Below are positions 1 through 64,000 of a DNA stretch of 64,000 nt, piece by piece. Each line of letters opens with the position of its first letter. The stretch's first letter is position 1. The notes beneath the pieces were generated by a model. It was not told the origin of the DNA and searched no databases. It saw nothing but the letters and a program-made list of their open reading frames with translations. The translations under genes and the position numbers were made by a program. The DNA lies in the NCBI RefSeq assembly GCF_037914945.1, contig NZ_CP149787.1:1054001-1118000 (forward strand), written 5' to 3'. Source of the DNA: Haloterrigena sp. KLK7. GTDB lineage: Archaea; Halobacteriota; Halobacteria; Halobacteriales; Natrialbaceae.

Positions 1-19
1 CGTACAGACGCCCAGACAG

Positions 20-814
20 ATGCTCGACCTTCGCTTCTCGGAGGCGGAACTGGAACGGCGACGCGAACACATCACCGAGTTCATTCGGTCGCAGGTCGAC
101 GCCGCCGGCGCCGACGGGGCCGTATTGGGGCTTTCGGGCGGGATCGACAGCACGCTCACCGCCCATCTCGCCGTCGAGGCGCTGGGCGCCGAGAACGTCC
201 ACGGGCTCGTCCTGCCGGCCCGCGTCAGCAGCGAGGGGAACATGAGCGACGCCGAGCGAGTCGCGAAGGACCTCGAGATCAGCTACGACGTCATCGAGGT
301 CGAGCCGATCGTCGACGCCTTGCTCGAGGCCTACCCCGAAGCGGAGGGCGACCGCGAGGCCGTCGGCAACGCTCGAGCGCGCGCCCGTGCAGTGTTAAAC
401 TACCTCGTCGCGAACCACGAGGAGCGGTTGGTCCTGGGCACGGGCAATCGCAGCGAGGCCGCGGTCGGCTACTTCACGAAGTACGGCGACGGCGCGGTCG
501 ACTGCCACCCGATCGGCAACCTCTACAAGGGCCAGGTCCGCCAGCTGGCTCGTCACGTCGGCGTCCCCGAGGAACTGGCCGCGAAGACGGCCACGGCGGA
601 GCTGTGGGCCGACCAGACCGACGAGGACGAGATGGGCGTCAGCTACGAGACGCTCGACTCGATTCTGGCGACCCACGTCGACGGCCCGCTGTCGGTCGAC
701 GCGACCGCCCGGCTGCTCGAGGTCGACGCGGAGACCGTCGAGAAGGTTCGCGGCATGTACGACCGCAGCGAACACAAGCGGCAGGCGCCCCCGGCGCCGG
801 AGCCGCTCGACTGA
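20..814 (+). CDS. nadE: NAD(+) synthetase, ammonia-dependent type
   Basis: Last step of NAD synthesis: ATP-dependent amidation of deamido-NAD in the cytoplasm. The 264-aa protein has the PP-loop LGLSGGIDST at residues 36-45, the GTGNRSE motif at about 140-146 and a C-terminal DRSEHKR, all typical of NadE. At 264 aa it is the short form without a glutaminase domain, so ammonia or a separate amidotransferase is expected as nitrogen donor (family knowledge). It ends 6 bp before the convergent acetyltransferase. The nicotinate phosphoribosyltransferase at 59.6-60.7 kb belongs to the same salvage pathway but is not linked. Confidence 0.95.
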   Translation: MLDLRFSEAELERRREHITEFIRSQVDAAGADGAVLGLSGGIDSTLTAHLAVEALGAENVHGLVLPARVSSEGNMSDAERVAKDLEISYDVIEVEPIVDALLEAYPEAEGDREAVGNARARARAVLNYLVANHEERLVLGTGNRSEAAVGYFTKYGDGAVDCHPIGNLYKGQVRQLARHVGVPEELAAKTATAELWADQTDEDEMGVSYETLDSILATHVDGPLSVDATARLLEVDAETVEKVRGMYDRSEHKRQAPPAPEPLD

Positions 815-820
815 CTGCGC

Positions 821-1360
821 TCAGTCGGCTCGCGAGCGCCAGTTCGCTTCGAGGAGCCCGTACCAGTACGTGTCCCGGTAGTCGCCGTCGATGAACACTT
901 CGTCGCGGTGGATCCCCTCCTTCGTGAACCCGATCGACTCGAGCAGCCGCTGGGAGGCCTCGTTGAACTCGAACGCGCGGGCCGTGATCTTGTGCAGGCC
1001 GAGTTGGTCGAAGCCGTAGGTGACGAACCGCTCGGCCGCGTCGGTGGCGTACCCCTGCCGGTGGTGGTCGGGGGCGATCCAGTAGCCGATCTCCGCCCGG
1101 TCCGCCTCCTGATCGATATCGTTGAACGCGATCGTCCCGACCGGCGTCGAATCGGCGACGATCAGGAGGTTCACCGTGTCGTCGCCGCAGACGACGTTCT
1201 CGAAGAACTCCCGTTCCTGCTCGCGGTTGACGGGTCGCGACCGGCCGATCGGGCGCCAGACGCGCGGATCGTTGACCGCCGGGCGCAGGAACTCGAGGTC
1301 GTCTTCTTCGATCGGTCGGAGATCGACGCGGTCGCCGGAGAGGAAGGTCGGGCCGGGCAT
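821..1360 (-). CDS. GNAT N-acetyltransferase (RimJ/RimL type)
   Basis: 179-aa acetyl-CoA-dependent N-acetyltransferase. It starts with the usual GDRVDLRPIEEDDL strand, contains the acetyl-CoA loop HRQGYAT in the middle and the late motif FNEASQRLLESIGF, which is the RimJ/RimL layout used on protein N-termini or small amines. I chose the ATG at 1360 (MPGPTFLSG) because the 38 codons upstream are Arg/Ser-rich with no family resemblance. Convergent with nadE, 6 bp apart. Substrate cannot be told from sequence. Confidence 0.88.
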   Translation of the reverse strand: MPGPTFLSGDRVDLRPIEEDDLEFLRPAVNDPRVWRPIGRSRPVNREQEREFFENVVCGDDTVNLLIVADSTPVGTIAFNDIDQEADRAEIGYWIAPDHHRQGYATDAAERFVTYGFDQLGLHKITARAFEFNEASQRLLESIGFTKEGIHRDEVFIDGDYRDTYWYGLLEANWRSRAD

Positions 1361-1457
1361 TAATCGTCCCTCATCGTGAAACGGGAAAAACATTTCTGGA
1401 ACTATAGTTCTCGCGGTCTCGTCGTCTCGTCCGTCGATCGCTACTCGAGGACGGCGG

Positions 1458-2168
1458 CTACTCGAGGACGGCATCGATATCGTCCGCGTGGGCCGCGACG
1501 AGGTCGCCGAAGGCCCGAGCCTCGCGACGTTCCTGCGTCGCGCGCTCGCTATCGTCTCGGACGCGTCGTTTGAGGGCGGCGAGCGCGTCGGGCGCGTTCC
1601 CGGCGATTTCCTCGGCGACCGTCCGCGGATTCTCGTCGATCCGCGAGATCAGGCCCATCCGCAGCGCCGCCTCGGCGTCGACGGCCCGCCCCGAGAGCGC
1701 GAACTCGAGGGCGTCGCCCTCGCCGAGCACGCGGGGCAGCCGGACGGTGCCGCCCCAGGCGCCGAACAGACCGAACGTGACCCCGGGCTCGCCGTAGGTC
1801 GAGTCGGGCGTCCCGACGCGGACGTCGCAGGCCAGCGCGAGCTCGAGGCCGCCGCCGCGGGCGGGGCCGTCGACGCCGGCGACGACGACCGACGGCGAGT
1901 CCTCGATCGTCCGGGCGACCCGCTGGCCCAGGCGGGCGAACTCGACGGCCCGCTCGCTGTCGCCGTCGAGATCGGCGACCGCCGCGAGGTCCGCGCCCGC
2001 GGAGAAGGCCTCGCCGCGTCCGCGGAGGTAGATCACCGGCTCTTTGGCGTCCGCGACGGCCGTTTCGAGCGCCTCGAGTCCCGCGACGGTCAGGGCGTTG
2101 CGCGCGTCGGGGCGGTCGATCGTTACGGTGCGAATCGATCGGTCGGCGTCACTGTCCACATCGATCAT
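1458..2168 (-). CDS. Enoyl-CoA hydratase/isomerase family protein
   Basis: 236-aa crotonase-fold protein. Visible motifs are the oxyanion-hole segment EAFSAGADL near residue 60, RGGGLELALACDVR around 105-118 and FGLFGAWGGTVRLPR around 130-145. The Glu of GGGLELA matches the first catalytic Glu of hydratases, but the position of the second (PE in classical hydratases) reads EPG, so the second acid is missing. That points to an isomerase, thioesterase or other crotonase activity rather than a standard beta-oxidation hydratase (inference). I chose the ATG at 2168 (MIDVDS) over an upstream Met nine codons earlier. Confidence 0.85.
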   Translation of the reverse strand: MIDVDSDADRSIRTVTIDRPDARNALTVAGLEALETAVADAKEPVIYLRGRGEAFSAGADLAAVADLDGDSERAVEFARLGQRVARTIEDSPSVVVAGVDGPARGGGLELALACDVRVGTPDSTYGEPGVTFGLFGAWGGTVRLPRVLGEGDALEFALSGRAVDAEAALRMGLISRIDENPRTVAEEIAGNAPDALAALKRRVRDDSERATQERREARAFGDLVAAHADDIDAVLE

Positions 2169-2229
2169 GTACGCGAGTCTACCGGACGTTTCCAAAGGTC
2201 TTTGGCTCCCCCGTCGTAAGCCGCTATCA

Positions 2230-3063
2230 ATGGATCGAGCCGACAGCTGTCGGCGTGCCGCCTACGAAGCCGTCGCGGACGTGGAGCCGCCGGCGCTGCA
2301 CGACCGCATCGAGACCACCCTCACCGAGGCATCGATGGTTCCCGGCGTGTTGACACTCGAGAGCGCCGCGACGACAGCAGCCGACGGCCGTGCCGTCGCC
2401 GAGTCCGAGCGGGAGCGAGGAGGGGAGTCCGATACGGATCGAGAGACCGACCAGAGCCGCACCCGGCGCCGCGGCCGTGGCCGCGACCGCGACGGAGCCC
2501 CCGATTCCGACGGGATCGCCACGCAGGCGGCCGGCGTCCAGCTCATCTACGAGGGGCTGCGACTGACGCGGTCGCTCGCCCACGACGAACCCTGGGCTAC
2601 CGATGGGGAGGGTGACGACGACAGCGACCTCGCGATCCTCGCTGCCGACATCCTCGTTGCCCGCGGATTCTACCTGCTGGCTCGCACCGACGCCGCCGGC
2701 AAGGCGGTCCGGACCGTCCAGAAGTTCGGACGCGATCAGACTCGTCGCGACGCGGTCGCCGACGGCTCGAGCGCGGCGGCCACCGACGCGGACAGAGAGG
2801 CGCGCTCCGACGGCGACGAGGCGACGGCGATCGACGCCAATCTCGAGCGCGATATCCTCGAGCTCGCGGTCCGCACGGGCGCCGCGGCCGTCGGCGATGC
2901 ACCGTCCCAGCGGCTGCTCGCCACTGCCGAAGGACTCGCCGACGCCGTCGGCCCCTCCTTTCCGCCGGCCGCGGACTGTCTCGCCGACCTCGAGCCGATG
3001 CCCTCCGAGCAGTCGCTCGAGGACCCGACGACCGATCGGGCGACGTCGGCGACCGATCCCTGA
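2230..3063 (+). CDS. Haloarchaeal conserved protein (resembles DUF7114)
   Basis: 277-aa soluble, helix-rich protein of unknown function. It starts MDRADSCRRAAYEAVADVEP and has a well-formed helical segment AGVQLIYEGLRLTRSLAH near residue 100, followed by DLAILAADILVARGFYLLA. From memory this matches a widespread haloarchaeal family (DUF7114); the two helical blocks resemble polyprenyl-synthase-type helices but no DDxxD pair is present, so enzymatic activity is not supported. An acidic/basic low-complexity insert lies around residues 60-95. The start at 2230 lies 61 bp from the divergent crotonase start, so the two probably share a promoter region. Confidence 0.75.
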   Translation: MDRADSCRRAAYEAVADVEPPALHDRIETTLTEASMVPGVLTLESAATTAADGRAVAESERERGGESDTDRETDQSRTRRRGRGRDRDGAPDSDGIATQAAGVQLIYEGLRLTRSLAHDEPWATDGEGDDDSDLAILAADILVARGFYLLARTDAAGKAVRTVQKFGRDQTRRDAVADGSSAAATDADREARSDGDEATAIDANLERDILELAVRTGAAAVGDAPSQRLLATAEGLADAVGPSFPPAADCLADLEPMPSEQSLEDPTTDRATSATDP

Positions 3064-3166
3064 GGAGAGCGGGCTCGACACTGCAGGACGGCACCGCGAT
3101 ACACCGCCGCACGGCCCGGTGGAATCGAAAGCCCTAAAGAGTACTCCCGACAACGAAAGGATGCGC

Positions 3167-3238
3167 GCCTGGGTAGCTTAGCGGTAAAGCGCGTCCTTGG
3201 TAAGGACGAGAGCCCGGGTTCAAATCCCGGCCTAGGCT
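3167..3238 (+). tRNA. tRNA-Thr (GGT)
   Basis: A full cloverleaf reads directly: acceptor GCCTGGG pairs with CCTAGGC (one G-T pair), anticodon stem CGTCC/GGACG encloses the loop TTGGTAA with anticodon GGT, and the T arm is CCGGG-TTCAAAT-CCCGG. No CCA is encoded and no intron is seen. Unlike four other tRNAs here it has no repeat after its 3' end. Confidence 0.95.
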
Positions 3239-3440
3239 CTTCTCACGAACTCACACTCATAGCGTCAGTGCTACGTACTGAATACACGAGTCCACCCCGA
3301 GAGGGGCGCGACCGTCGGGACGTCGGTTCCGCATTCGGCCCTGGTAGCAGTGGCGGGGCGGGGATTCAACCGTGGCGAGAGTGTACGACGGCCCGTACGG
3401 ACCGAACGGCCAGTGCGGACGACTCTCAGCACGATTCATC

Positions 3441-4268
3441 ATGTCCTCTCACAGCACCGACACGGCCGACCTCGAGGCGACGTACGGAACCGACGAAACC
3501 GACACGCAGTCCGAGGGGAGCGGAATCCCGTCGACCATCGGCTCCCGAGTACGGGACGGCACGCTCCCGATCCTGTCCGGCGCCGCCCTGCTCGTCGATG
3601 CGATCCGGACGGCGGGACGGAGCCGACGCCGCGCCGGCCTCCGTGCGTTCGCCGGGGGCGCCCTCCTCGGGGCCGGGCTCCGGCAGCGGCGCTCGAGCGA
3701 CGACACGGCCGAAACGGCGGGCGACGAGTCGGGCGAGTACGCCGAAACCGAATCGATCGGGATCGGTGACGACGCGGGTGAGCTCTCGGACGACGCTCGA
3801 GCCCACCGCGAGCGGTCCGACGTGCGCCACGAGTCCGAGACGAACCCCCGCGGCGTCTCGGGGGAGCCCGACGTCGAGACCGAAACCGATCCCGACGAGG
3901 GCGAGGTCCGGTTCGCGACCGCGCGGAACGAGAACGCGTCGCCGAAGCCGCGCCTCGAGGACGCGGACGAGGAGGACCCGCGGCGGCCGGACACCGAGGA
4001 TCCGTCGACGCCCGACGACCACGTCGAAGTCGACCTCTCGACGGCCGCGATGGCCGACGAAGCCAGCGAGGCGACGGGTCCCGATCCCGAGCAGGCCTAC
4101 CCCTCGCTCGAGGGGACCGATCCCGAACCGATGTCGGAAGAGGCCCCGCCGCGAGGCGGTCTCGCCGGTTCGAACGCCGATTCGGGCGATACTGAAGGCG
4201 AGCTGAGCGACGATCGCTCGCCGACAACGGACGGCGAAACGGACCGCGAGGACGAGAACGATTTCTGA
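3441..4268 (+). CDS. Acidic protein with a hydrophobic N-terminal region, unknown
   Basis: 275-aa protein I do not recognise. Residues about 25-75 contain GTLPILSGAALLVDAIRTAG and RAFAGGALLGAGL, two short hydrophobic stretches that could be membrane-associated. The rest (about residue 80 to the end) is low-complexity Asp/Glu/Ser/Pro-rich sequence, likely disordered and cytoplasmic. Start at 3441 (MSSHSTDT) is preferred over upstream codons that overlap the region after tRNA-Thr. Confident as a coding region because of the strong acidic bias and length, not as to function. Confidence 0.6.
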   Translation: MSSHSTDTADLEATYGTDETDTQSEGSGIPSTIGSRVRDGTLPILSGAALLVDAIRTAGRSRRRAGLRAFAGGALLGAGLRQRRSSDDTAETAGDESGEYAETESIGIGDDAGELSDDARAHRERSDVRHESETNPRGVSGEPDVETETDPDEGEVRFATARNENASPKPRLEDADEEDPRRPDTEDPSTPDDHVEVDLSTAAMADEASEATGPDPEQAYPSLEGTDPEPMSEEAPPRGGLAGSNADSGDTEGELSDDRSPTTDGETDREDENDF

Positions 4269-4722
4269 CGCCGACGGAAACCGTTCGCTCGTCGCTCACG
4301 GCGACGCGAGCCCCGATTCGGAGGCGATCTCTCGATCGGTGACCGGACCGCTACGCGCTCGAACGTCGAACCAGAACGGCGCCGAATAAGACGTCTTCAG
4401 CGTTTCTATCGTCGATTCTCATCTACTGGCGAGACGGTAAGCGGATAATATGTGACGGTACTCGGACGTTCGTATATCGTATATATACATAGATTGAAAT
4501 GATCGCTTCACATCGAAATCCCGGTAAGAATCTCGCCGTCAACCATACCCGGTAGTTCTAGCTGGAAACTAACGCGTTCTAGAAGATGTCTCCGGAGAAT
4601 ACGTACGGAGAATAACTATTTCTGTCACTATTATAGCTCTGTTCTGGGTGCCAGATGACACAGCGATACCAATCGAGAACGGGAGGGAACAGGTGGGGCC
4701 GTCACTCACGGTGGGGGTCCAA
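4269..4722. other. 454-bp intergenic region, AT-rich
   Basis: No gene seen. The DNA turns AT-rich from about 4385 to 4640, in contrast to the flanks. A run of alternating A/T at 4471-4490 (cgtatatcgtatatatacat) is the best TATA-box candidate for the following HTH/peptidase genes, which would leave a leader of over 200 bases if the ATG at 4723 is used, or less if the GTG at 4648 is the true start. Confidence 0.5.
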
Positions 4723-5304
4723 ATGAGCGTCGAATCGGTGGGACAGACGTCCCTCGAGGAGTCCGACGACGCGACCGACGGGCTGACGCAGGAGGTAGCG
4801 TTTACCATGTTGAGCTGTCGGCGGCGACGATACATTCTCCACTATCTCAGACAGGAAGGCCGAGCGGTGACGCTCCACGAGCTGTCGAAGCAGCTCGCTG
4901 CCTGGGAGAACGACGTCGATCCAGACGCCGTCACGCACAAGCAACGAATGCGGGTCTATACGGCCCTTCGGCAGTCTCATCTGCCGAAGTTAGACGAGAA
5001 CGGCGTCGTCGAATTCGACGCGTCGGCCGGCACGATCGCGTTGACAGACGACGCGTCGGAACTCGAGGTGTATCTGGAGGTCGTCCCGCACGACGAGATT
5101 CCGTGGAGCACGTACTACCTCGGGCTCGGAGGAATCTGTGCCAGCGTGGTAGGGCTTTTCGGGATCGGCATCTTCCCGTTCTCGGCGCTCTCCGGGATCG
5201 GTATCGCCGCGCTCGTGACGCTCCTGTTTACGGTCTCAGCGGTCGCGCATCGATATCACGAACGACGGAACCGCCTCGGTTCGGACGGGGAGCCGCCAGC
5301 GTGA
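4723..5304 (+). CDS. Membrane-anchored HTH protein, DUF7344-type
   Basis: 193-aa protein with a winged-helix-like N-terminal domain (residues about 25-120: MLSCRRRRYILHYL, then LHELSKQLAAWEND, then RVYTALRQSHLPKLDENGVV). This is the DUF7344 pattern common in haloarchaea and also seen at 33158 in this window. Two hydrophobic segments follow at about 130-175 (TYYLGLGGICASVVGLFGIG and GIGIAALVTLLFTVSAVA), which would tether the regulator to the membrane. It ends 10 bp before the signal peptidase, so they are probably one transcript. A GTG at 4648 is an alternative start adding 25 residues. Likely the regulator of the secreted-fibre module (inference from position). Confidence 0.75.
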   Translation: MSVESVGQTSLEESDDATDGLTQEVAFTMLSCRRRRYILHYLRQEGRAVTLHELSKQLAAWENDVDPDAVTHKQRMRVYTALRQSHLPKLDENGVVEFDASAGTIALTDDASELEVYLEVVPHDEIPWSTYYLGLGGICASVVGLFGIGIFPFSALSGIGIAALVTLLFTVSAVAHRYHERRNRLGSDGEPPA

Positions 5305-5314
5305 GGTGACCGAT

Positions 5315-5944
5315 ATGGGAACGGACGAATCCACACGAGAGAGCCGTTGGAATCGGAGAACGCTCGGTAACATCATCGGCGTTTGTCTACTAATCGGGAT
5401 CGTCACGCCGTTTCTCATCGTAGGCGTCCCGCAACTCGCGGGCGCGAGCGAGAGCCACGTCGTGCTGTCCGACAGCATGAGCCCGACGTTCGAATCGGGC
5501 GACGTAATCCTCGTCGAGGACGTCGGTCCCGAGAACATCGAGGAAGGCGATGTGATCACCTATGCGGACGGCAGTGGGGAACGGACGACCCACCGCGTGG
5601 TCGACGTCGTCGAACGGGACGGCGAGCGCCAGTTCCGGACGAAAGGCGACGCGAACGAAGAACCCGATAGCGACCTCGTGTCAGCCAGCGCTGTTGAGGG
5701 CCGACACGCACATACACTGCCGTATATCGGGCACGTCGTCCTGTTTGCCGGCTCGAGGCTCGGGATCGCCCTGCTGCTGATCGTCCCGGGAACGCTGCTG
5801 GCCGTTTCCGAGGTATGGGAGCTGTATCGTGCGTGGAAGACTACCAACGACGACAGTCCGACCGATTCCGGAAAAACCGATGACGATGAGGTCAGTGAAC
5901 GGGCGACGAAGCACAGTAGACCGGAACCGACGGAAGACGATTGA
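5315..5944 (+). CDS. Signal peptidase I, SipW/Sec11 type
   Basis: 209-aa membrane protease that removes signal peptides outside the membrane. An N-terminal TM (about residues 18-45) is followed by the nucleophile box LSDSMSPTFESGDVI, then TTHRVVDV and KGDAN. Ser-Met, a His in place of the bacterial Lys, and the downstream Asp give the Ser-His-Asp arrangement of archaeal/ER and SipW enzymes. A second TM pair (HVVLFAGSRLGIALLLIVPG) and a hydrophilic acidic tail follow. The neighbours downstream all carry SipW-type or related signals, so it is likely the dedicated processing enzyme for them. ATG at 5315 preferred; a GTG at 5306 would overlap less naturally. Confidence 0.88.
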   Translation: MGTDESTRESRWNRRTLGNIIGVCLLIGIVTPFLIVGVPQLAGASESHVVLSDSMSPTFESGDVILVEDVGPENIEEGDVITYADGSGERTTHRVVDVVERDGERQFRTKGDANEEPDSDLVSASAVEGRHAHTLPYIGHVVLFAGSRLGIALLLIVPGTLLAVSEVWELYRAWKTTNDDSPTDSGKTDDDEVSERATKHSRPEPTEDD

Positions 5945-5957
5945 GCGAAAGCCACGA

Positions 5958-6239
5958 ATGAAATTGAACCATCAAACACGATTCGCGATCCTAATAGTGA
6001 CGATCACGCTCGCTCTGACGAGTGCGACAGTATCAACGACAACGGGAACTTTTCTCGATGAAGAAAGGGTGAACAACAATGAAATCGAATCCGAAATCTA
6101 TGGAAGTGAGTCGGCGAACAGTAGTAACGGAACACAGACAGTTGAGATTGATCAAAAGGGATCTGAAAACCAAACTGTCCTCAATGGAATGAATAATGGC
6201 GGCCACGATCAAAGCAGCGACAATGAATCGAATGGATAA
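5958..6239 (+). CDS. Small secreted Asn/Ser-rich protein, probable peptidase substrate
   Basis: 93-aa protein starting 13 bp after the signal peptidase. Residues 8-28 form a hydrophobic helix (FAILIVTITLALTSATVS), followed by TTTGTFLDEERVNNNEIESE, which has the layout of SipW/TasA signals (hydrophobic helix, Thr/Ser, then xFxDEE and an Asn-rich start of the mature chain). The mature part is Asn/Ser/Gly/Glu-rich and only about 60 residues. Codons are AT-rich, unlike the rest of the window. Likely a minor fibre subunit, anchor or accessory to the TasA-like proteins (inference); it has no recognised domain. Confidence 0.65.
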   Translation: MKLNHQTRFAILIVTITLALTSATVSTTTGTFLDEERVNNNEIESEIYGSESANSSNGTQTVEIDQKGSENQTVLNGMNNGGHDQSSDNESNG

Positions 6240-6455
6240 AATAATCTGAGGAAGACACGAAGTAGATCCAATGGGATAATCATTACAGGATCTGTTCTAG
6301 TACCAAAGATACAGTTGGTTAATAGATATAGAATAAGTTATTGTAATCGTCTTCTCTGATCCTCTCCTTTGAGGTATTACTATGGGAAGAATTGCTAGCT
6401 ATATTCAGTATCCACTCTAGTAGTGTTCAAGAGAAGCAGGGTGACTGCCAGTGAG

Positions 6456-7193
6456 TTAACTGGAACCCTGACGTAGAGAGAACGTCACGTTCGTCTTAAC
6501 TACGTCTCCCTGATAGTCATTCGGTATTTCCGCTGCGAGTGCGACCTCGATCGTCACGGTCGTTTGAGTGTCCTTATCATCGGCGGATCCGCCTTTCGGA
6601 GGGACTGGTGTGAGGTCATCTAGCGCGTCTTCGTTTTCTGCTGCAGCCAAGTCATCGAGATCGATGTAGCCGTTACCGTTCGTGTCTCGAATATCGGGAT
6701 GATCGCTATTACTCACTGATTCACCGTCGTTGACTAGTGTCAAGACAGTATTGCCGTCCGTGTCATCGTATCCCAACTTTTCTACCTTCACGTACTCAGT
6801 CATACCGTCGGCTCCATCAGTCGGATCACTTTCTGGACCGGATGAGGTTCCATCATCGCGATCACCGTTATCGTCCTCATATGTGTTATTCTCGAAGTCC
6901 AGTTTAACGTGAGAGCCATCAACCGTGCCACTGTTGAACAGCTGAACGTCTTGATCGTCCCACGCGTTCGAACCACCTGGCGCGCCACCCTGTATGAGCC
7001 ACTCTATCGATCCACCGTTCGTAATACCGAGGTCAAGAGTGCCTGCAGTTACTTCGTTTCTAGCACTTGTCTCTGAGTCACTGAAGTATGCCCATGTTCC
7101 AGCGCCTACACCGCCAGCAGCGAGACCTACAGCTGAGAGACCCTCGAAGAAACGTCGGCGAGTTAATTCGAGTTGCGATTCGCTGTCGTCCAT
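6456..7193 (-). CDS. TasA/camelysin-like secreted protein with Ca-binding-like loop
   Basis: 245-aa secreted protein. The N-terminus has TRRRFFEGLSAVGLAAGG (a twin-arginine-like motif and hydrophobic helix), then GTWAYFSDSETSARNEVTAG, the hallmark of SipW-dependent signals. The mature chain starts LDLGITNGG and contains FNSGTVDGSHVKLDF, typical of the TasA/CalY beta-sandwich. Around residues 165-180 the stretch DTNGNGYIDLDDLAAAE looks like a dockerin or EF-hand-type calcium loop. It starts 6 bp after the stop of the next gene upstream (7200-7823), so both are one operon. It converges on the small secreted gene at 5958. Probably a structural fibre subunit or surface protein. Confidence 0.8.
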   Translation of the reverse strand: MDDSESQLELTRRRFFEGLSAVGLAAGGVGAGTWAYFSDSETSARNEVTAGTLDLGITNGGSIEWLIQGGAPGGSNAWDDQDVQLFNSGTVDGSHVKLDFENNTYEDDNGDRDDGTSSGPESDPTDGADGMTEYVKVEKLGYDDTDGNTVLTLVNDGESVSNSDHPDIRDTNGNGYIDLDDLAAAENEDALDDLTPVPPKGGSADDKDTQTTVTIEVALAAEIPNDYQGDVVKTNVTFSLRQGSS

Positions 7194-7199
7194 GACGTG

Positions 7200-7823
7200 T
7201 CAGTTCTGTTTTAGCGCGACTTCGACGTCAAAGGTGACTTGGTCACCCTGTGCGTCGTTCTGGTTCCCATTGTTCGGGAACTCCCACTTGACATAGAGGT
7301 ACTTAGTCTCTGACGTCGAGAGGCCTTCTTCGGCGCTTTGTGGTCCGTTGCTGGCCACCGTATGGATATTGGCCTTGCTCAGGACATCGTTTTCGTCGCC
7401 ATCACCGAGATCCGTATCATTAGCGTAGTCGGGATCGATACCGACCTCAACCTTGAGGTAGTCGTCAAGTTCACCGTCACCGTCATCATCCACGGGTTCC
7501 GGGTCCTCATACCCGTTTTCAAGGCTCACAACATTGATGACATCAAGTTCAATGTCGCCCCCATCGATGGATCCTGCGTTGTTGAGCTGCCAGACAGCGT
7601 TTCCGGTGTCTCCTGGTTTTGCGTCGGGAACCGAAATGGGAGCATTCGCCTGCGTGGACAGCTCGAGATCGAGCGTCCCCGCGGACACAGTGTTCCCCGT
7701 ACTCTCTTCGGTGTCGCTGAAGTACGCCATCGTCCCCGCACCGGCAGCTGCGCTGCCAGCGCCGATGAGACCGATACTTCCGAGCACTTTGCGCCGCGAA
7801 ATGTCGAACGTGTTGTCGGACAT
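7200..7823 (-). CDS. TasA-like secreted protein with Tat and SipW-type signal
   Basis: 207-aa secreted protein and first gene of a two-gene operon. It begins with ISRRKVLGSIGLIGAG (a good twin-arginine motif), followed by GTMAYFSDTEESTGNTVSAG and then LDLELS, the SipW-type junction found in TasA and camelysin. The mature part has the TasA-type segments WQLNNAGSIDGGDIELDV and KYLYVKWEF, and Asp-rich loops. It shares layout with the downstream paralog but differs in sequence. Family knowledge: TasA proteins form extracellular fibres in bacteria and TasA-like subunits form bundling pili in archaea. A role in surface fibres is inferred. Confidence 0.82.
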   Translation of the reverse strand: MSDNTFDISRRKVLGSIGLIGAGSAAAGAGTMAYFSDTEESTGNTVSAGTLDLELSTQANAPISVPDAKPGDTGNAVWQLNNAGSIDGGDIELDVINVVSLENGYEDPEPVDDDGDGELDDYLKVEVGIDPDYANDTDLGDGDENDVLSKANIHTVASNGPQSAEEGLSTSETKYLYVKWEFPNNGNQNDAQGDQVTFDVEVALKQN

Positions 7824-8245
7824 AGTTGGTATTCTCCGTCGTCACCCCGTCGCGCTCGAGAGGTCGACCCCACCGGCCGACCCCCGAACGCCCGGGGCGA
7901 CTGCAAAAATGGCTACGGCACAGTCCACACTATATATACACAGGGTGACAAGAACATAGAAACACCCTCACATCGTCGGAGAGGTCGTATAAGCTCGATA
8001 AAGCGATGGTTGTGAACTGGAACCGAGGAATATACGCCGTCTATTTTCGCTGAGAGACCGTCTATTTCCGGGTATGTGGCGTCTACCGATTCGGGTGCCA
8101 TACGGACGAGGCCGATCAGGCAATCACTCCGTCCATTTTGCTCGAGCCGCGTAGCTGCTCTTCGGTCAGGAACTCGAGTCGCCGCTGCCCTTCTCGAGGT
8201 GCAGTTCGGAACCACGGTTTAGTGGGTGACCGTTGGACGACCGGT
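7824..8245. other. 422-bp divergent intergenic region
   Basis: No gene seen. It separates the leftward TasA-like operon from the rightward epimerase. A TATA-like run tatatata at 7931-7938 lies about 110 bp before the 7823 start and is the best promoter candidate for the operon. Nothing comparable is clear for the epimerase, whose start is at 8246. Confidence 0.5.
7929..7940 (-). promoter_or_regulatory. TATA-box candidate for TasA-like operon
   Basis: An alternating A/T run of eight (7931-7938) in otherwise GC-rich DNA, about 107 bp upstream of the ATG at 7823. If used, the leader would be about 80 bases, longer than usual for haloarchaea, so a nearer promoter is possible. Confidence 0.4.
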
Positions 8246-9175
8246 ATGGCCGAAACCGAACTATCGACGGCGGAGTTCGAGTACGATGTCGAGACCGCGA
8301 TCGTCACGGGGGCGACCGGGGACGTCGGGTCGTGGGTCGTCGACCGACTGGCGGACCGAGGCGTCGACGTCGTCGGGATCGATCTCGAGCGGCCCGACGG
8401 CGTGCGCGCGAACGTCGACTTCCGCGCCGTTGACCTGACCGAGGGCGTCGACACGTGGGAGACGATTCACGAGGTCGACCCCGACGCCGTCGTCCACCTG
8501 GCGGCCCTCTCGGATCCGCTCGAGAACCCGTCGACGCGGCTCTTCGAGAACAACGTCACGAGCGCGTACAACGTCCTGCAGGCGACCGGACGCGAGGGGA
8601 TCGACGTCGTCTGGTCGTCGTCGCAGGCGACCTACGGCGCGCTGTTCGCGGAGTCGACGTGGACGCCGGACTACCTGCCGATCGACGAGGCCCACGACCG
8701 CCGACCCGAGGACGCCTACGGCCTCTCGAAGGTCTGCGGCGAGGAGATCGCGAAATCGATCGCCCGTCGGTACGACATCTCGGTGACGACGATCCGGCCG
8801 GCGACGATCTTTTCGCCGACGAAGGAGCGAGCGCGCCCGCCCGAGGACGGCTCGGACCTCTCGAGCGAGGAACCGACCGGGAACTTCGCGTCCTACGTCG
8901 ACGTACGCGACGTCGCCCGGATGGTCGAAGCGGCGCTGGCGGCCGACCTCGAGGGTCACGAGGAGTTCCTCTGTGTCGCCGACGAGAACTACCTCGGGCG
9001 GCCGACCGCGGAACTCGTCGAGACGGTCTGCGGATCGATTCCCGGCGAGGTCGACCTCGAGGGCAAGGAGTCGGCGCTGTCGAACGCGAAGGCCGCCGAG
9101 GTGCTCGGCTGGACGCCAGCCCACACGTGGCACGAGGGGTCCGACGAGGACGTCTCGGGACCGACGTGGCTCTGA
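8246..9175 (+). CDS. NAD-dependent epimerase/dehydratase (extended SDR)
   Basis: 309-aa Rossmann-fold enzyme. The dinucleotide-binding motif TGATGDVGSWVVDRL is near residue 17, the acidic residue after beta-2 (GIDLE) predicts NAD rather than NADP, and the YGLSKVCGEE catalytic Tyr-Lys pair is near residue 160. These are nucleotide-sugar epimerase features. The start at 8246 (MAETELST) was chosen because upstream residues lack any fold. No sugar genes are adjacent, so the substrate is open. Confidence 0.85.
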   Translation: MAETELSTAEFEYDVETAIVTGATGDVGSWVVDRLADRGVDVVGIDLERPDGVRANVDFRAVDLTEGVDTWETIHEVDPDAVVHLAALSDPLENPSTRLFENNVTSAYNVLQATGREGIDVVWSSSQATYGALFAESTWTPDYLPIDEAHDRRPEDAYGLSKVCGEEIAKSIARRYDISVTTIRPATIFSPTKERARPPEDGSDLSSEEPTGNFASYVDVRDVARMVEAALAADLEGHEEFLCVADENYLGRPTAELVETVCGSIPGEVDLEGKESALSNAKAAEVLGWTPAHTWHEGSDEDVSGPTWL

Positions 9176-9192
9176 GCCCCGCTGCGAGCCGG

Positions 9193-9798
9193 TTATCGAG
9201 GAGACGGGAACCGGGGACGCCACCGCGGAACGTCCGTCTCGTTCCGGGCGACCAGCGTGACGCGCGGCTCGTCGCCGACCCGGTGTTCGGCGTAGTAGAG
9301 GATCGCGAGGTCAGAACACGCCGTCAGGAGTTCGTTTGCATCGAACCGAAACCGATCGCCCGGTCCGAAGTCGTCCGCCGGCGACGCGAGGTAGTGTTCG
9401 TAACAGAGGACGCCGCCGGGCGCGAGGGCGTCGATCAGCGCCGGTAGTCGGTCGCGCGCGTCGAAGAAACTCACCGTCACGAGGTCGTAGCGCCCCTCGG
9501 GGACGCAGTAGCTGTCGATGTCGGCGAGAATCCAGTTGACGGTCGATTCGAACCCGGCCGCCCGCTCGCGATCGCGGGCCCGCGAGAGCTTCGCGCTCGA
9601 GAGGTCGACGGCGTCGACGGTCCAGCCGCGGTCCGCGAGGGCGAGGGCGTTCCGGCCGGTTCCGGTGGCGACGTCGAACGCCCGTCCGGGCGACAGGGCC
9701 TCGACGACCGTGCTGACGACCGGTGCGAGCCCGTCCGGTTCGGCGGCGTCGCCTCGAGAGTGGGACGCGTCCGACCCGGTATCGGGGTCTTCAGTCAC
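9193..9798 (-). CDS. Class I SAM-dependent methyltransferase
   Basis: 201-aa methyltransferase with motif I DVATGTGRNALALADRGW around residue 40 and the acidic loop VDAVDLSSAKL after beta-2. YDLVTVSFFDARDRLPALI and GGVLCYEHYL correspond to motifs post-I to III. The layout resembles TehB/UbiE-like small-molecule methyltransferases. It begins with GTG at 9798 (reverse strand cac), supported by the MTEDPDTGS-type haloarchaeal N-terminus. It converges with the epimerase 17 bp away. Confidence 0.85.
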   Translation of the reverse strand: MTEDPDTGSDASHSRGDAAEPDGLAPVVSTVVEALSPGRAFDVATGTGRNALALADRGWTVDAVDLSSAKLSRARDRERAAGFESTVNWILADIDSYCVPEGRYDLVTVSFFDARDRLPALIDALAPGGVLCYEHYLASPADDFGPGDRFRFDANELLTACSDLAILYYAEHRVGDEPRVTLVARNETDVPRWRPRFPSPR

Positions 9799-9895
9799 GG
9801 CTCGTACTCGCGGGATGCAGTCCCCTTAGTCTTCCCGTGAGAGTCACCGATCGTCAGCGGGCGTCGACACGATAGCGCGTCCGTTCCACCGCCGT

Positions 9896-10189
9896 CTACG
9901 TCACGTACAGGGAGTAGGCGATAATGACGAAGCCGGCGAGCATGAGGAGGCTCTCGAGCAGGATGCCCGTCATCAACGAGACGCCGAGGATCTCGTACAG
10001 CAGGCCGGCCAGTACGAGCCCCAGCGTCACGAGGCCGAATCCGACGGCGAGAAGACGGAGCGCGCGCTGGCGCGTCCGGCGGTACGCTTTGAACGCGAGA
10101 AACGTGATGAGACTGCCCACGAGCAGGATGAGGGTCTTGACGACGGCGAGCGTGATGGCGATCGACGTTCCTGCGTCGTGGAAACTCAT
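9896..10189 (-). CDS. Small three-TM membrane protein (resembles DUF7521)
   Basis: 97-aa integral membrane protein of unknown function with TM segments at about 8-32 (IAITLAVVKTLILLVGSLIT), 43-65 (LLAVGFGLVTLGLVLAGLLY) and 72-95, with a short basic loop FKAYRRTRQRALR between the first two. It matches a haloarchaeal-specific family usually found beside small winged-helix regulators; no such partner is adjacent here. Confidence 0.7.
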   Translation of the reverse strand: MSFHDAGTSIAITLAVVKTLILLVGSLITFLAFKAYRRTRQRALRLLAVGFGLVTLGLVLAGLLYEILGVSLMTGILLESLLMLAGFVIIAYSLYVT

Positions 10190-10335
10190 AGTGGTCCGTA
10201 CGTCGAAAATTACGAACGGGAACCAAGTAGCTTGCGTTCACGACGAATGCGGCCGGCCGTAGCCGCGGTCTCGAGGCGAATCGGACCGACGCGCGGACAC
10301 CGAATCTTTTGCACGGCGGTCCCGAACCGACGGCC

Positions 10336-10638
10336 ATGACGCGATTGGTCGAACTCGAGGAGACGGGACCGCGAAAGCTCGACCCGTCGGATATCGACGA
10401 CGAGAAGGGAGACGTCGCGGTCTGTCGGTGCGGCCTGTCGGAGTCGTTTCCGTTCTGCGACGGGAGCCACCGACGGACCCGCGACGAGGACCCGGACGAG
10501 ACCTACGTCTACGAGGACGGCGAGCGCCGAGTCGTCGAACGAGTCGTAACTGAAGACGAGTCGGCCGCCGACAGCGACGGGAGCACCGAGGACAGCGGAA
10601 GCGGTTCCGATGCCGATGACGACGGCAGCGCCGAATAA
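10336..10638 (+). CDS. CDGSH-type iron-sulfur protein
   Basis: 100-aa small protein with CRCGLSESFPFCDGSHRR at about residues 34-51: Cys-x-Cys, then CDGSH, the C3H ligand set of a [2Fe-2S] CDGSH/mitoNEET cluster. The C-terminal 40 residues are acidic and low complexity. Role in archaea is unclear; electron transfer or Fe-S handling is assumed from the family. ATG at 10336 chosen over an upstream ATG at 10309. It converges with the copper ATPase 21 bp away. Confidence 0.88.
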   Translation: MTRLVELEETGPRKLDPSDIDDEKGDVAVCRCGLSESFPFCDGSHRRTRDEDPDETYVYEDGERRVVERVVTEDESAADSDGSTEDSGSGSDADDDGSAE

Positions 10639-10659
10639 GCGGCGCTACCGGAGTTACCG

Positions 10660-13128
10660 TTACCGCATCGAACGCGAGGAGTTGAGCACGACCAGCAGGC
10701 TGCTCGCGGCCATCGCGACGGCGGCGAAGAGGGGGTTCAGCAGGCCGGCGACCGCCAGCGGGATCGCCACCGCGTTGTAGCAGAACGCCCAGCCGAGGTT
10801 CTGTCGGATGCGCCGGTGCGTGCTCGCGGCGATCGCGAGCGTCTCGCCGACCGCCTCGAGGTCGTCGCCGACGATCACCGCGTCGGCCGCGTCGGTCGCG
10901 AGTTGCGTCCCGCCGCCCATCGCGATGCCGACGTCGGCGGCGGCCAGCGCGGGCGCGTCGTTGCTCCCGTCGCCGACCATCGCGACCGTCCCCCGCGCGC
11001 GGAGGCGGTCGACGGTCTCGGCTTTCGCCTCCGGCGGGACGCCCGCGAAGACCTCGTCGACGCCGTCGACCGCGCGGAACCGCTCGGCGGCCGGCCCCTC
11101 GTCGCCGGTGAGGACGACGATCTCGCGACCCACCGAGAGCGTCTCGAGCGCTGCATCCAGTTCCTCGCGTTCCGAGTCGCCGACCGCGACGACGCCGTGA
11201 ACCCGGCCGTTCCAGCCGACGGCTACCGGGACGCGACCGGCCGCGCGGGCCTCGTCGATCGGGGACTCGAGGGCGTCGGGAACCGACAGCCCGCGCTCGC
11301 GGCAGAAGTCGGGGTGGCCGACGACGACGCGAGCGCCGTCGACGACGCCGCTGACGCCGCGGTCGGCTCGCTCGAACGAGTCAACAGCTGTGGAGCCGTC
11401 GGCGCCGGCCACGGTACCATCGTCATTTTCGGCCTCGAGACCACCGCCGTCGGCCGCGGCGACGGGCGCCGCCTCGACGACGGCGGCGGCGATCGGGTGC
11501 TCCGATAGTGATTCGACCGCGCCGGCCCGGCGGAGGAGTTCGTCCGAGTCGGTCCCGTCGACGACGTGGACGTCCTCGACGGCCATTTCCCCGGTCGTCA
11601 GCGTTCCCGTCTTGTCCAGCACGACGACGTCGACGTCCGGCGCGTCCTCGAAGATCGTCTCCGCGGCGACGACGATCCCGCGCTTCGCGGCGGCCTGGAC
11701 GCCCGCGGCGATCGCCAGCGGCGTCGCCAGCCCGAGCGCGCAGGGACAGGAGACGATGACGACTGTCAGCCCGATCAGGAGGGCGGTCGACGGGCTCGAG
11801 CCGGTCGCGAGCGAGACGGCGACCGTCCCAGTGGCGAGGGCGACGACAAGCGGGACGAACACCGTCGCGAGCTTGTCCGCGAGCCGCTGGACGCCGGGCC
11901 GCGAGCTCTGGATCGACCAGAGCAGGGAGACGAGCCGATCGAGGGTGCTCTCGGCCTCGTCGCCGACCGCGAGGACGATCGGCGCGTCGGTGACGACGGT
12001 GCCGCCGCGGAGTTCGTCGCCGGGGGCCTTCCGGACCGGGAGGGACTCGCCGGTGACCAGCGACTCGTCGACGGCGGCGGTCCCCTCGACGATCTCGCCG
12101 TCGAGGGGAACCCGCTCGCCGGGGCGGACGAGCAGTCGGTCTCCGGGGTCGACGGCCTCGAGCGGAACCGTCTCGCCGCTCTCGAGGCGGGCCTCGTCGA
12201 CCTGCCGTTCGGTCAGTTCCGAGAGCAGCCCCGTCGCGCGGCGCTTGACCGCCCGCTCGTAGTGGGTGCCCGCCGTGACGACGAGGACGACGGCGACGGT
12301 GACGTCGAAGTAGAGGTGGCTCTCCCCGAGGAGGATCGCGACCGCGCTGTAACCGTACGAGCCGAGCGCGGCCGTCGCGACGAGCAGGTCCATGTTCGGC
12401 CGGCCCGCCCGGAGGCTGACGTACGCGCCCCGGAGGATCGGATACCCGGTGTAGAAGAGGATGAACGACGTGAACGCCCAGATGTTCGCGGACAGAAAGG
12501 CGAGCTCGTAGCCGCCGAAGGCGACGACCGGATCGAGGTCGAAGTAGGTCGGGTAGAGAAAGAGGACGTACCACACCATGACCATCATGCCGAAGAAGCC
12601 GCCGAGCAGCAGCCGAGCGATCCCGTCGTCGGAGCCCGCGTCGCCGTCAGCAGCCGATCGGTCGGTCGCGGTGTAGCCGTATCCCGAGACGATCTCGGGG
12701 AGGTCGTCGGCCGCGAGCCGGTCGGGATCGTAGACGATCCGGATCGTGTCGGTCGCGTAGCTCGCCGTCGCACCGAGCACGCCCGCCTCGCCCTCGGCGA
12801 CCGACTCGAGGAAGGCCTCGCAGGTCGAACAGTGCATCCCGTCGACCGCGAGGAAGGCGTCCTCGCCGTCGAGGTCGTCGAGGTCGCGCTCGTCCGCCGC
12901 GCTCGACCCGTCCAGCCGCGATCGAACCGCCGACTCGTCGGGTCCGTCGGCGGTCCGCTCGAGCGTCCGCGAGACCTCGAGACAGCCCCGACAGCAGTAG
13001 GCGCCGCCGACGTCGGGATCGGTGATCGGCGCCGACGGGAGCGGCAGGTCACAGAGGTCGCAGCTGTCAGCCCCGTCGGCTGTCGACGAGGCGGGCGATC
13101 TCGCGGACGGTCGTGAGTTCGTGCGCAT
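10660..13128 (-). CDS. Heavy-metal P-type ATPase, CcoI/FixI-like copper pump
   Basis: 822-aa P1B ATPase. The N-terminus has a Cys-rich domain (CDLCDLPL then YCCRGCLEV, residues about 23-50) as in CcoI/FixI, followed by a heavy-metal-associated domain with GMHCSTC near residue 107. Later come the membrane motif SCPCALG, the phosphorylation site DKTGTLTTGE, SLSEHPIA and GDGSNDAPALAAADVG. This class loads copper for heme-copper oxidase assembly. It is 2 bp from the SafE-like gene and divergent from the ba3 oxidase, which supports that role. I set the start at 13128 (MRTNSRPS); the open frame extends upstream only as a shadow of the next gene. Confidence 0.92.
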   Translation of the reverse strand: MRTNSRPSARSPASSTADGADSCDLCDLPLPSAPITDPDVGGAYCCRGCLEVSRTLERTADGPDESAVRSRLDGSSAADERDLDDLDGEDAFLAVDGMHCSTCEAFLESVAEGEAGVLGATASYATDTIRIVYDPDRLAADDLPEIVSGYGYTATDRSAADGDAGSDDGIARLLLGGFFGMMVMVWYVLFLYPTYFDLDPVVAFGGYELAFLSANIWAFTSFILFYTGYPILRGAYVSLRAGRPNMDLLVATAALGSYGYSAVAILLGESHLYFDVTVAVVLVVTAGTHYERAVKRRATGLLSELTERQVDEARLESGETVPLEAVDPGDRLLVRPGERVPLDGEIVEGTAAVDESLVTGESLPVRKAPGDELRGGTVVTDAPIVLAVGDEAESTLDRLVSLLWSIQSSRPGVQRLADKLATVFVPLVVALATGTVAVSLATGSSPSTALLIGLTVVIVSCPCALGLATPLAIAAGVQAAAKRGIVVAAETIFEDAPDVDVVVLDKTGTLTTGEMAVEDVHVVDGTDSDELLRRAGAVESLSEHPIAAAVVEAAPVAAADGGGLEAENDDGTVAGADGSTAVDSFERADRGVSGVVDGARVVVGHPDFCRERGLSVPDALESPIDEARAAGRVPVAVGWNGRVHGVVAVGDSEREELDAALETLSVGREIVVLTGDEGPAAERFRAVDGVDEVFAGVPPEAKAETVDRLRARGTVAMVGDGSNDAPALAAADVGIAMGGGTQLATDAADAVIVGDDLEAVGETLAIAASTHRRIRQNLGWAFCYNAVAIPLAVAGLLNPLFAAVAMAASSLLVVLNSSRSMR

Positions 13129-13130
13129 CG

Positions 13131-14024
13131 TTAGAACGGGGGTGCGAACGGCAACGGCAGGTGCGGGAGGTGGATCCCGTACAGCATCAGCCCGTGCGAG
13201 AGGGGGACGTAGCCGAGGACGACGAAGGCGACGCCGAGCCCCCGGTGGAGCCGGACGCGCGTCGCGGACTCGAGGGCGGTCAGGACGGTCCCGTAGGCGA
13301 ACAGCGTCGGGATCGTTCCGAGCCCGAGGACGGCCAGCGAGAGCGCCCCGCGCGTCGGCGAGCCGACCGCGAACGCGTAGAGGTACGCCGGATAGATGAT
13401 CGGACACGGCATGAGTCCGTGGACGGCACCGAGCGCCGCGATCCCCGGCGACGTCGCGAGCCGGTCGACCCGACTCGAGAGCAGCCCCGAGAGCCGACGG
13501 AACAGCGTCCCGACGATGGGGAGATCGTGACCGGGGACGGCCGTCCGCCCGCGGACGTAGTAGAGGCCGCTCGCGATGATGGCGATCCCGACGAGGACGC
13601 CCGTCGCGCCCCTGACGGAGTCGCCGACCGCGGCGACGGCCTCGCTCGAGGCGACCGTCGCCGCACCGAGGAGGCCGAAGAGGCCCCCGATCGCCGCGTA
13701 GCTCGCCGTCCGACCGAGGTTGAACAGCGCGTGCTGGCGCACCTCGTAGCCGGTGAGCGCGTCGTCGCGGCGCTTGTCGCTGGCGGCGCCGACCCGATCG
13801 GCGTAGGTCGTCACCAGCGGCCCGCACATCCCCAGACAGTGGGCGCCGGCCAGCAGTCCGACGACGAAGAGGACGACCAGGTCCGCGTGCTCGAGTCCGA
13901 GCCCCGGACCGGCGGTGCTCGCGAGCGTCGCGTCGGCGACGAGCCGGTCGAGTCCGGGAAAAGCGACGACAGCGGACGGGGACGGTGCGAGTGCCACGGC
14001 GGTCATCGGAACGGCGGTCGTCAA
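13131..14024 (-). CDS. TauE/SafE-family membrane protein (oxidase-biogenesis context)
   Basis: 297-aa protein with about seven TM segments. Two repeated signature motifs, GAHCLGMCGP near residue 60 and HGLMPCPIIYPAY near residue 200, each contain Cys-Pro/Gly groups typical of the SafE/DsbD-like branch that sits next to CcoGHIS clusters in bacteria. It overlaps the 71-aa gene upstream by ATGA and is 2 bp from the copper ATPase, so the three form an operon. It probably takes part in copper or thiol handling for the adjacent oxidase (inference). Confidence 0.82.
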   Translation of the reverse strand: MTTAVPMTAVALAPSPSAVVAFPGLDRLVADATLASTAGPGLGLEHADLVVLFVVGLLAGAHCLGMCGPLVTTYADRVGAASDKRRDDALTGYEVRQHALFNLGRTASYAAIGGLFGLLGAATVASSEAVAAVGDSVRGATGVLVGIAIIASGLYYVRGRTAVPGHDLPIVGTLFRRLSGLLSSRVDRLATSPGIAALGAVHGLMPCPIIYPAYLYAFAVGSPTRGALSLAVLGLGTIPTLFAYGTVLTALESATRVRLHRGLGVAFVVLGYVPLSHGLMLYGIHLPHLPLPFAPPF

Positions 14025-14236
14025 CGGGCGGTTCCGTTCCCGTTTCCGGAGTGGTCGCCGTGTGCCCCCTCGACCGGCGACATCGCGAGGTACAGCGAGC
14101 CGACGATCAGTGCGACGTTGACCGCGCTGACGAGGCCGGCGACCCCCGAGTTCGTGACTCCGTAGACGAGGACCGGAACGACCGCGAGCAGTCCGATGGC
14201 AGCCGCGTACCGCGGCGTGACAGTCTCGAGCGTCAT
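14021..14236 (-). CDS. Two-TM small protein of the ba3 oxidase locus
   Basis: 71-aa membrane protein with hydrophobic segments at about 10-28 (YAAAIGLLAVVPVLVYG) and 32-52 (GLVSAVNVALIVGSLYLAM) and a short His/Gly/Asn-rich tail. Its stop overlaps the start of the SafE-like gene (ATGA). In haloarchaea small proteins of this kind are annotated as ba3 oxidase accessory subunits. The start at 14236 (MTLETVT) leaves exactly 100 bp to the divergent oxidase operon. Confidence 0.7.
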   Translation of the reverse strand: MTLETVTPRYAAAIGLLAVVPVLVYGVTNSGVAGLVSAVNVALIVGSLYLAMSPVEGAHGDHSGNGNGTAR

Positions 14237-14336
14237 AGCCGTCTCTCGGGCGGTCAACGAGTTAATACCTCGAGAAGTTCCCATCGGTCGGGAATTACGA
14301 TCGGTCGTAAGTTCTCGCTCTTCCCTATCCACCCGT

Positions 14337-14573
14337 ATGAGTTCGGCAACAGAACAACGGACGACCGATCAGGCCGGCGAAACTGCGTCTGGGGAGACCG
14401 GCCCGGTTCGCACGATCGGTCACGACGAGTACGATCCGATCGGGACGCTGATCCTGATCGCGATCTACTTCGCGATACTGGTACTGCTGTGGCTGTTCAT
14501 GTACTTCGTCGAGTTCCTCGGCAACGGGCCGACCGTCGTGGGGGCGCTCATGCCGGTGGTGGGGCTGGCATGA
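14337..14573 (+). CDS. Small one-TM subunit of ba3-type oxidase (CbaD-like)
   Basis: 78-aa protein with a hydrophilic N-terminus, one TM (TLILIAIYFAILVLLWLFMY, about 37-56) and a short end. It is the first gene of the oxidase operon and overlaps subunit II by ATGA. In Natronomonas pharaonis the ba3 operon likewise begins with a small subunit (CbaD). The Asp-Pro-Ile-Gly segment before the TM resembles the short subunit of B-type oxidases. Confidence 0.75.
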   Translation: MSSATEQRTTDQAGETASGETGPVRTIGHDEYDPIGTLILIAIYFAILVLLWLFMYFVEFLGNGPTVVGALMPVVGLA

Positions 14574-15370
14574 ACATCCACACCTACGAGAAGCTCTGGC
14601 TGGCCGCGGCGATGGTGTTGATCGTCGGCTTCATCGCGACGATCACGTACGGCGCCGTCGGGCCCGGCGTCACGATGGTCAGCGACGACGGCGGCTCGAT
14701 CGACCCCGACGCGATCAACGACCACGAGCGGTTCGGCGAGACCGGCGTCACGCACGTCGGCGGCAACGAGTACGAGGTCGACGTCGTCGCGCAGGCGTGG
14801 TCGTACTCGCCGGGCGAGATCGAGGTGCCGGCCAACAGCGAGGTGACGTTCTACGTCACGAGCCGGGACGTGACTCACAGCTTCTCCGTGGTCGGGACGA
14901 ACATCAACACGATGGTCATCCCCGGCGAGGTCTCGGAGATGACCGTCGAGTTCGACGACCCGGGCGAGTACGGCATCCTCTGTAACGAGTACTGCGGCCA
15001 GGGCCACCACAACATGGAGGGCAAGCTGAACGTCGTTCCCGAAGACGAGTTCGAGATGACCGAACTGGACGTCGAGGCCCCCGACGAGGTCGACGCGGGC
15101 AACGAAACGACGATCAACGCGACCGTCAGCGACGGAATGCAGACCGACCTCGAGACGACCGCGACCCTCGAGATCGGCGACCAGCAGTACGAAGAAGACG
15201 TCGCGATCGAGGGCGCCGGCAGCCAGTCCGTCGAGTTCGCGGTCGACGCCGACGAACTGGGCGCGGGCGACCACGACTGGACGGTGACCGTCGACGGCGA
15301 GGAGGAGAGCGGCACGCTCACCGTCGCGGACGGCAACGGCGGCTCCGACGGAGGTGACGGCGATGCGTAA
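14570..15370 (+). CDS. cbaB: Cytochrome ba3 oxidase subunit II (CuA) with C-terminal extension
   Basis: 266-aa subunit II. One N-terminal TM (about 8-30) anchors a cupredoxin domain; the CuA ligands are visible as DVTHSFSV (His) and CNEYCGQGHHNM (two Cys, His, Met) at about 101 and 140-151. The core ends near residue 160. The remaining 100 residues form an Asp/Glu/Thr-rich beta segment that looks like an added Ig/CARDB-like domain plus a Gly/Asp tail, which ordinary ba3 subunit II lacks. Translation is coupled to both neighbours (ATGA before, 8-bp overlap with subunit I). Confidence 0.92.
   Translation: MNIHTYEKLWLAAAMVLIVGFIATITYGAVGPGVTMVSDDGGSIDPDAINDHERFGETGVTHVGGNEYEVDVVAQAWSYSPGEIEVPANSEVTFYVTSRDVTHSFSVVGTNINTMVIPGEVSEMTVEFDDPGEYGILCNEYCGQGHHNMEGKLNVVPEDEFEMTELDVEAPDEVDAGNETTINATVSDGMQTDLETTATLEIGDQQYEEDVAIEGAGSQSVEFAVDADELGAGDHDWTVTVDGEEESGTLTVADGNGGSDGGDGDA
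15350..15357 (+). promoter_or_regulatory. Shine-Dalgarno site for subunit I
   Basis: ggaggtga five bases before the ATG at 15363, inside the end of the subunit II gene. It supports 15363 rather than the in-frame GTG at 15354, which overlaps the site itself. Confidence 0.7.
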
Positions 15371-17114
15371 CGCCTACGTCGATCAGTTCCCGGCGGAGGC
15401 GAAGGTGATCAAGGCCGCCTTCTGGAGTTCCTTCATCGCGCTGGCCATCGGCGGCCTCCTCGGACTCGTGCAAGCGCTCCACCGGACGGACGTCGTCCGG
15501 TTCATCGATTCGGCGGACTACTACACCGTGTTGACGGCCCACGGCGTCCTGTTGGCGATCACGTTCACGATCTTCTTCCTCGTGGGCATCTTCACCTGGG
15601 CGGTGACGACCAGCCTCGAGCGGGGCGTCGTCGACACCCGTTTCACCTGGTCGTGGTACGCGATGATGGTGGTCGGCACGGTACTGGTCGGCGTCACGAT
15701 CTTCGCCGGCTTCCTCGAGGACGCGCCGGAGATCCTCGGCGCGCCGCTGAACGCGGACGTCCTCTTCACGTTCTACGCGCCGCTGCAGGCCCACCCCTTC
15801 TTCTACGTCGGACTGGTGCTGTTCGTCGTCGGCTCCTGGCTCGCCGGCGTCGACTGGTTCCGGACGTGGTGGGCCTGGCGTGACGAGAATCCGGACGCGC
15901 GGATCCCGCTGCCGACGTTCATGGTGTTGACGACGACGCTGTTCTGGTACATCTGTACGTTCGGCGTCGCGCTGTCGATCCTCGTCTTCCTGCTGCCGTG
16001 GTCGCTGGGGCTCGTCGACTCCGTCAACCCGCTGCTGACCCGGACGCTGTTCTGGTACTTCGGCCACGCCGTCGTCTACTTCTGGCTGATGCCGACGTAC
16101 GTGATGTGGTACATCATGCTGCCGAAGTTCTCCGGCGGGAAGCTGTTCAGCGATCCGCTCGCACGCGTCGTCTTCGTGTTGTTCCTGCTGCTCTCGACCC
16201 CGCTGGGCATCCACCACCAGTATCTGGATCCCGGCATCGCGGAAGGCTACAAGTTCATCGCGATGACGAACACGATGTTCCTGTTGCTGCCGAGCCTGCT
16301 GACCGCGTTCACCGTCGTCGCGAGCATGGAACACGGCGCGCGCCAGCGCGGCGGCGAGGGCTATCTCGGCTGGCTCAGAGCCCTGCCGTGGCGCGATCCG
16401 GTCTTCACCGGCATGGCGCTCGCGGGCCTGATGTTCGCCGCGGCCGGCTTCTCCGGCATGATCAACGCGGGGATGAACATCAACTACCTCGTCCACAACA
16501 CCTGGTGGGTCGTCGGCCACTTCCACCTCACCGTCGGCACCGCCGTCGCGCTGACGTTCATGGCGGCCGCCTACTGGTTCATCCCGCAGGTGACCGGCAA
16601 GGCGCTGTGGAACCGCTCCGTCGCGCTGGGGCAGGTCCTGCTGTGGTTCATCGGCATGACGTTCATGTCGAACGCGATGCACCGCTCGGGGCTGTTCGGG
16701 ATGCCCCGCCGGACCGCCGAGCCCCAGTACAGCGGCTTCGAGTTCGAACCCGCGGCCGGGACCGTCGGCGAGATCAACGCGCAGGTCGCCCTCGGCGCCG
16801 TGATCCTGACCGTCTCGCTGGCCCTGTTCCTCCTGAACATGGTCCTGACGTCGTTCAACGGGACCAGCGACGCGATTCCGGACAACACCTACGCCGGAAC
16901 GCTCTCCGGGCCCGAGGACGCGCCGGAGATCCTCGATAACCTCACGCTCTGGACCGCCATCGCCATCGTCCTCGTGATCTTCGCGTACACGCTCCCGCTC
17001 GCGAGCATCGTCGAGAACGGCGGCCTGTTCGGCCCCGGCATCGAGGGGCGACAGCTCACGCTCGCCCCCGATACCGCGGCCGTCCTCGAGACCGTCCGTG
17101 AGGTGATCCCATAG
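15363..17114 (+). CDS. cbaA: Cytochrome ba3 oxidase subunit I
   Basis: 583-aa heme-copper oxidase subunit I with about 13 TM segments. Ligands can be read: HGVLLAITF (low-spin heme His), FGHAVVYFW (CuB His and the cross-linked Tyr four residues on), LGIHHQY (two CuB His) and VVGHFHLTVGT (heme a3 and heme b His). The motif pattern without the A-type Glu is that of B-type (ba3) oxidases. It reduces O2 to water at the cytoplasmic membrane. It overlaps subunit II and is followed without a gap by the small CbaC-like gene. Confidence 0.95.
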   Translation: MRNAYVDQFPAEAKVIKAAFWSSFIALAIGGLLGLVQALHRTDVVRFIDSADYYTVLTAHGVLLAITFTIFFLVGIFTWAVTTSLERGVVDTRFTWSWYAMMVVGTVLVGVTIFAGFLEDAPEILGAPLNADVLFTFYAPLQAHPFFYVGLVLFVVGSWLAGVDWFRTWWAWRDENPDARIPLPTFMVLTTTLFWYICTFGVALSILVFLLPWSLGLVDSVNPLLTRTLFWYFGHAVVYFWLMPTYVMWYIMLPKFSGGKLFSDPLARVVFVLFLLLSTPLGIHHQYLDPGIAEGYKFIAMTNTMFLLLPSLLTAFTVVASMEHGARQRGGEGYLGWLRALPWRDPVFTGMALAGLMFAAAGFSGMINAGMNINYLVHNTWWVVGHFHLTVGTAVALTFMAAAYWFIPQVTGKALWNRSVALGQVLLWFIGMTFMSNAMHRSGLFGMPRRTAEPQYSGFEFEPAAGTVGEINAQVALGAVILTVSLALFLLNMVLTSFNGTSDAIPDNTYAGTLSGPEDAPEILDNLTLWTAIAIVLVIFAYTLPLASIVENGGLFGPGIEGRQLTLAPDTAAVLETVREVIP

Positions 17115-17330
17115 ATGCGCATCTCCAAGGCCGGTCTACTCGTCGTCACGGCGATCGTCATCCCGGTCGTCGTCGAACTCCGCACCGCGCTCTCGTGGTT
17201 CGGCATCGAGCTCTCGGTCCTCGAGGGGGTCGCCCTCGCCGTCGCGATCGTCCTCGCGATCGTCGTCTGGGCGGTGTGGCCGTCCGACGGGAACGGCAAC
17301 GCCGAATCCGAACCCACCGGTCCCGAGTGA
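17115..17330 (+). CDS. Small two-TM protein of the ba3 operon (CbaC-like)
   Basis: 71-aa protein beginning at the base after the subunit I stop codon. Two hydrophobic segments (LLVVTAIVIPVVVELRTAL and GVALAVAIVLAIVVWAVW) and a polar acidic tail. Position and size match the last gene (cbaC) of the Natronomonas ba3 operon. Exact role is unknown. Confidence 0.7.
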   Translation: MRISKAGLLVVTAIVIPVVVELRTALSWFGIELSVLEGVALAVAIVLAIVVWAVWPSDGNGNAESEPTGPE

Positions 17331-17457
17331 TCGAGGGCGGCGATCCGACGCCCTAACCGGGAGTCGGGCTGCGGTTTCCCTTTCAGAGAAGGGCGAAAAT
17401 CGCGGTGCGTACGGGGAACGCCGGTATCGAACTCGTGCGCCACAGCGAGACCGCCGC

Positions 17458-18279
17458 TCACGTTTCGAACGGAAGATCCCCGAGAAACTCGTCACTCTGG
17501 TAATCGAGATGGTCCAATCGAGGGCCGAGCAGTTCGCGGGTGAGGACCACCAACGGATTGGTCCGTCCCTCTCCGATCATCGCGACCTCCGTTTTCTCAC
17601 CAGTGGCGTCCTCCTCCCAGAGACCGACGACGACGGTCTCTCGATCGGCGACGATGAGCCGACTCACCTTGGGATAGTTCGCCCGTTCGTACATCCAGTC
17701 CATCTGTGGCTCCCAGATCGTCGCTTCCGGGAGACGCTCCCGAAAGAACTCTCGAGCGGCTCGATTTTTCGTCCCGGCGTGAAGTTCGACGCCCCGCTCG
17801 ATGGCGTTCTCCGCGCACGGGAGACACGCTTCGTCGAGTAAGTCGGCGGACGCGTAGATCAGAAAGAGCTCGTCGTCGGCGCTGTCAGCCAGGTCTCGGC
17901 AGTAGTCGTACACCGCTTCGCGACCCTCGAGCCGTCCGACGGTACGCTCGGCCGGTCCGTCTCCCGTCCCGAACTGCGAGAGCAGTTCGTCGAGCGCTTC
18001 GACGGCCATCCAATCGGCGTCACCCGTCGAGCGATGTCCGCCAGTAACGATATTTTCATCGCGGTCGTACGTGACGAGTCCGACTTCGTCGAGTCGGGGA
18101 AGGTACTCGTGATGAAGCGAGACGATCGTCCGGTCCAGTTCCGTCTCGTCCGCCGAAGCGAGGCGTTCAGCGAGCTCCGTTACGGAGAGGCCGCGAGGAC
18201 AATCATTGAGAGCAGTTAGAACTTTACGATTAGTGGCATCTGTGAGTAATCGAATGAGTTCTTCGTCATTTATCCCCAT
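17458..18279 (-). CDS. TrmB-like transcription regulator (HTH plus PLD-like sensor)
   Basis: 273-aa predicted regulator. Residues 1-80 form a winged helix (LLTDATNRKVLTAL, LSVTELAERLAS, IVSLHHEYLPRLDEVGLVTY). Residues about 105-250 match the phospholipase-D-like effector domain found in TrmB and related haloarchaeal regulators (DDELFLIYASADLLDEACLP, SRLIVADRETVVVGLWEE). The HKD catalytic motif is absent, as in other sensor versions. It lies 127 bp from the oxidase operon, convergent, so a link to respiration is not shown. Confidence 0.75.
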   Translation of the reverse strand: MGINDEELIRLLTDATNRKVLTALNDCPRGLSVTELAERLASADETELDRTIVSLHHEYLPRLDEVGLVTYDRDENIVTGGHRSTGDADWMAVEALDELLSQFGTGDGPAERTVGRLEGREAVYDYCRDLADSADDELFLIYASADLLDEACLPCAENAIERGVELHAGTKNRAAREFFRERLPEATIWEPQMDWMYERANYPKVSRLIVADRETVVVGLWEEDATGEKTEVAMIGEGRTNPLVVLTRELLGPRLDHLDYQSDEFLGDLPFET

Positions 18280-18486
18280 TGCCGATGGATATCCCCGTGC
18301 GGGTCTTAAAAAACAGGTTTCTATTCGCGGATATTATTACAGGAGCATATCCCGTCAATTTTCGTTGAAAGTCACCACCCTTTGAACCCGATTCACAGAA
18401 GTAACTACCGAATCGGCCGAATTCGGTTCCGAGAGCGACGTTGAAGGACGAAATCGTGTTACTAGCTACCGGAAACGCGGCGGTCG

Positions 18487-18798
18487 CTACCAGGTCTCGA
18501 TCCGTCCCTCGCGGACGTCCTCCGCACAGCCCTCGCAGTCGGGATGGCCCGCTTCGAAACACGCCGGCCGATACTGGTCGTCGAGCTTCGCCGCCCGCTG
18601 TTCGGCGTAGCGTCGGCAGACGATCTTCGCTCGTCCCGCCTCGTCCGAGGGCAGGCTGCGGGCGTTTTTCGCCACTTCGTAGGCCTCACGGGCCTCCTCG
18701 AGTTGCTCGCCCGTCGAGCCGCGAACCTGTTCGTACTGCTCGCCAGCCTCCTGAAGCTTCGAGCGCAGGAACCGCTCGAGCCGACGACGATCCGCCAT
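18487..18798 (-). CDS. Small Cys-containing helical protein (resembles DUF7091)
   Basis: 103-aa haloarchaeal protein. It starts MADRRRLERFLRSKLQEAGE, has a charged helix through residue 60, then IVCRRYAEQRA and ends with ACFEAGHPDCEGCAED, giving Cys/His residues that may bind one metal ion. No known function. The start at 18798 is chosen; the frame continues upstream only as a shadow of the sulfite-oxidase gene region. The intergenic distance to the divergent oxidoreductase (18956) is 157 bp. Confidence 0.7.
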   Translation of the reverse strand: MADRRRLERFLRSKLQEAGEQYEQVRGSTGEQLEEAREAYEVAKNARSLPSDEAGRAKIVCRRYAEQRAAKLDDQYRPACFEAGHPDCEGCAEDVREGRIETW

Positions 18799-18955
18799 TG
18801 GAACGTCGTTGGACCGCCGGCCACATAGACCCGTCGCCGCCGTTCCGGGGCGCGTCGGGACGGAAACGGTCCCGGAGAACCGTCGAAGAGAGACAGAGAG
18901 CGCGAGCGCTCGAGACGGGGCGAAGGGTTTTGCCAGTTCGTGGCGTGTGGTATCT

Positions 18956-20203
18956 ATGAGCACAGATGAGTCTCGAGAGAGCCGCCGCGACGAGATCGAC
19001 GCGATCCTCGAGCGAAAGGACGGCGGCGTCCGAGAGGCCCGCGATGAGGCCGACAAGTACACCGTCGTCGGCGCGGCCGACAGGCGAACCTACGCGAACT
19101 GGCTGACGCCCGTCGAGGAGCACTTCGTCTGCCACCGCAACGACATTCCCGACGCCGACGCGGACTCGTGGACCGTCTCCCTGACGGGCCACCTCGACGA
19201 GGAGTACTCGCTGTCGGAACTGAACGACGAGTTCCCGACGGTCGCAGTCGCCCACACGATGGAGTGTGCCGGCAACGGTCGCGGACAGCACCGCCCGGAG
19301 ACGGGGAGCGTCCAGTGGGGGTTCGAGGCCGCCGGGACGGCGATCTGGACCGGGACGCCGCTCAGTTCGGTGCTGCGCGGCCGACTGGACGACGCGGACG
19401 ACGACGCGTGGCTCACGGCCGTCGGCGGCGATCCCTCGGACGGCGACGACGTCTTCGCGCGGTCGATCCCGCTCTCGAAGGCGCTCGAGGACTGCATCCT
19501 CGCCACCGAGATGAACGGCCGGCCGCTCCCCCGCGAACACGGCTTCCCGGTTCGGCTGATCGTCCCCGGCTGGTACGGCGTCAACTGCGTCAAGTGGGTC
19601 GAGGAACTCCGGCTGATGGACGCGATGGTCGTCGACGGCTCGCTGGATCGGCCCGGCGACCACGCCTACTGGCAGCAGGAATCCTATCGACTGCATCCCG
19701 CCGACACCGACCCAGAACCGAACGAGACCGTCGAAACGGTCGATACGTGGGCGCAACTCGAGGCGGGCGAGCCCGAACACCCGTACACGTTCGACCAGAC
19801 CGTGATGTCGATCATCGGCGCCCCTGACGGCGAATCCGCGGTGAGCGCACCCGATGACGGGACGGTCGAAATCACCGGCGTCGCCTGGGCCGGCGACGAC
19901 GGCGTCGAACGCGTCGAGGTCTCGACCGATGGCGGCGACACGTGGGACGACGCGGAACTGTTCGGTCCCGACTACGCGGGCGCGTGGCGGCTGTTCCGAT
20001 ACGACTGGGACGCGACGCCGGGGACGCATGTCCTCTGCTCGCGGGCGACCGACGAACGGGACCGCCGACAGCCGATGCGAATCTCCAATCCAGATGCGTG
20101 GCGCGACGCGCTCGAGGCCGACGAGTTCCCCTGGAACGAGGGCGGGTACGCCGCGAACGCAGTGATGCCCAACGCCGTCGAAATCGACGTCGAGGAGCCG
20201 TAG
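18956..20203 (+). CDS. Sulfite-oxidase-like molybdopterin enzyme
   Basis: 415-aa protein. The molybdenum ligand Cys is in HTMECAGNGRG at about residue 103, followed by WGFEAAGTAIWTGTPL and HGFPVRLIVPGWYGVNCVKWV, the sulfite oxidase fold. A C-terminal dimerisation (Mo-co_dimer) domain follows (ITGVAWAGDDGVERVEVSTD). No Tat signal and no heme b5 domain, so it is probably cytoplasmic or uses an unlinked acceptor. MoaB at 49.0 kb makes the cofactor. The start at 18956 (MSTDESRES) gives the typical haloarchaeal N-terminus. Real substrate may be sulfite or another S/N-oxide. Confidence 0.88.
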   Translation: MSTDESRESRRDEIDAILERKDGGVREARDEADKYTVVGAADRRTYANWLTPVEEHFVCHRNDIPDADADSWTVSLTGHLDEEYSLSELNDEFPTVAVAHTMECAGNGRGQHRPETGSVQWGFEAAGTAIWTGTPLSSVLRGRLDDADDDAWLTAVGGDPSDGDDVFARSIPLSKALEDCILATEMNGRPLPREHGFPVRLIVPGWYGVNCVKWVEELRLMDAMVVDGSLDRPGDHAYWQQESYRLHPADTDPEPNETVETVDTWAQLEAGEPEHPYTFDQTVMSIIGAPDGESAVSAPDDGTVEITGVAWAGDDGVERVEVSTDGGDTWDDAELFGPDYAGAWRLFRYDWDATPGTHVLCSRATDERDRRQPMRISNPDAWRDALEADEFPWNEGGYAANAVMPNAVEIDVEEP

Positions 20204-20319
20204 CGGCGCCGCGCTCGACGCGCTGACGTTCACTTTCACCCCGGTGCCGGTACTTTAAATACTATCGGGCGCGAAACGAGGTATGCCTCCCAGTGAAACG
20301 AAAGAGGAGGCGTGACACA

Positions 20320-21252
20320 ATGAGCGACGTACGACAGCACGCGGACGACATACACGACCAGTTTTCGGATCACATCGACGTGAGCGTCGACGACGTCGAG
20401 GAGCGACTGACGACGCTCGTCGACGAGTACAAGGTACCCATCGACGAGGCGCGCCGGAGCGTCACCAACCACTACCTCGAAGAGGCCGGCCTCGAGCGAG
20501 AGGACATCTCGCGGGGCGGCAGCGAGGAAGTGAACGTCGAGGACGTGGACGAGCCCGAACAGTGGATCGACCTCACCGCGAAGGTCATCGAACTCTGGGA
20601 CCCCCGGAGCGACTCCGTCGCGCAGGTCGGCCTGCTGGGCGACCCGACGGGCACGATCAAGTTCACCAAGTGGGCCAAATCGGACCTGCCGTCCCTCGAG
20701 GAGGGCGCGGTCTACGACCTTCGCAACGTCGTCACCGACGAGTACCAGGGCCGGTACTCGGTCAAACTCAACTCGACGACGGTAATCGAGGAGCTCGACG
20801 AGGACCTCGAGGTCGGCGACGACACCAGCGAGATCGAGGGCGCGCTCGTGGACATGCAGAGCGGCAGCGGCCTCATCAAGCGCTGCCCGAAGGAGGACTG
20901 CACGCGCGTCCTCCAGAACGGGCGCTGTAACGAACACGGCGAGGTCGAGGGCGAGTTCGACCTCCGCATCAAGGCGGTCGTCGACGACGGGATCGACGCC
21001 CACGAGGTCATCTTCGACAAGGAGGCCACCGAGGACCTGACGGGTCTGAGCCTCGAGGAGGCCAAGGACATGGCGATGGACGCCCTGGACACGACCATCG
21101 TCGCCGACGAGATTCACGAGGACATCGTCGGCACCTACTACCGCATCGAGGGGCCGACCTTCGGCCGCTACGTGCTGGCCGACGAGGTCGAGGAACTCGA
21201 CGACGGACCCGCCGACGCCGAACAGCTGCTGATCAGAGCGAGGTCGATGTGA
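20320..21252 (+). CDS. rpa3: Replication protein A, single OB plus zinc finger (RPA3-like)
   Basis: 310-aa single-stranded-DNA-binding protein. Residues about 70-165 form one OB fold (ITHLTAK-type start at WIDLTAKVIELWD, then VGLLGDPTGTIKFTKW). Around residues 188-204 CPKEDCTRVLQNGRCNEHGE gives a Cys/Cys/Cys/His zinc finger. It is followed after one base by its partner gene, an arrangement described for Haloferax RPA3/RPAP3. A good Shine-Dalgarno ggagg at 20306-20310 fixes the start at 20320 rather than the upstream ATG at 20293. Confidence 0.88.
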   Translation: MSDVRQHADDIHDQFSDHIDVSVDDVEERLTTLVDEYKVPIDEARRSVTNHYLEEAGLEREDISRGGSEEVNVEDVDEPEQWIDLTAKVIELWDPRSDSVAQVGLLGDPTGTIKFTKWAKSDLPSLEEGAVYDLRNVVTDEYQGRYSVKLNSTTVIEELDEDLEVGDDTSEIEGALVDMQSGSGLIKRCPKEDCTRVLQNGRCNEHGEVEGEFDLRIKAVVDDGIDAHEVIFDKEATEDLTGLSLEEAKDMAMDALDTTIVADEIHEDIVGTYYRIEGPTFGRYVLADEVEELDDGPADAEQLLIRARSM

Positions 21253-21253
21253 T

Positions 21254-21892
21254 ATGAGCCAGTCAGAACTCACCCGCGAAGTCGCCCGCCGCGTCTTCGC
21301 ATCGGAATTCAACGATTCGACGTACACCTTCAAAGAGAGCGACGACGAGCGCGCGCCCAACTACGCGCTGCTCCCGACCGGCGACCGCGCGAACCGCGTG
21401 TTCGTCGTCGGCACCCTCACGGAAACGGAGGACGTCGGCGAGGACAGCGAGTACTGGCGCGGCCGGGTCGTCGACCCGACCGGGACGTTCTTCGTCTACG
21501 CCGGCCAGTACCAGCCCGAAGCCGCCTCGACGCTCCGCGACACGGAGCCGCCGGCCTACGTCTCCATCGTCGGCAAGCCCCGGACCTACGAGACCGACGA
21601 CGGCACCGTCAACGTCTCCCTGCGGCCCGAGTCGATTTCGATCGTCGACGACGCCACCCGCGACCGCTGGGTCGTCGAGACCGCCGAGCGCACCCTCGAC
21701 CGCATCGAGGCGTTCGAGGAGTGGGAGGCCGAGCAGGAGGCCCCCGAGAGCGGCTCGACGGCGCCCGCCAACGAGTACGCCCAGATGGCCCGCGAGCGCT
21801 ACGACTCGCCGGTCGTCAACTACCGCAACGACGTGATTCAGGCGCTCGAGCAACTCGAGGACGTCGAGGACGAGGCCGAAGCGACGGCCTGA
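21254..21892 (+). CDS. rpap3: RPA-associated protein (RPAP3-like)
   Basis: 212-aa partner of the upstream RPA; the start codon is one base after the RPA stop. It contains an OB fold (NRVFVVGTLTETEDVGED through GTFFVYAGQYQPEA, residues about 50-90) and a helical acidic C-terminus. The family is COG3390. In Haloferax such proteins bind the cognate RPA and function with it in DNA repair (family knowledge). Confidence 0.85.
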   Translation: MSQSELTREVARRVFASEFNDSTYTFKESDDERAPNYALLPTGDRANRVFVVGTLTETEDVGEDSEYWRGRVVDPTGTFFVYAGQYQPEAASTLRDTEPPAYVSIVGKPRTYETDDGTVNVSLRPESISIVDDATRDRWVVETAERTLDRIEAFEEWEAEQEAPESGSTAPANEYAQMARERYDSPVVNYRNDVIQALEQLEDVEDEAEATA

Positions 21893-21973
21893 ACCCGAGT
21901 TCGGCAGTCACCGTTCCGTTCTTTTTCGCAGCGTTCGATCGACGGCGAGCGACGGCTCCGCAGCCAGCTCGGC

Positions 21974-22657
21974 TCACGCCTCGAGGGCGGTCTCGAGCAG
22001 GTCGCCGATCGCCGAAAACTCGTCGTCGGTGACCTCGTGACCCGCGTCCGGATAGCGCCGCTCGTCGACCGCGGCGTCCGCGCGCTCGAAGATCCGTGCC
22101 GTCGCGGCGACGCGCTCGGAGTCGACGCGGGGGTCCTCGCCGCCGTAGCCGAGCAGGACCGACGTCTCCTCGAGCGAGCCGTCGATATCGGTCGCCTCGA
22201 GTTCGGCGTCCGATCCCGGCAGGGTCGCGGAGAGAACGGCGAGCCCGCCGTATCGGCCCGGGTTTCGGCGAACGAACTCCGCGACGACGCAGGCGCCCTG
22301 CGAGAAGCCCGCGAGAACGGTTCGCTCCGGTTGGATACCGATCTCGGCCGCGGCCTCGCAGGCGGCGGCCACGCAGTCGACGCTCGAGGAGAGCCACGGC
22401 TCGTTTTCGGTTCGCGGCGCGGTCGCCGATCGGGGATACCAGCGGCTCCGCTCGGCCTGCGGGGCGAGGACGGCGACGCCGTGACGGTAGACGGGATCGA
22501 AGAGGTTGACGACGCCCTGGGCGGTCGCGCCGCGGCCGTGACAACAGACGAGCGCGGCCTCGGCGGCCAGCGCGGGTGCCCCGGCCGTGAGCAGCGGTTG
22601 ACCGGCGTGCGGACCGTCGACGGCGTCCATCGACCGTCTCGAGTCGGCTCCCGTCAT
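21974..22657 (-). CDS. Phospholipase/carboxylesterase, MhqD-like
   Basis: 227-aa alpha/beta hydrolase. Nucleophile elbow GFSQGAC near residue 120 and CCHGRGATAQG near residue 40 (oxyanion); Asp and His of the triad are in GEDPRV and AGHEV. This is the carboxylesterase group of B. subtilis MhqD. Its start overlaps the stop of the glyoxalase gene by ATGA, the same pair as mhqE-mhqD, which protects bacteria from quinones and electrophiles. Confidence 0.85.
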   Translation of the reverse strand: MTGADSRRSMDAVDGPHAGQPLLTAGAPALAAEAALVCCHGRGATAQGVVNLFDPVYRHGVAVLAPQAERSRWYPRSATAPRTENEPWLSSSVDCVAAACEAAAEIGIQPERTVLAGFSQGACVVAEFVRRNPGRYGGLAVLSATLPGSDAELEATDIDGSLEETSVLLGYGGEDPRVDSERVAATARIFERADAAVDERRYPDAGHEVTDDEFSAIGDLLETALEA

Positions 22658-23661
22658 CGGTCAGCGCCGGTCTCGGTGTCTGTGTTGTCGATATCGCCGT
22701 CAGTACGCTCACTCGCCGCGGGAACGGTCAGTTCCGGCAACTGGCTCTCGATCAGCCCCCGATCCCGCTCGAACCAGTCGGGCAGGTGCAGCGACTCGCC
22801 GGGGCCGCCCTCGGGACCGCTCGCGGCGACGCCGTCGGTCTCGGTCGCCAGTTCGAAGAGGACGCCGCCCGGCTCGCGGACGTACAGCGAGTGGAAGAAG
22901 TGGCGGTCCTTGACCCGCGAGACGTCGTGGCCGCGGTCGTCGAACAGCGCCCGCCACTCGTGGAGGTCGTCCTCGCTCTCGACGCGGACCGCGACGTGGT
23001 GGAGGGTGCCCGGCCCCTCGCGGCCGAACTCGGCGTCCCGATCGAGGACGTCGACGACGGCGGCTCGGTCGCCGGTGGCGCGGTACCGCACTCGATCGTC
23101 GCGTTCCGCCTCGTACTCGAATCCGAGCGTCTCGAGCGTGCCCGCGGTCGCGTAGGGGTTCACCGAGAGCGTCGAGACGCCGTGGAGCGCGCGGATCGCG
23201 ACGTCCTCGGGAACCGGCCCGTCGGTCCACGGCTCGACGCCGCTCGGGTCGGGCGCGTCCGGCGGACCGGCGACGAGTTCCAGTCGCGTCCCGGCGGGGT
23301 CCTCGAACCGCAGGACGCGCTCGTCGAAGCGCTCGAGCGGGCCCTCGACCGCGACGTCGTGATCGACGAGTCGATCTCGCCAGTACTCGAGGGCGCCCTC
23401 GGGGACGACGAACGCGACCGACGCGACCTGCGGTTTGCCGACCCGGCCCGGATCGGCGTGGGGATCGGGAAAGTGGGTCAGAACCGTCCCGGGCGTGCCG
23501 ACCGCGTCGCCGAAGTAGAGGTGGTGCTGGAGGATGTCCTCGAAGTTCACCGTCTGGGTCGCGAGTCGGAGGCCGAGCGCGCCCGCGTAGAAGTCGACGG
23601 CCGTCTGGGCGTCCCCGACCAGCCCCGTGACGTGGTGGAGGCCCGGCGTGTCGGTGCGCAT
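22654..23661 (-). CDS. VOC-family ring-cleaving dioxygenase-like protein (MhqE/MhqO-like)
   Basis: 335-aa protein with two glyoxalase-fold repeats. The first begins LHHVTGLVGDAQTAVDFY (metal His at 9 or 10), the second ALHGVSTLSVNPYATAGTL near residue 158, with later His/Glu ligands in GTLHHVAVRV and GVLFELATETD. Members include B. subtilis MhqO/MhqE and LinE-like extradiol enzymes. It forms a translationally coupled operon with the downstream carboxylesterase; quinone or catechol detoxification is inferred. Confidence 0.85.
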   Translation of the reverse strand: MRTDTPGLHHVTGLVGDAQTAVDFYAGALGLRLATQTVNFEDILQHHLYFGDAVGTPGTVLTHFPDPHADPGRVGKPQVASVAFVVPEGALEYWRDRLVDHDVAVEGPLERFDERVLRFEDPAGTRLELVAGPPDAPDPSGVEPWTDGPVPEDVAIRALHGVSTLSVNPYATAGTLETLGFEYEAERDDRVRYRATGDRAAVVDVLDRDAEFGREGPGTLHHVAVRVESEDDLHEWRALFDDRGHDVSRVKDRHFFHSLYVREPGGVLFELATETDGVAASGPEGGPGESLHLPDWFERDRGLIESQLPELTVPAASERTDGDIDNTDTETGADR

Positions 23662-23774
23662 GGGCTGTGTTGGGTCTCGAGCGGGATAGCACGTCTGGTC
23701 CCGGCGACGGTCGGCGTGGGGGCCTCGTCTGACGAATCGTTAAGTGTCACGGCCGACGAATAGACGGCAGACAG

Positions 23775-24182
23775 ATGGGCAACAAGAACAAGACGATCTC
23801 GTTTCGGGTGAACGAGGACGCGTTCGAGGCGCTTCAGGACATCGCCGAAGAGCGCGACATCTCGTTGTCCGCCGTCTTCCGGGACTACGTCGACCAGCTG
23901 GTCGAACACGACGGCCAAGTCGAGGTCGTTCCCGAGGACGAACTCGAGGCGATGGGCGGCGAGGACGACGGCGAGCAGACGTTCCCGCCGACCGTCGAAG
24001 TCCGGAAGAGCTTCGTCCGCGAACACGAACGGCTCGAACTCGAGGCCGAACACCTCCGAGAGCAGCTCGACGAGTACAAGGGCTACGTCAACGACCTGCA
24101 GGACCGCCTCGAGGACGAGGAAGACGAGATCCTGCTGCTCGACGATTTAGACGACGAAGACGAATCGTACCAGTTGCGATAG
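23775..24182 (+). CDS. Ribbon-helix-helix protein with coiled-coil tail
   Basis: 135-aa predicted DNA-binding protein. Residues 1-50 match the ribbon-helix-helix fold (KTISFRVNEDAFEALQDIAEERD then LSAVFRDYVDQLVEH). A long acidic helix (SFVREHERLELEAEHLREQL, about 78-115) forms a coiled coil, and the tail is strongly acidic. No toxin or partner gene is adjacent, so it is more likely a global regulator or nucleoid protein than an antitoxin. Divergent from the glyoxalase operon. Confidence 0.75.
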   Translation: MGNKNKTISFRVNEDAFEALQDIAEERDISLSAVFRDYVDQLVEHDGQVEVVPEDELEAMGGEDDGEQTFPPTVEVRKSFVREHERLELEAEHLREQLDEYKGYVNDLQDRLEDEEDEILLLDDLDDEDESYQLR

Positions 24183-24344
24183 CCGGCGTTCGGAGCAGAC
24201 TGGACCGATTCCTGCGGTGGCGCGCGCCGGAGTGGGACAACCGAAGCGTAGGCCTCCACCGTGTGACGTCTGAATATATCGAGCACGAATCGTTTCGGAG
24301 TCAGGTCCCAAGTCACTCGGCCTGTCGCCTGTAGCTGTGGTACA

Positions 24345-24458
24345 TCAACCGAGATTCTTGAGGAGATCCGGCATCTCACCGGTTACCAGCCATCGAAGGA
24401 GACTCCATCCGAGAGCGATCCAAAACACGATCACTGCTCCGAACACTACTTGCTCCAT
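24345..24458 (-). CDS. 37-aa single-TM microprotein
   Basis: A short ORF read directly on the reverse strand, starting at 24458 (atg gag caa gta) and ending TGA at 24347-24345. Translation is MEQVVFGAVIVFWIALGW then SLLRWLVTGEMPDLLKNLG: one TM helix at 4-26 followed by a short amphipathic tail. Clean amphipathic pattern with no Arg-rich shadow bias supports coding. It sits between two oppositely oriented genes. Function unknown. Confidence 0.5.
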   Translation of the reverse strand: MEQVVFGAVIVFWIALGWSLLRWLVTGEMPDLLKNLG

Positions 24459-24604
24459 ACACCGACGTGCCCACTATTTTATAAATACACGTCGGTTATC
24501 TCTCACGTTCAGGTACCGGATCGTCAGATCCGTTTCTGGCGGTGTGAGAAACGACGGAATCGGGCGCCAATCCACTGCTCCAGCCAGCAGCGATACCGAG
24601 CGTA

Positions 24605-25060
24605 CTACCGGGCGAGATTCTGCTTCGCCTGCCGGATCTCGTCGTGTTTCTCGCTCTCGCCGTCGACCCGCGCCAGCCCCTCGGCCGCCTCGAGCGTCCG
24701 GACGGCGTTGTCCAGAAACGAGAGGACGTCGCCGGGGTAGGCGTAGACCATATAGTCGTCGGTCATCACGTCGACGATCGCGTCCGGGCCCAGCCCCTCG
24801 GCGCGCAACTCGAGGAGATACCGGATGAACTTCCGCTCCGGGCAGCCGCAGTAGGGGTTGTTGTCGCAGCTACAGTCCAAGAAGTCCTCCGTGAAGTCGA
24901 GGACGCGATCCCGGGTCGCGTCGTCTAACTTCTCGAGGCCCTGACCCTGGAAGAGCATGTCCAGCGTCGCGCCCTTGAACGCGCCCTTCGGGATGTTCGT
25001 CTCGAGCTGGGAGCTGAGCTGGCGGTGATTTTTGACGTAGATTTTGTCGGTGATGGCCAC
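24605..25060 (-). CDS. Cys-rich metal-binding protein (resembles DUF5814)
   Basis: 151-aa soluble protein. The core contains FLDCSCDNNPYCGCPERKF at about residues 62-80, a four-Cys cluster likely to bind zinc or Fe-S. It resembles a domain (DUF5814) that in some archaea is fused to DEAD/H helicases; here it stands alone. GTG start at 25060 (reverse strand cac). No operon partner. Nucleic-acid-related role is inferred from the fusion context only. Confidence 0.7.
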   Translation of the reverse strand: MAITDKIYVKNHRQLSSQLETNIPKGAFKGATLDMLFQGQGLEKLDDATRDRVLDFTEDFLDCSCDNNPYCGCPERKFIRYLLELRAEGLGPDAIVDVMTDDYMVYAYPGDVLSFLDNAVRTLEAAEGLARVDGESEKHDEIRQAKQNLAR

Positions 25061-25216
25061 GCGTTGGCGGCCCTAGCGGCGCTGGGCCGAAAAACGTCCC
25101 GGTCCGCGTCGCCGGCCGGTGAGTGTCCCTGAATCACGCGGTACTGTCTCGCACAGTGGCGTACTCGAGTCGTAACGTATTTCAGTTGGACCGGCCGTAA
25201 CTGATTGTGTAAGCGT

Positions 25217-25289
25217 GTCCGGGTTGGGGTAGTGGTTATCCTTCAGCCTTGTGGAGGCTGAGACGCGGGTTCGATTCTCGCACCCGGAC
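25217..25289 (+). tRNA. tRNA-His (GTG) with encoded G-1
   Basis: Acceptor TCCGGGT (25218-25224) pairs with ACCCGGA, and the extra G at 25217 opposes C73 at 25289, the hallmark of tRNA-His. Anticodon stem CAGCC/GGCTG encloses TTGTGGA, anticodon GTG. The gene's 3' 43 bases are repeated at 26669-26711, so this tRNA is the attachment site of the element. Confidence 0.95.
25247..25289 (+). repeat. attL: 3' part of tRNA-His
   Basis: 43-bp left copy, running from the last two bases of the 5' anticodon-stem strand through the discriminator base of the intact tRNA-His gene. Identity with the right copy stops at both ends (G versus A before, T versus C after). Confidence 0.85.
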
Positions 25290-25622
25290 TTCCAATTCTC
25301 CGAAAACTACGGGGTTCAGAGATTCCTGTAGGGAATCTGTATTCCTTGATCAACATAAGGAAGGATGCCGCAAAAGGCTGCAAAGAATCCTGTTATGAAG
25401 CCCTCACGCCGTCGGGCGACTCTTCGAAAACATCAGAACAAATACAACTATAACCACGGAACTGCCGGACGGCATCCCCCTCGTTCACGACGTCGACACA
25501 AGGCAACTGAACAGCCTCCAGTTCGATGACTACCGCGACCTTCGAGGAGTTTACCTACCGCTTCCCCGTCAGCGATGAAGAGTAGGCGAAATGTTACTGT
25601 CCTCGACTTTCAACGAGCTTCT
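25290..25622. other. Left noncoding part of the element
   Basis: 333 bp before the TM gene. Besides the truncated frame it holds two small hairpins: GATTCC/GGAATC at 25321-25337 and TTCCTT/AAGGAA at 25342-25362. No complete gene or integrase is seen. Confidence 0.45.
25399..25578 (+). pseudogene. 5'-truncated open frame, about 59 codons, upstream of the TM gene
   Basis: Between the TGA at 25396-25398 and the TGA at 25576-25578 one frame stays open without a start codon. Its translation is protein-like, for example TTELPDGIPLVHDVDTRQL and FDDYRDLRGVYLP. The stop overlaps an ATG (25575) of the next open frame as ATGA, which is how coupled genes end in this genome. It may be the 3' stump of a gene lost by deletion. 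Not recognised; could be chance. Confidence 0.35.
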
Positions 25623-26141
25623 ATGTCGGATGACGGAGAGTCGTCAGACTTAGAATTCGACGACGAGGCACTCCGGCTTCTGCGCGAAGACGCCGGGAAG
25701 ACTGTTGACCGACTCATCCAGAAACATGATGCGCACCAGAAGAAGGCGGTACAGATGATACAGGTGAACGGCGTTGTAATCTCTCTTCTTCTCGCAGCTG
25801 GAACTCAGATCAGCCTCAACGTGCTCCTGATTCTCGGTGGCGTTGCCTTCCTCGGGTCGGCGCTACTGTCCGGCTGGGCACTTCGTGGCCGGAAAATCGA
25901 CGTAGGACTTGCACCGGAACAGGTGACAGCACACATCCAGCACGAGATTTCTGAGACACAGTACCTTCGTTGGTATCTCGAGGGCTTCTACTCTGACGCG
26001 TTCAACGACCTGAACTCGAAGACGAACACACGGGCTCGTCGGGTTCAGTTCTCTGTGTATGCCTTCCTCGGCGGTCTCGTGTTGACGGCCAGCGGAATCA
26101 TTATCCAGTTCGCGCCAAAAATCCAAGGTAATGTCTGGTGA
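25623..26141 (+). CDS. Three-TM protein, possible membrane effector, unknown family
   Basis: 172-aa protein. An acidic N-terminal helix (residues 1-40) leads into a TM hairpin (VNGVVISLLLAAGTQI and NVLLILGGVAFLGSALLSGW, about 44-85). A hydrophilic helical region of 55 residues follows (HIQHEISETQYLRWYLEGFY), then a final TM (FSVYAFLGGLVLTASGIII). The order matches small membrane effectors of defence systems such as SLATT or Pycsar-TM, but I cannot assign a family. It overlaps the 56-aa acidic gene by 11 bp, so they are translated together. An in-frame ATG at 25575 is an alternative start. Confidence 0.7.
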   Translation: MSDDGESSDLEFDDEALRLLREDAGKTVDRLIQKHDAHQKKAVQMIQVNGVVISLLLAAGTQISLNVLLILGGVAFLGSALLSGWALRGRKIDVGLAPEQVTAHIQHEISETQYLRWYLEGFYSDAFNDLNSKTNTRARRVQFSVYAFLGGLVLTASGIIIQFAPKIQGNVW

Positions 26142-26301
26142 TGACGAGGGCGAGAAGTCCGAGAGCTGGGAGGCACTCCCTGATGGGATCAAGAAGGAAA
26201 ATGCCAGTATAGAGGCTAACCGCGAGAACGAGGACGTTGGCGACGCCGACGTAGAAATTCTTGTCGACGACGACGGCGGCGATAGTGGCGACGAGGAGTA
26301 G
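26131..26301 (+). CDS. 56-aa acidic protein, coupled to the TM gene
   Basis: Read directly: ATG at 26131, stop TAG at 26299-26301, overlapping the TM gene's end by 11 bp. The protein begins MSGDDEGEKSESWEALPDG and ends VEILVDDDGGDSGDEE; it is strongly acidic and has no hydrophobic core. As a small partner coupled to a membrane protein it may be an immunity, antitoxin or regulatory protein (inference). A competing reverse-strand frame (26101-26493) is hydrophobic only because Asp/Glu codons read backwards as Val/Leu. Confidence 0.55.
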   Translation: MSGDDEGEKSESWEALPDGIKKENASIEANRENEDVGDADVEILVDDDGGDSGDEE

Positions 26302-26668
26302 TCCCACCATTCCTTTTCGGGGAGTACCTAAGCCGCACGTGCCCTGACCCGCGTCGTTCCCCCATACTATGAGGTCGGACTCGACCAATATATAATCATC
26401 AAATAAGATATTGCTCACTAGGGGTTCAACGAGAAATGTGGCTGATTCAGTCAAGTTCTCTCGGTTGCCTTTAAAGACAACCGGGGCCGGCATTTAAGTG
26501 AGCCCACCAAGATCTCTTGTCTTGCGATGGCGTGATGGATTTCAGACACACTTGCGGAAAACAGGGCTCACAAGGCTCAGAACGGCCAGTATCTTCTACA
26601 CAAGGATAGCGTCTCGTATGCCCTACACGAACCTTGCGCGGTGAGTTGGGTAGGCAACCGCGCTGAAA
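26302..26668. other. Right noncoding part of the element
   Basis: 367 bp with lower GC than the chromosome. Contains an AT-rich run near 26381-26412 (tatataatcatcaaataaga) that could be a promoter, and the inverted repeat at 26636-26663 just inside attR. No convincing gene on either strand. Confidence 0.45.
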
Positions 26669-26711
26669 CCTTGTGGAGGCTGAGACGCGGGTTCGATTCT
26701 CGCACCCGGAC
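26669..26711 (+). repeat. attR: duplicate of tRNA-His 3' part
   Basis: 43-bp right copy, identical to 25247-25289. An inverted repeat (GCGCGGT at 26636-26642 with ACCGCGC at 26657-26663) lies immediately inside, as expected for recombinase or terminator structure. Confidence 0.85.
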
Positions 26712-26855
26712 CTTTTCGCGACGAACAAATCCGCCAGCGGTGCAATCCGCCTGCAGATTTGATCGTACAGTATGACACATCTCCACTGCAGGTGCGAAGG
26801 GTGAGGAGTGAACGGCGCCACAGGTTGAATACCGCTGCCGCCGTCGATTCGAACG

Positions 26856-27023
26856 ATGACGGCTACCGACGGACCGTTCGAGTGTGACACCTGTGACGCC
26901 GACGTTCGATTCGAGGAGGCCCGCCGGACGAAAACGATGGGCGGACTCGATCCGACGACGTGGCAGACCCTCTGTTGTCCCCACTGCGGCTCCCGGCTGA
27001 AAACGGTCTACGTCGGCGACTGA
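26856..27023 (+). CDS. 55-aa zinc-ribbon microprotein
   Basis: Read directly: ATG at 26856, TGA at 27021-27023. MTATDGPFECDTCDADVRFE then TLCCPHCGSRLKTVYVGD. Cys10/Cys13 and Cys41/Cys44 (with Cys40) form two CxxC knuckles of a zinc ribbon spaced by about 28 residues. Such proteins are common and mostly uncharacterised in haloarchaea, and have been proposed as regulators. Lies just outside the tRNA-His element. Confidence 0.75.
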   Translation: MTATDGPFECDTCDADVRFEEARRTKTMGGLDPTTWQTLCCPHCGSRLKTVYVGD

Positions 27024-27180
27024 TCGGCCGCTCAGGGCAGCGATCGAGCGAACCCTGACTCGAGCGGCCGAGAACGTGATCCGTGCGAGGAGCCGAGTAT
27101 CGCCCTCGAGCGGCCGAACGATCCGTTCGGCGGCGTGGTCATGCGCCCGCGTTTAGGACGGCGGTCGCGTACGGAGCCGT

Positions 27181-28500
27181 ATGGCCGACGCCAGACTGGG
27201 ACGGACCGTCGATAAGCCCGGGCGGAACGCGGCGCTGGCCTGGGTCGTCACGCTCGTCCTCGTCGCCCTCGCGATCAACCACGGTCTCGCCGAGTCGTAT
27301 CGCTGGTTCGCCTTCACCGGCTTCGCGGTCGCGATCGTGTTGCTCCCCGTCGCCGCGTTCCTGGATCCGCTCGCGATGCCGCCGTGGGAGCTGCTGGTGC
27401 TGGTCGCCGTCCCCGTCGTCGACGCGACGGTGTTCGGCCAGTCCCCGCTGACGACGGTCGCGACCTACGTCGCCGTCGCCGCGGTCGCGCTCGTCGCGAC
27501 CGTCGAGATCGATCGGTTCACCGCGGTCCGAATGAATCACGCGTTCGCGATCGTCCTCGTCGTGCTCACGACGCTGGCGGTCGCCGGGACGTGGAACGTC
27601 GCCCAGTGGCTGGCCGACGCGACCCTCGGCACGCACTACCTCCACGACGGCCGCTCGCAGGACGCCGCCAACCGTGCGCTGATGATCGACTTCGCGTACG
27701 CGGCACTGGCCGGGTTCCTCGCGAGCGTCGTCTTCGGTCGCTACGTCGCCTACGCGCCGGAAGGTAGCGATCGCACGCGGACGTACGCGTCCGGCGACTC
27801 CCCGGACGACAGCGATCCAGATGACGGCCCGAACGACGACGCGCCGGACGAGGAACCCGACCCGGTGCCGAGTCTGATCCGTGACCAATTGGACGTTCCC
27901 GACCGGATCGTCGAGTTACTCTCGCGGGTCATGCAGGTCGCCCTCGCCGTCCTCCTGCTGTACGGACTCTTCACGCGGGACCTGACGACGGTCTCCAACA
28001 GCGCCATCGCGCTCGGGATCACGTTCCTCCCCGCGGTCTTCGAGCGAGACCGGCGACTGCCCCTCGAGCCGGGACTGGTCTTCTGGCTCACGGCGGCGGT
28101 GTTCCTGCACGCGCTGGGGTCGGCCGGCCTGTACGCGTTCATCGGTCCGTGGGACAGCCTGACCCACACCGTCTCGGCGTCGATCGTCGCCGCCGCGGGG
28201 TACGCCGTCGTCCGGGCGATCGACCTCCACACCGACGAGATCTACTTCCCGCCGCGGATGCTGGTCGCCTTCATCCTCGTGTTCGTGCTGGCGTTCGGCG
28301 TCCTCTGGGAACTGCTCGAGTTCGCGCTCGACTGGAGCGCCCAGCGGCTCGGGCTCAGCGCGGTCGTCGCCCAGCACGGACTCGACGACACGATCGTCGA
28401 CCTCGTCTACGACGTCGTCGGCGCCGCCGTCGCCGCCATCTGGGGTTCGTTCTACCTCACCGAGCTCTCGCATCGGATCGCCAGCCAGCTCGAGAACTGA
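27181..28500 (+). CDS. Polytopic membrane protein with duplicated YjdF-like unit
   Basis: 439-aa integral membrane protein with about 10 TM helices and a hydrophilic acidic linker near residues 198-230. The C-terminal half (DSLTHTVSASIVAAAGYAVV, FGVLWELLEFALDW, DTIVDLVYDVVGAAVAAIWG) resembles the YjdF/DUF2238 family. The N-terminal half ends in the same pattern (WNVAQWLADATLG, ALMIDFAYAALAGFLASVV), which suggests an internal duplication. Function unknown. Confidence 0.75.
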   Translation: MADARLGRTVDKPGRNAALAWVVTLVLVALAINHGLAESYRWFAFTGFAVAIVLLPVAAFLDPLAMPPWELLVLVAVPVVDATVFGQSPLTTVATYVAVAAVALVATVEIDRFTAVRMNHAFAIVLVVLTTLAVAGTWNVAQWLADATLGTHYLHDGRSQDAANRALMIDFAYAALAGFLASVVFGRYVAYAPEGSDRTRTYASGDSPDDSDPDDGPNDDAPDEEPDPVPSLIRDQLDVPDRIVELLSRVMQVALAVLLLYGLFTRDLTTVSNSAIALGITFLPAVFERDRRLPLEPGLVFWLTAAVFLHALGSAGLYAFIGPWDSLTHTVSASIVAAAGYAVVRAIDLHTDEIYFPPRMLVAFILVFVLAFGVLWELLEFALDWSAQRLGLSAVVAQHGLDDTIVDLVYDVVGAAVAAIWGSFYLTELSHRIASQLEN

Positions 28501-28563
28501 GTACCGGCCGGCGACGCGAACCGACGCTCGCGAGGGGCCCGCCGCGACGCCGGCTCGTCCACC

Positions 28564-28950
28564 TTACGCCGACTCGTCGATCTCGTCTCGCTCGGCGCGC
28601 TCGATCGGATACCGCTGACCGTCGGCGAGATCCGCGAGCGCGTCGTCGCCGATCGACTCGACGTCGGCCAGCAGTCCCGCCTCGAACTCGGCGACGAGTT
28701 GGTAGGTCAGTTTCCCGTCGTCGGTGACGCCCGCCGGAAGGACCCGCTCGCGAAGTCGCTTCGCGAGGTCGTCGTCCTCGTCCAGCCGCGCTACCGCATC
28801 GTCGAAGTGTTCGATCCCGCGGCCGACCGCGTGGTGAAACTCCACGAGCGCGCCGTGGGCCCGGCGGAACTCCTCGAGGCCGCGTTCGATCTCCTCGAGG
28901 GCGGCTCGCTCGTCGTCGGACAGGTCGGCGATCGGAGACAGGTCACTCAT
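28564..28950 (-). CDS. Acidic helical protein, unknown
   Basis: 128-aa soluble protein of haloarchaeal type that I do not recognise. It starts MSDLSPIADLSDDERAAL, has a long amphipathic helix (EEIERGLEEFRRAHGALVEF, about 18-45) and a second half with LTYQLVAEFEAGLLADVESIG. Possibly a coiled-coil dimer. It converges with the YjdF-like gene 64 bp away. Confidence 0.65.
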   Translation of the reverse strand: MSDLSPIADLSDDERAALEEIERGLEEFRRAHGALVEFHHAVGRGIEHFDDAVARLDEDDDLAKRLRERVLPAGVTDDGKLTYQLVAEFEAGLLADVESIGDDALADLADGQRYPIERAERDEIDESA

Positions 28951-29116
28951 ACCGACCGTCTCTCGGTCGAGTAGTTAGAGATACGGCCTGAATTGACGGG
29001 GTGGCGCGGTCGGTGAAACCGGAGCGCGGACCGAGCGCTCTCGCGGGACGCCTCTCGTCTGCACGGGTCGGACGGTCAGTCGACGGGACCGAAACCGGCG
29101 GCCGGACCCGCGGCGG

Positions 29117-29602
29117 TCATCCGTACACGCGCTCCGCGAAGAGCAACGCGACGAGTCCGAAGATGATGATCGTGTACGAAACCGCGGCGAACAGGGCGTC
29201 TTGCGTGCTCGCGTACTCGCTCGTCCGGAAGATGATCGCTTTTCGGATCATCGCGATCACTCCCGTGTAGATCACGAGCCTGACGATCTGTCGGGTGTCG
29301 CTCTCCTGCGTGTACGCGATGACCGTGTGATACACCTCGACGATTATCAGCAACAGGAGCCCCGTGTCGATGAACCCGATGACGACGAGCGGATCGGTGA
29401 TGTTTCCCGTTCGGATCGACCGCAGGATCTGCAGCGTCAGGTCGACGACGCCGATCGCGAAGAGGACCGCGAAGACCCACGCGGCGACCAGTTCGACGTA
29501 TCGAATGAACTGGTCCGCCACCGCGGCGATCCGATCGGGATCGACGACGGTAGCGGGAGCGTCGGACGCCGGCCCTCGAGAACCGTTGTCGTCGTCAGAC
29601 AT
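29117..29602 (-). CDS. PsiE-family membrane protein
   Basis: 161-aa protein with four TM segments: VELVAAWVFAVLFAIGVVDL, GFIDTGLLLLIIVEVYHTVI, VRLVIYTGVIAMIRKAII and ALFAAVSYTIIIFGLVALLF. The segment MIRKAIIFRT following the third TM is typical of the PsiE (phosphate-starvation-inducible) family. Start at 29602 (MSDDDNG) preferred to longer frames. Function is not known; regulation by phosphate is family-based only. Confidence 0.82.
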   Translation of the reverse strand: MSDDDNGSRGPASDAPATVVDPDRIAAVADQFIRYVELVAAWVFAVLFAIGVVDLTLQILRSIRTGNITDPLVVIGFIDTGLLLLIIVEVYHTVIAYTQESDTRQIVRLVIYTGVIAMIRKAIIFRTSEYASTQDALFAAVSYTIIIFGLVALLFAERVYG

Positions 29603-29848
29603 GGCCGTTCGGAGACCGTACGGTCCAGACGTCGACTCGGACGAGGATAAGCGTTCCCGGGCGGAGGGACGTCGTACGCCGGCGACGGTTCCGTCCACTC
29701 TCATTCCGTTACCGAAGGCCGACGCGATCGTGCTCGCCGGCGATCACAGACGGGTCCCGCCGTACCGCGCCACGGACGGTCCCGGGACCACGACCGCGAA
29801 GCGAGTATCGCTTCGGGCGAAACGCAGGAGTATCGTCGACCGGGCCAC

Positions 29849-30541
29849 CTACTCGAGGCGGTCCGCGAGGTCGTGGACGCTCTCGACCACGGCGTCGGGG
29901 TCGCGTCCGAGACGCTCCCGCGGAGCGTCCTGTTCGGGCCGCGCGAGCCACGCCCCACGCATGCCCGCGTGCTTGGCGCCCCACACGTCGCGCAGCCTCC
30001 CGCCGGAGACGTGCAGGATCTCCTCGATCGGCGCGCCGATGCGGTCGGCGGCGTGGCGGTAGATCGCCGGGTCCGGCTTGTAGGTCTCGACCTCGTCCGC
30101 GCTGATCGTCCGCGCGATCGTTCCCTCGAGGTCGGCGGCCGCGACGAGGTGCTCGAGCATTTCCGGGGTTCCGTTCGAGAGAACGGAGACCTCGTAGCCC
30201 GCGTCGGCGAGTCGCTCGATCCCGTCGGTGACGTCGTCGAAGACGGTGAGCCGCTCCTCGTAGACCTCGCGCCGGATTCGATCGCGGACCTCGGTGGACG
30301 CCTCGTAATCGGTCTCCTCGAGGGCGTACTCGAGTCCCTGCCCGATCAACTCCCAGAAGGGACGGTACTCGTCGATGTCGTTCGCGATCATCGAATACTC
30401 GATGTACCGGCTCCGCCACAGTTGCGAGACCCGTTCCCCGTCCTCGATCGCCGGGACGCGCTCCTCGAGGACGTCGGCCTGCGATCCGACGTCGACCAGC
30501 GTCGTATACGAGTCGACCGTAATCGTCTCAATGTCGTCCAC
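29849..30541 (-). CDS. Haloacid dehalogenase type II family hydrolase
   Basis: 230-aa HAD hydrolase. Motif I is TVDSYTTLVD near residue 10 (nucleophile Asp), motif II VLSNGTPEML near 122, motif III Lys in YKPDPAIY near 155, and motif IV GGRLRDVWGAKHAGMR near 177. The layout is that of L-2-haloacid dehalogenases, but in many haloarchaea the enzyme is a generic phosphatase or dehalogenase of unknown substrate. GTG start at 30541 (reverse strand cac). Confidence 0.85.
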   Translation of the reverse strand: MDDIETITVDSYTTLVDVGSQADVLEERVPAIEDGERVSQLWRSRYIEYSMIANDIDEYRPFWELIGQGLEYALEETDYEASTEVRDRIRREVYEERLTVFDDVTDGIERLADAGYEVSVLSNGTPEMLEHLVAAADLEGTIARTISADEVETYKPDPAIYRHAADRIGAPIEEILHVSGGRLRDVWGAKHAGMRGAWLARPEQDAPRERLGRDPDAVVESVHDLADRLE

Positions 30542-30745
30542 GTTCCTCCCAGCGGACGGACCGGTATAAGGGTGTTTTCGAGGGGACCGATCGTGGAACG
30601 ACGATCACGCCCCGGGCCGTCTTCGATCTGCTCCGGCCGGTAGCCGGTGCGCTTCCGATGGCAGCGCCGCCTCGGACCCGACCGACAATTTCGTTCCGCG
30701 TTACCGTTTCCCAACCCCTAAGCGACCGGCGACCGTACTCACTGC

Positions 30746-31036
30746 GTGATCTCGCTCGGCCAGCTCTACGCCGCGATCCTCGCCGCGCTCCTGCTCGGCG
30801 CCCTCGGCGTTAGCATCCCCGTTCTCCGAGGGGTCGTCCGAGAGGGACGCGAGCGCCGGCGACAGCGACGGGCGGGCGAACTGGACCGCGAGACCGACGA
30901 CGAGGCGTCCGACCGGGTCACGTCCCCGCCCCTCGAGGGAGAGACGACGGGGCGGAGGCGCGCGACGTGCCGGCAGTGTGGCGCGGAGAACGATCCGCAG
31001 TTCACGTACTGCCGCCGTTGTGCGACGCCCCTCTGA
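30746..31036 (+). CDS. One-TM protein with C-terminal zinc ribbon (DUF7577-like)
   Basis: 96-aa protein starting with GTG at 30746. An N-terminal TM (LYAAILAALLLGALGVSIPV, 7-27) is followed by a charged Arg/Asp linker and a C-terminal zinc ribbon CRQCGAENDPQFTYCRRCA with two CxxC pairs. Small zinc-ribbon membrane proteins of this sort are common in haloarchaea with no assigned role. Confidence 0.7.
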   Translation: MISLGQLYAAILAALLLGALGVSIPVLRGVVREGRERRRQRRAGELDRETDDEASDRVTSPPLEGETTGRRRATCRQCGAENDPQFTYCRRCATPL

Positions 31037-31299
31037 CGCACGCAGGGCTCACAGCGGCGGTCGGCGTCTCGCGACGGACGGGCAACGCGTCGGCGGCGAC
31101 CGATACGGTTCGAGCCGCGAACTGGCGGCCGATTTCGACTGTCGGATCGGGGACGTCTTCCGCTACGAACCGGCCGACGACTGATCGACCGCGGGCGACG
31201 ATCACGTCGATCCCCAATCCGTTCGCGAAGGCCGATGCGATCACCGACGGCCTGTATCGGAACGACGCCGACGTCAGAGCGGGATCGCGGCAGAAGCGC

Positions 31300-32157
31300 T
31301 CAGTCGGCCGCCTCGGTCAGCCGCTGTACCTCGTCGTCGGACAGCGAGAGCTGCGAGGCCGCGACGTTCGACTCGAGGTGCTCGGGATCGGACGTCCCCG
31401 GAATCGGGAGGATGACGTCCGAGCGCTCGAGGAGCCACGCCAGGGCGACCTGGCGGCGCGTCGCGTCGTGCTCGTCTCCGATCTCGTCGAGGAGGTCGCC
31501 GTGCTCGTCGACGTCGTCGCCGTTGATCGGCGCCCACGGGATGAAGCCGATGCCCTCCTCGGTACAGAGTTCGAGGGCGTCGGCGGCGCCGCGGTCCCCG
31601 ACGTTGTACCGGTTCTGGACGGTCGCGATCTCGACCTGTTCGCGGGCCTGATCGATGTGTTCGGGCGAGACGTTGCTGAGCCCCACCTCGCTGACGAGCC
31701 CCTGGTCTTTGAGTTCGGCGAAGGCCGCCACGGAGTCCTCGAACGGCGTGTCGTCGTCGGGACGGTGGAACTGGTAGAGGTCGATGGTCTCCGTCTGGAG
31801 GCGATCCAGCGAGGTGAGCACCTGATTACGGATGTAATCGGGATCGCCGTGGGCGAGCCACTCGCCCTCGCGGTTGCGCAGCAGGCCGGCCTTGGTCGCG
31901 ACCAGCACGTCGTCGCGGTCGCCGATCGCCTCGCCGATGAGGCGCTCGCTCACCGCGGGCCCGTAGGAGTCGGCCGTGTCGACGAGATCGACGCCGACCT
32001 CGACCGCTCGCTGGAGCACCTCGCGAGCCTGTTCCTCGTCGTCCGGCGGTCCGATGATCTCGTCACCGGTGAGACGCATCGCCCCGAAGCCGAGCCGATG
32101 GACGGTTCTGTCGCCGATCTCGAACGTGTCGCTCTCGTTTTGCGGTGTCTCGCTCAC
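31300..32157 (-). CDS. Aldo/keto reductase
   Basis: 285-aa NAD(P)H-dependent (beta/alpha)8 oxidoreductase. LGFGAMRLTG near the N-terminus, catalytic Asp and Tyr in DTADSYGPAVSE, Lys in VATKAG, and the His position in YQFHR. The C-terminal NADP site shows PIPGTSDPEHLESN. I chose the GTG at 32157 (MSETPQNES) over the GTG at 32196 because the former gives the typical haloarchaeal N-terminus. Two other aldo/keto reductases are in the window (40922, 42841). Confidence 0.88.
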   Translation of the reverse strand: MSETPQNESDTFEIGDRTVHRLGFGAMRLTGDEIIGPPDDEEQAREVLQRAVEVGVDLVDTADSYGPAVSERLIGEAIGDRDDVLVATKAGLLRNREGEWLAHGDPDYIRNQVLTSLDRLQTETIDLYQFHRPDDDTPFEDSVAAFAELKDQGLVSEVGLSNVSPEHIDQAREQVEIATVQNRYNVGDRGAADALELCTEEGIGFIPWAPINGDDVDEHGDLLDEIGDEHDATRRQVALAWLLERSDVILPIPGTSDPEHLESNVAASQLSLSDDEVQRLTEAAD

Positions 32158-32298
32158 GGGCGTGCTACTGCGGGCGGACTGATAATCGTTGGCCACGGCT
32201 ACCTCGGGTTCCGGTTTCCGCCCGCTCGAGGTCTCGGTCGCCGCCTCGGACCGAGTGGAGCGATTCGGTCGAGGCGCCGTGACGGCCCAAAATTCGGG

Positions 32299-32418
32299 TT
32301 AGAAGTCTTCCCCGGTCGCTTCTTCGGCCGTTTCTTCGATTCCTTCCGAAATCGCTTCTTCTGCCCCGCCCGAGAGGTACCCCTCGATCGTCTCCGCCAG
32401 TATCTCGAGTACGCTCAT
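32299..32418 (-). CDS. 39-aa acidic amphipathic microprotein
   Basis: Read directly on the reverse strand: ATG at 32418, TAA at 32301-32299. MSVLEILAETIEGYLSG then GAEEAISEGIEETAEEATGEDF. The N-terminal half is an amphipathic helix, the rest is Glu-rich. Codon use fits the genome. It starts 20 bp after an AT-rich stretch (32419-32450) that could hold a promoter. Function unknown. Confidence 0.6.
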   Translation of the reverse strand: MSVLEILAETIEGYLSGGAEEAISEGIEETAEEATGEDF

Positions 32419-32628
32419 AATTCATGGTTAACCTGATAGTACAATAATCTGTTGTGTTCGCGATACTCGAGGAGTTCTATCTACTCCGACAGAGAAAACG
32501 GGCCGGGTGCCTCGGGGCGTGACCCCGAGGCGGTTCACGAAGACAGCCATTCGTTCGAATCCCGACGTACTCGATCAGAGGTCATGGAAATCGCAGTCTC
32601 AGGGTCCACGAAGTCGTTTACACGAGCC

Positions 32629-32861
32629 GTGCTTCCCGGATTTGAACCACGCGAACGCCTCACGGTCGTTCGACGTTCTCTACTTCAAATCCGCTCGGAG
32701 AGATTTCTGCTGCTCGCGGAGTTGCTCGCAGCAGAAATGCAGCCTCCCGAATTTGAACCTCGCCGAGACGTTCCTGCTCGCTACGCTCGCGGGCTGCGAC
32801 TCGTCTGGTTCAAACCGGTCGGGTTCCATTTCTGTCGCTCACGAATTGTTCGCGACAGAAA
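32629..32861 (-). repeat. Tandem tRNA-tail palindromic units after tRNA-Phe
   Basis: Reading toward the tRNA, two units of about 111-124 bp each contain (i) a direct copy of the tRNA-Phe 3' part (32631-32648 and 32742-32759), (ii) a loop region, (iii) an inverted partial copy of the T-arm (around 32682-32699 and 32808-32820), and (iv) a hairpin (32703-32738 and 32827-32863). The second hairpin has a perfect 12-bp stem ending at the tRNA. Same plan as at the Val, CAT and Arg tRNAs. Confidence 0.75.
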
Positions 32862-32935
32862 TGCCGCCTCCCGGATTTGAACCGGGGACAGCTCGATCTT
32901 CAGTCGAGTGCTCTCCCAGTCTGAGCTAAGGCGGC
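32862..32935 (-). tRNA. tRNA-Phe (GAA)
   Basis: On the reverse strand acceptor GCCGCCT pairs with AGGCGGC, anticodon stem CTCGA/TCGAG encloses CTGAAGA (anticodon GAA) and the T arm reads CCGGTTCAAATCCGG. Discriminator A, no CCA. Followed by two tandem tail-repeat units. Confidence 0.95.
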
Positions 32936-33157
32936 GCACCTCTATCTCTGTCGATCGTATAAAAAAGGATTTCGAATCGGAGACGGTGTGCCAGCCGTCT
33001 GCATGAGTCTCATTTCGTCTGCAATCGATGCGGTTAGGAAAACACATCGAGAAGTAACGCGGAGAATACGCTCGAGTTTATCAGTCATTGATGCTTGTCT
33101 GTTGGATTTTTAGATATTCAAGACACCCTTTTCCGGGCTGGCGAGTAATATCGTGTT

Positions 33158-33604
33158 ATGGAGGGACTTACCTCGAGTCAGGAGGGTCGACACCTCTCTG
33201 CAGATACCATCCTCGAACTGCTCGCGAATCGTCGGCGGCGGTACCTCCTCTATGCGCTCCGCGGGCAGGAAGACCCGATCGAGCTCTCGACGCTGGCCGA
33301 ACAGGTCGCCGGCTGGGAACACGACGTACCGCCGGACGAAGTCGCCAAAAACGAGTACAAGAGCGTCTACGTCTCCTCCGTTCAGTGTCACGTCCCGAAA
33401 CTGGCCGACGCGGGCGTCGTCGACCACGACGAGGACAACCACACCGTCGTCCTCGGGGACAACTTTAATCAGCTCGAGCCGTACCTCCGCGTCGTCGTCA
33501 AGGACGAACCGGAGAACTCGACGCTCCACGCCGCGCTCGAACACGAGTCCGGCGACGGCCTCCTGGGACGCGTCCGGGAGAACGTCGCCAGACTCAAGCA
33601 GTGA
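33158..33604 (+). CDS. DUF7344-type winged-helix protein
   Basis: 148-aa soluble predicted DNA-binding protein. ILELLANRRRRYLLYALRGQ (residues 18-37), LSTLAEQVAGWEHD and SVYVSSVQCHVPKLADAGVV match the DUF7344 pattern also seen at 4723, but this copy lacks TM segments. No adjacent partner gene. Regulatory target unknown. Confidence 0.8.
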   Translation: MEGLTSSQEGRHLSADTILELLANRRRRYLLYALRGQEDPIELSTLAEQVAGWEHDVPPDEVAKNEYKSVYVSSVQCHVPKLADAGVVDHDEDNHTVVLGDNFNQLEPYLRVVVKDEPENSTLHAALEHESGDGLLGRVRENVARLKQ

Positions 33605-34401
33605 TCCGATCCGAATCGCGTCGAACCGATGACGGTCGACGAGCGCCGCTCGAGGCACAGTGGCTGTTTCTCGCGGGCGGATTCGTTCCGGACGACTCGA
33701 GACGAGCGGTGAAACGGTGCGCCGCGAGGCTCTCAGCGCGGGAAAGCGATTCCGGCCGCGCGAAACCGATCGCTAGCGACGTATTTTCGAGTTGCCAGCC
33801 GGACGGCAGTGGCTGTGGAGACGGTCCATAATACGACGTTTCGTTCCAACTGGAACCACCTCGTGGAAGGAAACGGAGCGAATCGAACGCTACCGGAGCC
33901 GAGAGGTTCACCCGCGTCGGAGAGTCACGAGCGACGGAATGGACCGCATACCTGACTGTAACGTGCAGTGCCTTCTCGTGGCGGTTCGGAACAACCGCCA
34001 CAGACGAGCCGACGGCCCAGCGTGCGGGCCCGCCTCGGCCGCGTTGCCGGGACGCTGCGATCGGAGGGGCCGCGCTCACCCCGAGCATTCCGCCGTCTGC
34101 GACTTGCATCAGTTCGAACCGCGGGTCGGTGGGGACCCGATACCGGTGACAGGTGAGCGATCGGGCACTACTGACGGAGTGGCGAGGTCAGTCACCAATG
34201 GCGGCGTGGCGAGCGTACTGCGATCGGGAACCGTCGTAACGCGGCAGTGGGGAGTCGTAACGGGGCAGTGGCGAGCGTAATGCGGCCGCTACCGACTCGC
34301 CACGCGCTCGGCGCGAGAGCCGTCTCGAGTGGTATCAGTCGAGTACCGCTCGTACGGGCACACCTAACTAACCGACACGAACGCGTCGTCCGGGACGAGC
34401 T
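33605..34401. other. 800-bp region without a convincing gene
   Basis: Frames on both strands are short and Arg/Ser-rich shadows. The stretch 34167-34285 contains imperfect short repeats built on ggcagtgg and gagtcgtaac/gagcgtaa. Looks like decayed intergenic or pseudogenic DNA; an ABC-ATPase remnant follows at 34741. Confidence 0.5.
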
Positions 34402-34578
34402 ATGCTCGAGTCTCGAGACGAGGACACGTTCCGACCGGCGCCCGCCGAAGCGGAGTGGGTGCCCCAGTCGAAGTCCGGCGTCGTCGGCGTCCGCATCGCG
34501 ACCACGGAGGGCGATCGACCGTCGTCCTCGGAGTGGCTCTGGTCCACGCAGTGGCTGGACCTCGTGGCCAAGCGCTGA
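34402..34578 (+). CDS. Possible 58-aa small protein
   Basis: ATG at 34402, TGA at 34576-34578. MLESRDEDTFRPAPAEAEW then SSSEWLWSTQWLDLVAKR. Trp-rich and reasonably protein-like, with GC-rich third positions, but it lies in a decayed region and matches nothing I know. Low confidence. Confidence 0.3.
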   Translation: MLESRDEDTFRPAPAEAEWVPQSKSGVVGVRIATTEGDRPSSSEWLWSTQWLDLVAKR

Positions 34579-34740
34579 CCCGCTTCGCCGTCGGGCGCGT
34601 CGTCCGTCGACCGCGTCGTCGTTTTCCTCCCGTTACGGCTCAGTCCCGGCCAGATCGCGACGGTCCGGATGGTCGCCGGTGGTCCCGTTCCGAGCGCACC
34701 GTTCCCGGTGTGTCATCCACGCCCGGTGGCGGACGAGGAC

Positions 34741-34919
34741 GCCGACATCCCGGTGTTAGACGAGGCGACGAGCGACCTCGACGCGACCATCGAACGGCGC
34801 ATCCGGGACGGCATCGAATCGATGGCCCGAGAGTACGCCATCGTCGCCATCGCCCATCGCCTCTCGACGTCTGCGAGGCCGACCGGATCTACTACGCGGA
34901 CCTGGACGCCCCGTCGTGA
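34741..34919 (+). pseudogene. Frameshifted remnant of ABC transporter ATPase
   Basis: PVLDEATSDLDATIERRIRD and then EYAIVAIAHRLST are the Walker B/D-loop and H-loop segments of an ABC ATPase C-terminus. After LST the frame breaks: the continuation CEADRIYYADLDAP is found in another frame, ending at 34919. The Walker A half and membrane domain are absent. It is not derived from the intact exporter at 35864, whose matching region differs. Confidence 0.75.
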
Positions 34920-35039
34920 TTTCCGAGCACGCGTAGCGAGGCGTCTCGAGTCATCTGCGGTCGTTCGTCGTCGCTCGAGCGGGTTCGTAGTTGGAGTGAC
35001 TCGAGTCGGTTCGAAGACGGCACTGACTCGAGTGGAGAA

Positions 35040-35158
35040 GGGCTCGGGCGGGTTCGAACCACGCCGAGACGTGCTCACTGCGTTGCGCGCGTCTCGTCTA
35101 GTTCGAACCGCCCTCGATCCACATACCTGCTGCTCGCGACGTTGCTCGCAGCAGGAAG
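35040..35158 (-). repeat. tRNA-tail palindromic unit after tRNA-Val
   Basis: 35040-35062 is a 23-bp exact copy of the tRNA-Val 3' end (35160-35182). It is followed by a palindromic loop region (GAGACG at 35065-35070 with CGTCTC at 35090-35095), an inverted T-arm copy (35101-35120, one base short), and a hairpin CCTGCTGC/GCAGCAGG (35126-35155) that abuts the tRNA. Period 120 bp. Confidence 0.78.
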
Positions 35159-35232
35159 TGGGCTCGGGCGGGTTCGAACCACCGACCTCGGCCTTGTAAA
35201 GGCCGCGTCATGACCAGCTAGACCACGAGCCC
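35159..35232 (-). tRNA. tRNA-Val (TAC)
   Basis: Acceptor GGGCTCG pairs with CGAGCCC, anticodon stem CGGCC/GGCCG encloses TTTACAA (anticodon TAC), T arm GGTTCGAACC. Discriminator A, no CCA. The 3' end is repeated at 35040. Confidence 0.95.
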
Positions 35233-35292
35233 GCATCCGAACCAAGTCACCCCGTCCGAATAACCTTTACTTTCTCGAGTTCGACATCGACC

Positions 35293-35787
35293 ATGGCCCT
35301 CGAGCGCGTCCAGAAGGTCCTCCTGGCGATTGCAGCCGTCGGCGTGATCGTCATGCTCGTTCTCCAGATGGGGCTGGTCGAACCGCCGTGGACCGAAGAC
35401 GAGGGCACCGTCCGCGTCGTCGACGGCGACACCGGTGCGGAGCTCGCGACCGTCGAGGTCGAGGTCGCGGACACCCGAAACGAGCGCTACACCGGATTGA
35501 GCGACCACGAATCGCTCGCGGACGGCCAGGGAATGCTGTTCGTCCACGGCGACGAGGACGAGCGGACCTACGTGATGCGGGAGATGGACTTCGACATCGA
35601 CATCGTCTTCGTCGGCGCCGACGGCGAAATCACGGCGATCGAACACGCCCGCGCGCCCGAGGCCGGCGAGGACGGCGAGGAACTCGAGTACTCCGGCGAA
35701 GCGAAGTGGGTCCTCGAGGTGCCGCGGGGCTACGCCAACGAGACGGGAATGGCGGCCGGCGACGAGGTCGACATCGAGTACGAGTGA
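35293..35787 (+). CDS. DUF192-family membrane-anchored protein
   Basis: 164-aa protein with one N-terminal TM (VLLAIAAVGVIVMLVLQMGL, 9-28) and an exported domain of the DUF192 family (VEVADTRNERYTGLSDHE, GMLFVHGDEDERTYVMREM, DIDIVFVGADGEI). Function unknown; the family is often next to export or cell-envelope genes. Starts 60 bp from tRNA-Val. Confidence 0.85.
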   Translation: MALERVQKVLLAIAAVGVIVMLVLQMGLVEPPWTEDEGTVRVVDGDTGAELATVEVEVADTRNERYTGLSDHESLADGQGMLFVHGDEDERTYVMREMDFDIDIVFVGADGEITAIEHARAPEAGEDGEELEYSGEAKWVLEVPRGYANETGMAAGDEVDIEYE

Positions 35788-35863
35788 GGCGTCGCCCGCA
35801 CTCCGCACGCCACTGTTTCGGTTCGTAGCAACCCTTATTGGCGGCCGTCCCGGAATCGGAACA

Positions 35864-37885
35864 ATGAGCGGGAGTGGCGTCGACTGGGAGGACGAGGACC
35901 CGTTCGAGGAACAACGCGAGGAGATCGAGAACCCGATGAAGCGGCTGTTCCTCGAGTACGGACGCAACTACACGTTTCAGGCGATCGTCGGCGTCTTCGC
36001 GAGTATCTTCGCCCGCGTCCTCGATCTGTTGCCGCCGATCATGCTGGCGGTCGCCCTCGACGCCGTGTTCCGCGACGAGGCCGCCAGTTACGCCGGGGCG
36101 TTACCCTTCGGCGGCGACCTGGTCGCACCGTACGTCCCCGCGACCCAAGAGGGACAGTTCTACCTGACCGTCGGCGTCATCGCGGCCGCGTTCTTCCTCG
36201 GTGCGACGTTTCACTGGCTGCGCAACTGGGGGTTCAACGCCTTCGCCCAGAACATCCAGCACGACATCCGGACCGACACCTACGACAAGATGCAGCGGCT
36301 GAACATGAACTTCTTCGCGGACAAGCAGACCGGCGAGATGATGTCGATCCTCTCGAACGACGTCAACCGCCTCGAGCGCTTTCTCAACGACGGGATGAAC
36401 TCCCTGTTTCGGATGGCGGTGATGATCGTCGGGATCGGCGTGATTCTCTTCGCCTACAACTGGCAACTCGCGCTGGTCGCCCTGCTCCCGGTGCCGCTGA
36501 TCGCCGGGTTCACCTACCTGTTCGTCAGGATCATCCAGCCCAAGTACGCCGCCGTCCGCTCGACCGTCGGCAAGGTCAACTCCCGCCTCGAGAACAACCT
36601 CGGCGGGATTCAGGTCATCAAGTCGAGCACCACCGAAGACTACGAGTCCGAGCGGGTCGAGGACGTCTCGCAGGATTACTTCGACGCCAACTGGGACGCC
36701 ATCGAGACGCGAATCAAGTTCTTCCCGGGACTGCGCGTCCTCGCCGGCATCGGCTTCGTCGTCACGTTCCTCGTCGGCGGCCTGTGGGTCTTCCAGGGAC
36801 CCCCTGGACCCTTCTCCGGCACGCTGACCGAAGGCGAGTTCGTCGTCTTCATCCTCTACACGCAGCGCTTCATCTGGCCGATGGCGCAGTTCGGGCAGAT
36901 CATCAACATGTATCAGCGCGCTCGCGCCTCCTCGGCGCGGATGTTCGGCCTGATGGACGAACCGAGCCAAGTGGCAGAGAACCCCGACGCCACCGAACTC
37001 GAGGTGACGGAGGGTCGCGTCGAGTACGACCACGTCACCTTCAGCTACGGTGATAGCGGGGCGCAAAGCGCCTCGCAGACGCCGACCGAGGAGCGCAGCG
37101 ACTCGGGAGACGACGAGACCATCGTCGAGGACGTCGACTTCACCGTCGCGGGCGGCGAGACGCTGGCGCTCGTCGGTCCCACGGGCGCGGGCAAGTCGAC
37201 CGTTCTCAAACTCCTCCTGCGGATGTACGACGTCGACGAGGGAGCGATCACTGTCGACGGACGAGACATCCGCGACGTCACCCTCGAGAGTCTCCGAGAG
37301 TCGATCGGCTACGTCAGCCAGGATACCTTCCTCTTCTACGGCACCGTCGAGGAGAACATCAAATACGGCACGTTCGGCGCCGACCGCGAGGACGTGGTCG
37401 AGGCCGCGAAGATGGCCGAGGCCCACGACTTCATTCGGAACCTCCCCGACGGCTACGACACCGAGGTCGGCGAGCGCGGCGTCAAACTCTCGGGCGGCCA
37501 GCGCCAGCGCATCTCCATCGCGCGGGCGATCCTCAAGGATCCCGAGATCCTCGTCTTAGACGAGGCGACCAGCGACGTCGACACCGAGACGGAGATGCTC
37601 ATCCAGCGCTCGATCGACGAACTCGCTGCCGACCGGACCACGTTCGCCATCGCCCACCGCCTCTCGACGATCAAGGACGCCGACCAGATCCTGGTCCTCG
37701 AGGGCGGCGAGATCGTCGAACGCGGCGCCCACGGGGAGTTGCTCGAGAACGGCGGACTCTACTCGCATCTCTGGGGCGTCCAGGCCGGCGAGATCGACGA
37801 ACTCCCTCAGGAGTTCATCGAGCGCGCCCAGCGCCGACAGGCGCGGACGGAGGTCGACGTGGACGCCGGCGACGATGACGACTGA
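35864..37885 (+). CDS. ABC exporter, fused permease and ATPase
   Basis: 673-aa half-transporter of the MsbA/BmrA type. Six TM helices lie in residues about 30-330 (for example ILARVLDLLPPIMLAVALDA). The ATPase domain has Walker A GPTGAGKST near 440, Q-loop YVSQDTF, signature LSGGQRQRISIARAIL near 545, Walker B ILVLDEATSDVD and H-loop AIAHRLST. An extra acidic insert (about residues 400-420) precedes Walker A. It acts as a homodimer exporting lipid or drug-like substrates. Tail is acidic. Confidence 0.92.
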   Translation: MSGSGVDWEDEDPFEEQREEIENPMKRLFLEYGRNYTFQAIVGVFASIFARVLDLLPPIMLAVALDAVFRDEAASYAGALPFGGDLVAPYVPATQEGQFYLTVGVIAAAFFLGATFHWLRNWGFNAFAQNIQHDIRTDTYDKMQRLNMNFFADKQTGEMMSILSNDVNRLERFLNDGMNSLFRMAVMIVGIGVILFAYNWQLALVALLPVPLIAGFTYLFVRIIQPKYAAVRSTVGKVNSRLENNLGGIQVIKSSTTEDYESERVEDVSQDYFDANWDAIETRIKFFPGLRVLAGIGFVVTFLVGGLWVFQGPPGPFSGTLTEGEFVVFILYTQRFIWPMAQFGQIINMYQRARASSARMFGLMDEPSQVAENPDATELEVTEGRVEYDHVTFSYGDSGAQSASQTPTEERSDSGDDETIVEDVDFTVAGGETLALVGPTGAGKSTVLKLLLRMYDVDEGAITVDGRDIRDVTLESLRESIGYVSQDTFLFYGTVEENIKYGTFGADREDVVEAAKMAEAHDFIRNLPDGYDTEVGERGVKLSGGQRQRISIARAILKDPEILVLDEATSDVDTETEMLIQRSIDELAADRTTFAIAHRLSTIKDADQILVLEGGEIVERGAHGELLENGGLYSHLWGVQAGEIDELPQEFIERAQRRQARTEVDVDAGDDDD

Positions 37886-37945
37886 GTCGCCCCAGTCGCT
37901 CGAGCGATCGATCGACTACGAAAAACAAAAGAGCCGGGACGGCCG

Positions 37946-38290
37946 TCAGAACGACTCCTGTCCCTCCTGATCGTCCTGATCCGGCGCGCCCTCGTCCTGT
38001 CGCTGCTCGCCCGCCGCGGGCGGGGTCCGGTCGCTGTAGTTCTTCCGACCGATCGCGTCGTCGCCGACCATGTTCATGATCGCCGTCTCGATGTCGCCGT
38101 AGTCCTGATACTCCTCCTGGTTGAGTGGACCGATGAGCTCCTCGAGGGTCGTCGTGTTCCCCTCCATTTCGATCTCCTCGTCGCCGTAGCGGTCGAACAG
38201 TTCGTCCTCGCTCAGCGGGTAGTCCGCGGACTTGAGTTCGTCGCCGAGATCGCCGAGGTCGACGCCGAGTTGGCGGTCCTCATTAGTCAT
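37946..38290 (-). CDS. DUF5789-family protein
   Basis: 114-aa acidic haloarchaeal protein. ADYPLSEDELFDRYGDEEIE and TTTLEELIGPL at about residues 21-55 are recognisable family features; a disordered Gln/Asp/Pro-rich tail follows. Function unknown. ATG at 38290 (MTNEDRQLG) chosen. Confidence 0.75.
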   Translation of the reverse strand: MTNEDRQLGVDLGDLGDELKSADYPLSEDELFDRYGDEEIEMEGNTTTLEELIGPLNQEEYQDYGDIETAIMNMVGDDAIGRKNYSDRTPPAAGEQRQDEGAPDQDDQEGQESF

Positions 38291-38431
38291 GTGAGGAGAG
38301 TGGGTACGCCTTCGGAAACCGGTTAGCCCTGCGTTCGCCACCGCTTCCGTCGACCGACTGGATCGCCGGCGACGGACCGGTCGCCCGACGACCGCGGAAC
38401 TTTCATGTCCGCCCCGCGGGAGTACTCGCGC

Positions 38432-39172
38432 ATGGACCTACGCGACGCGACGTGGACGGACGCCCGCGACTGCGAGACGGATCTGGCGGTCGTCCCCGTC
38501 GGCAGCACGGAACAGCACGGCCCCCACGCCCCCCTGGGAACGGACGTGGTCGCCGCGGAAGCGGTCGCCGACGCCGGCGTCGAGCGCGTCGACCGCGAGG
38601 TCGTCCGCGCGCCGGCGATTCCGGTCGGCATCGCCGAGGAACACCGCCAGTTTCCCGGCACGATGTGGGTCTCCGAGGAGACCTTTCGGGACTACGTCGG
38701 CGAGGCCGTCGAGAGCCTCGCCCACCACGGCTTCGATCGGATCGTCGTCGTCAACGGCCACGGCGGCAACGTCGACGCGCTACGGGAGGTCGGCGGCCGG
38801 ATCACCCGCGACGGCGACGCCTACGCCGTCCCCTTCACCTGGTTCGAGGCCGTCGGCGAACACTCCGCGGAGATGGGCCACGGCGGCCCGCTCGAGACCG
38901 CCCTGCTGCGCCACTGCGCGCCGGAACTCGTTCGCGAGGAACGGATCGAGGAGGCACGGGACGGACGGGCCGAGAGCTGGGGCGATTGGCTGAGCTATAC
39001 GAATCTGGCCTACGACGCGGCGGAGTTCACCGAAAACGGCGTCGTCGGCGATCCCGCGGACGGGGATCGGCAACGCGGCGAGGAACTGCTCGAGTTGGCG
39101 GGCGACGCGCTGGCACGGTTGCTCGAGGCCGTCGCCGAGCGAGACGTCTCACGGCCCGAGCGTCGGGAGTAG
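38432..39172 (+). CDS. Creatininase-family amidohydrolase
   Basis: 246-aa metal-dependent hydrolase. GSTEQHGPHAPLGTD (residues about 25-39) and NGHGGNVDALREV near 108 carry the His/Glu/Asp metal ligands, and MGHGGPLETALL follows near 150. In archaea the family includes ArfB/MftE-like and formamide hydrolases, so creatininase activity itself is not implied. MptD of pterin synthesis lies 1.2 kb away. Start at 38432 (MDLRDATW). Confidence 0.85.
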   Translation: MDLRDATWTDARDCETDLAVVPVGSTEQHGPHAPLGTDVVAAEAVADAGVERVDREVVRAPAIPVGIAEEHRQFPGTMWVSEETFRDYVGEAVESLAHHGFDRIVVVNGHGGNVDALREVGGRITRDGDAYAVPFTWFEAVGEHSAEMGHGGPLETALLRHCAPELVREERIEEARDGRAESWGDWLSYTNLAYDAAEFTENGVVGDPADGDRQRGEELLELAGDALARLLEAVAERDVSRPERRE

Positions 39173-39218
39173 CGGCGGACACGGAGATGCGGGCGTCACG
39201 TCTCGAGTAACGGCGGCG

Positions 39219-39755
39219 TCACTCCTCGTCTTCGTCGGACTCGTCGTCCCCGTCGTCCGCCTCTGTGTCGTCCGCTTCGTCCGCTTCGTCTTCCTCGTCT
39301 TCCGCGCTTTCGTCCGTGTCCTCGGCTTCCGCCGATTCCTCGGACTCGTCGGCGTCGGTGTCCGGACCGGCGTCCTCGAGCGTGCCCCGAAGCGCGGGAA
39401 TCGTCGAGGTGAGTTCGCCGACCTGCTCGCCGGCCTCGGAGATGTCCGCGATGGCGTCCTCGAGGTCGCCGATCGCTTCCTCGAGGTCGTCGGCGTCCTC
39501 GAAGGCGTCGGCGCGCTGGCCCATCGTGAACCACTTCTTGGCGTCGCGGAGGTGCTCCTCGGCGTCGCCGGCGTCCAGCGCGGAGTTGAGTCCGTTGAGC
39601 ACGCCGAGCACGTTGTCGGCGTCCGTCTCCCAGACGTCGTCGGCGTCCGGCAGCGCCGCCCAGCCGTCCTCGAGCGAGGATTCGACGTCTGCGCGCATCT
39701 CGTTTGCGGCCTCGCCGAACAGTTCCTCGTCGTCGCCGAATGTCGCTTGGCTCAT
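39219..39755 (-). CDS. DUF5790-family acidic protein
   Basis: 178-aa protein; the N-terminal 115 residues (GEAANEMRADVESSLEDG, LGVLNGLNSALDAGDAEEHL, DAKKWFTMGQRADAFEDAD) match a haloarchaeal family of unknown function, probably a helical bundle. The last 55 residues are Asp/Glu-rich low complexity. Confidence 0.75.
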   Translation of the reverse strand: MSQATFGDDEELFGEAANEMRADVESSLEDGWAALPDADDVWETDADNVLGVLNGLNSALDAGDAEEHLRDAKKWFTMGQRADAFEDADDLEEAIGDLEDAIADISEAGEQVGELTSTIPALRGTLEDAGPDTDADESEESAEAEDTDESAEDEEDEADEADDTEADDGDDESDEDEE

Positions 39756-40009
39756 AGCTCACTCTTCACGGGGACCGGGGTTAAAAGGTCGCCCGAAAGT
39801 GAAAGTGAAAACCGACTCGAGCGAGTCGATATCGGCCGAACGGGAGCGAGATTTCGAAAGGGAGGTGACTCGACGTAATCCGGTACCGATACCGGTACCG
39901 GTACTCGCCGGTGATCCAGAGCCGATTCGAGCGGGTACGACTCGGTCGCGGTGCCTCGCGTACCGGGTTCGAGTCGCCCGGCGCTCGAGGGGGGGGGCGA
40001 AGCGGAACG

Positions 40010-40246
40010 TCACCCGTAGAGGTGTTTCTTCGCCGCTTCCTCGTCGTCGACGCGCGGGTGATTCGACCACTCGTTCATCTTCTCGACGCAACAGGAGAGA
40101 CAGAAGAGGTGATACGTATTCGGATTTCGACAGTTCTCCCGCTCCAGCCACCATCCTTCGGTCTCGCTCCCGTCGACGAGGGTTTCGCACTCGAGACAGG
40201 ATTTCGGTTCGCCCGGCGGGTTCGGTCTGGGCCAGTACAGTCGCAT
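40010..40246 (-). CDS. Small zinc-binding protein
   Basis: 78-aa protein with SCLECETLVDG near the N-terminus (CxxC) and HLFCLSCCVEKMNEW in the second half (CxxCC), so four or five Cys for one zinc site. No HTH or TM. Ends HLYG. Unknown role. Confidence 0.7.
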   Translation of the reverse strand: MRLYWPRPNPPGEPKSCLECETLVDGSETEGWWLERENCRNPNTYHLFCLSCCVEKMNEWSNHPRVDDEEAAKKHLYG

Positions 40247-40406
40247 CGGCCGCGAGTTCGACGAGTGTGGATATTGTTATCGTCTGGGTATCGCTAAATA
40301 GAGGGCTGACGGTGTGTTTATTGTAGTATTACCGTTCGGTATACCTTCGTTCTAGCGGCGACTCCCGTCTCCGATCGACCCGTGACCGGACCCGAGACTC
40401 GAGCGC

Positions 40407-40769
40407 CTACTGACGACCGCGGACGGACTCGACGCGCATCAGCGGATAGCCGTCCTCCATCGCCATGCGGGTGACGACCTCGCGGCCCTCGTAGTCGACG
40501 ACGATCTCGACCTCGAGGAACCGGCCCGTCAGCTCGGTGTAGTCGGCCGCCGAGTCGGCGAGTTCGGCCTCGAGTTCGTCGGTGCGGACGTCGACGGTGA
40601 CGTCGGTGCAGTGGGGCTGGTTCTCGATGGCCTCCTCCATCGCCGTCTCGAGGCTGGCGGCGCTGTCGGGCGAGACGGGCGTGCCGGCGAACTGGTGGTA
40701 GAGCGTACCGAACTTGATGCCGGCCTCGAAGCAGGCGGCCTCGGCGTCGGTGGGATCGGTCGCAGTCAT
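40407..40769 (-). CDS. mptD: Archaeal dihydroneopterin aldolase (MptD)
   Basis: 120-aa enzyme of the tetrahydromethanopterin/folate-type pterin pathway. The pattern EAACFEAGIKFGTLYHQFAG, then LETAMEEAIENQPHC, is the COG2098 MptD signature. It cleaves dihydroneopterin to hydroxymethyl-dihydropterin and glycolaldehyde in methanogens; in haloarchaea it supplies folate. Confidence 0.88.
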   Translation of the reverse strand: MTATDPTDAEAACFEAGIKFGTLYHQFAGTPVSPDSAASLETAMEEAIENQPHCTDVTVDVRTDELEAELADSAADYTELTGRFLEVEIVVDYEGREVVTRMAMEDGYPLMRVESVRGRQ

Positions 40770-40921
40770 ACGCGGATTCTCGGGTGCGCTCGGGAAGGGG
40801 ATTGCGATGCGGGCGGACGGTCGATCGAGACGCAGTGTGGGTCACGGGCACGCTATCGAAAATAGGAGACAGCGACGAGAGTGAGATGCTCACTCGAGGA
40901 GTCGTGATCGGCCTCCCGGCG

Positions 40922-41755
40922 TCAGGGCGGAATGCCGTAGATATCGTCGTCGACGTCGATCATGTAGACGTTGTCCATTCGGTCGATGTCGTCGATGCGA
41001 GCGACGTCGTCGTCGTCGAGTTCCCACTCGAAGAGGTCGATATTCTGTCGGAGATGGTCCGCCGATGACGACTTGGGCAGCACGACCGCGTCCTTCCGGA
41101 GCGTCCACTTCAGGGCGATCTGTGCCGGCGTCTTCTCGTAGGTATCGGCGATATCGTTCAACACCGGGTCCTCGAACAGTTCGGTTCTGGCCAGCGGCGC
41201 GGCCGCCTCGACGACGATGTCGTGCCGCTGGCAGTACTCGATCAACTCCTCGCGGTAGTACCACGGATGGAGTTCGATCTGATTGACCGCGATCGGCACG
41301 TCGGCCACCTTCCGGGCGAACGTGAGCTGATACCGGCTGAAGTTGCTGACGCCGACGTTTCGGATCAGTCCCTCCTCGTGGGCTCGCTCGAGGGCATCGA
41401 ACGTCTCTCGCAGCGAGATCGCCGGGTTCGGCCAGTGGATGAGATACAGGTCCAGGTAGGACGTGCCGAGTTTGTCGAGTGACGCCTCCAGGGACTCGAA
41501 CACGTCGTCGTAGTGGAGGTTCGACGGAAGCACCTTGGACGTGAGAAACACGTCCTCTCGGTCGTGCTCGGCGAGAACCTCGCCGATCTCGGCTTCGTTC
41601 TGGTACCCCTCCGCCGTGTCGACGTGGGTGTAGCCGAGATCGAGCGCGGTTCGGACCGACTCTTTCACGGCGTCGCCGCCGATGTCCCACGTACCGGCGC
41701 CGACGACCGGAATCTCGTCACCGCTCGGAAGCGATTGAGTTGGTACTTCGTCCAT
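40922..41755 (-). CDS. Aldo/keto reductase
   Basis: 277-aa reductase of the AKR5-like group. Asp/Tyr in DTAEGYQNEAEIG, Lys in TSKVLP and His in LIHWPNP form the catalytic tetrad. C-terminal LPKSSSADHLRQN is the NADPH-binding stretch. ATG at 41755 (MDEVPTQS) chosen over one three codons upstream. Confidence 0.9.
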   Translation of the reverse strand: MDEVPTQSLPSGDEIPVVGAGTWDIGGDAVKESVRTALDLGYTHVDTAEGYQNEAEIGEVLAEHDREDVFLTSKVLPSNLHYDDVFESLEASLDKLGTSYLDLYLIHWPNPAISLRETFDALERAHEEGLIRNVGVSNFSRYQLTFARKVADVPIAVNQIELHPWYYREELIEYCQRHDIVVEAAAPLARTELFEDPVLNDIADTYEKTPAQIALKWTLRKDAVVLPKSSSADHLRQNIDLFEWELDDDDVARIDDIDRMDNVYMIDVDDDIYGIPP

Positions 41756-41964
41756 AAAAATCACGGCTCACCGTTTCCTGGCAACGCACAAAATAGCTAC
41801 GAACGACGGTGATATCGCGGAATCGCTGGGCTCACGACCGGAGGTCGAACTCGAGTGAGCGACGAGCGCACGTCGTCCGTCAGCGTTCGAAACGTATGCG
41901 ACTACCGACCGAACTGCCGCGGAACCGCATGGTACTTATCGACGCTTTCCCTTCCACCGAACGA

Positions 41965-42714
41965 ATGGCACAGTCAGTCCTGCTTACGGGGGCTGCGGGG
42001 CGGGTCGGAGAGGCCATCCTCGGCGGCCTCGCGGACGACTACGAGTGGCGGTTGCTGGATCGCGATCCACCGACGGAGGACTACCCCGGCGAGTTCGTCG
42101 TCGCGGACATCACCGAAGAGGAGGCCATCCGCGAGGCGATGGAGGGCATCGACGTCGTGCTCCACCTCGCGGGGGATCCCCGAAAGACGGCGCCGTGGGA
42201 CAGCGTCCTGACGAACAACATCGACGGAACCCAGACGATCTTCGAGGCCGCCGTCGACGCCGGCGTCGAGAAGGTCGCCTTCGCCTCCTCGAACCACGCC
42301 GTCGGCCACTACGAGACCGAGGAGCGAACGCCCGAGCTGTACCGCGCCCACGACGACTACCTGCTCGACGGGACGGAACAGCCCCGGCCGGGCAACCTCT
42401 ACGGCGTCTCGAAGGTCGCCGGCGAGGCGCTCGGTCGCTACTACCACGACGAGTACGGTATCTCGGTAGTCAACGTCCGCATCGGGAATCTCACGGAGAA
42501 CCACCCGCCGATCGACTACGAACGCGGCCAGGCGATGTGGCTCTCCTACCGGGACTGTGCACACCTCTTCGATCGCTGCATTCAGGCCGACTACGACTAC
42601 GAGATCGTCTACGGCATCTCCGACAACGACCGGAAGTACTACTCCATCGAGCGCGCCCGCGAGGCGCTGGGCTACGACCCGCAGGACAACTCCGCCGCCC
42701 ACACCGACGACTGA
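41965..42714 (+). CDS. SDR similar to uronate/glucose-6-phosphate dehydrogenase (Azf-like)
   Basis: 249-aa extended SDR. LLTGAAGRVGEAILGGL at the N-terminus, LLDRDPP (Asp, NAD preference), SSNHAVGHYE and YGVSKVAGE (Tyr/Lys) are typical of bacterial uronate dehydrogenase and of Haloferax Azf, the NAD-dependent glucose-6-phosphate dehydrogenase of the oxidative pentose phosphate pathway. Which of the two cannot be settled from sequence alone. ATG at 41965 (MAQSVLL) chosen. Confidence 0.82.
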   Translation: MAQSVLLTGAAGRVGEAILGGLADDYEWRLLDRDPPTEDYPGEFVVADITEEEAIREAMEGIDVVLHLAGDPRKTAPWDSVLTNNIDGTQTIFEAAVDAGVEKVAFASSNHAVGHYETEERTPELYRAHDDYLLDGTEQPRPGNLYGVSKVAGEALGRYYHDEYGISVVNVRIGNLTENHPPIDYERGQAMWLSYRDCAHLFDRCIQADYDYEIVYGISDNDRKYYSIERAREALGYDPQDNSAAHTDD

Positions 42715-42840
42715 CGGTCGCCGGCGAGTGACTCGAGCAGCGACCCCCTCGAGCAACGGCTTCTAACGCGACTGCAGTGAAAACCGGCAACCGGAACCGG
42801 CGGGCCTCGACGTTTTGGTTCCCGCTCCGTCAGTGAGCCT

Positions 42841-43812
42841 ATGGAGTACACGACGCTCGGTTCGACCGGGATGGAAGTCAGTCGCATCGGCCTCGGCTGC
42901 ATGAGTTTCGGCAGCGGTCGGGAGTGGATGCTCGACCGCGAGGAGGGAACCGAACTCATCGAGCGCGCGATCGACCTCGGGATCAACTTCTTCGACACCG
43001 CCAACGTCTACTCCACGGGCGAGTCCGAGGAGATCCTCGGCGACGCCCTCGAGGGGTACGACCGAGACGCGCAGGTCGTCGCGACGAAGGTCTACGCCGA
43101 GATGGACCCCGACAACCCAAACGCCAGCGGCCTCTCGCGGAAGGCGATCGAACAGGAGCTCGAGGCCAGCCTCGACCGACTCGGCCTCGAGACCGTCGAC
43201 CTCTACCAGACCCACCGCTGGGATTACGACACGCCGATCGACGAGACGCTGCGGGCGCTGGACGACGCCGTCCGGCGCGGAAAGGTGCGCTACGTCGGCA
43301 CCTCCTCGATGTGGGCCCACCAGTTCGCCGAGGCCGTACAGACGAGCGACCGACTCGACCTCGAGCGGTTCGCGACGATGCAGAACCACTACAACCTGTT
43401 CTACCGCGAGGAGGAACGCGAGATGCTCCCCCTCTGTGAGAAGGAAGGCGTCGGCGTGATCCCGTGGTCGCCGCTGGCCCGCGGTGTCGGTACCCGCCCG
43501 CACGATCAAATCGAGTCGACGACCCGCGGGCAGACGGATCAGTATCTCGAGCAGATCCCCTACCTCGAGGGCGGCGGCGAGGAGATCAACGAACGGGTGC
43601 AGGAACTGGCCGCCGAGAAGGGCGTCACGATGGCCCAGATCAGCCTCGCGTGGCTGCTGCACAAGGACTGGGTCGACGCTCCCATCGTCGGCACGACCAG
43701 CGTCGAACACTTAGAGGAGGCCGTCGAAGCCCTCGACGTCGATCTCACGGCGTCGGACGTTGCCTACCTCGAGGAGCCCTACGAGCCGCTCCCGATCGCG
43801 GGCCACGAGTAG
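42841..43812 (+). CDS. Aldo/keto reductase (Kv-beta/YghZ-like)
   Basis: 323-aa reductase. LGCMSFGSGREW, DTANVYSTGESEEILG, ATKVYA and YQTHRWDYDTPIDE carry the tetrad positions Asp, Tyr, Lys and His. VIPWSPLARG and GTTSVEHLEEAVEAL are typical of the Kv-beta/general stress AKR group. Starts immediately at 42841 (MEYTTLG), about 126 bp after the upstream SDR. Confidence 0.9.
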   Translation: MEYTTLGSTGMEVSRIGLGCMSFGSGREWMLDREEGTELIERAIDLGINFFDTANVYSTGESEEILGDALEGYDRDAQVVATKVYAEMDPDNPNASGLSRKAIEQELEASLDRLGLETVDLYQTHRWDYDTPIDETLRALDDAVRRGKVRYVGTSSMWAHQFAEAVQTSDRLDLERFATMQNHYNLFYREEEREMLPLCEKEGVGVIPWSPLARGVGTRPHDQIESTTRGQTDQYLEQIPYLEGGGEEINERVQELAAEKGVTMAQISLAWLLHKDWVDAPIVGTTSVEHLEEAVEALDVDLTASDVAYLEEPYEPLPIAGHE

Positions 43813-43886
43813 CGACCGCGACGACGGCGGGAACGGCCCAATTACGACGGGATACGCCATCGCGGCGGTCGAGCGGAGAGACCCGA

Positions 43887-44501
43887 TTAGAACAGTCCTT
43901 CGACGTCGGACTCGCGAGCCTCGCGCCGACCGACGTGATCCGTGAGCCGCTGATAGATGATCCCGCGGTGGTCGTCCTCGCGGACGAAATCGAACAGCAG
44001 CGAAATGAAGCGGCTATCGTCGTCGCCGGCCGCCAGATCGCGTTCGGCGTACTGGCGGGCCGTTTCGACGGGGGTCGCGTCGTAGCCCAGTTCGTCGGCG
44101 AGGACGGTCGCGGCGATCGCCGTCGGTTCGAACGCGAGCGTCGACGGCCTCGGCACGGTTCCCTCGTGGACGAGGCGGACCGGCGACCGACGCTCGACGA
44201 GTTCGGGATCGGCCGCCAGCGCCTCGAGGAACGATCGCACCGGCGGGAGCCGAACGTCGCGATACTCGGCCGGCAACTCGGCGAGGTACTCCCGGCCGCT
44301 CTCGGCCAGCCCGACGGCCCCCTCCCAGTTGCGCTCGCGGGCGTGGACGACCGCAGCTGTGAACTGGATCAGTCCGTGGAGTAATCGCTCGTCGTCGGTG
44401 CCGGCCTCGAGATCCAGCCAGTGCTCCTCCCAGGCGTCGTGGGCGGCGTGGTAGTGACTCGCGTTGTAGATCGCGGCCCCCGCCCGGAGCTCGTCGCGCA
44501 T
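43887..44501 (-). CDS. DUF309-family protein
   Basis: 204-aa all-helical protein. GAAIYNASHYHAAHDAWEEHW near residue 12 contains the His-x3-HxxWE motif of DUF309, which is thought to bind a metal. Function unknown. The start at 44501 (MRDELRAG) is clear because the upstream frame is unrelated. Confidence 0.78.
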   Translation of the reverse strand: MRDELRAGAAIYNASHYHAAHDAWEEHWLDLEAGTDDERLLHGLIQFTAAVVHARERNWEGAVGLAESGREYLAELPAEYRDVRLPPVRSFLEALAADPELVERRSPVRLVHEGTVPRPSTLAFEPTAIAATVLADELGYDATPVETARQYAERDLAAGDDDSRFISLLFDFVREDDHRGIIYQRLTDHVGRREARESDVEGLF

Positions 44502-44880
44502 ACCCGTCGTAGGAACTCGAGCCTCGAGACACTGTCGCCGACAGAAACCCGACCGCGGTGGGTGCCGGATATGACCGCCTCCGGCGGGGCGGGCAGACAA
44601 CTGTGAACAGGGGTACGCTGATCGACTCGGTATGGTGATCTGATGACGGGACGAGCAGCGAGTCCCCGACCGGTTACGTGCCGCCACCGGTCATGGCGGT
44701 AATTGAGATGAGACCCCAGTGGTACATTATTATGGAGCGGCTTCACCAGTTGTTGGCGCGTTACAACACTCATAAGAGACCGTTAACTGACTTCTACGGT
44801 CCCGTTTCGGGGGTTTCGAATTCTTCGCTACTCCTCACGGTTCGCTACGCTCACCGTTCGGTATCCGTGGTTCTCACTCA
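44502..44880. other. 379-bp intergenic region
   Basis: No gene supported. The right end has hairpins: CACGGT/ACCGT(T) near 44836-44856 and an 8-bp inverted repeat CGTGGTTC (44866-44873) with GAACCACG (44894-44901) that overlaps the stop codon of the aminopeptidase. Loop sequences resemble those of the tRNA-tail repeats. Confidence 0.45.
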
Positions 44881-45984
44881 CTACGTTCGTTCCGAACCAC
44901 GCTCTTCCCAACGGAACCGCCCGTTCCGTTGCACGACCTCGCCGTCGATCTCGAGACGCGAGTCCTCGCTGACGTCGGTGATCAGGTCGACGTGGATCGC
45001 GGAGTCGTTGCCCGACTCGCCATCGGGGAGGTTCGCGTCGTAGGCCCGGCCGAGCGCGAGGTGGATCGTGTCCCCCATCTTCTCGTCGAAGAGGATGTTG
45101 TCCGTGTAGCGGTCGATACCGCGGTTCATCCCGATGCCGAGTTCGCCGAGTCGGCGCGCACCGTCGTCGGTCTCGAGGATTTCACCGATCACGTCCGCAC
45201 CCTGCGCGGCGTCGTAGTCGACGACCGCGCCGTCTTCGAACTCGAGGCGGACGTCCCGGACCGACTCGCCGCGCAGCGTCATCGGGACGTCGAAGGTCAC
45301 CTCGCCCTCGGTCGCGTAGGGCGCGGTGAACACCTCGCCGCTGGGGAGGTTGTGGGAGTCGTATGCGACCGAAGCGGCGCTGTTGACCGCCGTTCGGTCG
45401 TCGATTCGCAGAGTGAGATCGGTCCCCTGCGAGACCAGCCGGACCTCGTCGCCCTCGTCGAGCAGGTCCTTCAACTGGGCCATCTCGTCGGCCAGCGACT
45501 CCCAGTCCCGGAGGATCGCATCGTAGGCGAACTCCTGGTACTCCTCGTAGGCCATGTTGGCCTGCTGGGCCAGCGAGCGCGTCGGATGCACCGTCGAGAC
45601 CCAGCGGGTTCCGAGTCGCGTCTCGCGAATCTCGCTTCTGGCGTTGTTGTACGCTCGTCGCCGCTCGCCCGGGACGTCGGCCGTCGCACTGGTGTTCCGG
45701 CCGCCACCGAGCGAGAGGTAGACGTCGGCGTTTTCGACGAGCGCGAGTTCGTGGGCGGGGTTCTCGTCGAACTCGCCGTCGTGAGCGCGGAGATACGCAC
45801 GGGTGATCTCGCCGGAGCTGTAGGTCGCCAGCAGGTTCGCACCCCGTTCCCCCAGTTTCTCGGCGACCGCGACCGCGAGCTCGTGGGCGTCGGGACCGAC
45901 CGAGAGCACGACGTCGTCGCCGTCCTCGACGCGGGCGCTCCAGTCGACCAGTACGTCGGCGTGTTCGCGTACGCGTTCGTCCAT
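44881..45984 (-). CDS. M29-family metalloaminopeptidase
   Basis: 367-aa peptidase. Residues MDERVREHADVLVDWSARVE begin the AmpS/PepS-type fold; the later part with EVFTAPYATEGEVTFDVPMT, ELGIGMN and EKMGDTIHLALGRAYDANLP carries the Glu/His/Asp metal ligands. Cytoplasmic protein turnover is the usual role. Start fixed at 45984; the frame runs further upstream only as a shadow of the YhhQ gene. Confidence 0.85.
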   Translation of the reverse strand: MDERVREHADVLVDWSARVEDGDDVVLSVGPDAHELAVAVAEKLGERGANLLATYSSGEITRAYLRAHDGEFDENPAHELALVENADVYLSLGGGRNTSATADVPGERRRAYNNARSEIRETRLGTRWVSTVHPTRSLAQQANMAYEEYQEFAYDAILRDWESLADEMAQLKDLLDEGDEVRLVSQGTDLTLRIDDRTAVNSAASVAYDSHNLPSGEVFTAPYATEGEVTFDVPMTLRGESVRDVRLEFEDGAVVDYDAAQGADVIGEILETDDGARRLGELGIGMNRGIDRYTDNILFDEKMGDTIHLALGRAYDANLPDGESGNDSAIHVDLITDVSEDSRLEIDGEVVQRNGRFRWEERGSERT

Positions 45985-46034
45985 ACCGGCCACTCGCGAG
46001 CGGCCCACTAAACGTCCTCGCTCGCGGCGGCGAC

Positions 46035-46772
46035 TTACGCGACGGTCGTCTCGTCGGCCGCCTCCTCCTCTCGAGCGCGCACGAACGAGACGACCGCGTA
46101 GACGATCGGCGTGTCGAGGACGGCGATGGCGAGTTTCAGCAGGTACTGCCCGACCATCAGTGCGAGCAGCGCCTCGAGCGGGAGGACGACGCCGACGCCG
46201 AGCAGGGCGGGAGCGACCGCGAACGCGACGGCGACGAAGATGACAGTGTCGATGGCCTGACTGCTGGCCGTCGAGGCAATGTTTCGCAGCCAGAGCTTCT
46301 CTCGGCCGGTGTAGTCGCGGATCCGGTGGAAGACGATCACGTCCCAGTTCTGGCTGACGACGTAGGCGAGTAGGCTCCCGAGGACGATGTTCGTCGAGGC
46401 GCCCAGCACGTCCGCGAACGTCCCCGGATCGATGCTCGAGTCGGCCGCGGGCGCCGCGATCGTCGACCAGACGAGCGCGAGGACGACGAAGTTCATCGCG
46501 AAGGCGACGTTGACGATCACCTGCGTCGCCCGGCGACCGTACAGTTCCGCGTAACAATCGCTCGCCAGAAACGTCAGCGCGTAGGCCAGCGCCGCACCTG
46601 GTAGGGCGAGCTCGGCGCCGGTAATCGGCAGCGACACCGGCAGCGAGAACGCGAGCACCTTCGACGCCGTCAACTGCGCCGTCACCAGGGCCGTCACGAA
46701 CAGACCGATCAGCGCCACCTGCGCGACCGTCGGCCCCGGCGGCCCCCGTGACTGCGACTGTGAGTGGGACAT
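46035..46772 (-). CDS. yhhQ: Queuosine-precursor transporter, YhhQ family
   Basis: 245-aa membrane protein with about six TM helices. FLASDCYAELYGRR near residue 73 is the YhhQ (DUF165) hallmark. YhhQ imports preQ0/preQ1; in archaea preQ0 is the precursor of archaeosine in tRNA. 50 bp upstream of the aminopeptidase in the same direction, so possibly one transcript. Confidence 0.87.
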   Translation of the reverse strand: MSHSQSQSRGPPGPTVAQVALIGLFVTALVTAQLTASKVLAFSLPVSLPITGAELALPGAALAYALTFLASDCYAELYGRRATQVIVNVAFAMNFVVLALVWSTIAAPAADSSIDPGTFADVLGASTNIVLGSLLAYVVSQNWDVIVFHRIRDYTGREKLWLRNIASTASSQAIDTVIFVAVAFAVAPALLGVGVVLPLEALLALMVGQYLLKLAIAVLDTPIVYAVVSFVRAREEEAADETTVA

Positions 46773-47103
46773 GCACTGCGCGTACCCAGTGGATCCACCT
46801 AAACGATTCGAGACCGCCTCGGAGCGACCGTCGAGACGGCCGGTCGGTGTCGAGACGGTATCGAAGGGCACGACCGAGACGTTCCCATTACGCGAGTGAT
46901 ATCGCGATCTCTCGATAGCGGCCCGGAGACGCATCTCTCGTGGCCATTAACAGATAGTAATCAGAATACGGAGGTATTCCAAACACCGGAATAGTCCGCT
47001 GAAATCCGTGTTTTCGGCAGGTTCGATTCGACGATTGTCCCGTTCGCGAGAGGACGAGTATAACACAACCGTTATACGTGTCGCTCTACTCTCTCAGGAT
47101 GCA
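46773..47103. other. Divergent intergenic region before cspA
   Basis: 331 bp between yhhQ and the cold-shock gene. The AT-richer part (46940-46990, acagatagtaatcagaata) and the run ataacacaaccgttatac at 47059-47076 are promoter-like for cspA. No gene seen. Confidence 0.45.
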
Positions 47104-47298
47104 ATGGCGAAAGGAAACGTTGATTTCTTCAACGACACAGGCGGCTACGGTTTCATCGATACTGAGGACGCGGACGAGGACGTTTTCTTCCACATGGAAG
47201 ACGTTGGCGGCCCGGACCTCGAGGAAGGCACAGAGATCGAATTCGACATCGAACAGGCCCCCAAGGGCCCCCGCGCCACCAACGTCACCCGCCTGTAA
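47104..47298 (+). CDS. cspA: Cold-shock domain protein
   Basis: 64-aa protein of the CspA family. KGNVDFFNDTGGYGFIDTED holds RNP1 (GYGFI) and DVFFHMED holds RNP2, as in OB-fold RNA chaperones. Haloarchaeal copies are acidic. ATG at 47104 (MAKGNVDF). A long AT-richer 5' region precedes it, as is common for cold-shock genes, but no regulated structure is evident. Confidence 0.92.
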   Translation: MAKGNVDFFNDTGGYGFIDTEDADEDVFFHMEDVGGPDLEEGTEIEFDIEQAPKGPRATNVTRL

Positions 47299-47634
47299 CA
47301 CGGCTTCTTGCGTTCGGTAACGGGTTTCACAGTCGACTACACATTCTTCGGCAGGCTTCGTTCGATAGCGTTGGCCACGGATTCAGCTTCGGCAGACGAG
47401 CCGATAGTGTCGATAAAAACCGATGAATGTATTCCGATATTGTCGTTTATCATCGGCATAAAATTCGATAGCGGGCAGTGCTTCGGCCGCGATATCCTGT
47501 ACTCACCCGTTACCGTCGGTGAACGAAATGATTCGTGTGATTATCTGAGTTAGTCCCTCGAAACGGCCGAGAAACAGTTGATACGAGAACGATAACAAAT
47601 AGTCGAACAGTTGGTGTATCGGTGTGGTTGCAAA
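47299..47634. other. 336-bp region after cspA
   Basis: A frame at 47308-47553 exists but has low GC3 and no recognisable features; the region looks noncoding. The AT-rich stretch 47540-47605 probably contains the promoter of the PadR-like gene. Confidence 0.45.
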
Positions 47635-47907
47635 ATGGACGATCTGACCGGATTTCAACGCGATCTTCTGTACGTGATCGCCGGGGCCGACCAGCCGTCT
47701 GGCCAGGAAGTCAAGGACGAAGTCGAGAAGTATTACAACAGTGAGATCAATCACGGCCGACTGTACCCCAATCTCGACACGCTCGTCAACAAAGAGCTCG
47801 TCGAAAAGGGGCAACTCGATCGTCGGACGAACTACTACGACATCAGCGACGAGGGGCAGTCGGCCATCGAACGGCGCCGCGAGTGGGAACGGCAGTACAT
47901 CGACTGA
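47635..47907 (+). CDS. PadR-family regulator
   Basis: 90-aa winged-helix protein. LTGFQRDLLYVIAGADQPSG, HGRLYPNLDTLVNKELVEKG and TNYYDISDEGQSAIERRREW are the PadR helix-turn-helix and wing, with the NxGRLYPxLdxL core. These are often autoregulated repressors. Start at 47635 (MDDLTGF). Confidence 0.88.
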   Translation: MDDLTGFQRDLLYVIAGADQPSGQEVKDEVEKYYNSEINHGRLYPNLDTLVNKELVEKGQLDRRTNYYDISDEGQSAIERRREWERQYID

Positions 47908-48070
47908 CGTCTCTGCGAGTCCCACTCCCAAACCGCACGTCCGTCAGTGGGGTCCGGCGAGCACCGGGTGTCGGTTCCGCTAGCGCAACGGGCCACGCGG
48001 GACGATCGGCGACACTCGAGTCACAGGCCGACCGCTCTCGAACTGAGAGACATCGGTGGCGGAGCGACGA

Positions 48071-48358
48071 TCACACGTCGTCGACCTGAATCTCGATCTC
48101 GTCGCCGAGATCGCGCAGTGAGACGTGTGTACCGTCGATCACGAACGAGACCGTCGTTGCCGCGTTCTGATTGAACCGAAACAGTCGCTCGAGGGCATCC
48201 GGGTTGATACTCTCGTACAGCGTGAAGTCCGCCTCCACGAGGTCGATGTCTCGATGGGCCTCGATCGCCCCCAGCACGGCCTCGCTCAGGGTCCGATCGT
48301 CGTTCGGACTGAACGTCGTGTTGCCACTCCCCTGATACGCTTGATTGTCAGTAGACAT
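48071..48358 (-). CDS. HalOD1 output-domain protein
   Basis: 95-aa protein. After a flexible N-terminus the segment SEAVLGAIEAHRDIDLVEA through LERLFRFNQNAATTVSFVID, then GTHVSLRD, is the Halobacterial output domain 1, usually coupled to sensor or response-regulator proteins. Here it stands alone. ATG at 48358 (MSTDNQAY). Confidence 0.8.
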   Translation of the reverse strand: MSTDNQAYQGSGNTTFSPNDDRTLSEAVLGAIEAHRDIDLVEADFTLYESINPDALERLFRFNQNAATTVSFVIDGTHVSLRDLGDEIEIQVDDV

Positions 48359-48563
48359 ATGTGGCATGCCGAGACCGCTGTAGGTAATACCACCCGTAGC
48401 ACGTGCCAGCCCCGTTGCGATCGGTGATACGGACTGGAAGCAGTGTTTGTGACGGTTGTCGGAGGTGTAACAGTTCCACTCTCGAGTCGCTCTTCCTACT
48501 CGTCTCCGCGAACCGTCTGCAGCGATCGTCAACGCTCGAAGAGATGACCCCTGGGGAATCCAC

Positions 48564-48673
48564 GACGGATTCGAACCTCGTCCAGACGTGCTCGTTTCAC
48601 TGCGCGCGACTGGTCTGGTTCGAATCGTCAGCGATCAACTCCGCGAGCCTCTCGAATTGCTCGGCTCGCTCCA
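48564..48673 (-). repeat. tRNA-tail palindromic unit after the CAT tRNA
   Basis: 48564-48577 copies the 14 bases GACGGATTCGAACC of the tRNA T-arm (48682-48695); then a palindromic loop region with AGACGTGCTC, an inverted T-arm copy (48617-48630, one base shorter) and a hairpin GCGAGCC/GGCTCGC (48643-48669). Period about 118 bp. Same plan as at tRNA-Phe and tRNA-Val. Confidence 0.75.
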
Positions 48674-48748
48674 TGGGCCCTGACGGATTCGAACCATCGA
48701 CCACTCGGTTATGAGCCGAGCGCTCTAACCAGACTGAGCTAAGGGCCC
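48674..48748 (-). tRNA. tRNA with CAT anticodon (Ile2 or elongator Met)
   Basis: Acceptor GGGCCCT/AGGGCCC, anticodon stem CTCGG/CCGAG encloses CTCATAA, anticodon CAT. The body (GGGCCCTTAGCTCAG) resembles bacterial tRNA-Ile2, where C34 is modified to read AUA; elongator Met is the alternative. Discriminator A, no CCA. Confidence 0.9.
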
Positions 48749-48820
48749 CTCTAAACGAGAGAAAACGTGCACGCTAATTAACCCTTGCTGTCCAGTTCGA
48801 TCGAAAGAAACGGTCTCAGT

Positions 48821-48949
48821 CTACGCGGTCAGCGCCTCGAGTTCCTCGTCGCTCAGTTCCGCTTCGAGCTCCGCCTCGTCGTGGGACTCGAGGACGTCTT
48901 CGCGCTCCTCGGCGTCGAGTTCGGTGACGGATTCGAAGTGGTGGCACAT
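48821..48949 (-). CDS. 42-aa acidic MCHH microprotein
   Basis: Read directly on the reverse strand: ATG at 48949, TAG at 48823-48821. MCHHFESVTELDAEERED then VLESHDEAELEAELSDEEL. It starts with Cys-His-His, suggestive of metal binding, and is otherwise acidic and helical. Small MCHH-type proteins of this kind occur widely in haloarchaea; function unknown. Confidence 0.65.
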   Translation of the reverse strand: MCHHFESVTELDAEEREDVLESHDEAELEAELSDEELEALTA

Positions 48950-49011
48950 AGCACTCGAGGATACGCGCGTGCCGCCAATAAGCGTTGGTTCAGGCGATCC
49001 GACCGGTCGCG

Positions 49012-49599
49012 TTACTCCCCGTAGTCCGCGAGCGTCTGCTCGTTCGTCTCGGTTCGATGGCGCGTCGCCAGTCCCGCGAGGTGGGGGGCTTCGGGGACGA
49101 TCAACTCCTCGCAGGCGGTCTCGCAGGCGCTCGTACTCCCGGGGAGACAGAACACCGGCGTGTCGACGGCGATCCCCGCCGTCGCGCGCGAGGCCATCGC
49201 ACGGGTGCCGACCTCTTCCCAGGAGAGCGAGCGGAAGAGTTCGCCGAACCCGGGCAGTTCGCGTTCGAACAGCGAGGCCGTCGCCTCAGGCGAAACGTCG
49301 TCGGCGGTGACGCCCGTCCCGCCGGTCGTGAGCACGACGTCGATGTCCTGTCGGGCGACCAGTCCGCGAACGGCGGTCCGAATCGCGGAGTAGTCGTCCC
49401 GGACCAGCAGTCGCTCCCGCACGTCGTGGCCCGCGTCCTCGAAACACGCCTGAATCGTGTCCCCGCCCGGATCGTCGGGGTCCGCCTCGTCGGCCTGCGC
49501 GCGCGAACTCGAGACCGTGACGATGCCGACGTAGAGCGGATCGATGACGTCGTGGCCGTGGTCGTCCGTACTCCGACGGTCGTCTCGATCGGTTGGCAT
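49012..49599 (-). CDS. moaB: MoaB-like molybdopterin cofactor protein
   Basis: 195-aa enzyme. YVGIVTVSSSRAQADEADPD and VLTTGGTGVTADDVSPEA are the MogA/MoaB adenylyltransferase fold; FCLPGSTSACETACEELIVP completes it. It adenylates or binds molybdopterin for molybdenum insertion, consistent with the sulfite-oxidase-like enzyme at 18.9 kb. Start at 49599 (MPTDRDD). Confidence 0.9.
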   Translation of the reverse strand: MPTDRDDRRSTDDHGHDVIDPLYVGIVTVSSSRAQADEADPDDPGGDTIQACFEDAGHDVRERLLVRDDYSAIRTAVRGLVARQDIDVVLTTGGTGVTADDVSPEATASLFERELPGFGELFRSLSWEEVGTRAMASRATAGIAVDTPVFCLPGSTSACETACEELIVPEAPHLAGLATRHRTETNEQTLADYGE

Positions 49600-49676
49600 A
49601 CTGGGTACTCGTCGCTCGAGGTCGATAATAGCTCGCCCTCTGTCGGAGACTCGACACGTCCTCGTCTCCGCTCGCG

Positions 49677-50147
49677 CTACGACGGCGGCCACCGAAGCGC
49701 CTCGAGTCGTTCCTCGAGCAGGTACTCCTCGGCCCAGTTGCTCCCGGCGTGCCGGTCGGTTTTCGGCTCTCGGAACCGAATCACCATCTTGCCCTCCGCA
49801 GCGTCCGCGACGGGGATCAGATACCGATTATCGTTGACCGGATCGTACACCGCGAAGTACTCCTCCGGACCGTCGTATCTCTCGCGATCGTAGCCGTTGC
49901 CGCGCCGCCGCGTGGTGACCGTCTCGAAGGCGACCGTTCCCTCGCTCTTTCGGTAGGCCGTCTCGCACTGAATGCGGTGGAATCGGCCGCCGACCTCGAC
50001 GACCAGATCGTACGGCTCGTCGTCCGACGTCGGAACGAGCACTGGGATATCGCGCACCGCGAACGCCGCCCGAATGATCGCTTCGGTCGCGTGGCCGCGT
50101 TTCTGTGGCTGCTCGAGGTTCTCGTAGCACGTGGTTCGATCGAGCAT
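49677..50147 (-). CDS. PD-(D/E)XK endonuclease-like protein
   Basis: 156-aa nuclease-fold protein similar to the group I intron-type endonuclease domain (PDDEXK_5). The core is EPYDLVVEVGGRFHRIQCETA: an Asp, then a Glu/Gln and a Cys in place of the usual Lys region, followed by GTVAFETVT. Catalytic Lys is not obvious, so activity is uncertain. No intron is nearby. Start at 50147 (MLDRTTCY). Confidence 0.65.
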   Translation of the reverse strand: MLDRTTCYENLEQPQKRGHATEAIIRAAFAVRDIPVLVPTSDDEPYDLVVEVGGRFHRIQCETAYRKSEGTVAFETVTTRRRGNGYDRERYDGPEEYFAVYDPVNDNRYLIPVADAAEGKMVIRFREPKTDRHAGSNWAEEYLLEERLEALRWPPS

Positions 50148-50317
50148 ACCCGGACTGGTCGCTCGATGCGGTATAAATGACAGCACGTCTGAGGACGAGA
50201 CGGCGATAGTGTACGCTGAGCCACGGTGAGCGAACGATTACTCGAGCAAAACAGAGGTAAAACGCTGTGAAGGCGTGACGCTATCTCTCCTGCTCGAGAA
50301 ATTGAGATCGCAGGAAG

Positions 50318-50390
50318 CGCCGAAGCCAGGACTCGAACCTGGGACAACCTCGTTAACAGCGAGGTGCTCTACCATCTGAGCTACTTCGGC
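50318..50390 (-). tRNA. tRNA-Asn (GTT)
   Basis: Acceptor GCCGAAG/CTTCGGC, anticodon stem CCTCG/CGAGG encloses CTGTTAA (anticodon GTT), T arm CAGGTTCGAGTCCTG. A hairpin TCCTGC/GCAGGA (50288-50315) abuts its 3' end but no T-arm copy follows, unlike Phe, Val, CAT and Arg. Confidence 0.95.
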
Positions 50391-50485
50391 TCAACTCATG
50401 ATAGCCGGGTGTATTTGATAGGGCTTTCGTTTTCGCTTCCGGCGGTTCGACACCCTTTCACGCACCGCTCGAGTAGCCACGCGCG

Positions 50486-51916
50486 ATGAGCGAGGAGGAC
50501 GCCGAGCGCGACGAGCGAGACCCCAGGGCCCGCGACGAGCACGACTCGAGTACCGACGGCGAGCGCGACGACCTCGAGGCGGTCGTCGCCGCCGTTCGAG
50601 AGCGTATCGAACCGGACGCCGACGAACGACACCGACTCCGCGAGGTCGCCGATCGACTCATCGAGCGCGCCGAGGCCGCCGCGACCGAGCGCTGTCCCGG
50701 TGCCGACGTGATGCAGGTCGGCTCCACCGCCAGAAACACCTGGATCAGCGGCGATCGGGATATCGACATCTTCGTGCGCTTTCCGCCCGAACTCGACCGC
50801 GAGACCTTAGCGGAGTACGGCCTCGAGGTGGGCCACGCGACGCTTCCCGAGGGCCACGAGGAGTACGCCGAACACCCATACGTCAAGGGGACGGTCGAGG
50901 GGTTCGACGTCGACGTCGTCCCCTGTTTCCGCCTCGAGTCGGCGACCGAGATCCGCTCGGCCGTCGACCGCACGCCCTTCCACACCAGCTACTTGCAGGA
51001 GCGACTCGACGACGACCTCACGGCCGACGTGCGACTCACCAAACAGTTCCTCAAGGGGATCGGCGCCTACGGGAGCGACCTCCGCACGCGGGGCTTCAGC
51101 GGCTACCTCACTGAACTGCTCGTCTGCGAGTACGGCGGCTTCCGCGACCTGCTCGAGGCCGCGGCCGACTGGCAGCCGCCGGTCGCGCTCGATCCCGAAG
51201 CGCACGGGCGAGAGACGTTTCAGGATCCGCTGGTCGTCATCGACCCCACCGATCCCGAGCGCAACGTCGCCGCCGTCTGTGCCGCCGAGAACGTCGCTCG
51301 CCTCCAGCACTACGCCCGCTCGTTCCTGGAGGACCCTCGAACCGAGGTCTTCGAACCCGACGATCCGGACCCCCTCGACGAGAGCGACCTCCGCGCACAC
51401 CTCGAGCGGCGGGGCACTACGCCGGTCGCGGTCCGGTTCGAGGCGCCCGACCTCGTCGAAGACCAGCTCTACCCCCAGCTCCGAAAGTCGCTCGAGGGGA
51501 TCACGACCGGCCTCGACGACCGCGGCTTCGACGTCTTCCGGGCGACGACGATCGCCGACGACACCGCGGTGATCCTCGCCGAACTCGCGGTCGCGGAACG
51601 ACCCGCCGTCGAGCGCCACGACGGGCCGCCGGTCCACGTCCGGAGTCACGCCGAGGGGTTCTACGAGGCCTATGCCGACGATTCCGACGCCTACGGTCCC
51701 TTCATCGACGGCGACCGCTACGTCACCGAACGGCCTCGAGAGTTCACCACCGCCCGCGCGTTCCTCGAGAGCGAACGGCTCTTCGACGTCGGCCTCGGTG
51801 CGCACATCGAGACGGCACTCGCCGAGGAGTACGAGGTGCTGGTCGGCGACGAGATCGCGGTGCTGTGCGAGGAGTTCGGTCGGGAACTGGCCCGGTACTT
51901 CGAGCCGCGACCCTGA
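50486..51916 (+). CDS. cca: Archaeal CCA tRNA nucleotidyltransferase
   Basis: 476-aa class I CCA-adding enzyme. Nucleotidyltransferase motif GSTARNTWISGDRDIDIFVR near residues 78-97 (GS then DxD), with TKQFLKGIGAYGSD near 187 and later tail domains. Adds CCA to all tRNAs, needed here since none of the seven tRNA genes encodes it. N-terminal 35 residues are acidic. Confidence 0.93.
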   Translation: MSEEDAERDERDPRARDEHDSSTDGERDDLEAVVAAVRERIEPDADERHRLREVADRLIERAEAAATERCPGADVMQVGSTARNTWISGDRDIDIFVRFPPELDRETLAEYGLEVGHATLPEGHEEYAEHPYVKGTVEGFDVDVVPCFRLESATEIRSAVDRTPFHTSYLQERLDDDLTADVRLTKQFLKGIGAYGSDLRTRGFSGYLTELLVCEYGGFRDLLEAAADWQPPVALDPEAHGRETFQDPLVVIDPTDPERNVAAVCAAENVARLQHYARSFLEDPRTEVFEPDDPDPLDESDLRAHLERRGTTPVAVRFEAPDLVEDQLYPQLRKSLEGITTGLDDRGFDVFRATTIADDTAVILAELAVAERPAVERHDGPPVHVRSHAEGFYEAYADDSDAYGPFIDGDRYVTERPREFTTARAFLESERLFDVGLGAHIETALAEEYEVLVGDEIAVLCEEFGRELARYFEPRP

Positions 51917-51985
51917 CTCGGACTCGCGTCACGGTTGCAAAACAGTCGAAGGAGTGCTCGGACTCGAGTCGAGTCGAACCCGCGC

Positions 51986-53014
51986 TTAGCCGTCGAGGTC
52001 CAGATCCAGTCCGTGTTCCGAGATGACCTCCTCGAGGGCGGACTCGGCCTTCTCGCCGCAACTCGAGTCGGGTTCGATCGGCTCGCGGCCGTCGAAGGTC
52101 TCGTGGACGATGGCGACGCTGTCCGCGAGGACGTCCAGCCCGTAGCCGCCCTCGAGGACGAAGGCGAAGGCGGCGTCGGTCTCGTCGGCCAGCGTCCGGA
52201 ATCGGTCGGTCATCAGGGCGTAGGCCTCCGTCGAGAGCCGAATGCGGGAGATCGGATCGTGGCGATGAGCGTCGAATCCGGCGCTGATCAGGAGCAGGTC
52301 GGGATCGTAGTCGGTCAGCGCCTGCGTGATCGGCCCTTCGATCGCCGCGAGGTACTCGCGGTCGTCGGTGCCGGCCGGCATCGGGATGTTCATCGTCGTC
52401 CCCTCGCCCGCGCCCTCGCCGGTCTCGTCGACGGCGCCGGTTCCCGGATAGAGGCCCTGTTCGTGGATCGAGACGAAGAAGACGTCGTCGCGGTCGTAGA
52501 AGATGTCCTGGGTCCCGTTGCCGTGATGGACGTCCCAGTCGACGATCGCGACTCGATCGACGTCGTGCTCCTCGGAATCGAGGGCGTACTGGGCGGCGAC
52601 CGCGACGTTGTTGACGAAGCAAAACCCCATCGCGTCGTCGTAGACGGCGTGGTGGCCCGGCGGCCGACCGATCGAGAACGGCGTCTCCCGACCGGACGCC
52701 CCCTCGAGGGCGGTCTCGGCGGCCCAACACGCGAGGCCGGCGCTCTGGCAGACCGCGTCCCAGGTCTCCTCGACGGCGCTCGTGTCGGGATCCCAGTTGC
52801 CGCCGCCGTCGGCACAGAACTCACGGACGGACTCGAGGTAGTCCCGCTCGTGGACGGCCGCCAGCCGGTCGAGATCGCAGGGATCGGCCTCGACGTACTC
52901 GACGCCGTGTTTCTTCTTCAGTCGTTCCCGAATCGCGCGAAGCCGGTCCGGCGTCTCCGGATGACGCGAACCGGGATCGTGTGCGAGACAGAGCTCGCTG
53001 TAACCAAACTGCAT
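51986..53014 (-). CDS. Histone deacetylase-family hydrolase
   Basis: 342-aa zinc-dependent amidohydrolase of the HDAC/acetoin-utilisation family. RPPGHHAVYD (catalytic His pair) at about 128-137, VDWDVHHGNGTQDIFYD (Asp/His zinc ligands) near 178, ISAGFDAHRHDP (Asp) near 265 and VLEGGYGLDVLA. It begins one base after the histone stop codon (53016), so histone and deacetylase are co-transcribed. In haloarchaea such enzymes are essential or affect growth; the substrate (histone or other acetyl-lysine) is not proven. Confidence 0.92.
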   Translation of the reverse strand: MQFGYSELCLAHDPGSRHPETPDRLRAIRERLKKKHGVEYVEADPCDLDRLAAVHERDYLESVREFCADGGGNWDPDTSAVEETWDAVCQSAGLACWAAETALEGASGRETPFSIGRPPGHHAVYDDAMGFCFVNNVAVAAQYALDSEEHDVDRVAIVDWDVHHGNGTQDIFYDRDDVFFVSIHEQGLYPGTGAVDETGEGAGEGTTMNIPMPAGTDDREYLAAIEGPITQALTDYDPDLLLISAGFDAHRHDPISRIRLSTEAYALMTDRFRTLADETDAAFAFVLEGGYGLDVLADSVAIVHETFDGREPIEPDSSCGEKAESALEEVISEHGLDLDLDG

Positions 53015-53015
53015 C

Positions 53016-53447
53016 TCACTCGAACAACGAGAAGTATGTCTCGATGTCGTCGTCGGTGATCGTCCGGCGGTCGGCGTGGTGTGCGAGGGTCGCGGCCGCC
53101 CGAGCGACGTTGTCCGCGTAGTCCTCGAGAATGTCGGCCAGCGCCACCCGGGCGTCCATCGAGACGCGATATCGGTCGTCGATTTCGAGTCTGGCGATGC
53201 GGTCGACGGGCGCGACCGGGAGCTCGAGGTCGTCCTTGTCGACGACCGTCTCGACGCCGAAGTCCTGAGCCATCAGCGTCTTGCGCCCGTCCCGAGTCGC
53301 GTGCTCGGCGGCGTCGATCGCGAGCTCGCTCCCGTGTTCCTGAATCCGCGTTGCGAGTTCCTTCGACGCGTCGGCACTCACCCGAAGATCGCCCGCGTTC
53401 CGCCGGATAATCGTGTCCACCGGGGCGAACGGGAGTTCGACGTTCAT
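53016..53447 (-). CDS. Archaeal histone, two histone folds in one chain
   Basis: 143-aa protein with tandem histone folds: residues 1-70 (LPFAPVDTIIRRNAGDLRVS, LATRIQEHGSELAIDAAEHA) and 72-143 (LPVAPVDRIARLEIDDRYRV, DADRRTITDDDIETYFSLFE-type end). A single chain forms the pseudodimer, as in haloarchaeal HstA/HpyA. Acidic surface typical of halophiles. First gene of an operon with the deacetylase-family gene. Confidence 0.93.
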   Translation of the reverse strand: MNVELPFAPVDTIIRRNAGDLRVSADASKELATRIQEHGSELAIDAAEHATRDGRKTLMAQDFGVETVVDKDDLELPVAPVDRIARLEIDDRYRVSMDARVALADILEDYADNVARAAATLAHHADRRTITDDDIETYFSLFE

Positions 53448-53513
53448 ACCATGCTAGGCGGAGCAAAGTCCCTTAACGCTTTTCCTAGACGGCCGATGAG
53501 GTTGCTCGCGCCG

Positions 53514-54998
53514 TCAGAACACGTCGTTTGCCTCGAGCCGACCGTCGCGGACGATTCCGCGGACGGTCACCTCCTCGCCGAGACCGACGTCGACGTCGGT
53601 CGCGACGCTCATCGTCGACTCGCCGTCGTCCAGCACGACCGGATCGCCGGCCTGGACGACGACGCCGGTGAACTCGAGTTCCTCGCCGTCGGTCGGCTCG
53701 TCCGTTCCGGCGTCGGCCTCGGTACCGACATCGGTAGCGCTGGCGCCGCCGGCTTCGTCGTTCGAGGCGGAACTCGCTCCGGTTTCGGCCTCGCCTGCCC
53801 CGCCGTCGTCGCCGGCGAACGCCGAGAGGCCGGCGTTCTCGTCGCTCGCGCCGCCCGCATCGCTCTCGCCGGCGGAACCGCCAGAGCCGCCGGAGTCGGA
53901 CTCCAGTACCGTGATCGTCGACTGCCAGCCAGCAGAGGCCTCGAGGTCGTCCTGCCAGCCGTCCTGGATCTCGACGTCGCCCAGCGCGACCTCGTCGCCC
54001 GGTCCGACGTCGAGATCGGCCTTCTCCCCCCACATCGCCACCCGGATGTCGCCGGTCGCGTCCTGGACGCGGATGTTCCGGACCTGTCCCTCGGAGCCGT
54101 CGTCGCGATCGAAGGTCCGTTTCGGGTCCGCAGAGCGGACGACACCTGCGATGTCGACCGTCTGTCCGATCTCGAGGTCGTCGATGGGCGTGCTCTCGGG
54201 GACGTACTCGACGTCCTCGTCGACTTCCTCGACGGCGCCGCGGTTGCCGACGTGGAGCTCGAGGTTGCCGTCGCGTTCCTTCACGTAGCCGTCGATCACC
54301 TCGACGGTCTCGCCGGGCTCGAACTCGGTCGCGAGGTCGGCCTGCTCGTCCCACAGCGTCACGCGGATGCGGCCGGTCTCGTCGCCGAGGACGAGGTTCG
54401 ACACCTTCCCCTCGGAGCCGTCGTCGCGGTCGAACGTCCGGACGCTGTCGGTGTCGAGGACGAGTCCGACGAGGTTGACGTTCGAGAGGCCGAGCGAGAG
54501 CGCCTCGACCGTGTGCGTATCGGAGACCTGGACGTCGACCTCCGTGTCCGGATCCGGTTCGACGTCGTCGACGCTGACCTCGACGCCGGAGAAGCCCTCC
54601 TTGGGGCGGCCCTTGATTCGCAGTACCTGCCCCTCCTCGAGTTCCTCGGTGGCGGCCTCGGCGTGCTCGTCCCAGAAGGCGGCCCGGACGGAGCCGGTCT
54701 CGTCGGCGACCTCGACGTTGACGACGCGGCCGTCCTCGTCCTCGCCGTCGCGTTCGAACGTCCGCACCTCGCCGATCGAGAGCACTTTGGCGACGAACTT
54801 CGCCTCCTCCATGCCGGGTTCGATGTCGGCGATACCGCCGACCTCGCTCTCGCCGATCTCGTGAGCGACGAGCATCGCCGCCGTCTCCTCGTCCGCGAGT
54901 CCGCCCATCTGCTCGACTTTCGCCTCGACGGCCTCGCGAAACTCCTCGAGAGAAACGTCGGCCTCGAGGTCTTCGTACACGCCCTCGATGTCGCTCAT
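53514..54998 (-). CDS. rpa2: Multi-OB single-stranded DNA-binding protein (RPA2-like)
   Basis: 494-aa protein. A helical N-terminus (MSDIEGVYEDLEADVSLEEF) precedes three OB folds at about 60-150, 170-270 and 285-375, each with the conserved VRTFDRDDGSEG-type loop and RVTLWDEQAD-type strand. A 60-residue Ala/Gly/Ser/Asp-rich linker separates a shorter fourth OB-like end (ELEFTGVVVQAGD to ANDVF). The pattern matches the essential Haloferax RPA2. Start at 54998. Confidence 0.88.
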   Translation of the reverse strand: MSDIEGVYEDLEADVSLEEFREAVEAKVEQMGGLADEETAAMLVAHEIGESEVGGIADIEPGMEEAKFVAKVLSIGEVRTFERDGEDEDGRVVNVEVADETGSVRAAFWDEHAEAATEELEEGQVLRIKGRPKEGFSGVEVSVDDVEPDPDTEVDVQVSDTHTVEALSLGLSNVNLVGLVLDTDSVRTFDRDDGSEGKVSNLVLGDETGRIRVTLWDEQADLATEFEPGETVEVIDGYVKERDGNLELHVGNRGAVEEVDEDVEYVPESTPIDDLEIGQTVDIAGVVRSADPKRTFDRDDGSEGQVRNIRVQDATGDIRVAMWGEKADLDVGPGDEVALGDVEIQDGWQDDLEASAGWQSTITVLESDSGGSGGSAGESDAGGASDENAGLSAFAGDDGGAGEAETGASSASNDEAGGASATDVGTEADAGTDEPTDGEELEFTGVVVQAGDPVVLDDGESTMSVATDVDVGLGEEVTVRGIVRDGRLEANDVF

Positions 54999-55342
54999 TC
55001 TATGTTCGTGCATGGGTAGGCCGCGCATAAGCGTTGTTCATTCGGTGTCCCAGTGCGGACCGCCGGACGACGAGTACGGCGGCGATACCGATCTGATCGG
55101 ACGATTTCGGTCGGTCCGGAACGGCGCTCACGGACCGCGCGTCGACGGGACTCGAGCGGTGGCTCATGGCTCCCGCTGGGCGCCCGATCGGATATAAACG
55201 TCAGCGTGGACGGCGGAGTCTCGACGATCGCTGCACGACCTCGAGAGACAGCCGTTTAAGAGCAGGTCGTGCGTGAAATTGTCGTGCGGGAGCCAGTCGC
55301 TTTCGAAAGTGCTTTATTGGTCACCCGGTTACTAAGAGATGA
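54999..55342. other. 344-bp intergenic region before tRNA-Arg
   Basis: No gene seen on either strand. Contains the rpa2 promoter on the left, and cgtgcgtgaaattg and tgctttattgg near 55267-55320, where the AT-richer tttatt could be the tRNA-Arg promoter. Confidence 0.45.
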
Positions 55343-55415
55343 GTCCTGATAGGGTAGTGGACTATCCTCTTGGCTTGCGGAGCCAGGGACCGGAGTTCAA
55401 ATCTCCGTCAGGACG
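55343..55415 (+). tRNA. tRNA-Arg (GCG)
   Basis: Acceptor GTCCTGA/TCAGGAC, anticodon stem TTGGC/GCCAG encloses TTGCGGA (anticodon GCG), T arm CGGAGTTCAAATCTCCG. Discriminator G, no CCA. The last 21 bases are repeated exactly at 55537-55557. Confidence 0.95.
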
Positions 55416-55557
55416 TTTTTACCGACGCAACGACACCGAGCAGCGCGAGGTGTCCGCGTCGGTGAAAACTCATACGCGGAGATTTGAGCAGGGAAGTCGC
55501 AGCGGTCGAACGAAGTGAGGCCGACCGTCTTCCCGTGTTCAAATCTCCGTCAGGACG
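55416..55557 (+). repeat. tRNA-tail palindromic unit after tRNA-Arg
   Basis: In order: a long hairpin (ACCGACGC at 55421-55428 with GCGTCGGT at 55456-55463, plus inner GACACC/GGTGTC), an inverted 11-bp T-arm copy CGGAGATTTGA (55477-55487), a palindromic loop region, and a direct 21-bp copy of the tRNA 3' end (55537-55557). Period 142 bp. Same plan as at Phe, Val and CAT tRNAs, on the opposite strand. Confidence 0.8.
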
Positions 55558-55790
55558 CATATCCAACCGAATACACTACCTCTGAGCGAGGCGAGTTGCG
55601 GTTTCGGATACGACCTCGAGACAATAGCCGGATCAATAGCTGGAACGGCCACTCGAGTCGAACCGACCGTCGGCACTGGAGACTGTTCCGAGAGTCCATG
55701 GCATCGACGGTGACGTCACACTGGAATGTGCCTGCACGGCCGGTACGTGGATCCAGTCCCGAGGTGGCGCTACGCTGCGGTCTCTATACC

Positions 55791-56699
55791 ATGGATCGAA
55801 ATCAGGCGGACGAAATCGACGACGCATCGACGAACGAAACCGAGTCACCGACCGTCAATCGGCGCGCCCTGCTCCGGACGACGGCGGCGACCGCGGTCGG
55901 CGGCGCCGGCATCGCCGGCGCAACTGGATCTGCGTCGGCATCGGGCTTTACCGGCTGTGACGACTGGGTCGACGCGCCCGCGGAGTATCCGGAGATCGAC
56001 CTCACCGACGGGAACCCGACGGCGACGAACGTCGACGACCTCGAGGACGTCGACGAGGTCGTCGTCTTCGTCCACGGCTGGCTGGGTCTCGAGACCAGCA
56101 CCGATCAGGCTCACACCCTCGAGCGAGCGTTCGACGAGACCGACTACGACGGACGCGTCGTCGCGGCGTCATGGCCCTCGGATACCCTCAACTACTGGCA
56201 AGCCGAGGACACGACTGAGACGGCCGGGCAGCGCCTCGCGTCGTGGCTGACGACCGGTCGTATCGACCTCGAGGAGACGACGGTCCGCCTGGTCGGACAC
56301 TCGCTGGGCGGCCGACTCTGTCTCGAGGCGCTGACGGCACTCGGCGACGACGCGACCGTCGACAGCGTCGCACTGGTCGGGACGGCTGCAGACGACGACT
56401 CGGTCTGTACGGACGGCGAATTCGCCTACGGCGTCGAAACCGGCGCCGACGCGGTATTCAACTACCACTCCGAGAACGACGACAGCGTCTGTTACGGCTA
56501 CGACGTTCAGTCGCTCTCGAGCGGGCTAGGCTGCGGTGGCGCCGACTGCAGCGGCGGCTGGCTCACCGACGACAGCGGGACGACGCCGGATAACTACACC
56601 GACGTGGACGTGACCGACGCGGTCGACGATCACTGCGACTACATCGAGCCCGAGGTGGGCTGCGTCCCGCAGATCGTCGACGGTTTCGAGTCGCAGTGA
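55791..56699 (+). CDS. Tat-exported alpha/beta hydrolase
   Basis: 302-aa secreted hydrolase. TVNRRALLRTTAATAVGGAG (about 22-41) is a twin-arginine signal. The catalytic domain has VVVFVHGWLGLETS and nucleophile elbow GHSLGGRL near 165, with Asp/His of the triad downstream. It contains several Cys pairs typical of exported proteins. ATG at 55791 (MDRNQADE) preferred over upstream codons that run into the tRNA tail repeat. Lipase or esterase activity is inferred. Confidence 0.8.
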   Translation: MDRNQADEIDDASTNETESPTVNRRALLRTTAATAVGGAGIAGATGSASASGFTGCDDWVDAPAEYPEIDLTDGNPTATNVDDLEDVDEVVVFVHGWLGLETSTDQAHTLERAFDETDYDGRVVAASWPSDTLNYWQAEDTTETAGQRLASWLTTGRIDLEETTVRLVGHSLGGRLCLEALTALGDDATVDSVALVGTAADDDSVCTDGEFAYGVETGADAVFNYHSENDDSVCYGYDVQSLSSGLGCGGADCSGGWLTDDSGTTPDNYTDVDVTDAVDDHCDYIEPEVGCVPQIVDGFESQ

Positions 56700-56786
56700 G
56701 CCCGAAAGGGTGCCTCTCGCTCGTGACGGGAGACTGGGTAGTACTGCAGTGGTACTTATCGGTTCAGGCAGCGTAGTAGCGCTCGT

Positions 56787-57074
56787 ATGCCAGAAGAAGT
56801 GCTGTTCGAGTCGGAGAGCGACCTGACCAGAGCGGAAATCGCGTCGTACCTCCGAACGGTCGCGGACAACCTCGACGGCGGCGACGATATCACCCTGAAA
56901 GCGGGCGACGAATCCGTGACTCTCGATCCGCCGACCCGTCCCACCTTCGAGGTGAAGGCCGAACGAGAGGGACCGTCGGACGGACCGGGGGAACTGAGCA
57001 TCGAGTTCGAACTCGAGTGGGACGAAAACGCCGCCGGCGAGGACGGCAGCGGCGGATCGTTAGAAATCGAGTGA
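56787..57074 (+). CDS. Amphi-Trp domain protein
   Basis: 95-aa soluble protein. MPEEVLFESESDLTRAEIAS, LRTVADNLDGGDDITLKAGD and the end ELSIEFELEWDEN match the amphi-Trp domain, a small beta-rich family with conserved aromatic residues; role unknown. Acidic tail. Starts 87 bp after the hydrolase. Confidence 0.8.
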   Translation: MPEEVLFESESDLTRAEIASYLRTVADNLDGGDDITLKAGDESVTLDPPTRPTFEVKAEREGPSDGPGELSIEFELEWDENAAGEDGSGGSLEIE

Positions 57075-57117
57075 GCCGGACGCAGCGGTAGCGATCGGCG
57101 TCGTCACTCGAGGGCGT

Positions 57118-57612
57118 GAAAACGGGTGAGAGGAGTAAGCCCCCTTCTGTTCGTTCCGGCATTCGGCTGAGCGTCCGCGCCGTCCGCGGCGAATCGCCGC
57201 GGGGCGTTCGGGCTACCACGGCACGGACTTGCACCGGTGAGGGTTCGCCGTTCCATCGGTCCTCGACCGTCTCCGTGCGGTCGGTCACGACGGGCGTGAC
57301 CTGTGGGTTCGAACCACGTGTCTTCAACCGCACATCCTCTGCGGGTCAACTCCCCTTCCTCTCGGTCGGGTTCGCGCGCATCATCGGTCGGGCCGAGACG
57401 TGTCGTTTCTGTTCCAGAGCCAGCGGTCTCCCGCTCCGGACTTGCGTCCGGTCACCTGCCCGAACAGGTGGGGGGACTTTCCTCGCGTGCGTGGCGCATC
57501 TCGAAGAGATGGGCCACGTTATGAGCGTTGGGCAACCTGGAGGGTTGGCCAACGTTACGTGGCCGCGCCGTCGCCGGCGGGGCCATCGCGGCGGCCGGGC
57601 TCTCTCTCCCAC
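57118..57612 (-). ncRNA. rnpB: RNase P RNA
   Basis: Reverse strand shows the universally conserved GAGGAAAGTCC (57474-57484 region, CR-I) followed by a P5-P8 type series of GC helices, and near the 3' end ACAGAAGGGGGCTTA (57136-57150, CR-V). The 5' region (about 57600-57612) can pair with the 3' end (57118-57140), giving P1. Ends are approximate, by a few to some tens of bases. A TTAT-like promoter element lies about 25 bases before the 5' end. It processes 5' ends of tRNA precursors. Confidence 0.88.
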
Positions 57613-57715
57613 TCGAGGTAGGCGCGTGACCCGAATAAGTCCCCCGGTCGACGTACAAAAAGCGCACCGTAACGAATGGAAGCGTTTTAGGACGACTATT
57701 CCCATGTTCATCTAT

Positions 57716-58318
57716 ATGTCCCAGCGACAGGGCGTCGAACTCTCCTACGAAGACGGTGCACGCGCGGTCGAACTCGCGCGTGAAGCCGTCGAGTCTTTCG
57801 TACAACACGGGCAGCGAGAACAACCGGGCAGTATGCGCGAGGCCTTCTACGAGCGAACCGGCGCGTTCGTCCGCCTCGAGTCGACACGCGGCCGGGGGAG
57901 CCTGCGTGGCTGCGCCGGTGGCTATCGGTCAGGGGAACAGCTCGGCCACGTGATCGTCGACTCGGCGATCGAGGCCGCCAGCGAGGACTCCTGTGGCTCC
58001 GAAGTGACTCCCTCCGAACTGCCGAATCTCACCGTCTCGGTCTGCGCCGTCAAGAACGTCGTCCTGACGGACGATCCCCTGGCGGACCTCGAACTGGGGA
58101 CCCACGGCATCGCCATCGACGGCGCCGGCGAGGGCGGGTGGCTCTACCCGACGGTTCCGGTCGAGAACAAGTGGAGCGCTCGGGAGTACCTCGATCGAAC
58201 CTGTCGAAAGGCGGGGCTGCCGCCGACGGCCTGGCAGGACGACGACGTCGTCGTCACGCTGTTCGAAGGGCAGGTCTTCCGCGAGCGCGAGGCCGACGGG
58301 AGCATCGAAGAGCTCTAG
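57716..58318 (+). CDS. AMMECR1-domain protein
   Basis: 200-aa conserved protein of the TIGR00296/AMMECR1 family. RGSLRGCAGGYRSGEQLGHV (the LRGCxG motif) near residue 62 and PELPNLTVSVCAVKNVVL-type strand and GWLYPTVPVENKWSAREYL follow. Found in all domains; possible role in nucleotide or radical-SAM chemistry is unproven. ATG at 57716 (MSQRQGVE) preferred; 57704 is an in-frame alternative. Divergent from rnpB. Confidence 0.87.
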   Translation: MSQRQGVELSYEDGARAVELAREAVESFVQHGQREQPGSMREAFYERTGAFVRLESTRGRGSLRGCAGGYRSGEQLGHVIVDSAIEAASEDSCGSEVTPSELPNLTVSVCAVKNVVLTDDPLADLELGTHGIAIDGAGEGGWLYPTVPVENKWSAREYLDRTCRKAGLPPTAWQDDDVVVTLFEGQVFREREADGSIEEL

Positions 58319-58496
58319 GCCCGACACAGGGGGAGTCGAACGCGGACAGGGAAAGCGATACGCTCGCGATTAGCACGCGATTTTCGAGCGATCCGTTCTC
58401 GAGTGGCGACTCCGCCGACCGGACGTTCGTCCCGCTCGGAACACTTCCTTCCGGTGACATTATGTGCGAGGCGTGGTTATTTCGAGAGACGAAACA

Positions 58497-59558
58497 GTGA
58501 GCGAAGGAACTCCCAGGTTGTCGCTCGGTCTGCGAATGATCGCGACGACGCTCGTCCTCGCAGCGCTGACGGTCGCCTTTCTCGGCGCTATCTGGCGAAT
58601 CGTCTCCGCCATCGCGGCGATCTTCGCGCTCCCGTCGATCGTTGCGGGAGCGATCGCCCTCGGACTGCTCGCGATCTTCGTCGCCACCCGGCTCTCCCAG
58701 GTCAGTACCGTCGCGGCCCACGCCGACGCGAGACCGGTCTCGTCGGACGCGTATCCGGCGCTGGACGCGGCCGTGACCAGAGCCGCGGCGCAACTCGACG
58801 TTCCGGCCCCGACGATCGCCGTCTCCGATCGGTCGGCGCCCGAGGCGCTCGTCGTCGGCTTCCGCCCCGAAAGCGTTCACCTCGTCCTCTCGCGGGGGAC
58901 CATCGACGCGCTCGAGGACGCGGAACTCGAGGCGGTCGTCGCCCACGAACTGGCCCACGTCGCGAACCGCGACGCGATGGTGATGACCGCCGCCTCGACG
59001 CCGGTCGTCCTCGCGTCGGCGCTCAGATCGAAGGCGGCCCGACTGGCCTTCGCCCGTCCCGACGAGACCGAGTCGCCGGCCGCGTTCCTGCGGCGATCGC
59101 CGGGGAAGTTCGTCGGCTACACGCTCATGGGGATCGCGGCAGCGCCGCAGCGGATTCTCTGGCTCCTGTTCGGCGGGCTGTCGCTCGTCACGCTCGCGCT
59201 CGCGAAACCCGCCGTCGCCGTCCTCTCGCGGGGCCGAGAGCTGGCCGCGGATCGCACCGCCGCGGCGGCGACCGGCTCGCCGGCGGCGCTGGCCAGCGCG
59301 TTACGCACTCTCGAGGACGGAATCGCCGAGACGCCCGCCGAGGACCTCCGGGCGGCCTCGAGCGTCTCGTCGCTGTCGATCCTGCCGCTGGACCGTCCGG
59401 GAGATGACGCGACGGCAGCGGAAACCGCCGGATCCGCGTCGAGCGGCGGCCTGATCCGTGGCGGCCGACTCGAGCGGTGGCTCTTCGCGACGCATCCGTC
59501 GACCGAGCGCCGCCTCGAGATCCTCGCCGACCTCGAGGCGACGGAGGCGGCGGCCTGA
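58497..59558 (+). CDS. M48 (HtpX-like) membrane metalloprotease
   Basis: 353-aa membrane protease. Two N-terminal TM helices (LRMIATTLVLAALTVAFLGA and IFALPSIVAGAIALGLLAIF), zinc motif HELAH at about residue 146 followed by NRDAM, and the third ligand Glu in RELAADRTA near 246. HtpX-like proteases degrade misfolded membrane proteins. I prefer the GTG at 58497 (MSEGTPRLS); a GTG at 58464 is also in frame. Confidence 0.85.
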   Translation: MSEGTPRLSLGLRMIATTLVLAALTVAFLGAIWRIVSAIAAIFALPSIVAGAIALGLLAIFVATRLSQVSTVAAHADARPVSSDAYPALDAAVTRAAAQLDVPAPTIAVSDRSAPEALVVGFRPESVHLVLSRGTIDALEDAELEAVVAHELAHVANRDAMVMTAASTPVVLASALRSKAARLAFARPDETESPAAFLRRSPGKFVGYTLMGIAAAPQRILWLLFGGLSLVTLALAKPAVAVLSRGRELAADRTAAAATGSPAALASALRTLEDGIAETPAEDLRAASSVSSLSILPLDRPGDDATAAETAGSASSGGLIRGGRLERWLFATHPSTERRLEILADLEATEAAA

Positions 59559-59568
59559 CCGTCGGCGG

Positions 59569-60726
59569 CTACTCGCTCGAGGCGAAACCGACCGCGTCGG
59601 CGTCGGCCAGACAGCGTTCGCTGGCCGCCTCGAGGTCGAACTCCCGGACGATCTCGCCGTCCCGGACCAGCGGCTCGAGCAGCGCCTCGCCGTCGTCCGG
59701 CCCCTCGCGGTCGGCCAGCGCGACGTGGTGGCCGCCGTCGGGCGTTCGGTACACCTCCTTCACGCCGGAGAGCTTGCCCCGTTTGGAGATCGGCTCGCCC
59801 GCTATTTCGACGATATCGAGGCTGAAGTCGACCGAGTCGGCGCCGGTGATGTGGCTGCCGACGCCGAAGCCGTCGGCGACGTCGCGGAGAGGGCGGATGC
59901 TCTCGGGGGTGAGCCCGCCGCTACAGAAGATGTCGACGTCCTCGCGGCTCCGCGCGTCGAGTTCCCAGCGGACCTCGCGGATGATGTGTCGGAAGTCGCC
60001 GCGTCGGGAGCTCGTCGTGTCGATGCGGACGCCGTCTAAGTCCTCGCCCAGCGTCTCGGCGGCCAGCAGGCTCTCGCTCTTCTCGTCCCAGAAGGTGTCG
60101 ACCAGCGCGATCCGGGGGACGTCCTCGCCGACGGCCTCGTCGAAGGCCGTCCAGGCCTCGTCCTGGTTGCCCTCGCCGAAGCAGAACATCAGCGCGTGGG
60201 GCATCGTCCCGCCCGGTTCGCGATCGAGGATCTCCCCCGCGGCGACGTGGGAGAAGCCGTCCAGTCCCGCGAGCAGGGCGGCGCGTTCGACCGTCGCCGT
60301 GATCGACGGGTGGACGTGGCGGGCGCCGAATGAGAGCACCAGCGAGTCCGGCGCCGCCAGCCGCGCCTCGAGGGCGGCCGTCGCGAAGCCGCTCGGCTGC
60401 GAGAGGAATCCCAGGAGAGAGGTCTCGAGTTCGGCGAACTCGAGGTAGGGGCCTTCGATGCGCAGGACGGGCCCGCCGTCGAACAGCTGGCCGTCTGGCA
60501 GGGCGTCGACGTCGACGTTCCGGCCCTCGAACAGCGTGGCGACGTCTGCCACACCGGTGAAGACGTCGAAGGAGCCGGTGGGGAACTGGTCGGCGGTCAC
60601 CTCGGCCACGACGTGGGGATTCTTCCCCGCGTGCTCGAGCGTGGCGCGGGTGCGCTCGAAGTAGGCGTCGGTCGCGCGCCCCTCGAGAACGGCCTCAGCT
60701 GGGACGGTACCGAACGGATTTGACAT
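59569..60726 (-). CDS. pncB: Nicotinate phosphoribosyltransferase
   Basis: 385-aa enzyme of NAD salvage: nicotinate + PRPP to nicotinate mononucleotide. TDAYFERTRATLEHAGKNPH, FGARHVHPSITATVERAALL and DTFWDEKSESLLAAETLG near residue 200 fit the archaeal NAPRTase fold, with the phosphate loop in FCSGGLTPESIRPL. Pairs functionally with nadE at the left end. Starts at 60726 (MSNPFGTVP). Confidence 0.92.
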   Translation of the reverse strand: MSNPFGTVPAEAVLEGRATDAYFERTRATLEHAGKNPHVVAEVTADQFPTGSFDVFTGVADVATLFEGRNVDVDALPDGQLFDGGPVLRIEGPYLEFAELETSLLGFLSQPSGFATAALEARLAAPDSLVLSFGARHVHPSITATVERAALLAGLDGFSHVAAGEILDREPGGTMPHALMFCFGEGNQDEAWTAFDEAVGEDVPRIALVDTFWDEKSESLLAAETLGEDLDGVRIDTTSSRRGDFRHIIREVRWELDARSREDVDIFCSGGLTPESIRPLRDVADGFGVGSHITGADSVDFSLDIVEIAGEPISKRGKLSGVKEVYRTPDGGHHVALADREGPDDGEALLEPLVRDGEIVREFDLEAASERCLADADAVGFASSE

Positions 60727-60756
60727 ATCGGTGGGTTCCCCGGGGAAGTAAAAAAG

Positions 60757-62265
60757 CTACTCGTCTGCGGACGCCGTCGCCGCCGGTGCTGGTGCCGCCG
60801 TGGTTCCCGCGGAGAACGGGACGGTCGGCGCGGCCGTCGCGGTCGATTCGCTCGACGCGGCTGGGACAGTCGCCGCGGTCGGGACGTCCGACGGGTTCGA
60901 CGCGGCCGCCGCGTCCGCTCTCGGCGCGCGGACGCCCTCGAGGTCGTCGACCGTCGGCGCGCCGACGACGGTGACGGTATCGCCGGTGACAGTCACGCGG
61001 TAGGCGCCCTCGAAGGAATCGCCGTCGGGAATCCGGTACGTATCTGTCCCGGTGTCGGCCGACTCCGCGCCGCGGGTCTCGAGGAGGGTTCGGTACGCGG
61101 TGGCGAACTCCCGGGCGTCGGCCTCGCTCTCCCAGGCGAGCCGCCAGACGTGGCCGGTCCGCTCACCGTCGTCGGCGTCGCGGTACGCCGTGAACGCGTC
61201 GCCGTCCCAGCCGTCGGTCGCGGGATGGGAGTAGTTGTACGGCGAGAGCTCGGTCGCTCCCGCAGTGATCGGGCGCTCGATAACATCGTTGGCCCACAGC
61301 GCGCCGAAGATAGTCGCCTCGCCGACCGTCTCGGTTCGAATCTCGCCACCGGCGGTGATCGGCTCCCAGTCGTCGCTCGAGCGGTCCGGGACGTCGACGT
61401 CGACCGGTCGATCGTCGGGATAGCGGTCGGGGTGGATCACTTGGCTGGTACTGACGGGATAGTCGTCGTGGGCCTCGTCGACCGCGGCCCAGTCGCCGCG
61501 TTCGCGGAGGGCCTCGACGAACGACGGCCCCTCGGCGTACGGCGCGTAGATCGAGAGGAAGAGCCCGACGTTGAACGGCCGATCGGCGGTTCCGACCTCG
61601 GCCGGCGCCGGCGTCTCGAGCAGACACTGCCACTCGTCGCCACAGCGCTCGTCGTAGCGGTGGGGCACGTAGTCGGCCTCCCCCTCGATCAGGCCGAGTT
61701 CGGCTCGCCGCTCGTCGATCGTCGCCCCCGTCCGCTCGAGACCGAACCGCTGGTCTTGCAGCGCGTGGACCAGTTCGTGGACCAGCGTCTCGCGATCGAT
61801 GCGGATCTCGTCGGCGTCGTCGGCGACGATGACGATCCGATCGTTCACGTAGTAGCCCTTGACGCTGGTGCCGTAGAGATCGTCCATCGCCGCGCCGACG
61901 TCCGTCTCGCCGTCGACGACGAACGCCCCGCGCCACAGTTCGTTCGTGAACGCCGACGCCGAGCCCGGACCGCCCCGCTGGCTCCGGTACTCGGATCGCG
62001 TGATCACCTCGAGGTCGACGTCGCGTTCGAACTTCAGCCCGCGGACGACCTCGATTCGGGCCATCGATCGGTACTTGACGGCCTCGAGCTGCGATTCGAT
62101 GAGCCGCTCCTCGCCGTCGAACGCGAACGCGTCGTCGTGGGCGTAGTCGCCGACGTAGCCGAGGTCCCGACTCGTATCGAATCGGTCGGGCGAACCGGGC
62201 ATCGCACACCCGGAGAGGAAACAGAGGGTGACGAGCGCGATCACCGCGAGACGACGCCGTTGCAT
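60757..62265 (-). CDS. Hvo_1808-type surface lipoprotein with HELVH motif
   Basis: 502-aa exported protein. N-terminal signal with lipobox FLSGCAMPG (Cys near residue 20). ETLVHELVHALQDQRFGLER near residue 163 has the HExxH of zinc peptidases. The family (Hvo_1808 surface protein) is widespread in haloarchaea. The C-terminus is a Thr/Ala/Ser-rich stretch. Tandem with a paralog downstream on the same strand; the gap is 39 bp, so they may be one operon. Confidence 0.82.
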   Translation of the reverse strand: MQRRRLAVIALVTLCFLSGCAMPGSPDRFDTSRDLGYVGDYAHDDAFAFDGEERLIESQLEAVKYRSMARIEVVRGLKFERDVDLEVITRSEYRSQRGGPGSASAFTNELWRGAFVVDGETDVGAAMDDLYGTSVKGYYVNDRIVIVADDADEIRIDRETLVHELVHALQDQRFGLERTGATIDERRAELGLIEGEADYVPHRYDERCGDEWQCLLETPAPAEVGTADRPFNVGLFLSIYAPYAEGPSFVEALRERGDWAAVDEAHDDYPVSTSQVIHPDRYPDDRPVDVDVPDRSSDDWEPITAGGEIRTETVGEATIFGALWANDVIERPITAGATELSPYNYSHPATDGWDGDAFTAYRDADDGERTGHVWRLAWESEADAREFATAYRTLLETRGAESADTGTDTYRIPDGDSFEGAYRVTVTGDTVTVVGAPTVDDLEGVRAPRADAAAASNPSDVPTAATVPAASSESTATAAPTVPFSAGTTAAPAPAATASADE

Positions 62266-62304
62266 CGAGGGTCGGTTTCGAGGGCAGGGACAAAGAATCG
62301 TCGT

Positions 62305-64000
62305 TCAGAGACGTCCGCGGTCGGACCGGCCGCCGTCGCTCCCTTCGAGTCCGGCGTCGGGACCGGACGGAGCCGACCGCGGGGAGTCGGCGGTGACCGG
62401 CCCCGTCCCTGCCGACGAATCAGAGCCGTCACCGCGTCCGGCTCCGATCCGCCGAGCGCGCGCTCGCGCCGCCAGCAGTGCGATCGCGACGGCGGCGCCC
62501 GTTCCGGGGACGGCGAAGCCGGGGAGCGAATCGTCCTCGTCCCCGTCTCCGTTCGCTTCTCCGTCTCCGTCCGCACCCTCGTCTTCCCCCTCGGCGGAGT
62601 CGCCGACGGCGACCGGCTCGACCGTATCTCCGCCCTCCGGCGCGGCGGTCGCCGAGATTCCCTCGAGTCCGTCGACCGACGGCGCGTGGACGATCCGCAC
62701 CGTCTCGCCGTCGCGCTCGAGGGAGTACGCGCCGGGGTAGTCCTCGTCGTCGATCGCGTAGGTGTCCCGCCGGTCCTCGACGGGATCGGCGCCGTGGATC
62801 TCGAGGAGTTCGAGGTAGGCGCCGGCGAACTCCCGGGCGTCGTCGGCCGATCGCCACTCGGTCTCCCAGACGTAGCCGGTTTCGGCGGCCGTCGCGTTTC
62901 CGTCGGCGCTCGAACCGGTGTAGGCGACCAGTTCGTCGCCGACCCAGCCGGCCGTGGACGGCTGATCGTAGTCGAAGGTCGTCGGGTCGTCGCCGATGAC
63001 GTCCCCCCGCTCGAGCACCGACGATCGAGTCGACTCGAAGGCGCCGTCGGCGAACATCGCGACCATCGCCGCCTCGCCGACAGTCTCCGTCGCGACTCGG
63101 TCACCGACCTCGAGGGGCCGCCACGACGCGTTCGATCGGTCCTCGACCGTGACGTCGACCGGATCGCGGTCCTCGCGGTGGATCACCGTCGACGAACTCG
63201 CCGGCGGATCGTCGTAGCGCTCGTTGACGGCCGCCCAGCCGTCGCCGGACTCGCGCAGGTGGTCGACGTACGCCGGCCCGTCGTCGTAGGGCTGGTACAG
63301 CGTCAGGTAGATCCCCCAGTTGCTCGGGGTCGCGCCGGCGGACTCGTCGTCGGGGAGACACGACCAGTCGTCCCCGCAGCGCCGTTCGTACTCGGTCTCG
63401 ACGCTGACCGCGTCGCCCTCGATGAGACCGTTCTCCGCCGCCTCCTGATCGATCGTCGCGCGATCGTAGTTCGACAGGTTGAACTGCTGGTCCTGGAGGG
63501 CGTGGGTCAGTTCGTGGCCGAGCACGATCTCGTTCAGTTCGGGCCGCTCGGGCGTATCAGAGACGATGACGATCCGGCCGGTCGACGGCTCGTAGTAGCC
63601 CTCGACGCTCCCGCCGTACATCGACTCGAGTTCGGCCGTCGCGTTGCTCTCGGTGTCGACCATGAACAGCGCCTCGTAGGTGACGTTCTGGACGCGCTCC
63701 TGGCTCTCGTTGACGTCGACGAACGCGCCGTCGCTGGACTGGAACTCCTCGCGGGAGATCACGTCGACCGGCACGTCGTCCTCGAAGGTCAGGCCGCGGA
63801 TCTTCTCGACGCGGGCCATCGATCGGTAGACGACCGCCCGGAGGTCGTCGTCCTCGACGACGGCGTCGTCCCGATCGTCCACGGGGAGGTCGTCGTCGTA
63901 CCAGTAGCCCTCGACGTAGCCGACGGTCCCCTCGGTGGTCGGATCGTCGGGTCGGTCGGAGCGGTCGGGCGAATCGTCCGCGGGCAACAGCGGAACGGCG
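62305..64000 (-). CDS. Hvo_1808-type surface protein paralog, 5' end outside window
   Basis: At least 565 aa in frame to the window edge; start and signal lie beyond 64000. NEIVLGHELTHALQDQQFNL near residue 165 of the visible part keeps the HExxH. The C-terminus has LPGFAVPGTGAAVAIALLAA followed by basic residues, a PGF-CTERM-like sorting end, then a short charged tail. Thus this copy may be anchored by an archaeosortase-type route while the next copy (60757) is a lipoprotein. Confidence 0.82.
   Translation of the reverse strand, partial: AVPLLPADDSPDRSDRPDDPTTEGTVGYVEGYWYDDDLPVDDRDDAVVEDDDLRAVVYRSMARVEKIRGLTFEDDVPVDVISREEFQSSDGAFVDVNESQERVQNVTYEALFMVDTESNATAELESMYGGSVEGYYEPSTGRIVIVSDTPERPELNEIVLGHELTHALQDQQFNLSNYDRATIDQEAAENGLIEGDAVSVETEYERRCGDDWSCLPDDESAGATPSNWGIYLTLYQPYDDGPAYVDHLRESGDGWAAVNERYDDPPASSSTVIHREDRDPVDVTVEDRSNASWRPLEVGDRVATETVGEAAMVAMFADGAFESTRSSVLERGDVIGDDPTTFDYDQPSTAGWVGDELVAYTGSSADGNATAAETGYVWETEWRSADDAREFAGAYLELLEIHGADPVEDRRDTYAIDDEDYPGAYSLERDGETVRIVHAPSVDGLEGISATAAPEGGDTVEPVAVGDSAEGEDEGADGDGEANGDGDEDDSLPGFAVPGTGAAVAIALLAARARARRIGAGRGDGSDSSAGTGPVTADSPRSAPSGPDAGLEGSDGGRSDRGRL

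Follow-up and report, generated by a model that had tools for sequence, protein, structure and literature searches.

A 64,000-nucleotide stretch of the genome of Haloterrigena sp. KLK7 (Natrialbaceae), referred to here as the window, carries five clustered genes that are best explained, with a probability of about 0.7, as a horizontally acquired TasA-type surface-fibre module, mechanism and regulation included. The sequence-only reading of this DNA as a TasA/SipW-type fibre module is supported, and the biofilm or matrix role which that reading put forward may apply.

Gene content of the module

The module is listed in Table 1 and comprises a DUF7344 protein, a SipW/Sec11-type peptidase, a 93-aa protein and two TasA/camelysin homologues. 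All five genes were found where the sequence-only reading had placed them, and their coordinates bear out the order that it described, the two structural genes being convergent to the peptidase unit. Once promoters are counted the module is wider than the span first given and extends approximately to the island borders of the table. No TapA or SinR homologue was identified for it. A chance grouping is unlikely, the same gene set having been found again in 18 loci from at least nine genera.

Table 1. Features of the module, in window coordinates; a slash in a junction marks the predicted cut
Feature	Position	Strand	Basis or remark
Five-gene module, Haloterrigena sp. KLK7	4723-7823		span as first given
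Genomic island, approximate borders, five genes inside	4214..8187	.	GC drop; flanks adjacent in G001, G002, G003 and G005
Near-match to the element (ATGTATATATAC), one mismatch, intergenic before the regulator gene	4479..4490	-	other loci: none seen at this place
DUF7344 winged-helix protein, C-terminal membrane segment(s), candidate regulator	4723..5304	+	PF24035, hydropathy
SipW/Sec11-type signal peptidase, two membrane segments	5315..5944	+	TIGR02228, NF046067 and SEC11 profile matches, motifs
93-aa small protein	5958..6239	+	ORF after sipW in type-A loci; profile match
TasA/camelysin-like subunit 1 (TasA1), Tat signal LTRRRFF, predicted junction GTWA/YFSD	6456..7193	-	PF12389, TIGR04088, fold, profile
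TasA/camelysin-like subunit 2 (TasA2), Tat signal ISRRKVL, predicted junction GTMA/YFSD, KPGD "proline box"	7200..7823	-	PF12389, TIGR04088, fold, profile
Promoter element GTGTATATATA, 118 bp upstream of the tasA2 start	7931..7941	-	sole copy in genome; kept in type-A loci
Weaker conserved block (GAGGG-TCTA), about 16-29 bp upstream of the element	7956..7970	-	column conservation over 16 promoters

The TasA-like subunits

The two proteins taken from the outset as TasA/camelysin-like scored above the cut-offs of both relevant models: PF12389 (41.6 bits for TasA1 and 61.8 for TasA2; cut-off 22.5) and the SipW-type signal model TIGR04088 (42.7 and 35.9 bits; cut-off 19). They are the only PF12389 genes of the whole genome. 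Against NF046066, the B. subtilis TasA equivalog, TasA1 reached 20.3 bits, far below the cut-off of 450, and TasA2 gave no match. Searches of the PDB with each single sequence returned nothing convincing and only profiles reached TasA, those of the haloarchaeal families matching the B. subtilis TasA chains 5OF1/8AUR with E values of 8.4e-14 (TasA2) and 4.3e-14 (TasA1).

Structure prediction against TasA, which had been suggested as a check, gave the B. subtilis TasA fibre (8AUR) as the top PDB match for the AlphaFold2 models of both subunits (mean pLDDT 77.9 and 78.6). The Foldseek E value was 4.9e-6 for TasA2, which also matched 5OF1 and 5OF2, and 3.8e-4 for TasA1. TM-scores of 0.52/0.47 for TasA2 and 0.39/0.41 for TasA1 are only moderate, and model confidence is low in both proteins over the first 40-45 N-terminal residues, the presumed donor strand. 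The predicted structures support a TasA jellyroll fold for both subunits. A division of TasA1 and TasA2 into two fixed subfamilies was dropped, tree support being weak.

The Tat motif [STN]RRxx[hydrophobic] was identified in the n-region of 130 of the 130 genuine haloarchaeal TasA-like matches, a count that leaves out three further regex matches located outside the signal. TasA1 and TasA2 are predicted Tat substrates by their signals. Since TasA of Bacillus is exported through Sec, a different route seems to be used here. The junction pattern of both subunits is GT-x-A/YF-x-D, with an aromatic P2', and parallels the GTWA/AFND junction of B. subtilis TasA. Taken with the predicted export signals and the dedicated peptidase, this SipW-type junction fits a surface localisation. 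The KPGD box of TasA2 resembles the proline box discussed in PMC10151520; TasA1 lacks it and has APGG there. A hairpin sequence resembling a tRNA T-arm (GGCGGTTCGACTCCGCC) lies in the TasA leader, ahead of the gene, in loci L059 and L062.

Signal peptidase and small protein

The peptidase scored 110.1 bits against TIGR02228, archaeal signal peptidase I (cut-off 51.85), and 125.7 bits against NF046067, the Bacillus SipW equivalog, which is below the cut-off of 190 although the E value is 1.6e-36. Profile matches were also obtained to human SEC11C (E 2e-17) and SEC11A (E 2e-15), and the Ser-His-Asp motifs are conserved (SDSM, THRV and GDAN). The original SipW/Sec11 label therefore holds as family resemblance, the protein not being a Bacillus SipW equivalog. 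No paper on SipW together with Haloferax was found among the open-licence papers checked. A second signal-peptidase cluster occurs in the same genome (L067, G000:C1:1795000-1805000, approximately 4062-7163) and consists of a peptidase of 391 aa, a short Tat-like protein and two ORFs, about 390-400 aa long, that look like membrane proteins; a cluster resembling it adjoins DUF7344 genes in Natrinema, Natrialba and Natronococcus (L083-L096).

The small protein consists of a non-Tat signal that ends in a TasA-like start (TTGTFLDEERVNNNEIES), followed by a short acidic tail rich in N, S and T. In the type-A loci described below, sipW is followed by an ORF that has a signal of this kind, with profile matches in 14 of the 18, some of them being training sequences. 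These proteins have no Tat motif, apart from a basic start (RRRRR) in L065. This protein, described as substrate-like, has a conserved signal-like start and a conserved place after sipW; the signal junction is a degenerate SipW-type one, and the family-model searches gave neither a family match nor a TIGR04088 match. It is a candidate initiator or assembly factor comparable to TapA or CapP, a parallel by analogy rather than by homology. In Bacillus, TapA and CapP have starter, anchor or chaperone-type roles, and TasA and CalY form mixed filaments (PMC10151520, PMC13082335).

Candidate regulator and promoter element

The first gene had been called a membrane-tethered HTH regulator. A winged-helix DUF7344 protein is confirmed (102.9 bits against PF24035, curated cut-off 27.8, E 1.2e-29), as is one strong hydrophobic segment at residues 156-174; as a regulator it is a candidate. 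The gene start is backed by the orthologue in L133 and identity across type-A loci is 46-60%. DUF7344 is a large paralogous family in haloarchaea, for which no publication was found among open-licence papers.

The element GTGTATATATA occurs once in the 4.64-Mb genome. With the consensus GTGTATATATA(C) it lies about 65-135 bp upstream of the TasA genes in type-A loci, and with at most one mismatch it precedes a TasA gene in 16 of the 18, being missing from the other 2. Whole-genome counts of GTGTATATATAC gave exactly one copy in each of six other type-A genomes, zero in the five congeners without the module and zero in three genomes with other TasA loci. The only genome with two copies of the element is G023, where the second lies 77 bp upstream of a TasA-like Tat gene convergent with a DUF7344 gene; the search for the element thereby exposed one further TasA-DUF7344 locus. 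No SipW was found in the 17 kb read there, which indicates that the element tracks DUF7344 rather than SipW. This locus (L172:7849-10566, G023:C6), with a 582-aa TasA-like Tat protein, a DUF7344 gene and GTGTATATATAC, represents an orphan variant. DUF7344 may bind the GTGTATATATA element, a pairing suggested by their co-occurrence.

Two other sequences were noted. ACGGAGAATA, considered as a motif shared by the regions ahead of both transcripts, was rejected, its frequency being about that of shuffled sequence and the motif not being conserved before DUF7344 in L133. A YATAACTA-type motif at 4611-4620 of the window, 5' of the DUF7344 gene, is kept in several type-A loci and is distinct from the TasA element.

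Genomic context and recurrence

The island is about 3.9 kb in size and its GC content is 0.55, against approximately 0.69 around it. The flanking genes (3372-4268 and an epimerase at 8246-9175) lie adjacent, within about 150 bp, in four of the five congeners: G001, G002, G003 and G005. In the fifth the epimerase is retained, but no close copy of the gene on the other side was found. The module is present in one of six genomes of the genus. No convincing direct repeats, target duplication or integrase were identified at the borders.

The type-A set, DUF7344-SipW-small protein adjoining TasA-like genes, was identified in 18 loci (14 convergent and 4 divergent), obtained by a scan anchored solely on the DUF7344 protein plus loci from other searches. 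The genera are at least nine and include Natronorubrum, Natrinema, Natribaculum, Halomicrococcus, Haladaptatus, Haloferax, Halolamina and Halorarius. G226 (L133), from another genus of the same family, shares all five genes and their arrangement, but its flanking genes are different. Of the 391 genomes of the class, 45 carry PF12389 genes at a strict threshold.

Proposed mechanism and alternative explanations

In the mechanism proposed here, TasA1 and TasA2 would be exported folded via the Tat pathway, and the dedicated SipW/Sec11-type peptidase would cut them just before the aromatic-rich N-terminal strand (YFSD...). The freed strand would insert into a neighbouring subunit by donor-strand exchange, producing fibres possibly of both subunits mixed. 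The small protein, leaving by the Sec route and with a junction of the same type, would start, anchor or control assembly, possibly as a chaperone, and the membrane-linked DUF7344 winged-helix protein would switch the TasA operon via GTGTATATATA and the block just upstream. Cleavage of the subunits by this peptidase and heteropolymers are what such a scheme would predict, and the fibres may function in matrix, adhesion or aggregation. Tat export of a donor-strand subunit is a proposal derived from the signal motifs. A combined form, in which Tat-folded subunits polymerise only after a private SipW frees the strand, the fibre is initiated or capped by a "donor strand plus tail" protein, membrane-tethered DUF7344 acts on one site per genome and the cassette moves between genera, is put forward tentatively, at appreciably less than even odds.

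It is improbable that the TasA-like proteins are instead secreted or cell-bound proteins of the camelysin type, protease-like or monomeric adhesins, exported by SipW and forming no fibres. PF12389 does carry the Pfam name camelysin metallo-endopeptidase, and many of the haloarchaeal relatives, at 400-700 aa, are far longer and could be surface proteins that act as monomers; however, the closest fold match is TasA in its fibre form, for which PMC9674648 notes no more than a possible ancestral cation site, and the distance between signal junction and first strand is conserved, which donor-strand assembly would require. Loss of an ancestral locus from the congeners, in place of acquisition, also appears unlikely: the GC gap here (0.55 versus 0.66) exceeds that of the other measured type-A loci, unrelated genes surround the G226 module and the flanking genes are adjacent in four congeners, although presence in one of six genomes is compatible with loss and other type-A modules are also somewhat lower in GC than their surroundings. 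Acquisition of the module would be the simplest reading.

More weight, though short of an even chance, is given to GTGTATATATA as a basal promoter box for a general factor, with DUF7344 controlling the peptidase unit alone or otherwise employed. The core of the element resembles an AT-rich TATA box at a plausible distance upstream, and the size and paralogy of the DUF7344 family also suit this explanation. Nevertheless, the tested genomes contain hardly any other copy of the 12-mer, which argues that it is not a common TATA box, and it accompanies DUF7344 and TasA even where SipW is missing (L172). Control of the TasA operon by DUF7344 through the element is the preferred reading.

Comparison with known systems

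Fibres built by donor-strand exchange are published for TasA, ABP and ABPx (PMC9674648, PMC11952670), the donor residues of TasA being F29, I32 and F39 (PMC9674648), and in B. cereus SipW occurs together with TasA, CalY and the chaperone-like CapP (PMC13082335). With the tapA-sipW-tasA operon of B. subtilis the module shares a dedicated SipW-type peptidase beside a TasA subunit, the TasA fold (predicted here), the aromatic P2' at the junction (GTWA/AF there, GTxA/YF here), the KPGD box in TasA2 and a small partner with a putative SipW-type signal. It differs in the Tat signals of its TasA subunits, in having two TasA paralogues and no detected TapA homologue, in a DUF7344 membrane protein replacing SinR/SlrR, in the convergent order and in the module-specific promoter element. 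The sipW-tasA/capP/calY set of B. cereus (PMC13082335) likewise has two TasA-family subunits, one SipW peptidase and one extra protein, putatively processed by SipW in the present case, with a variable low-complexity tail; here, by contrast, the small protein has no detected CapP (DUF4047) homology, the signals are of the Tat type and the candidate regulator is archaeal.

The archaeal bundling pili AbpA of Pyrobaculum calidifontis and ABPx of Pyrodictium are reported to be donor-strand fibres related to TasA (PMC9674648, PMC11952670), and the haloarchaeal subunits differ from them in carrying Tat signals. Profile matches of the subunits to AbpX were not significant (E 0.04-0.33), and AbpA was not among the sequence or fold matches listed for them.

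The kind of system is already known, since archaeal TasA-type fibres (ABP, ABPx) and SipW-TasA operons are published. Within the open-licence literature checked, what appears to be new is the pairing of DUF7344 with a DNA element specific to the module, together with the Tat signals and the occurrence as a transferable island. TasA-type fibres were previously known from Bacillus and hyperthermophilic archaea, and a haloarchaeal module is now predicted. With some haloarchaea being genetically tractable, a module of this kind, regulated and transferable, would make the export route, the triggering by the peptidase and the regulation accessible in an archaeon, and DUF7344 gains a concrete hypothesis with a target site and target genes.

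The type B loci, an architecture common elsewhere in haloarchaea, resemble the module in their TasA-like Tat proteins, SipW family and nearby DUF7344 gene. They differ in having several large subunits in tandem (250-700 aa), a longer SipW (about 350 aa) and another gene order, and the GTGTATATATAC element is absent from the two tested (G037 and G059). Arrays of 2-6 TasA-like Tat proteins of 250-700 aa each were observed in L041-L071 (for example L041:3946-17818), frequently accompanied by a DUF7344 gene in divergent orientation, a longer peptidase of the SipW type and a neighbour, conserved and about 280 aa long, with the motif PxYTGxNRCxPCT.
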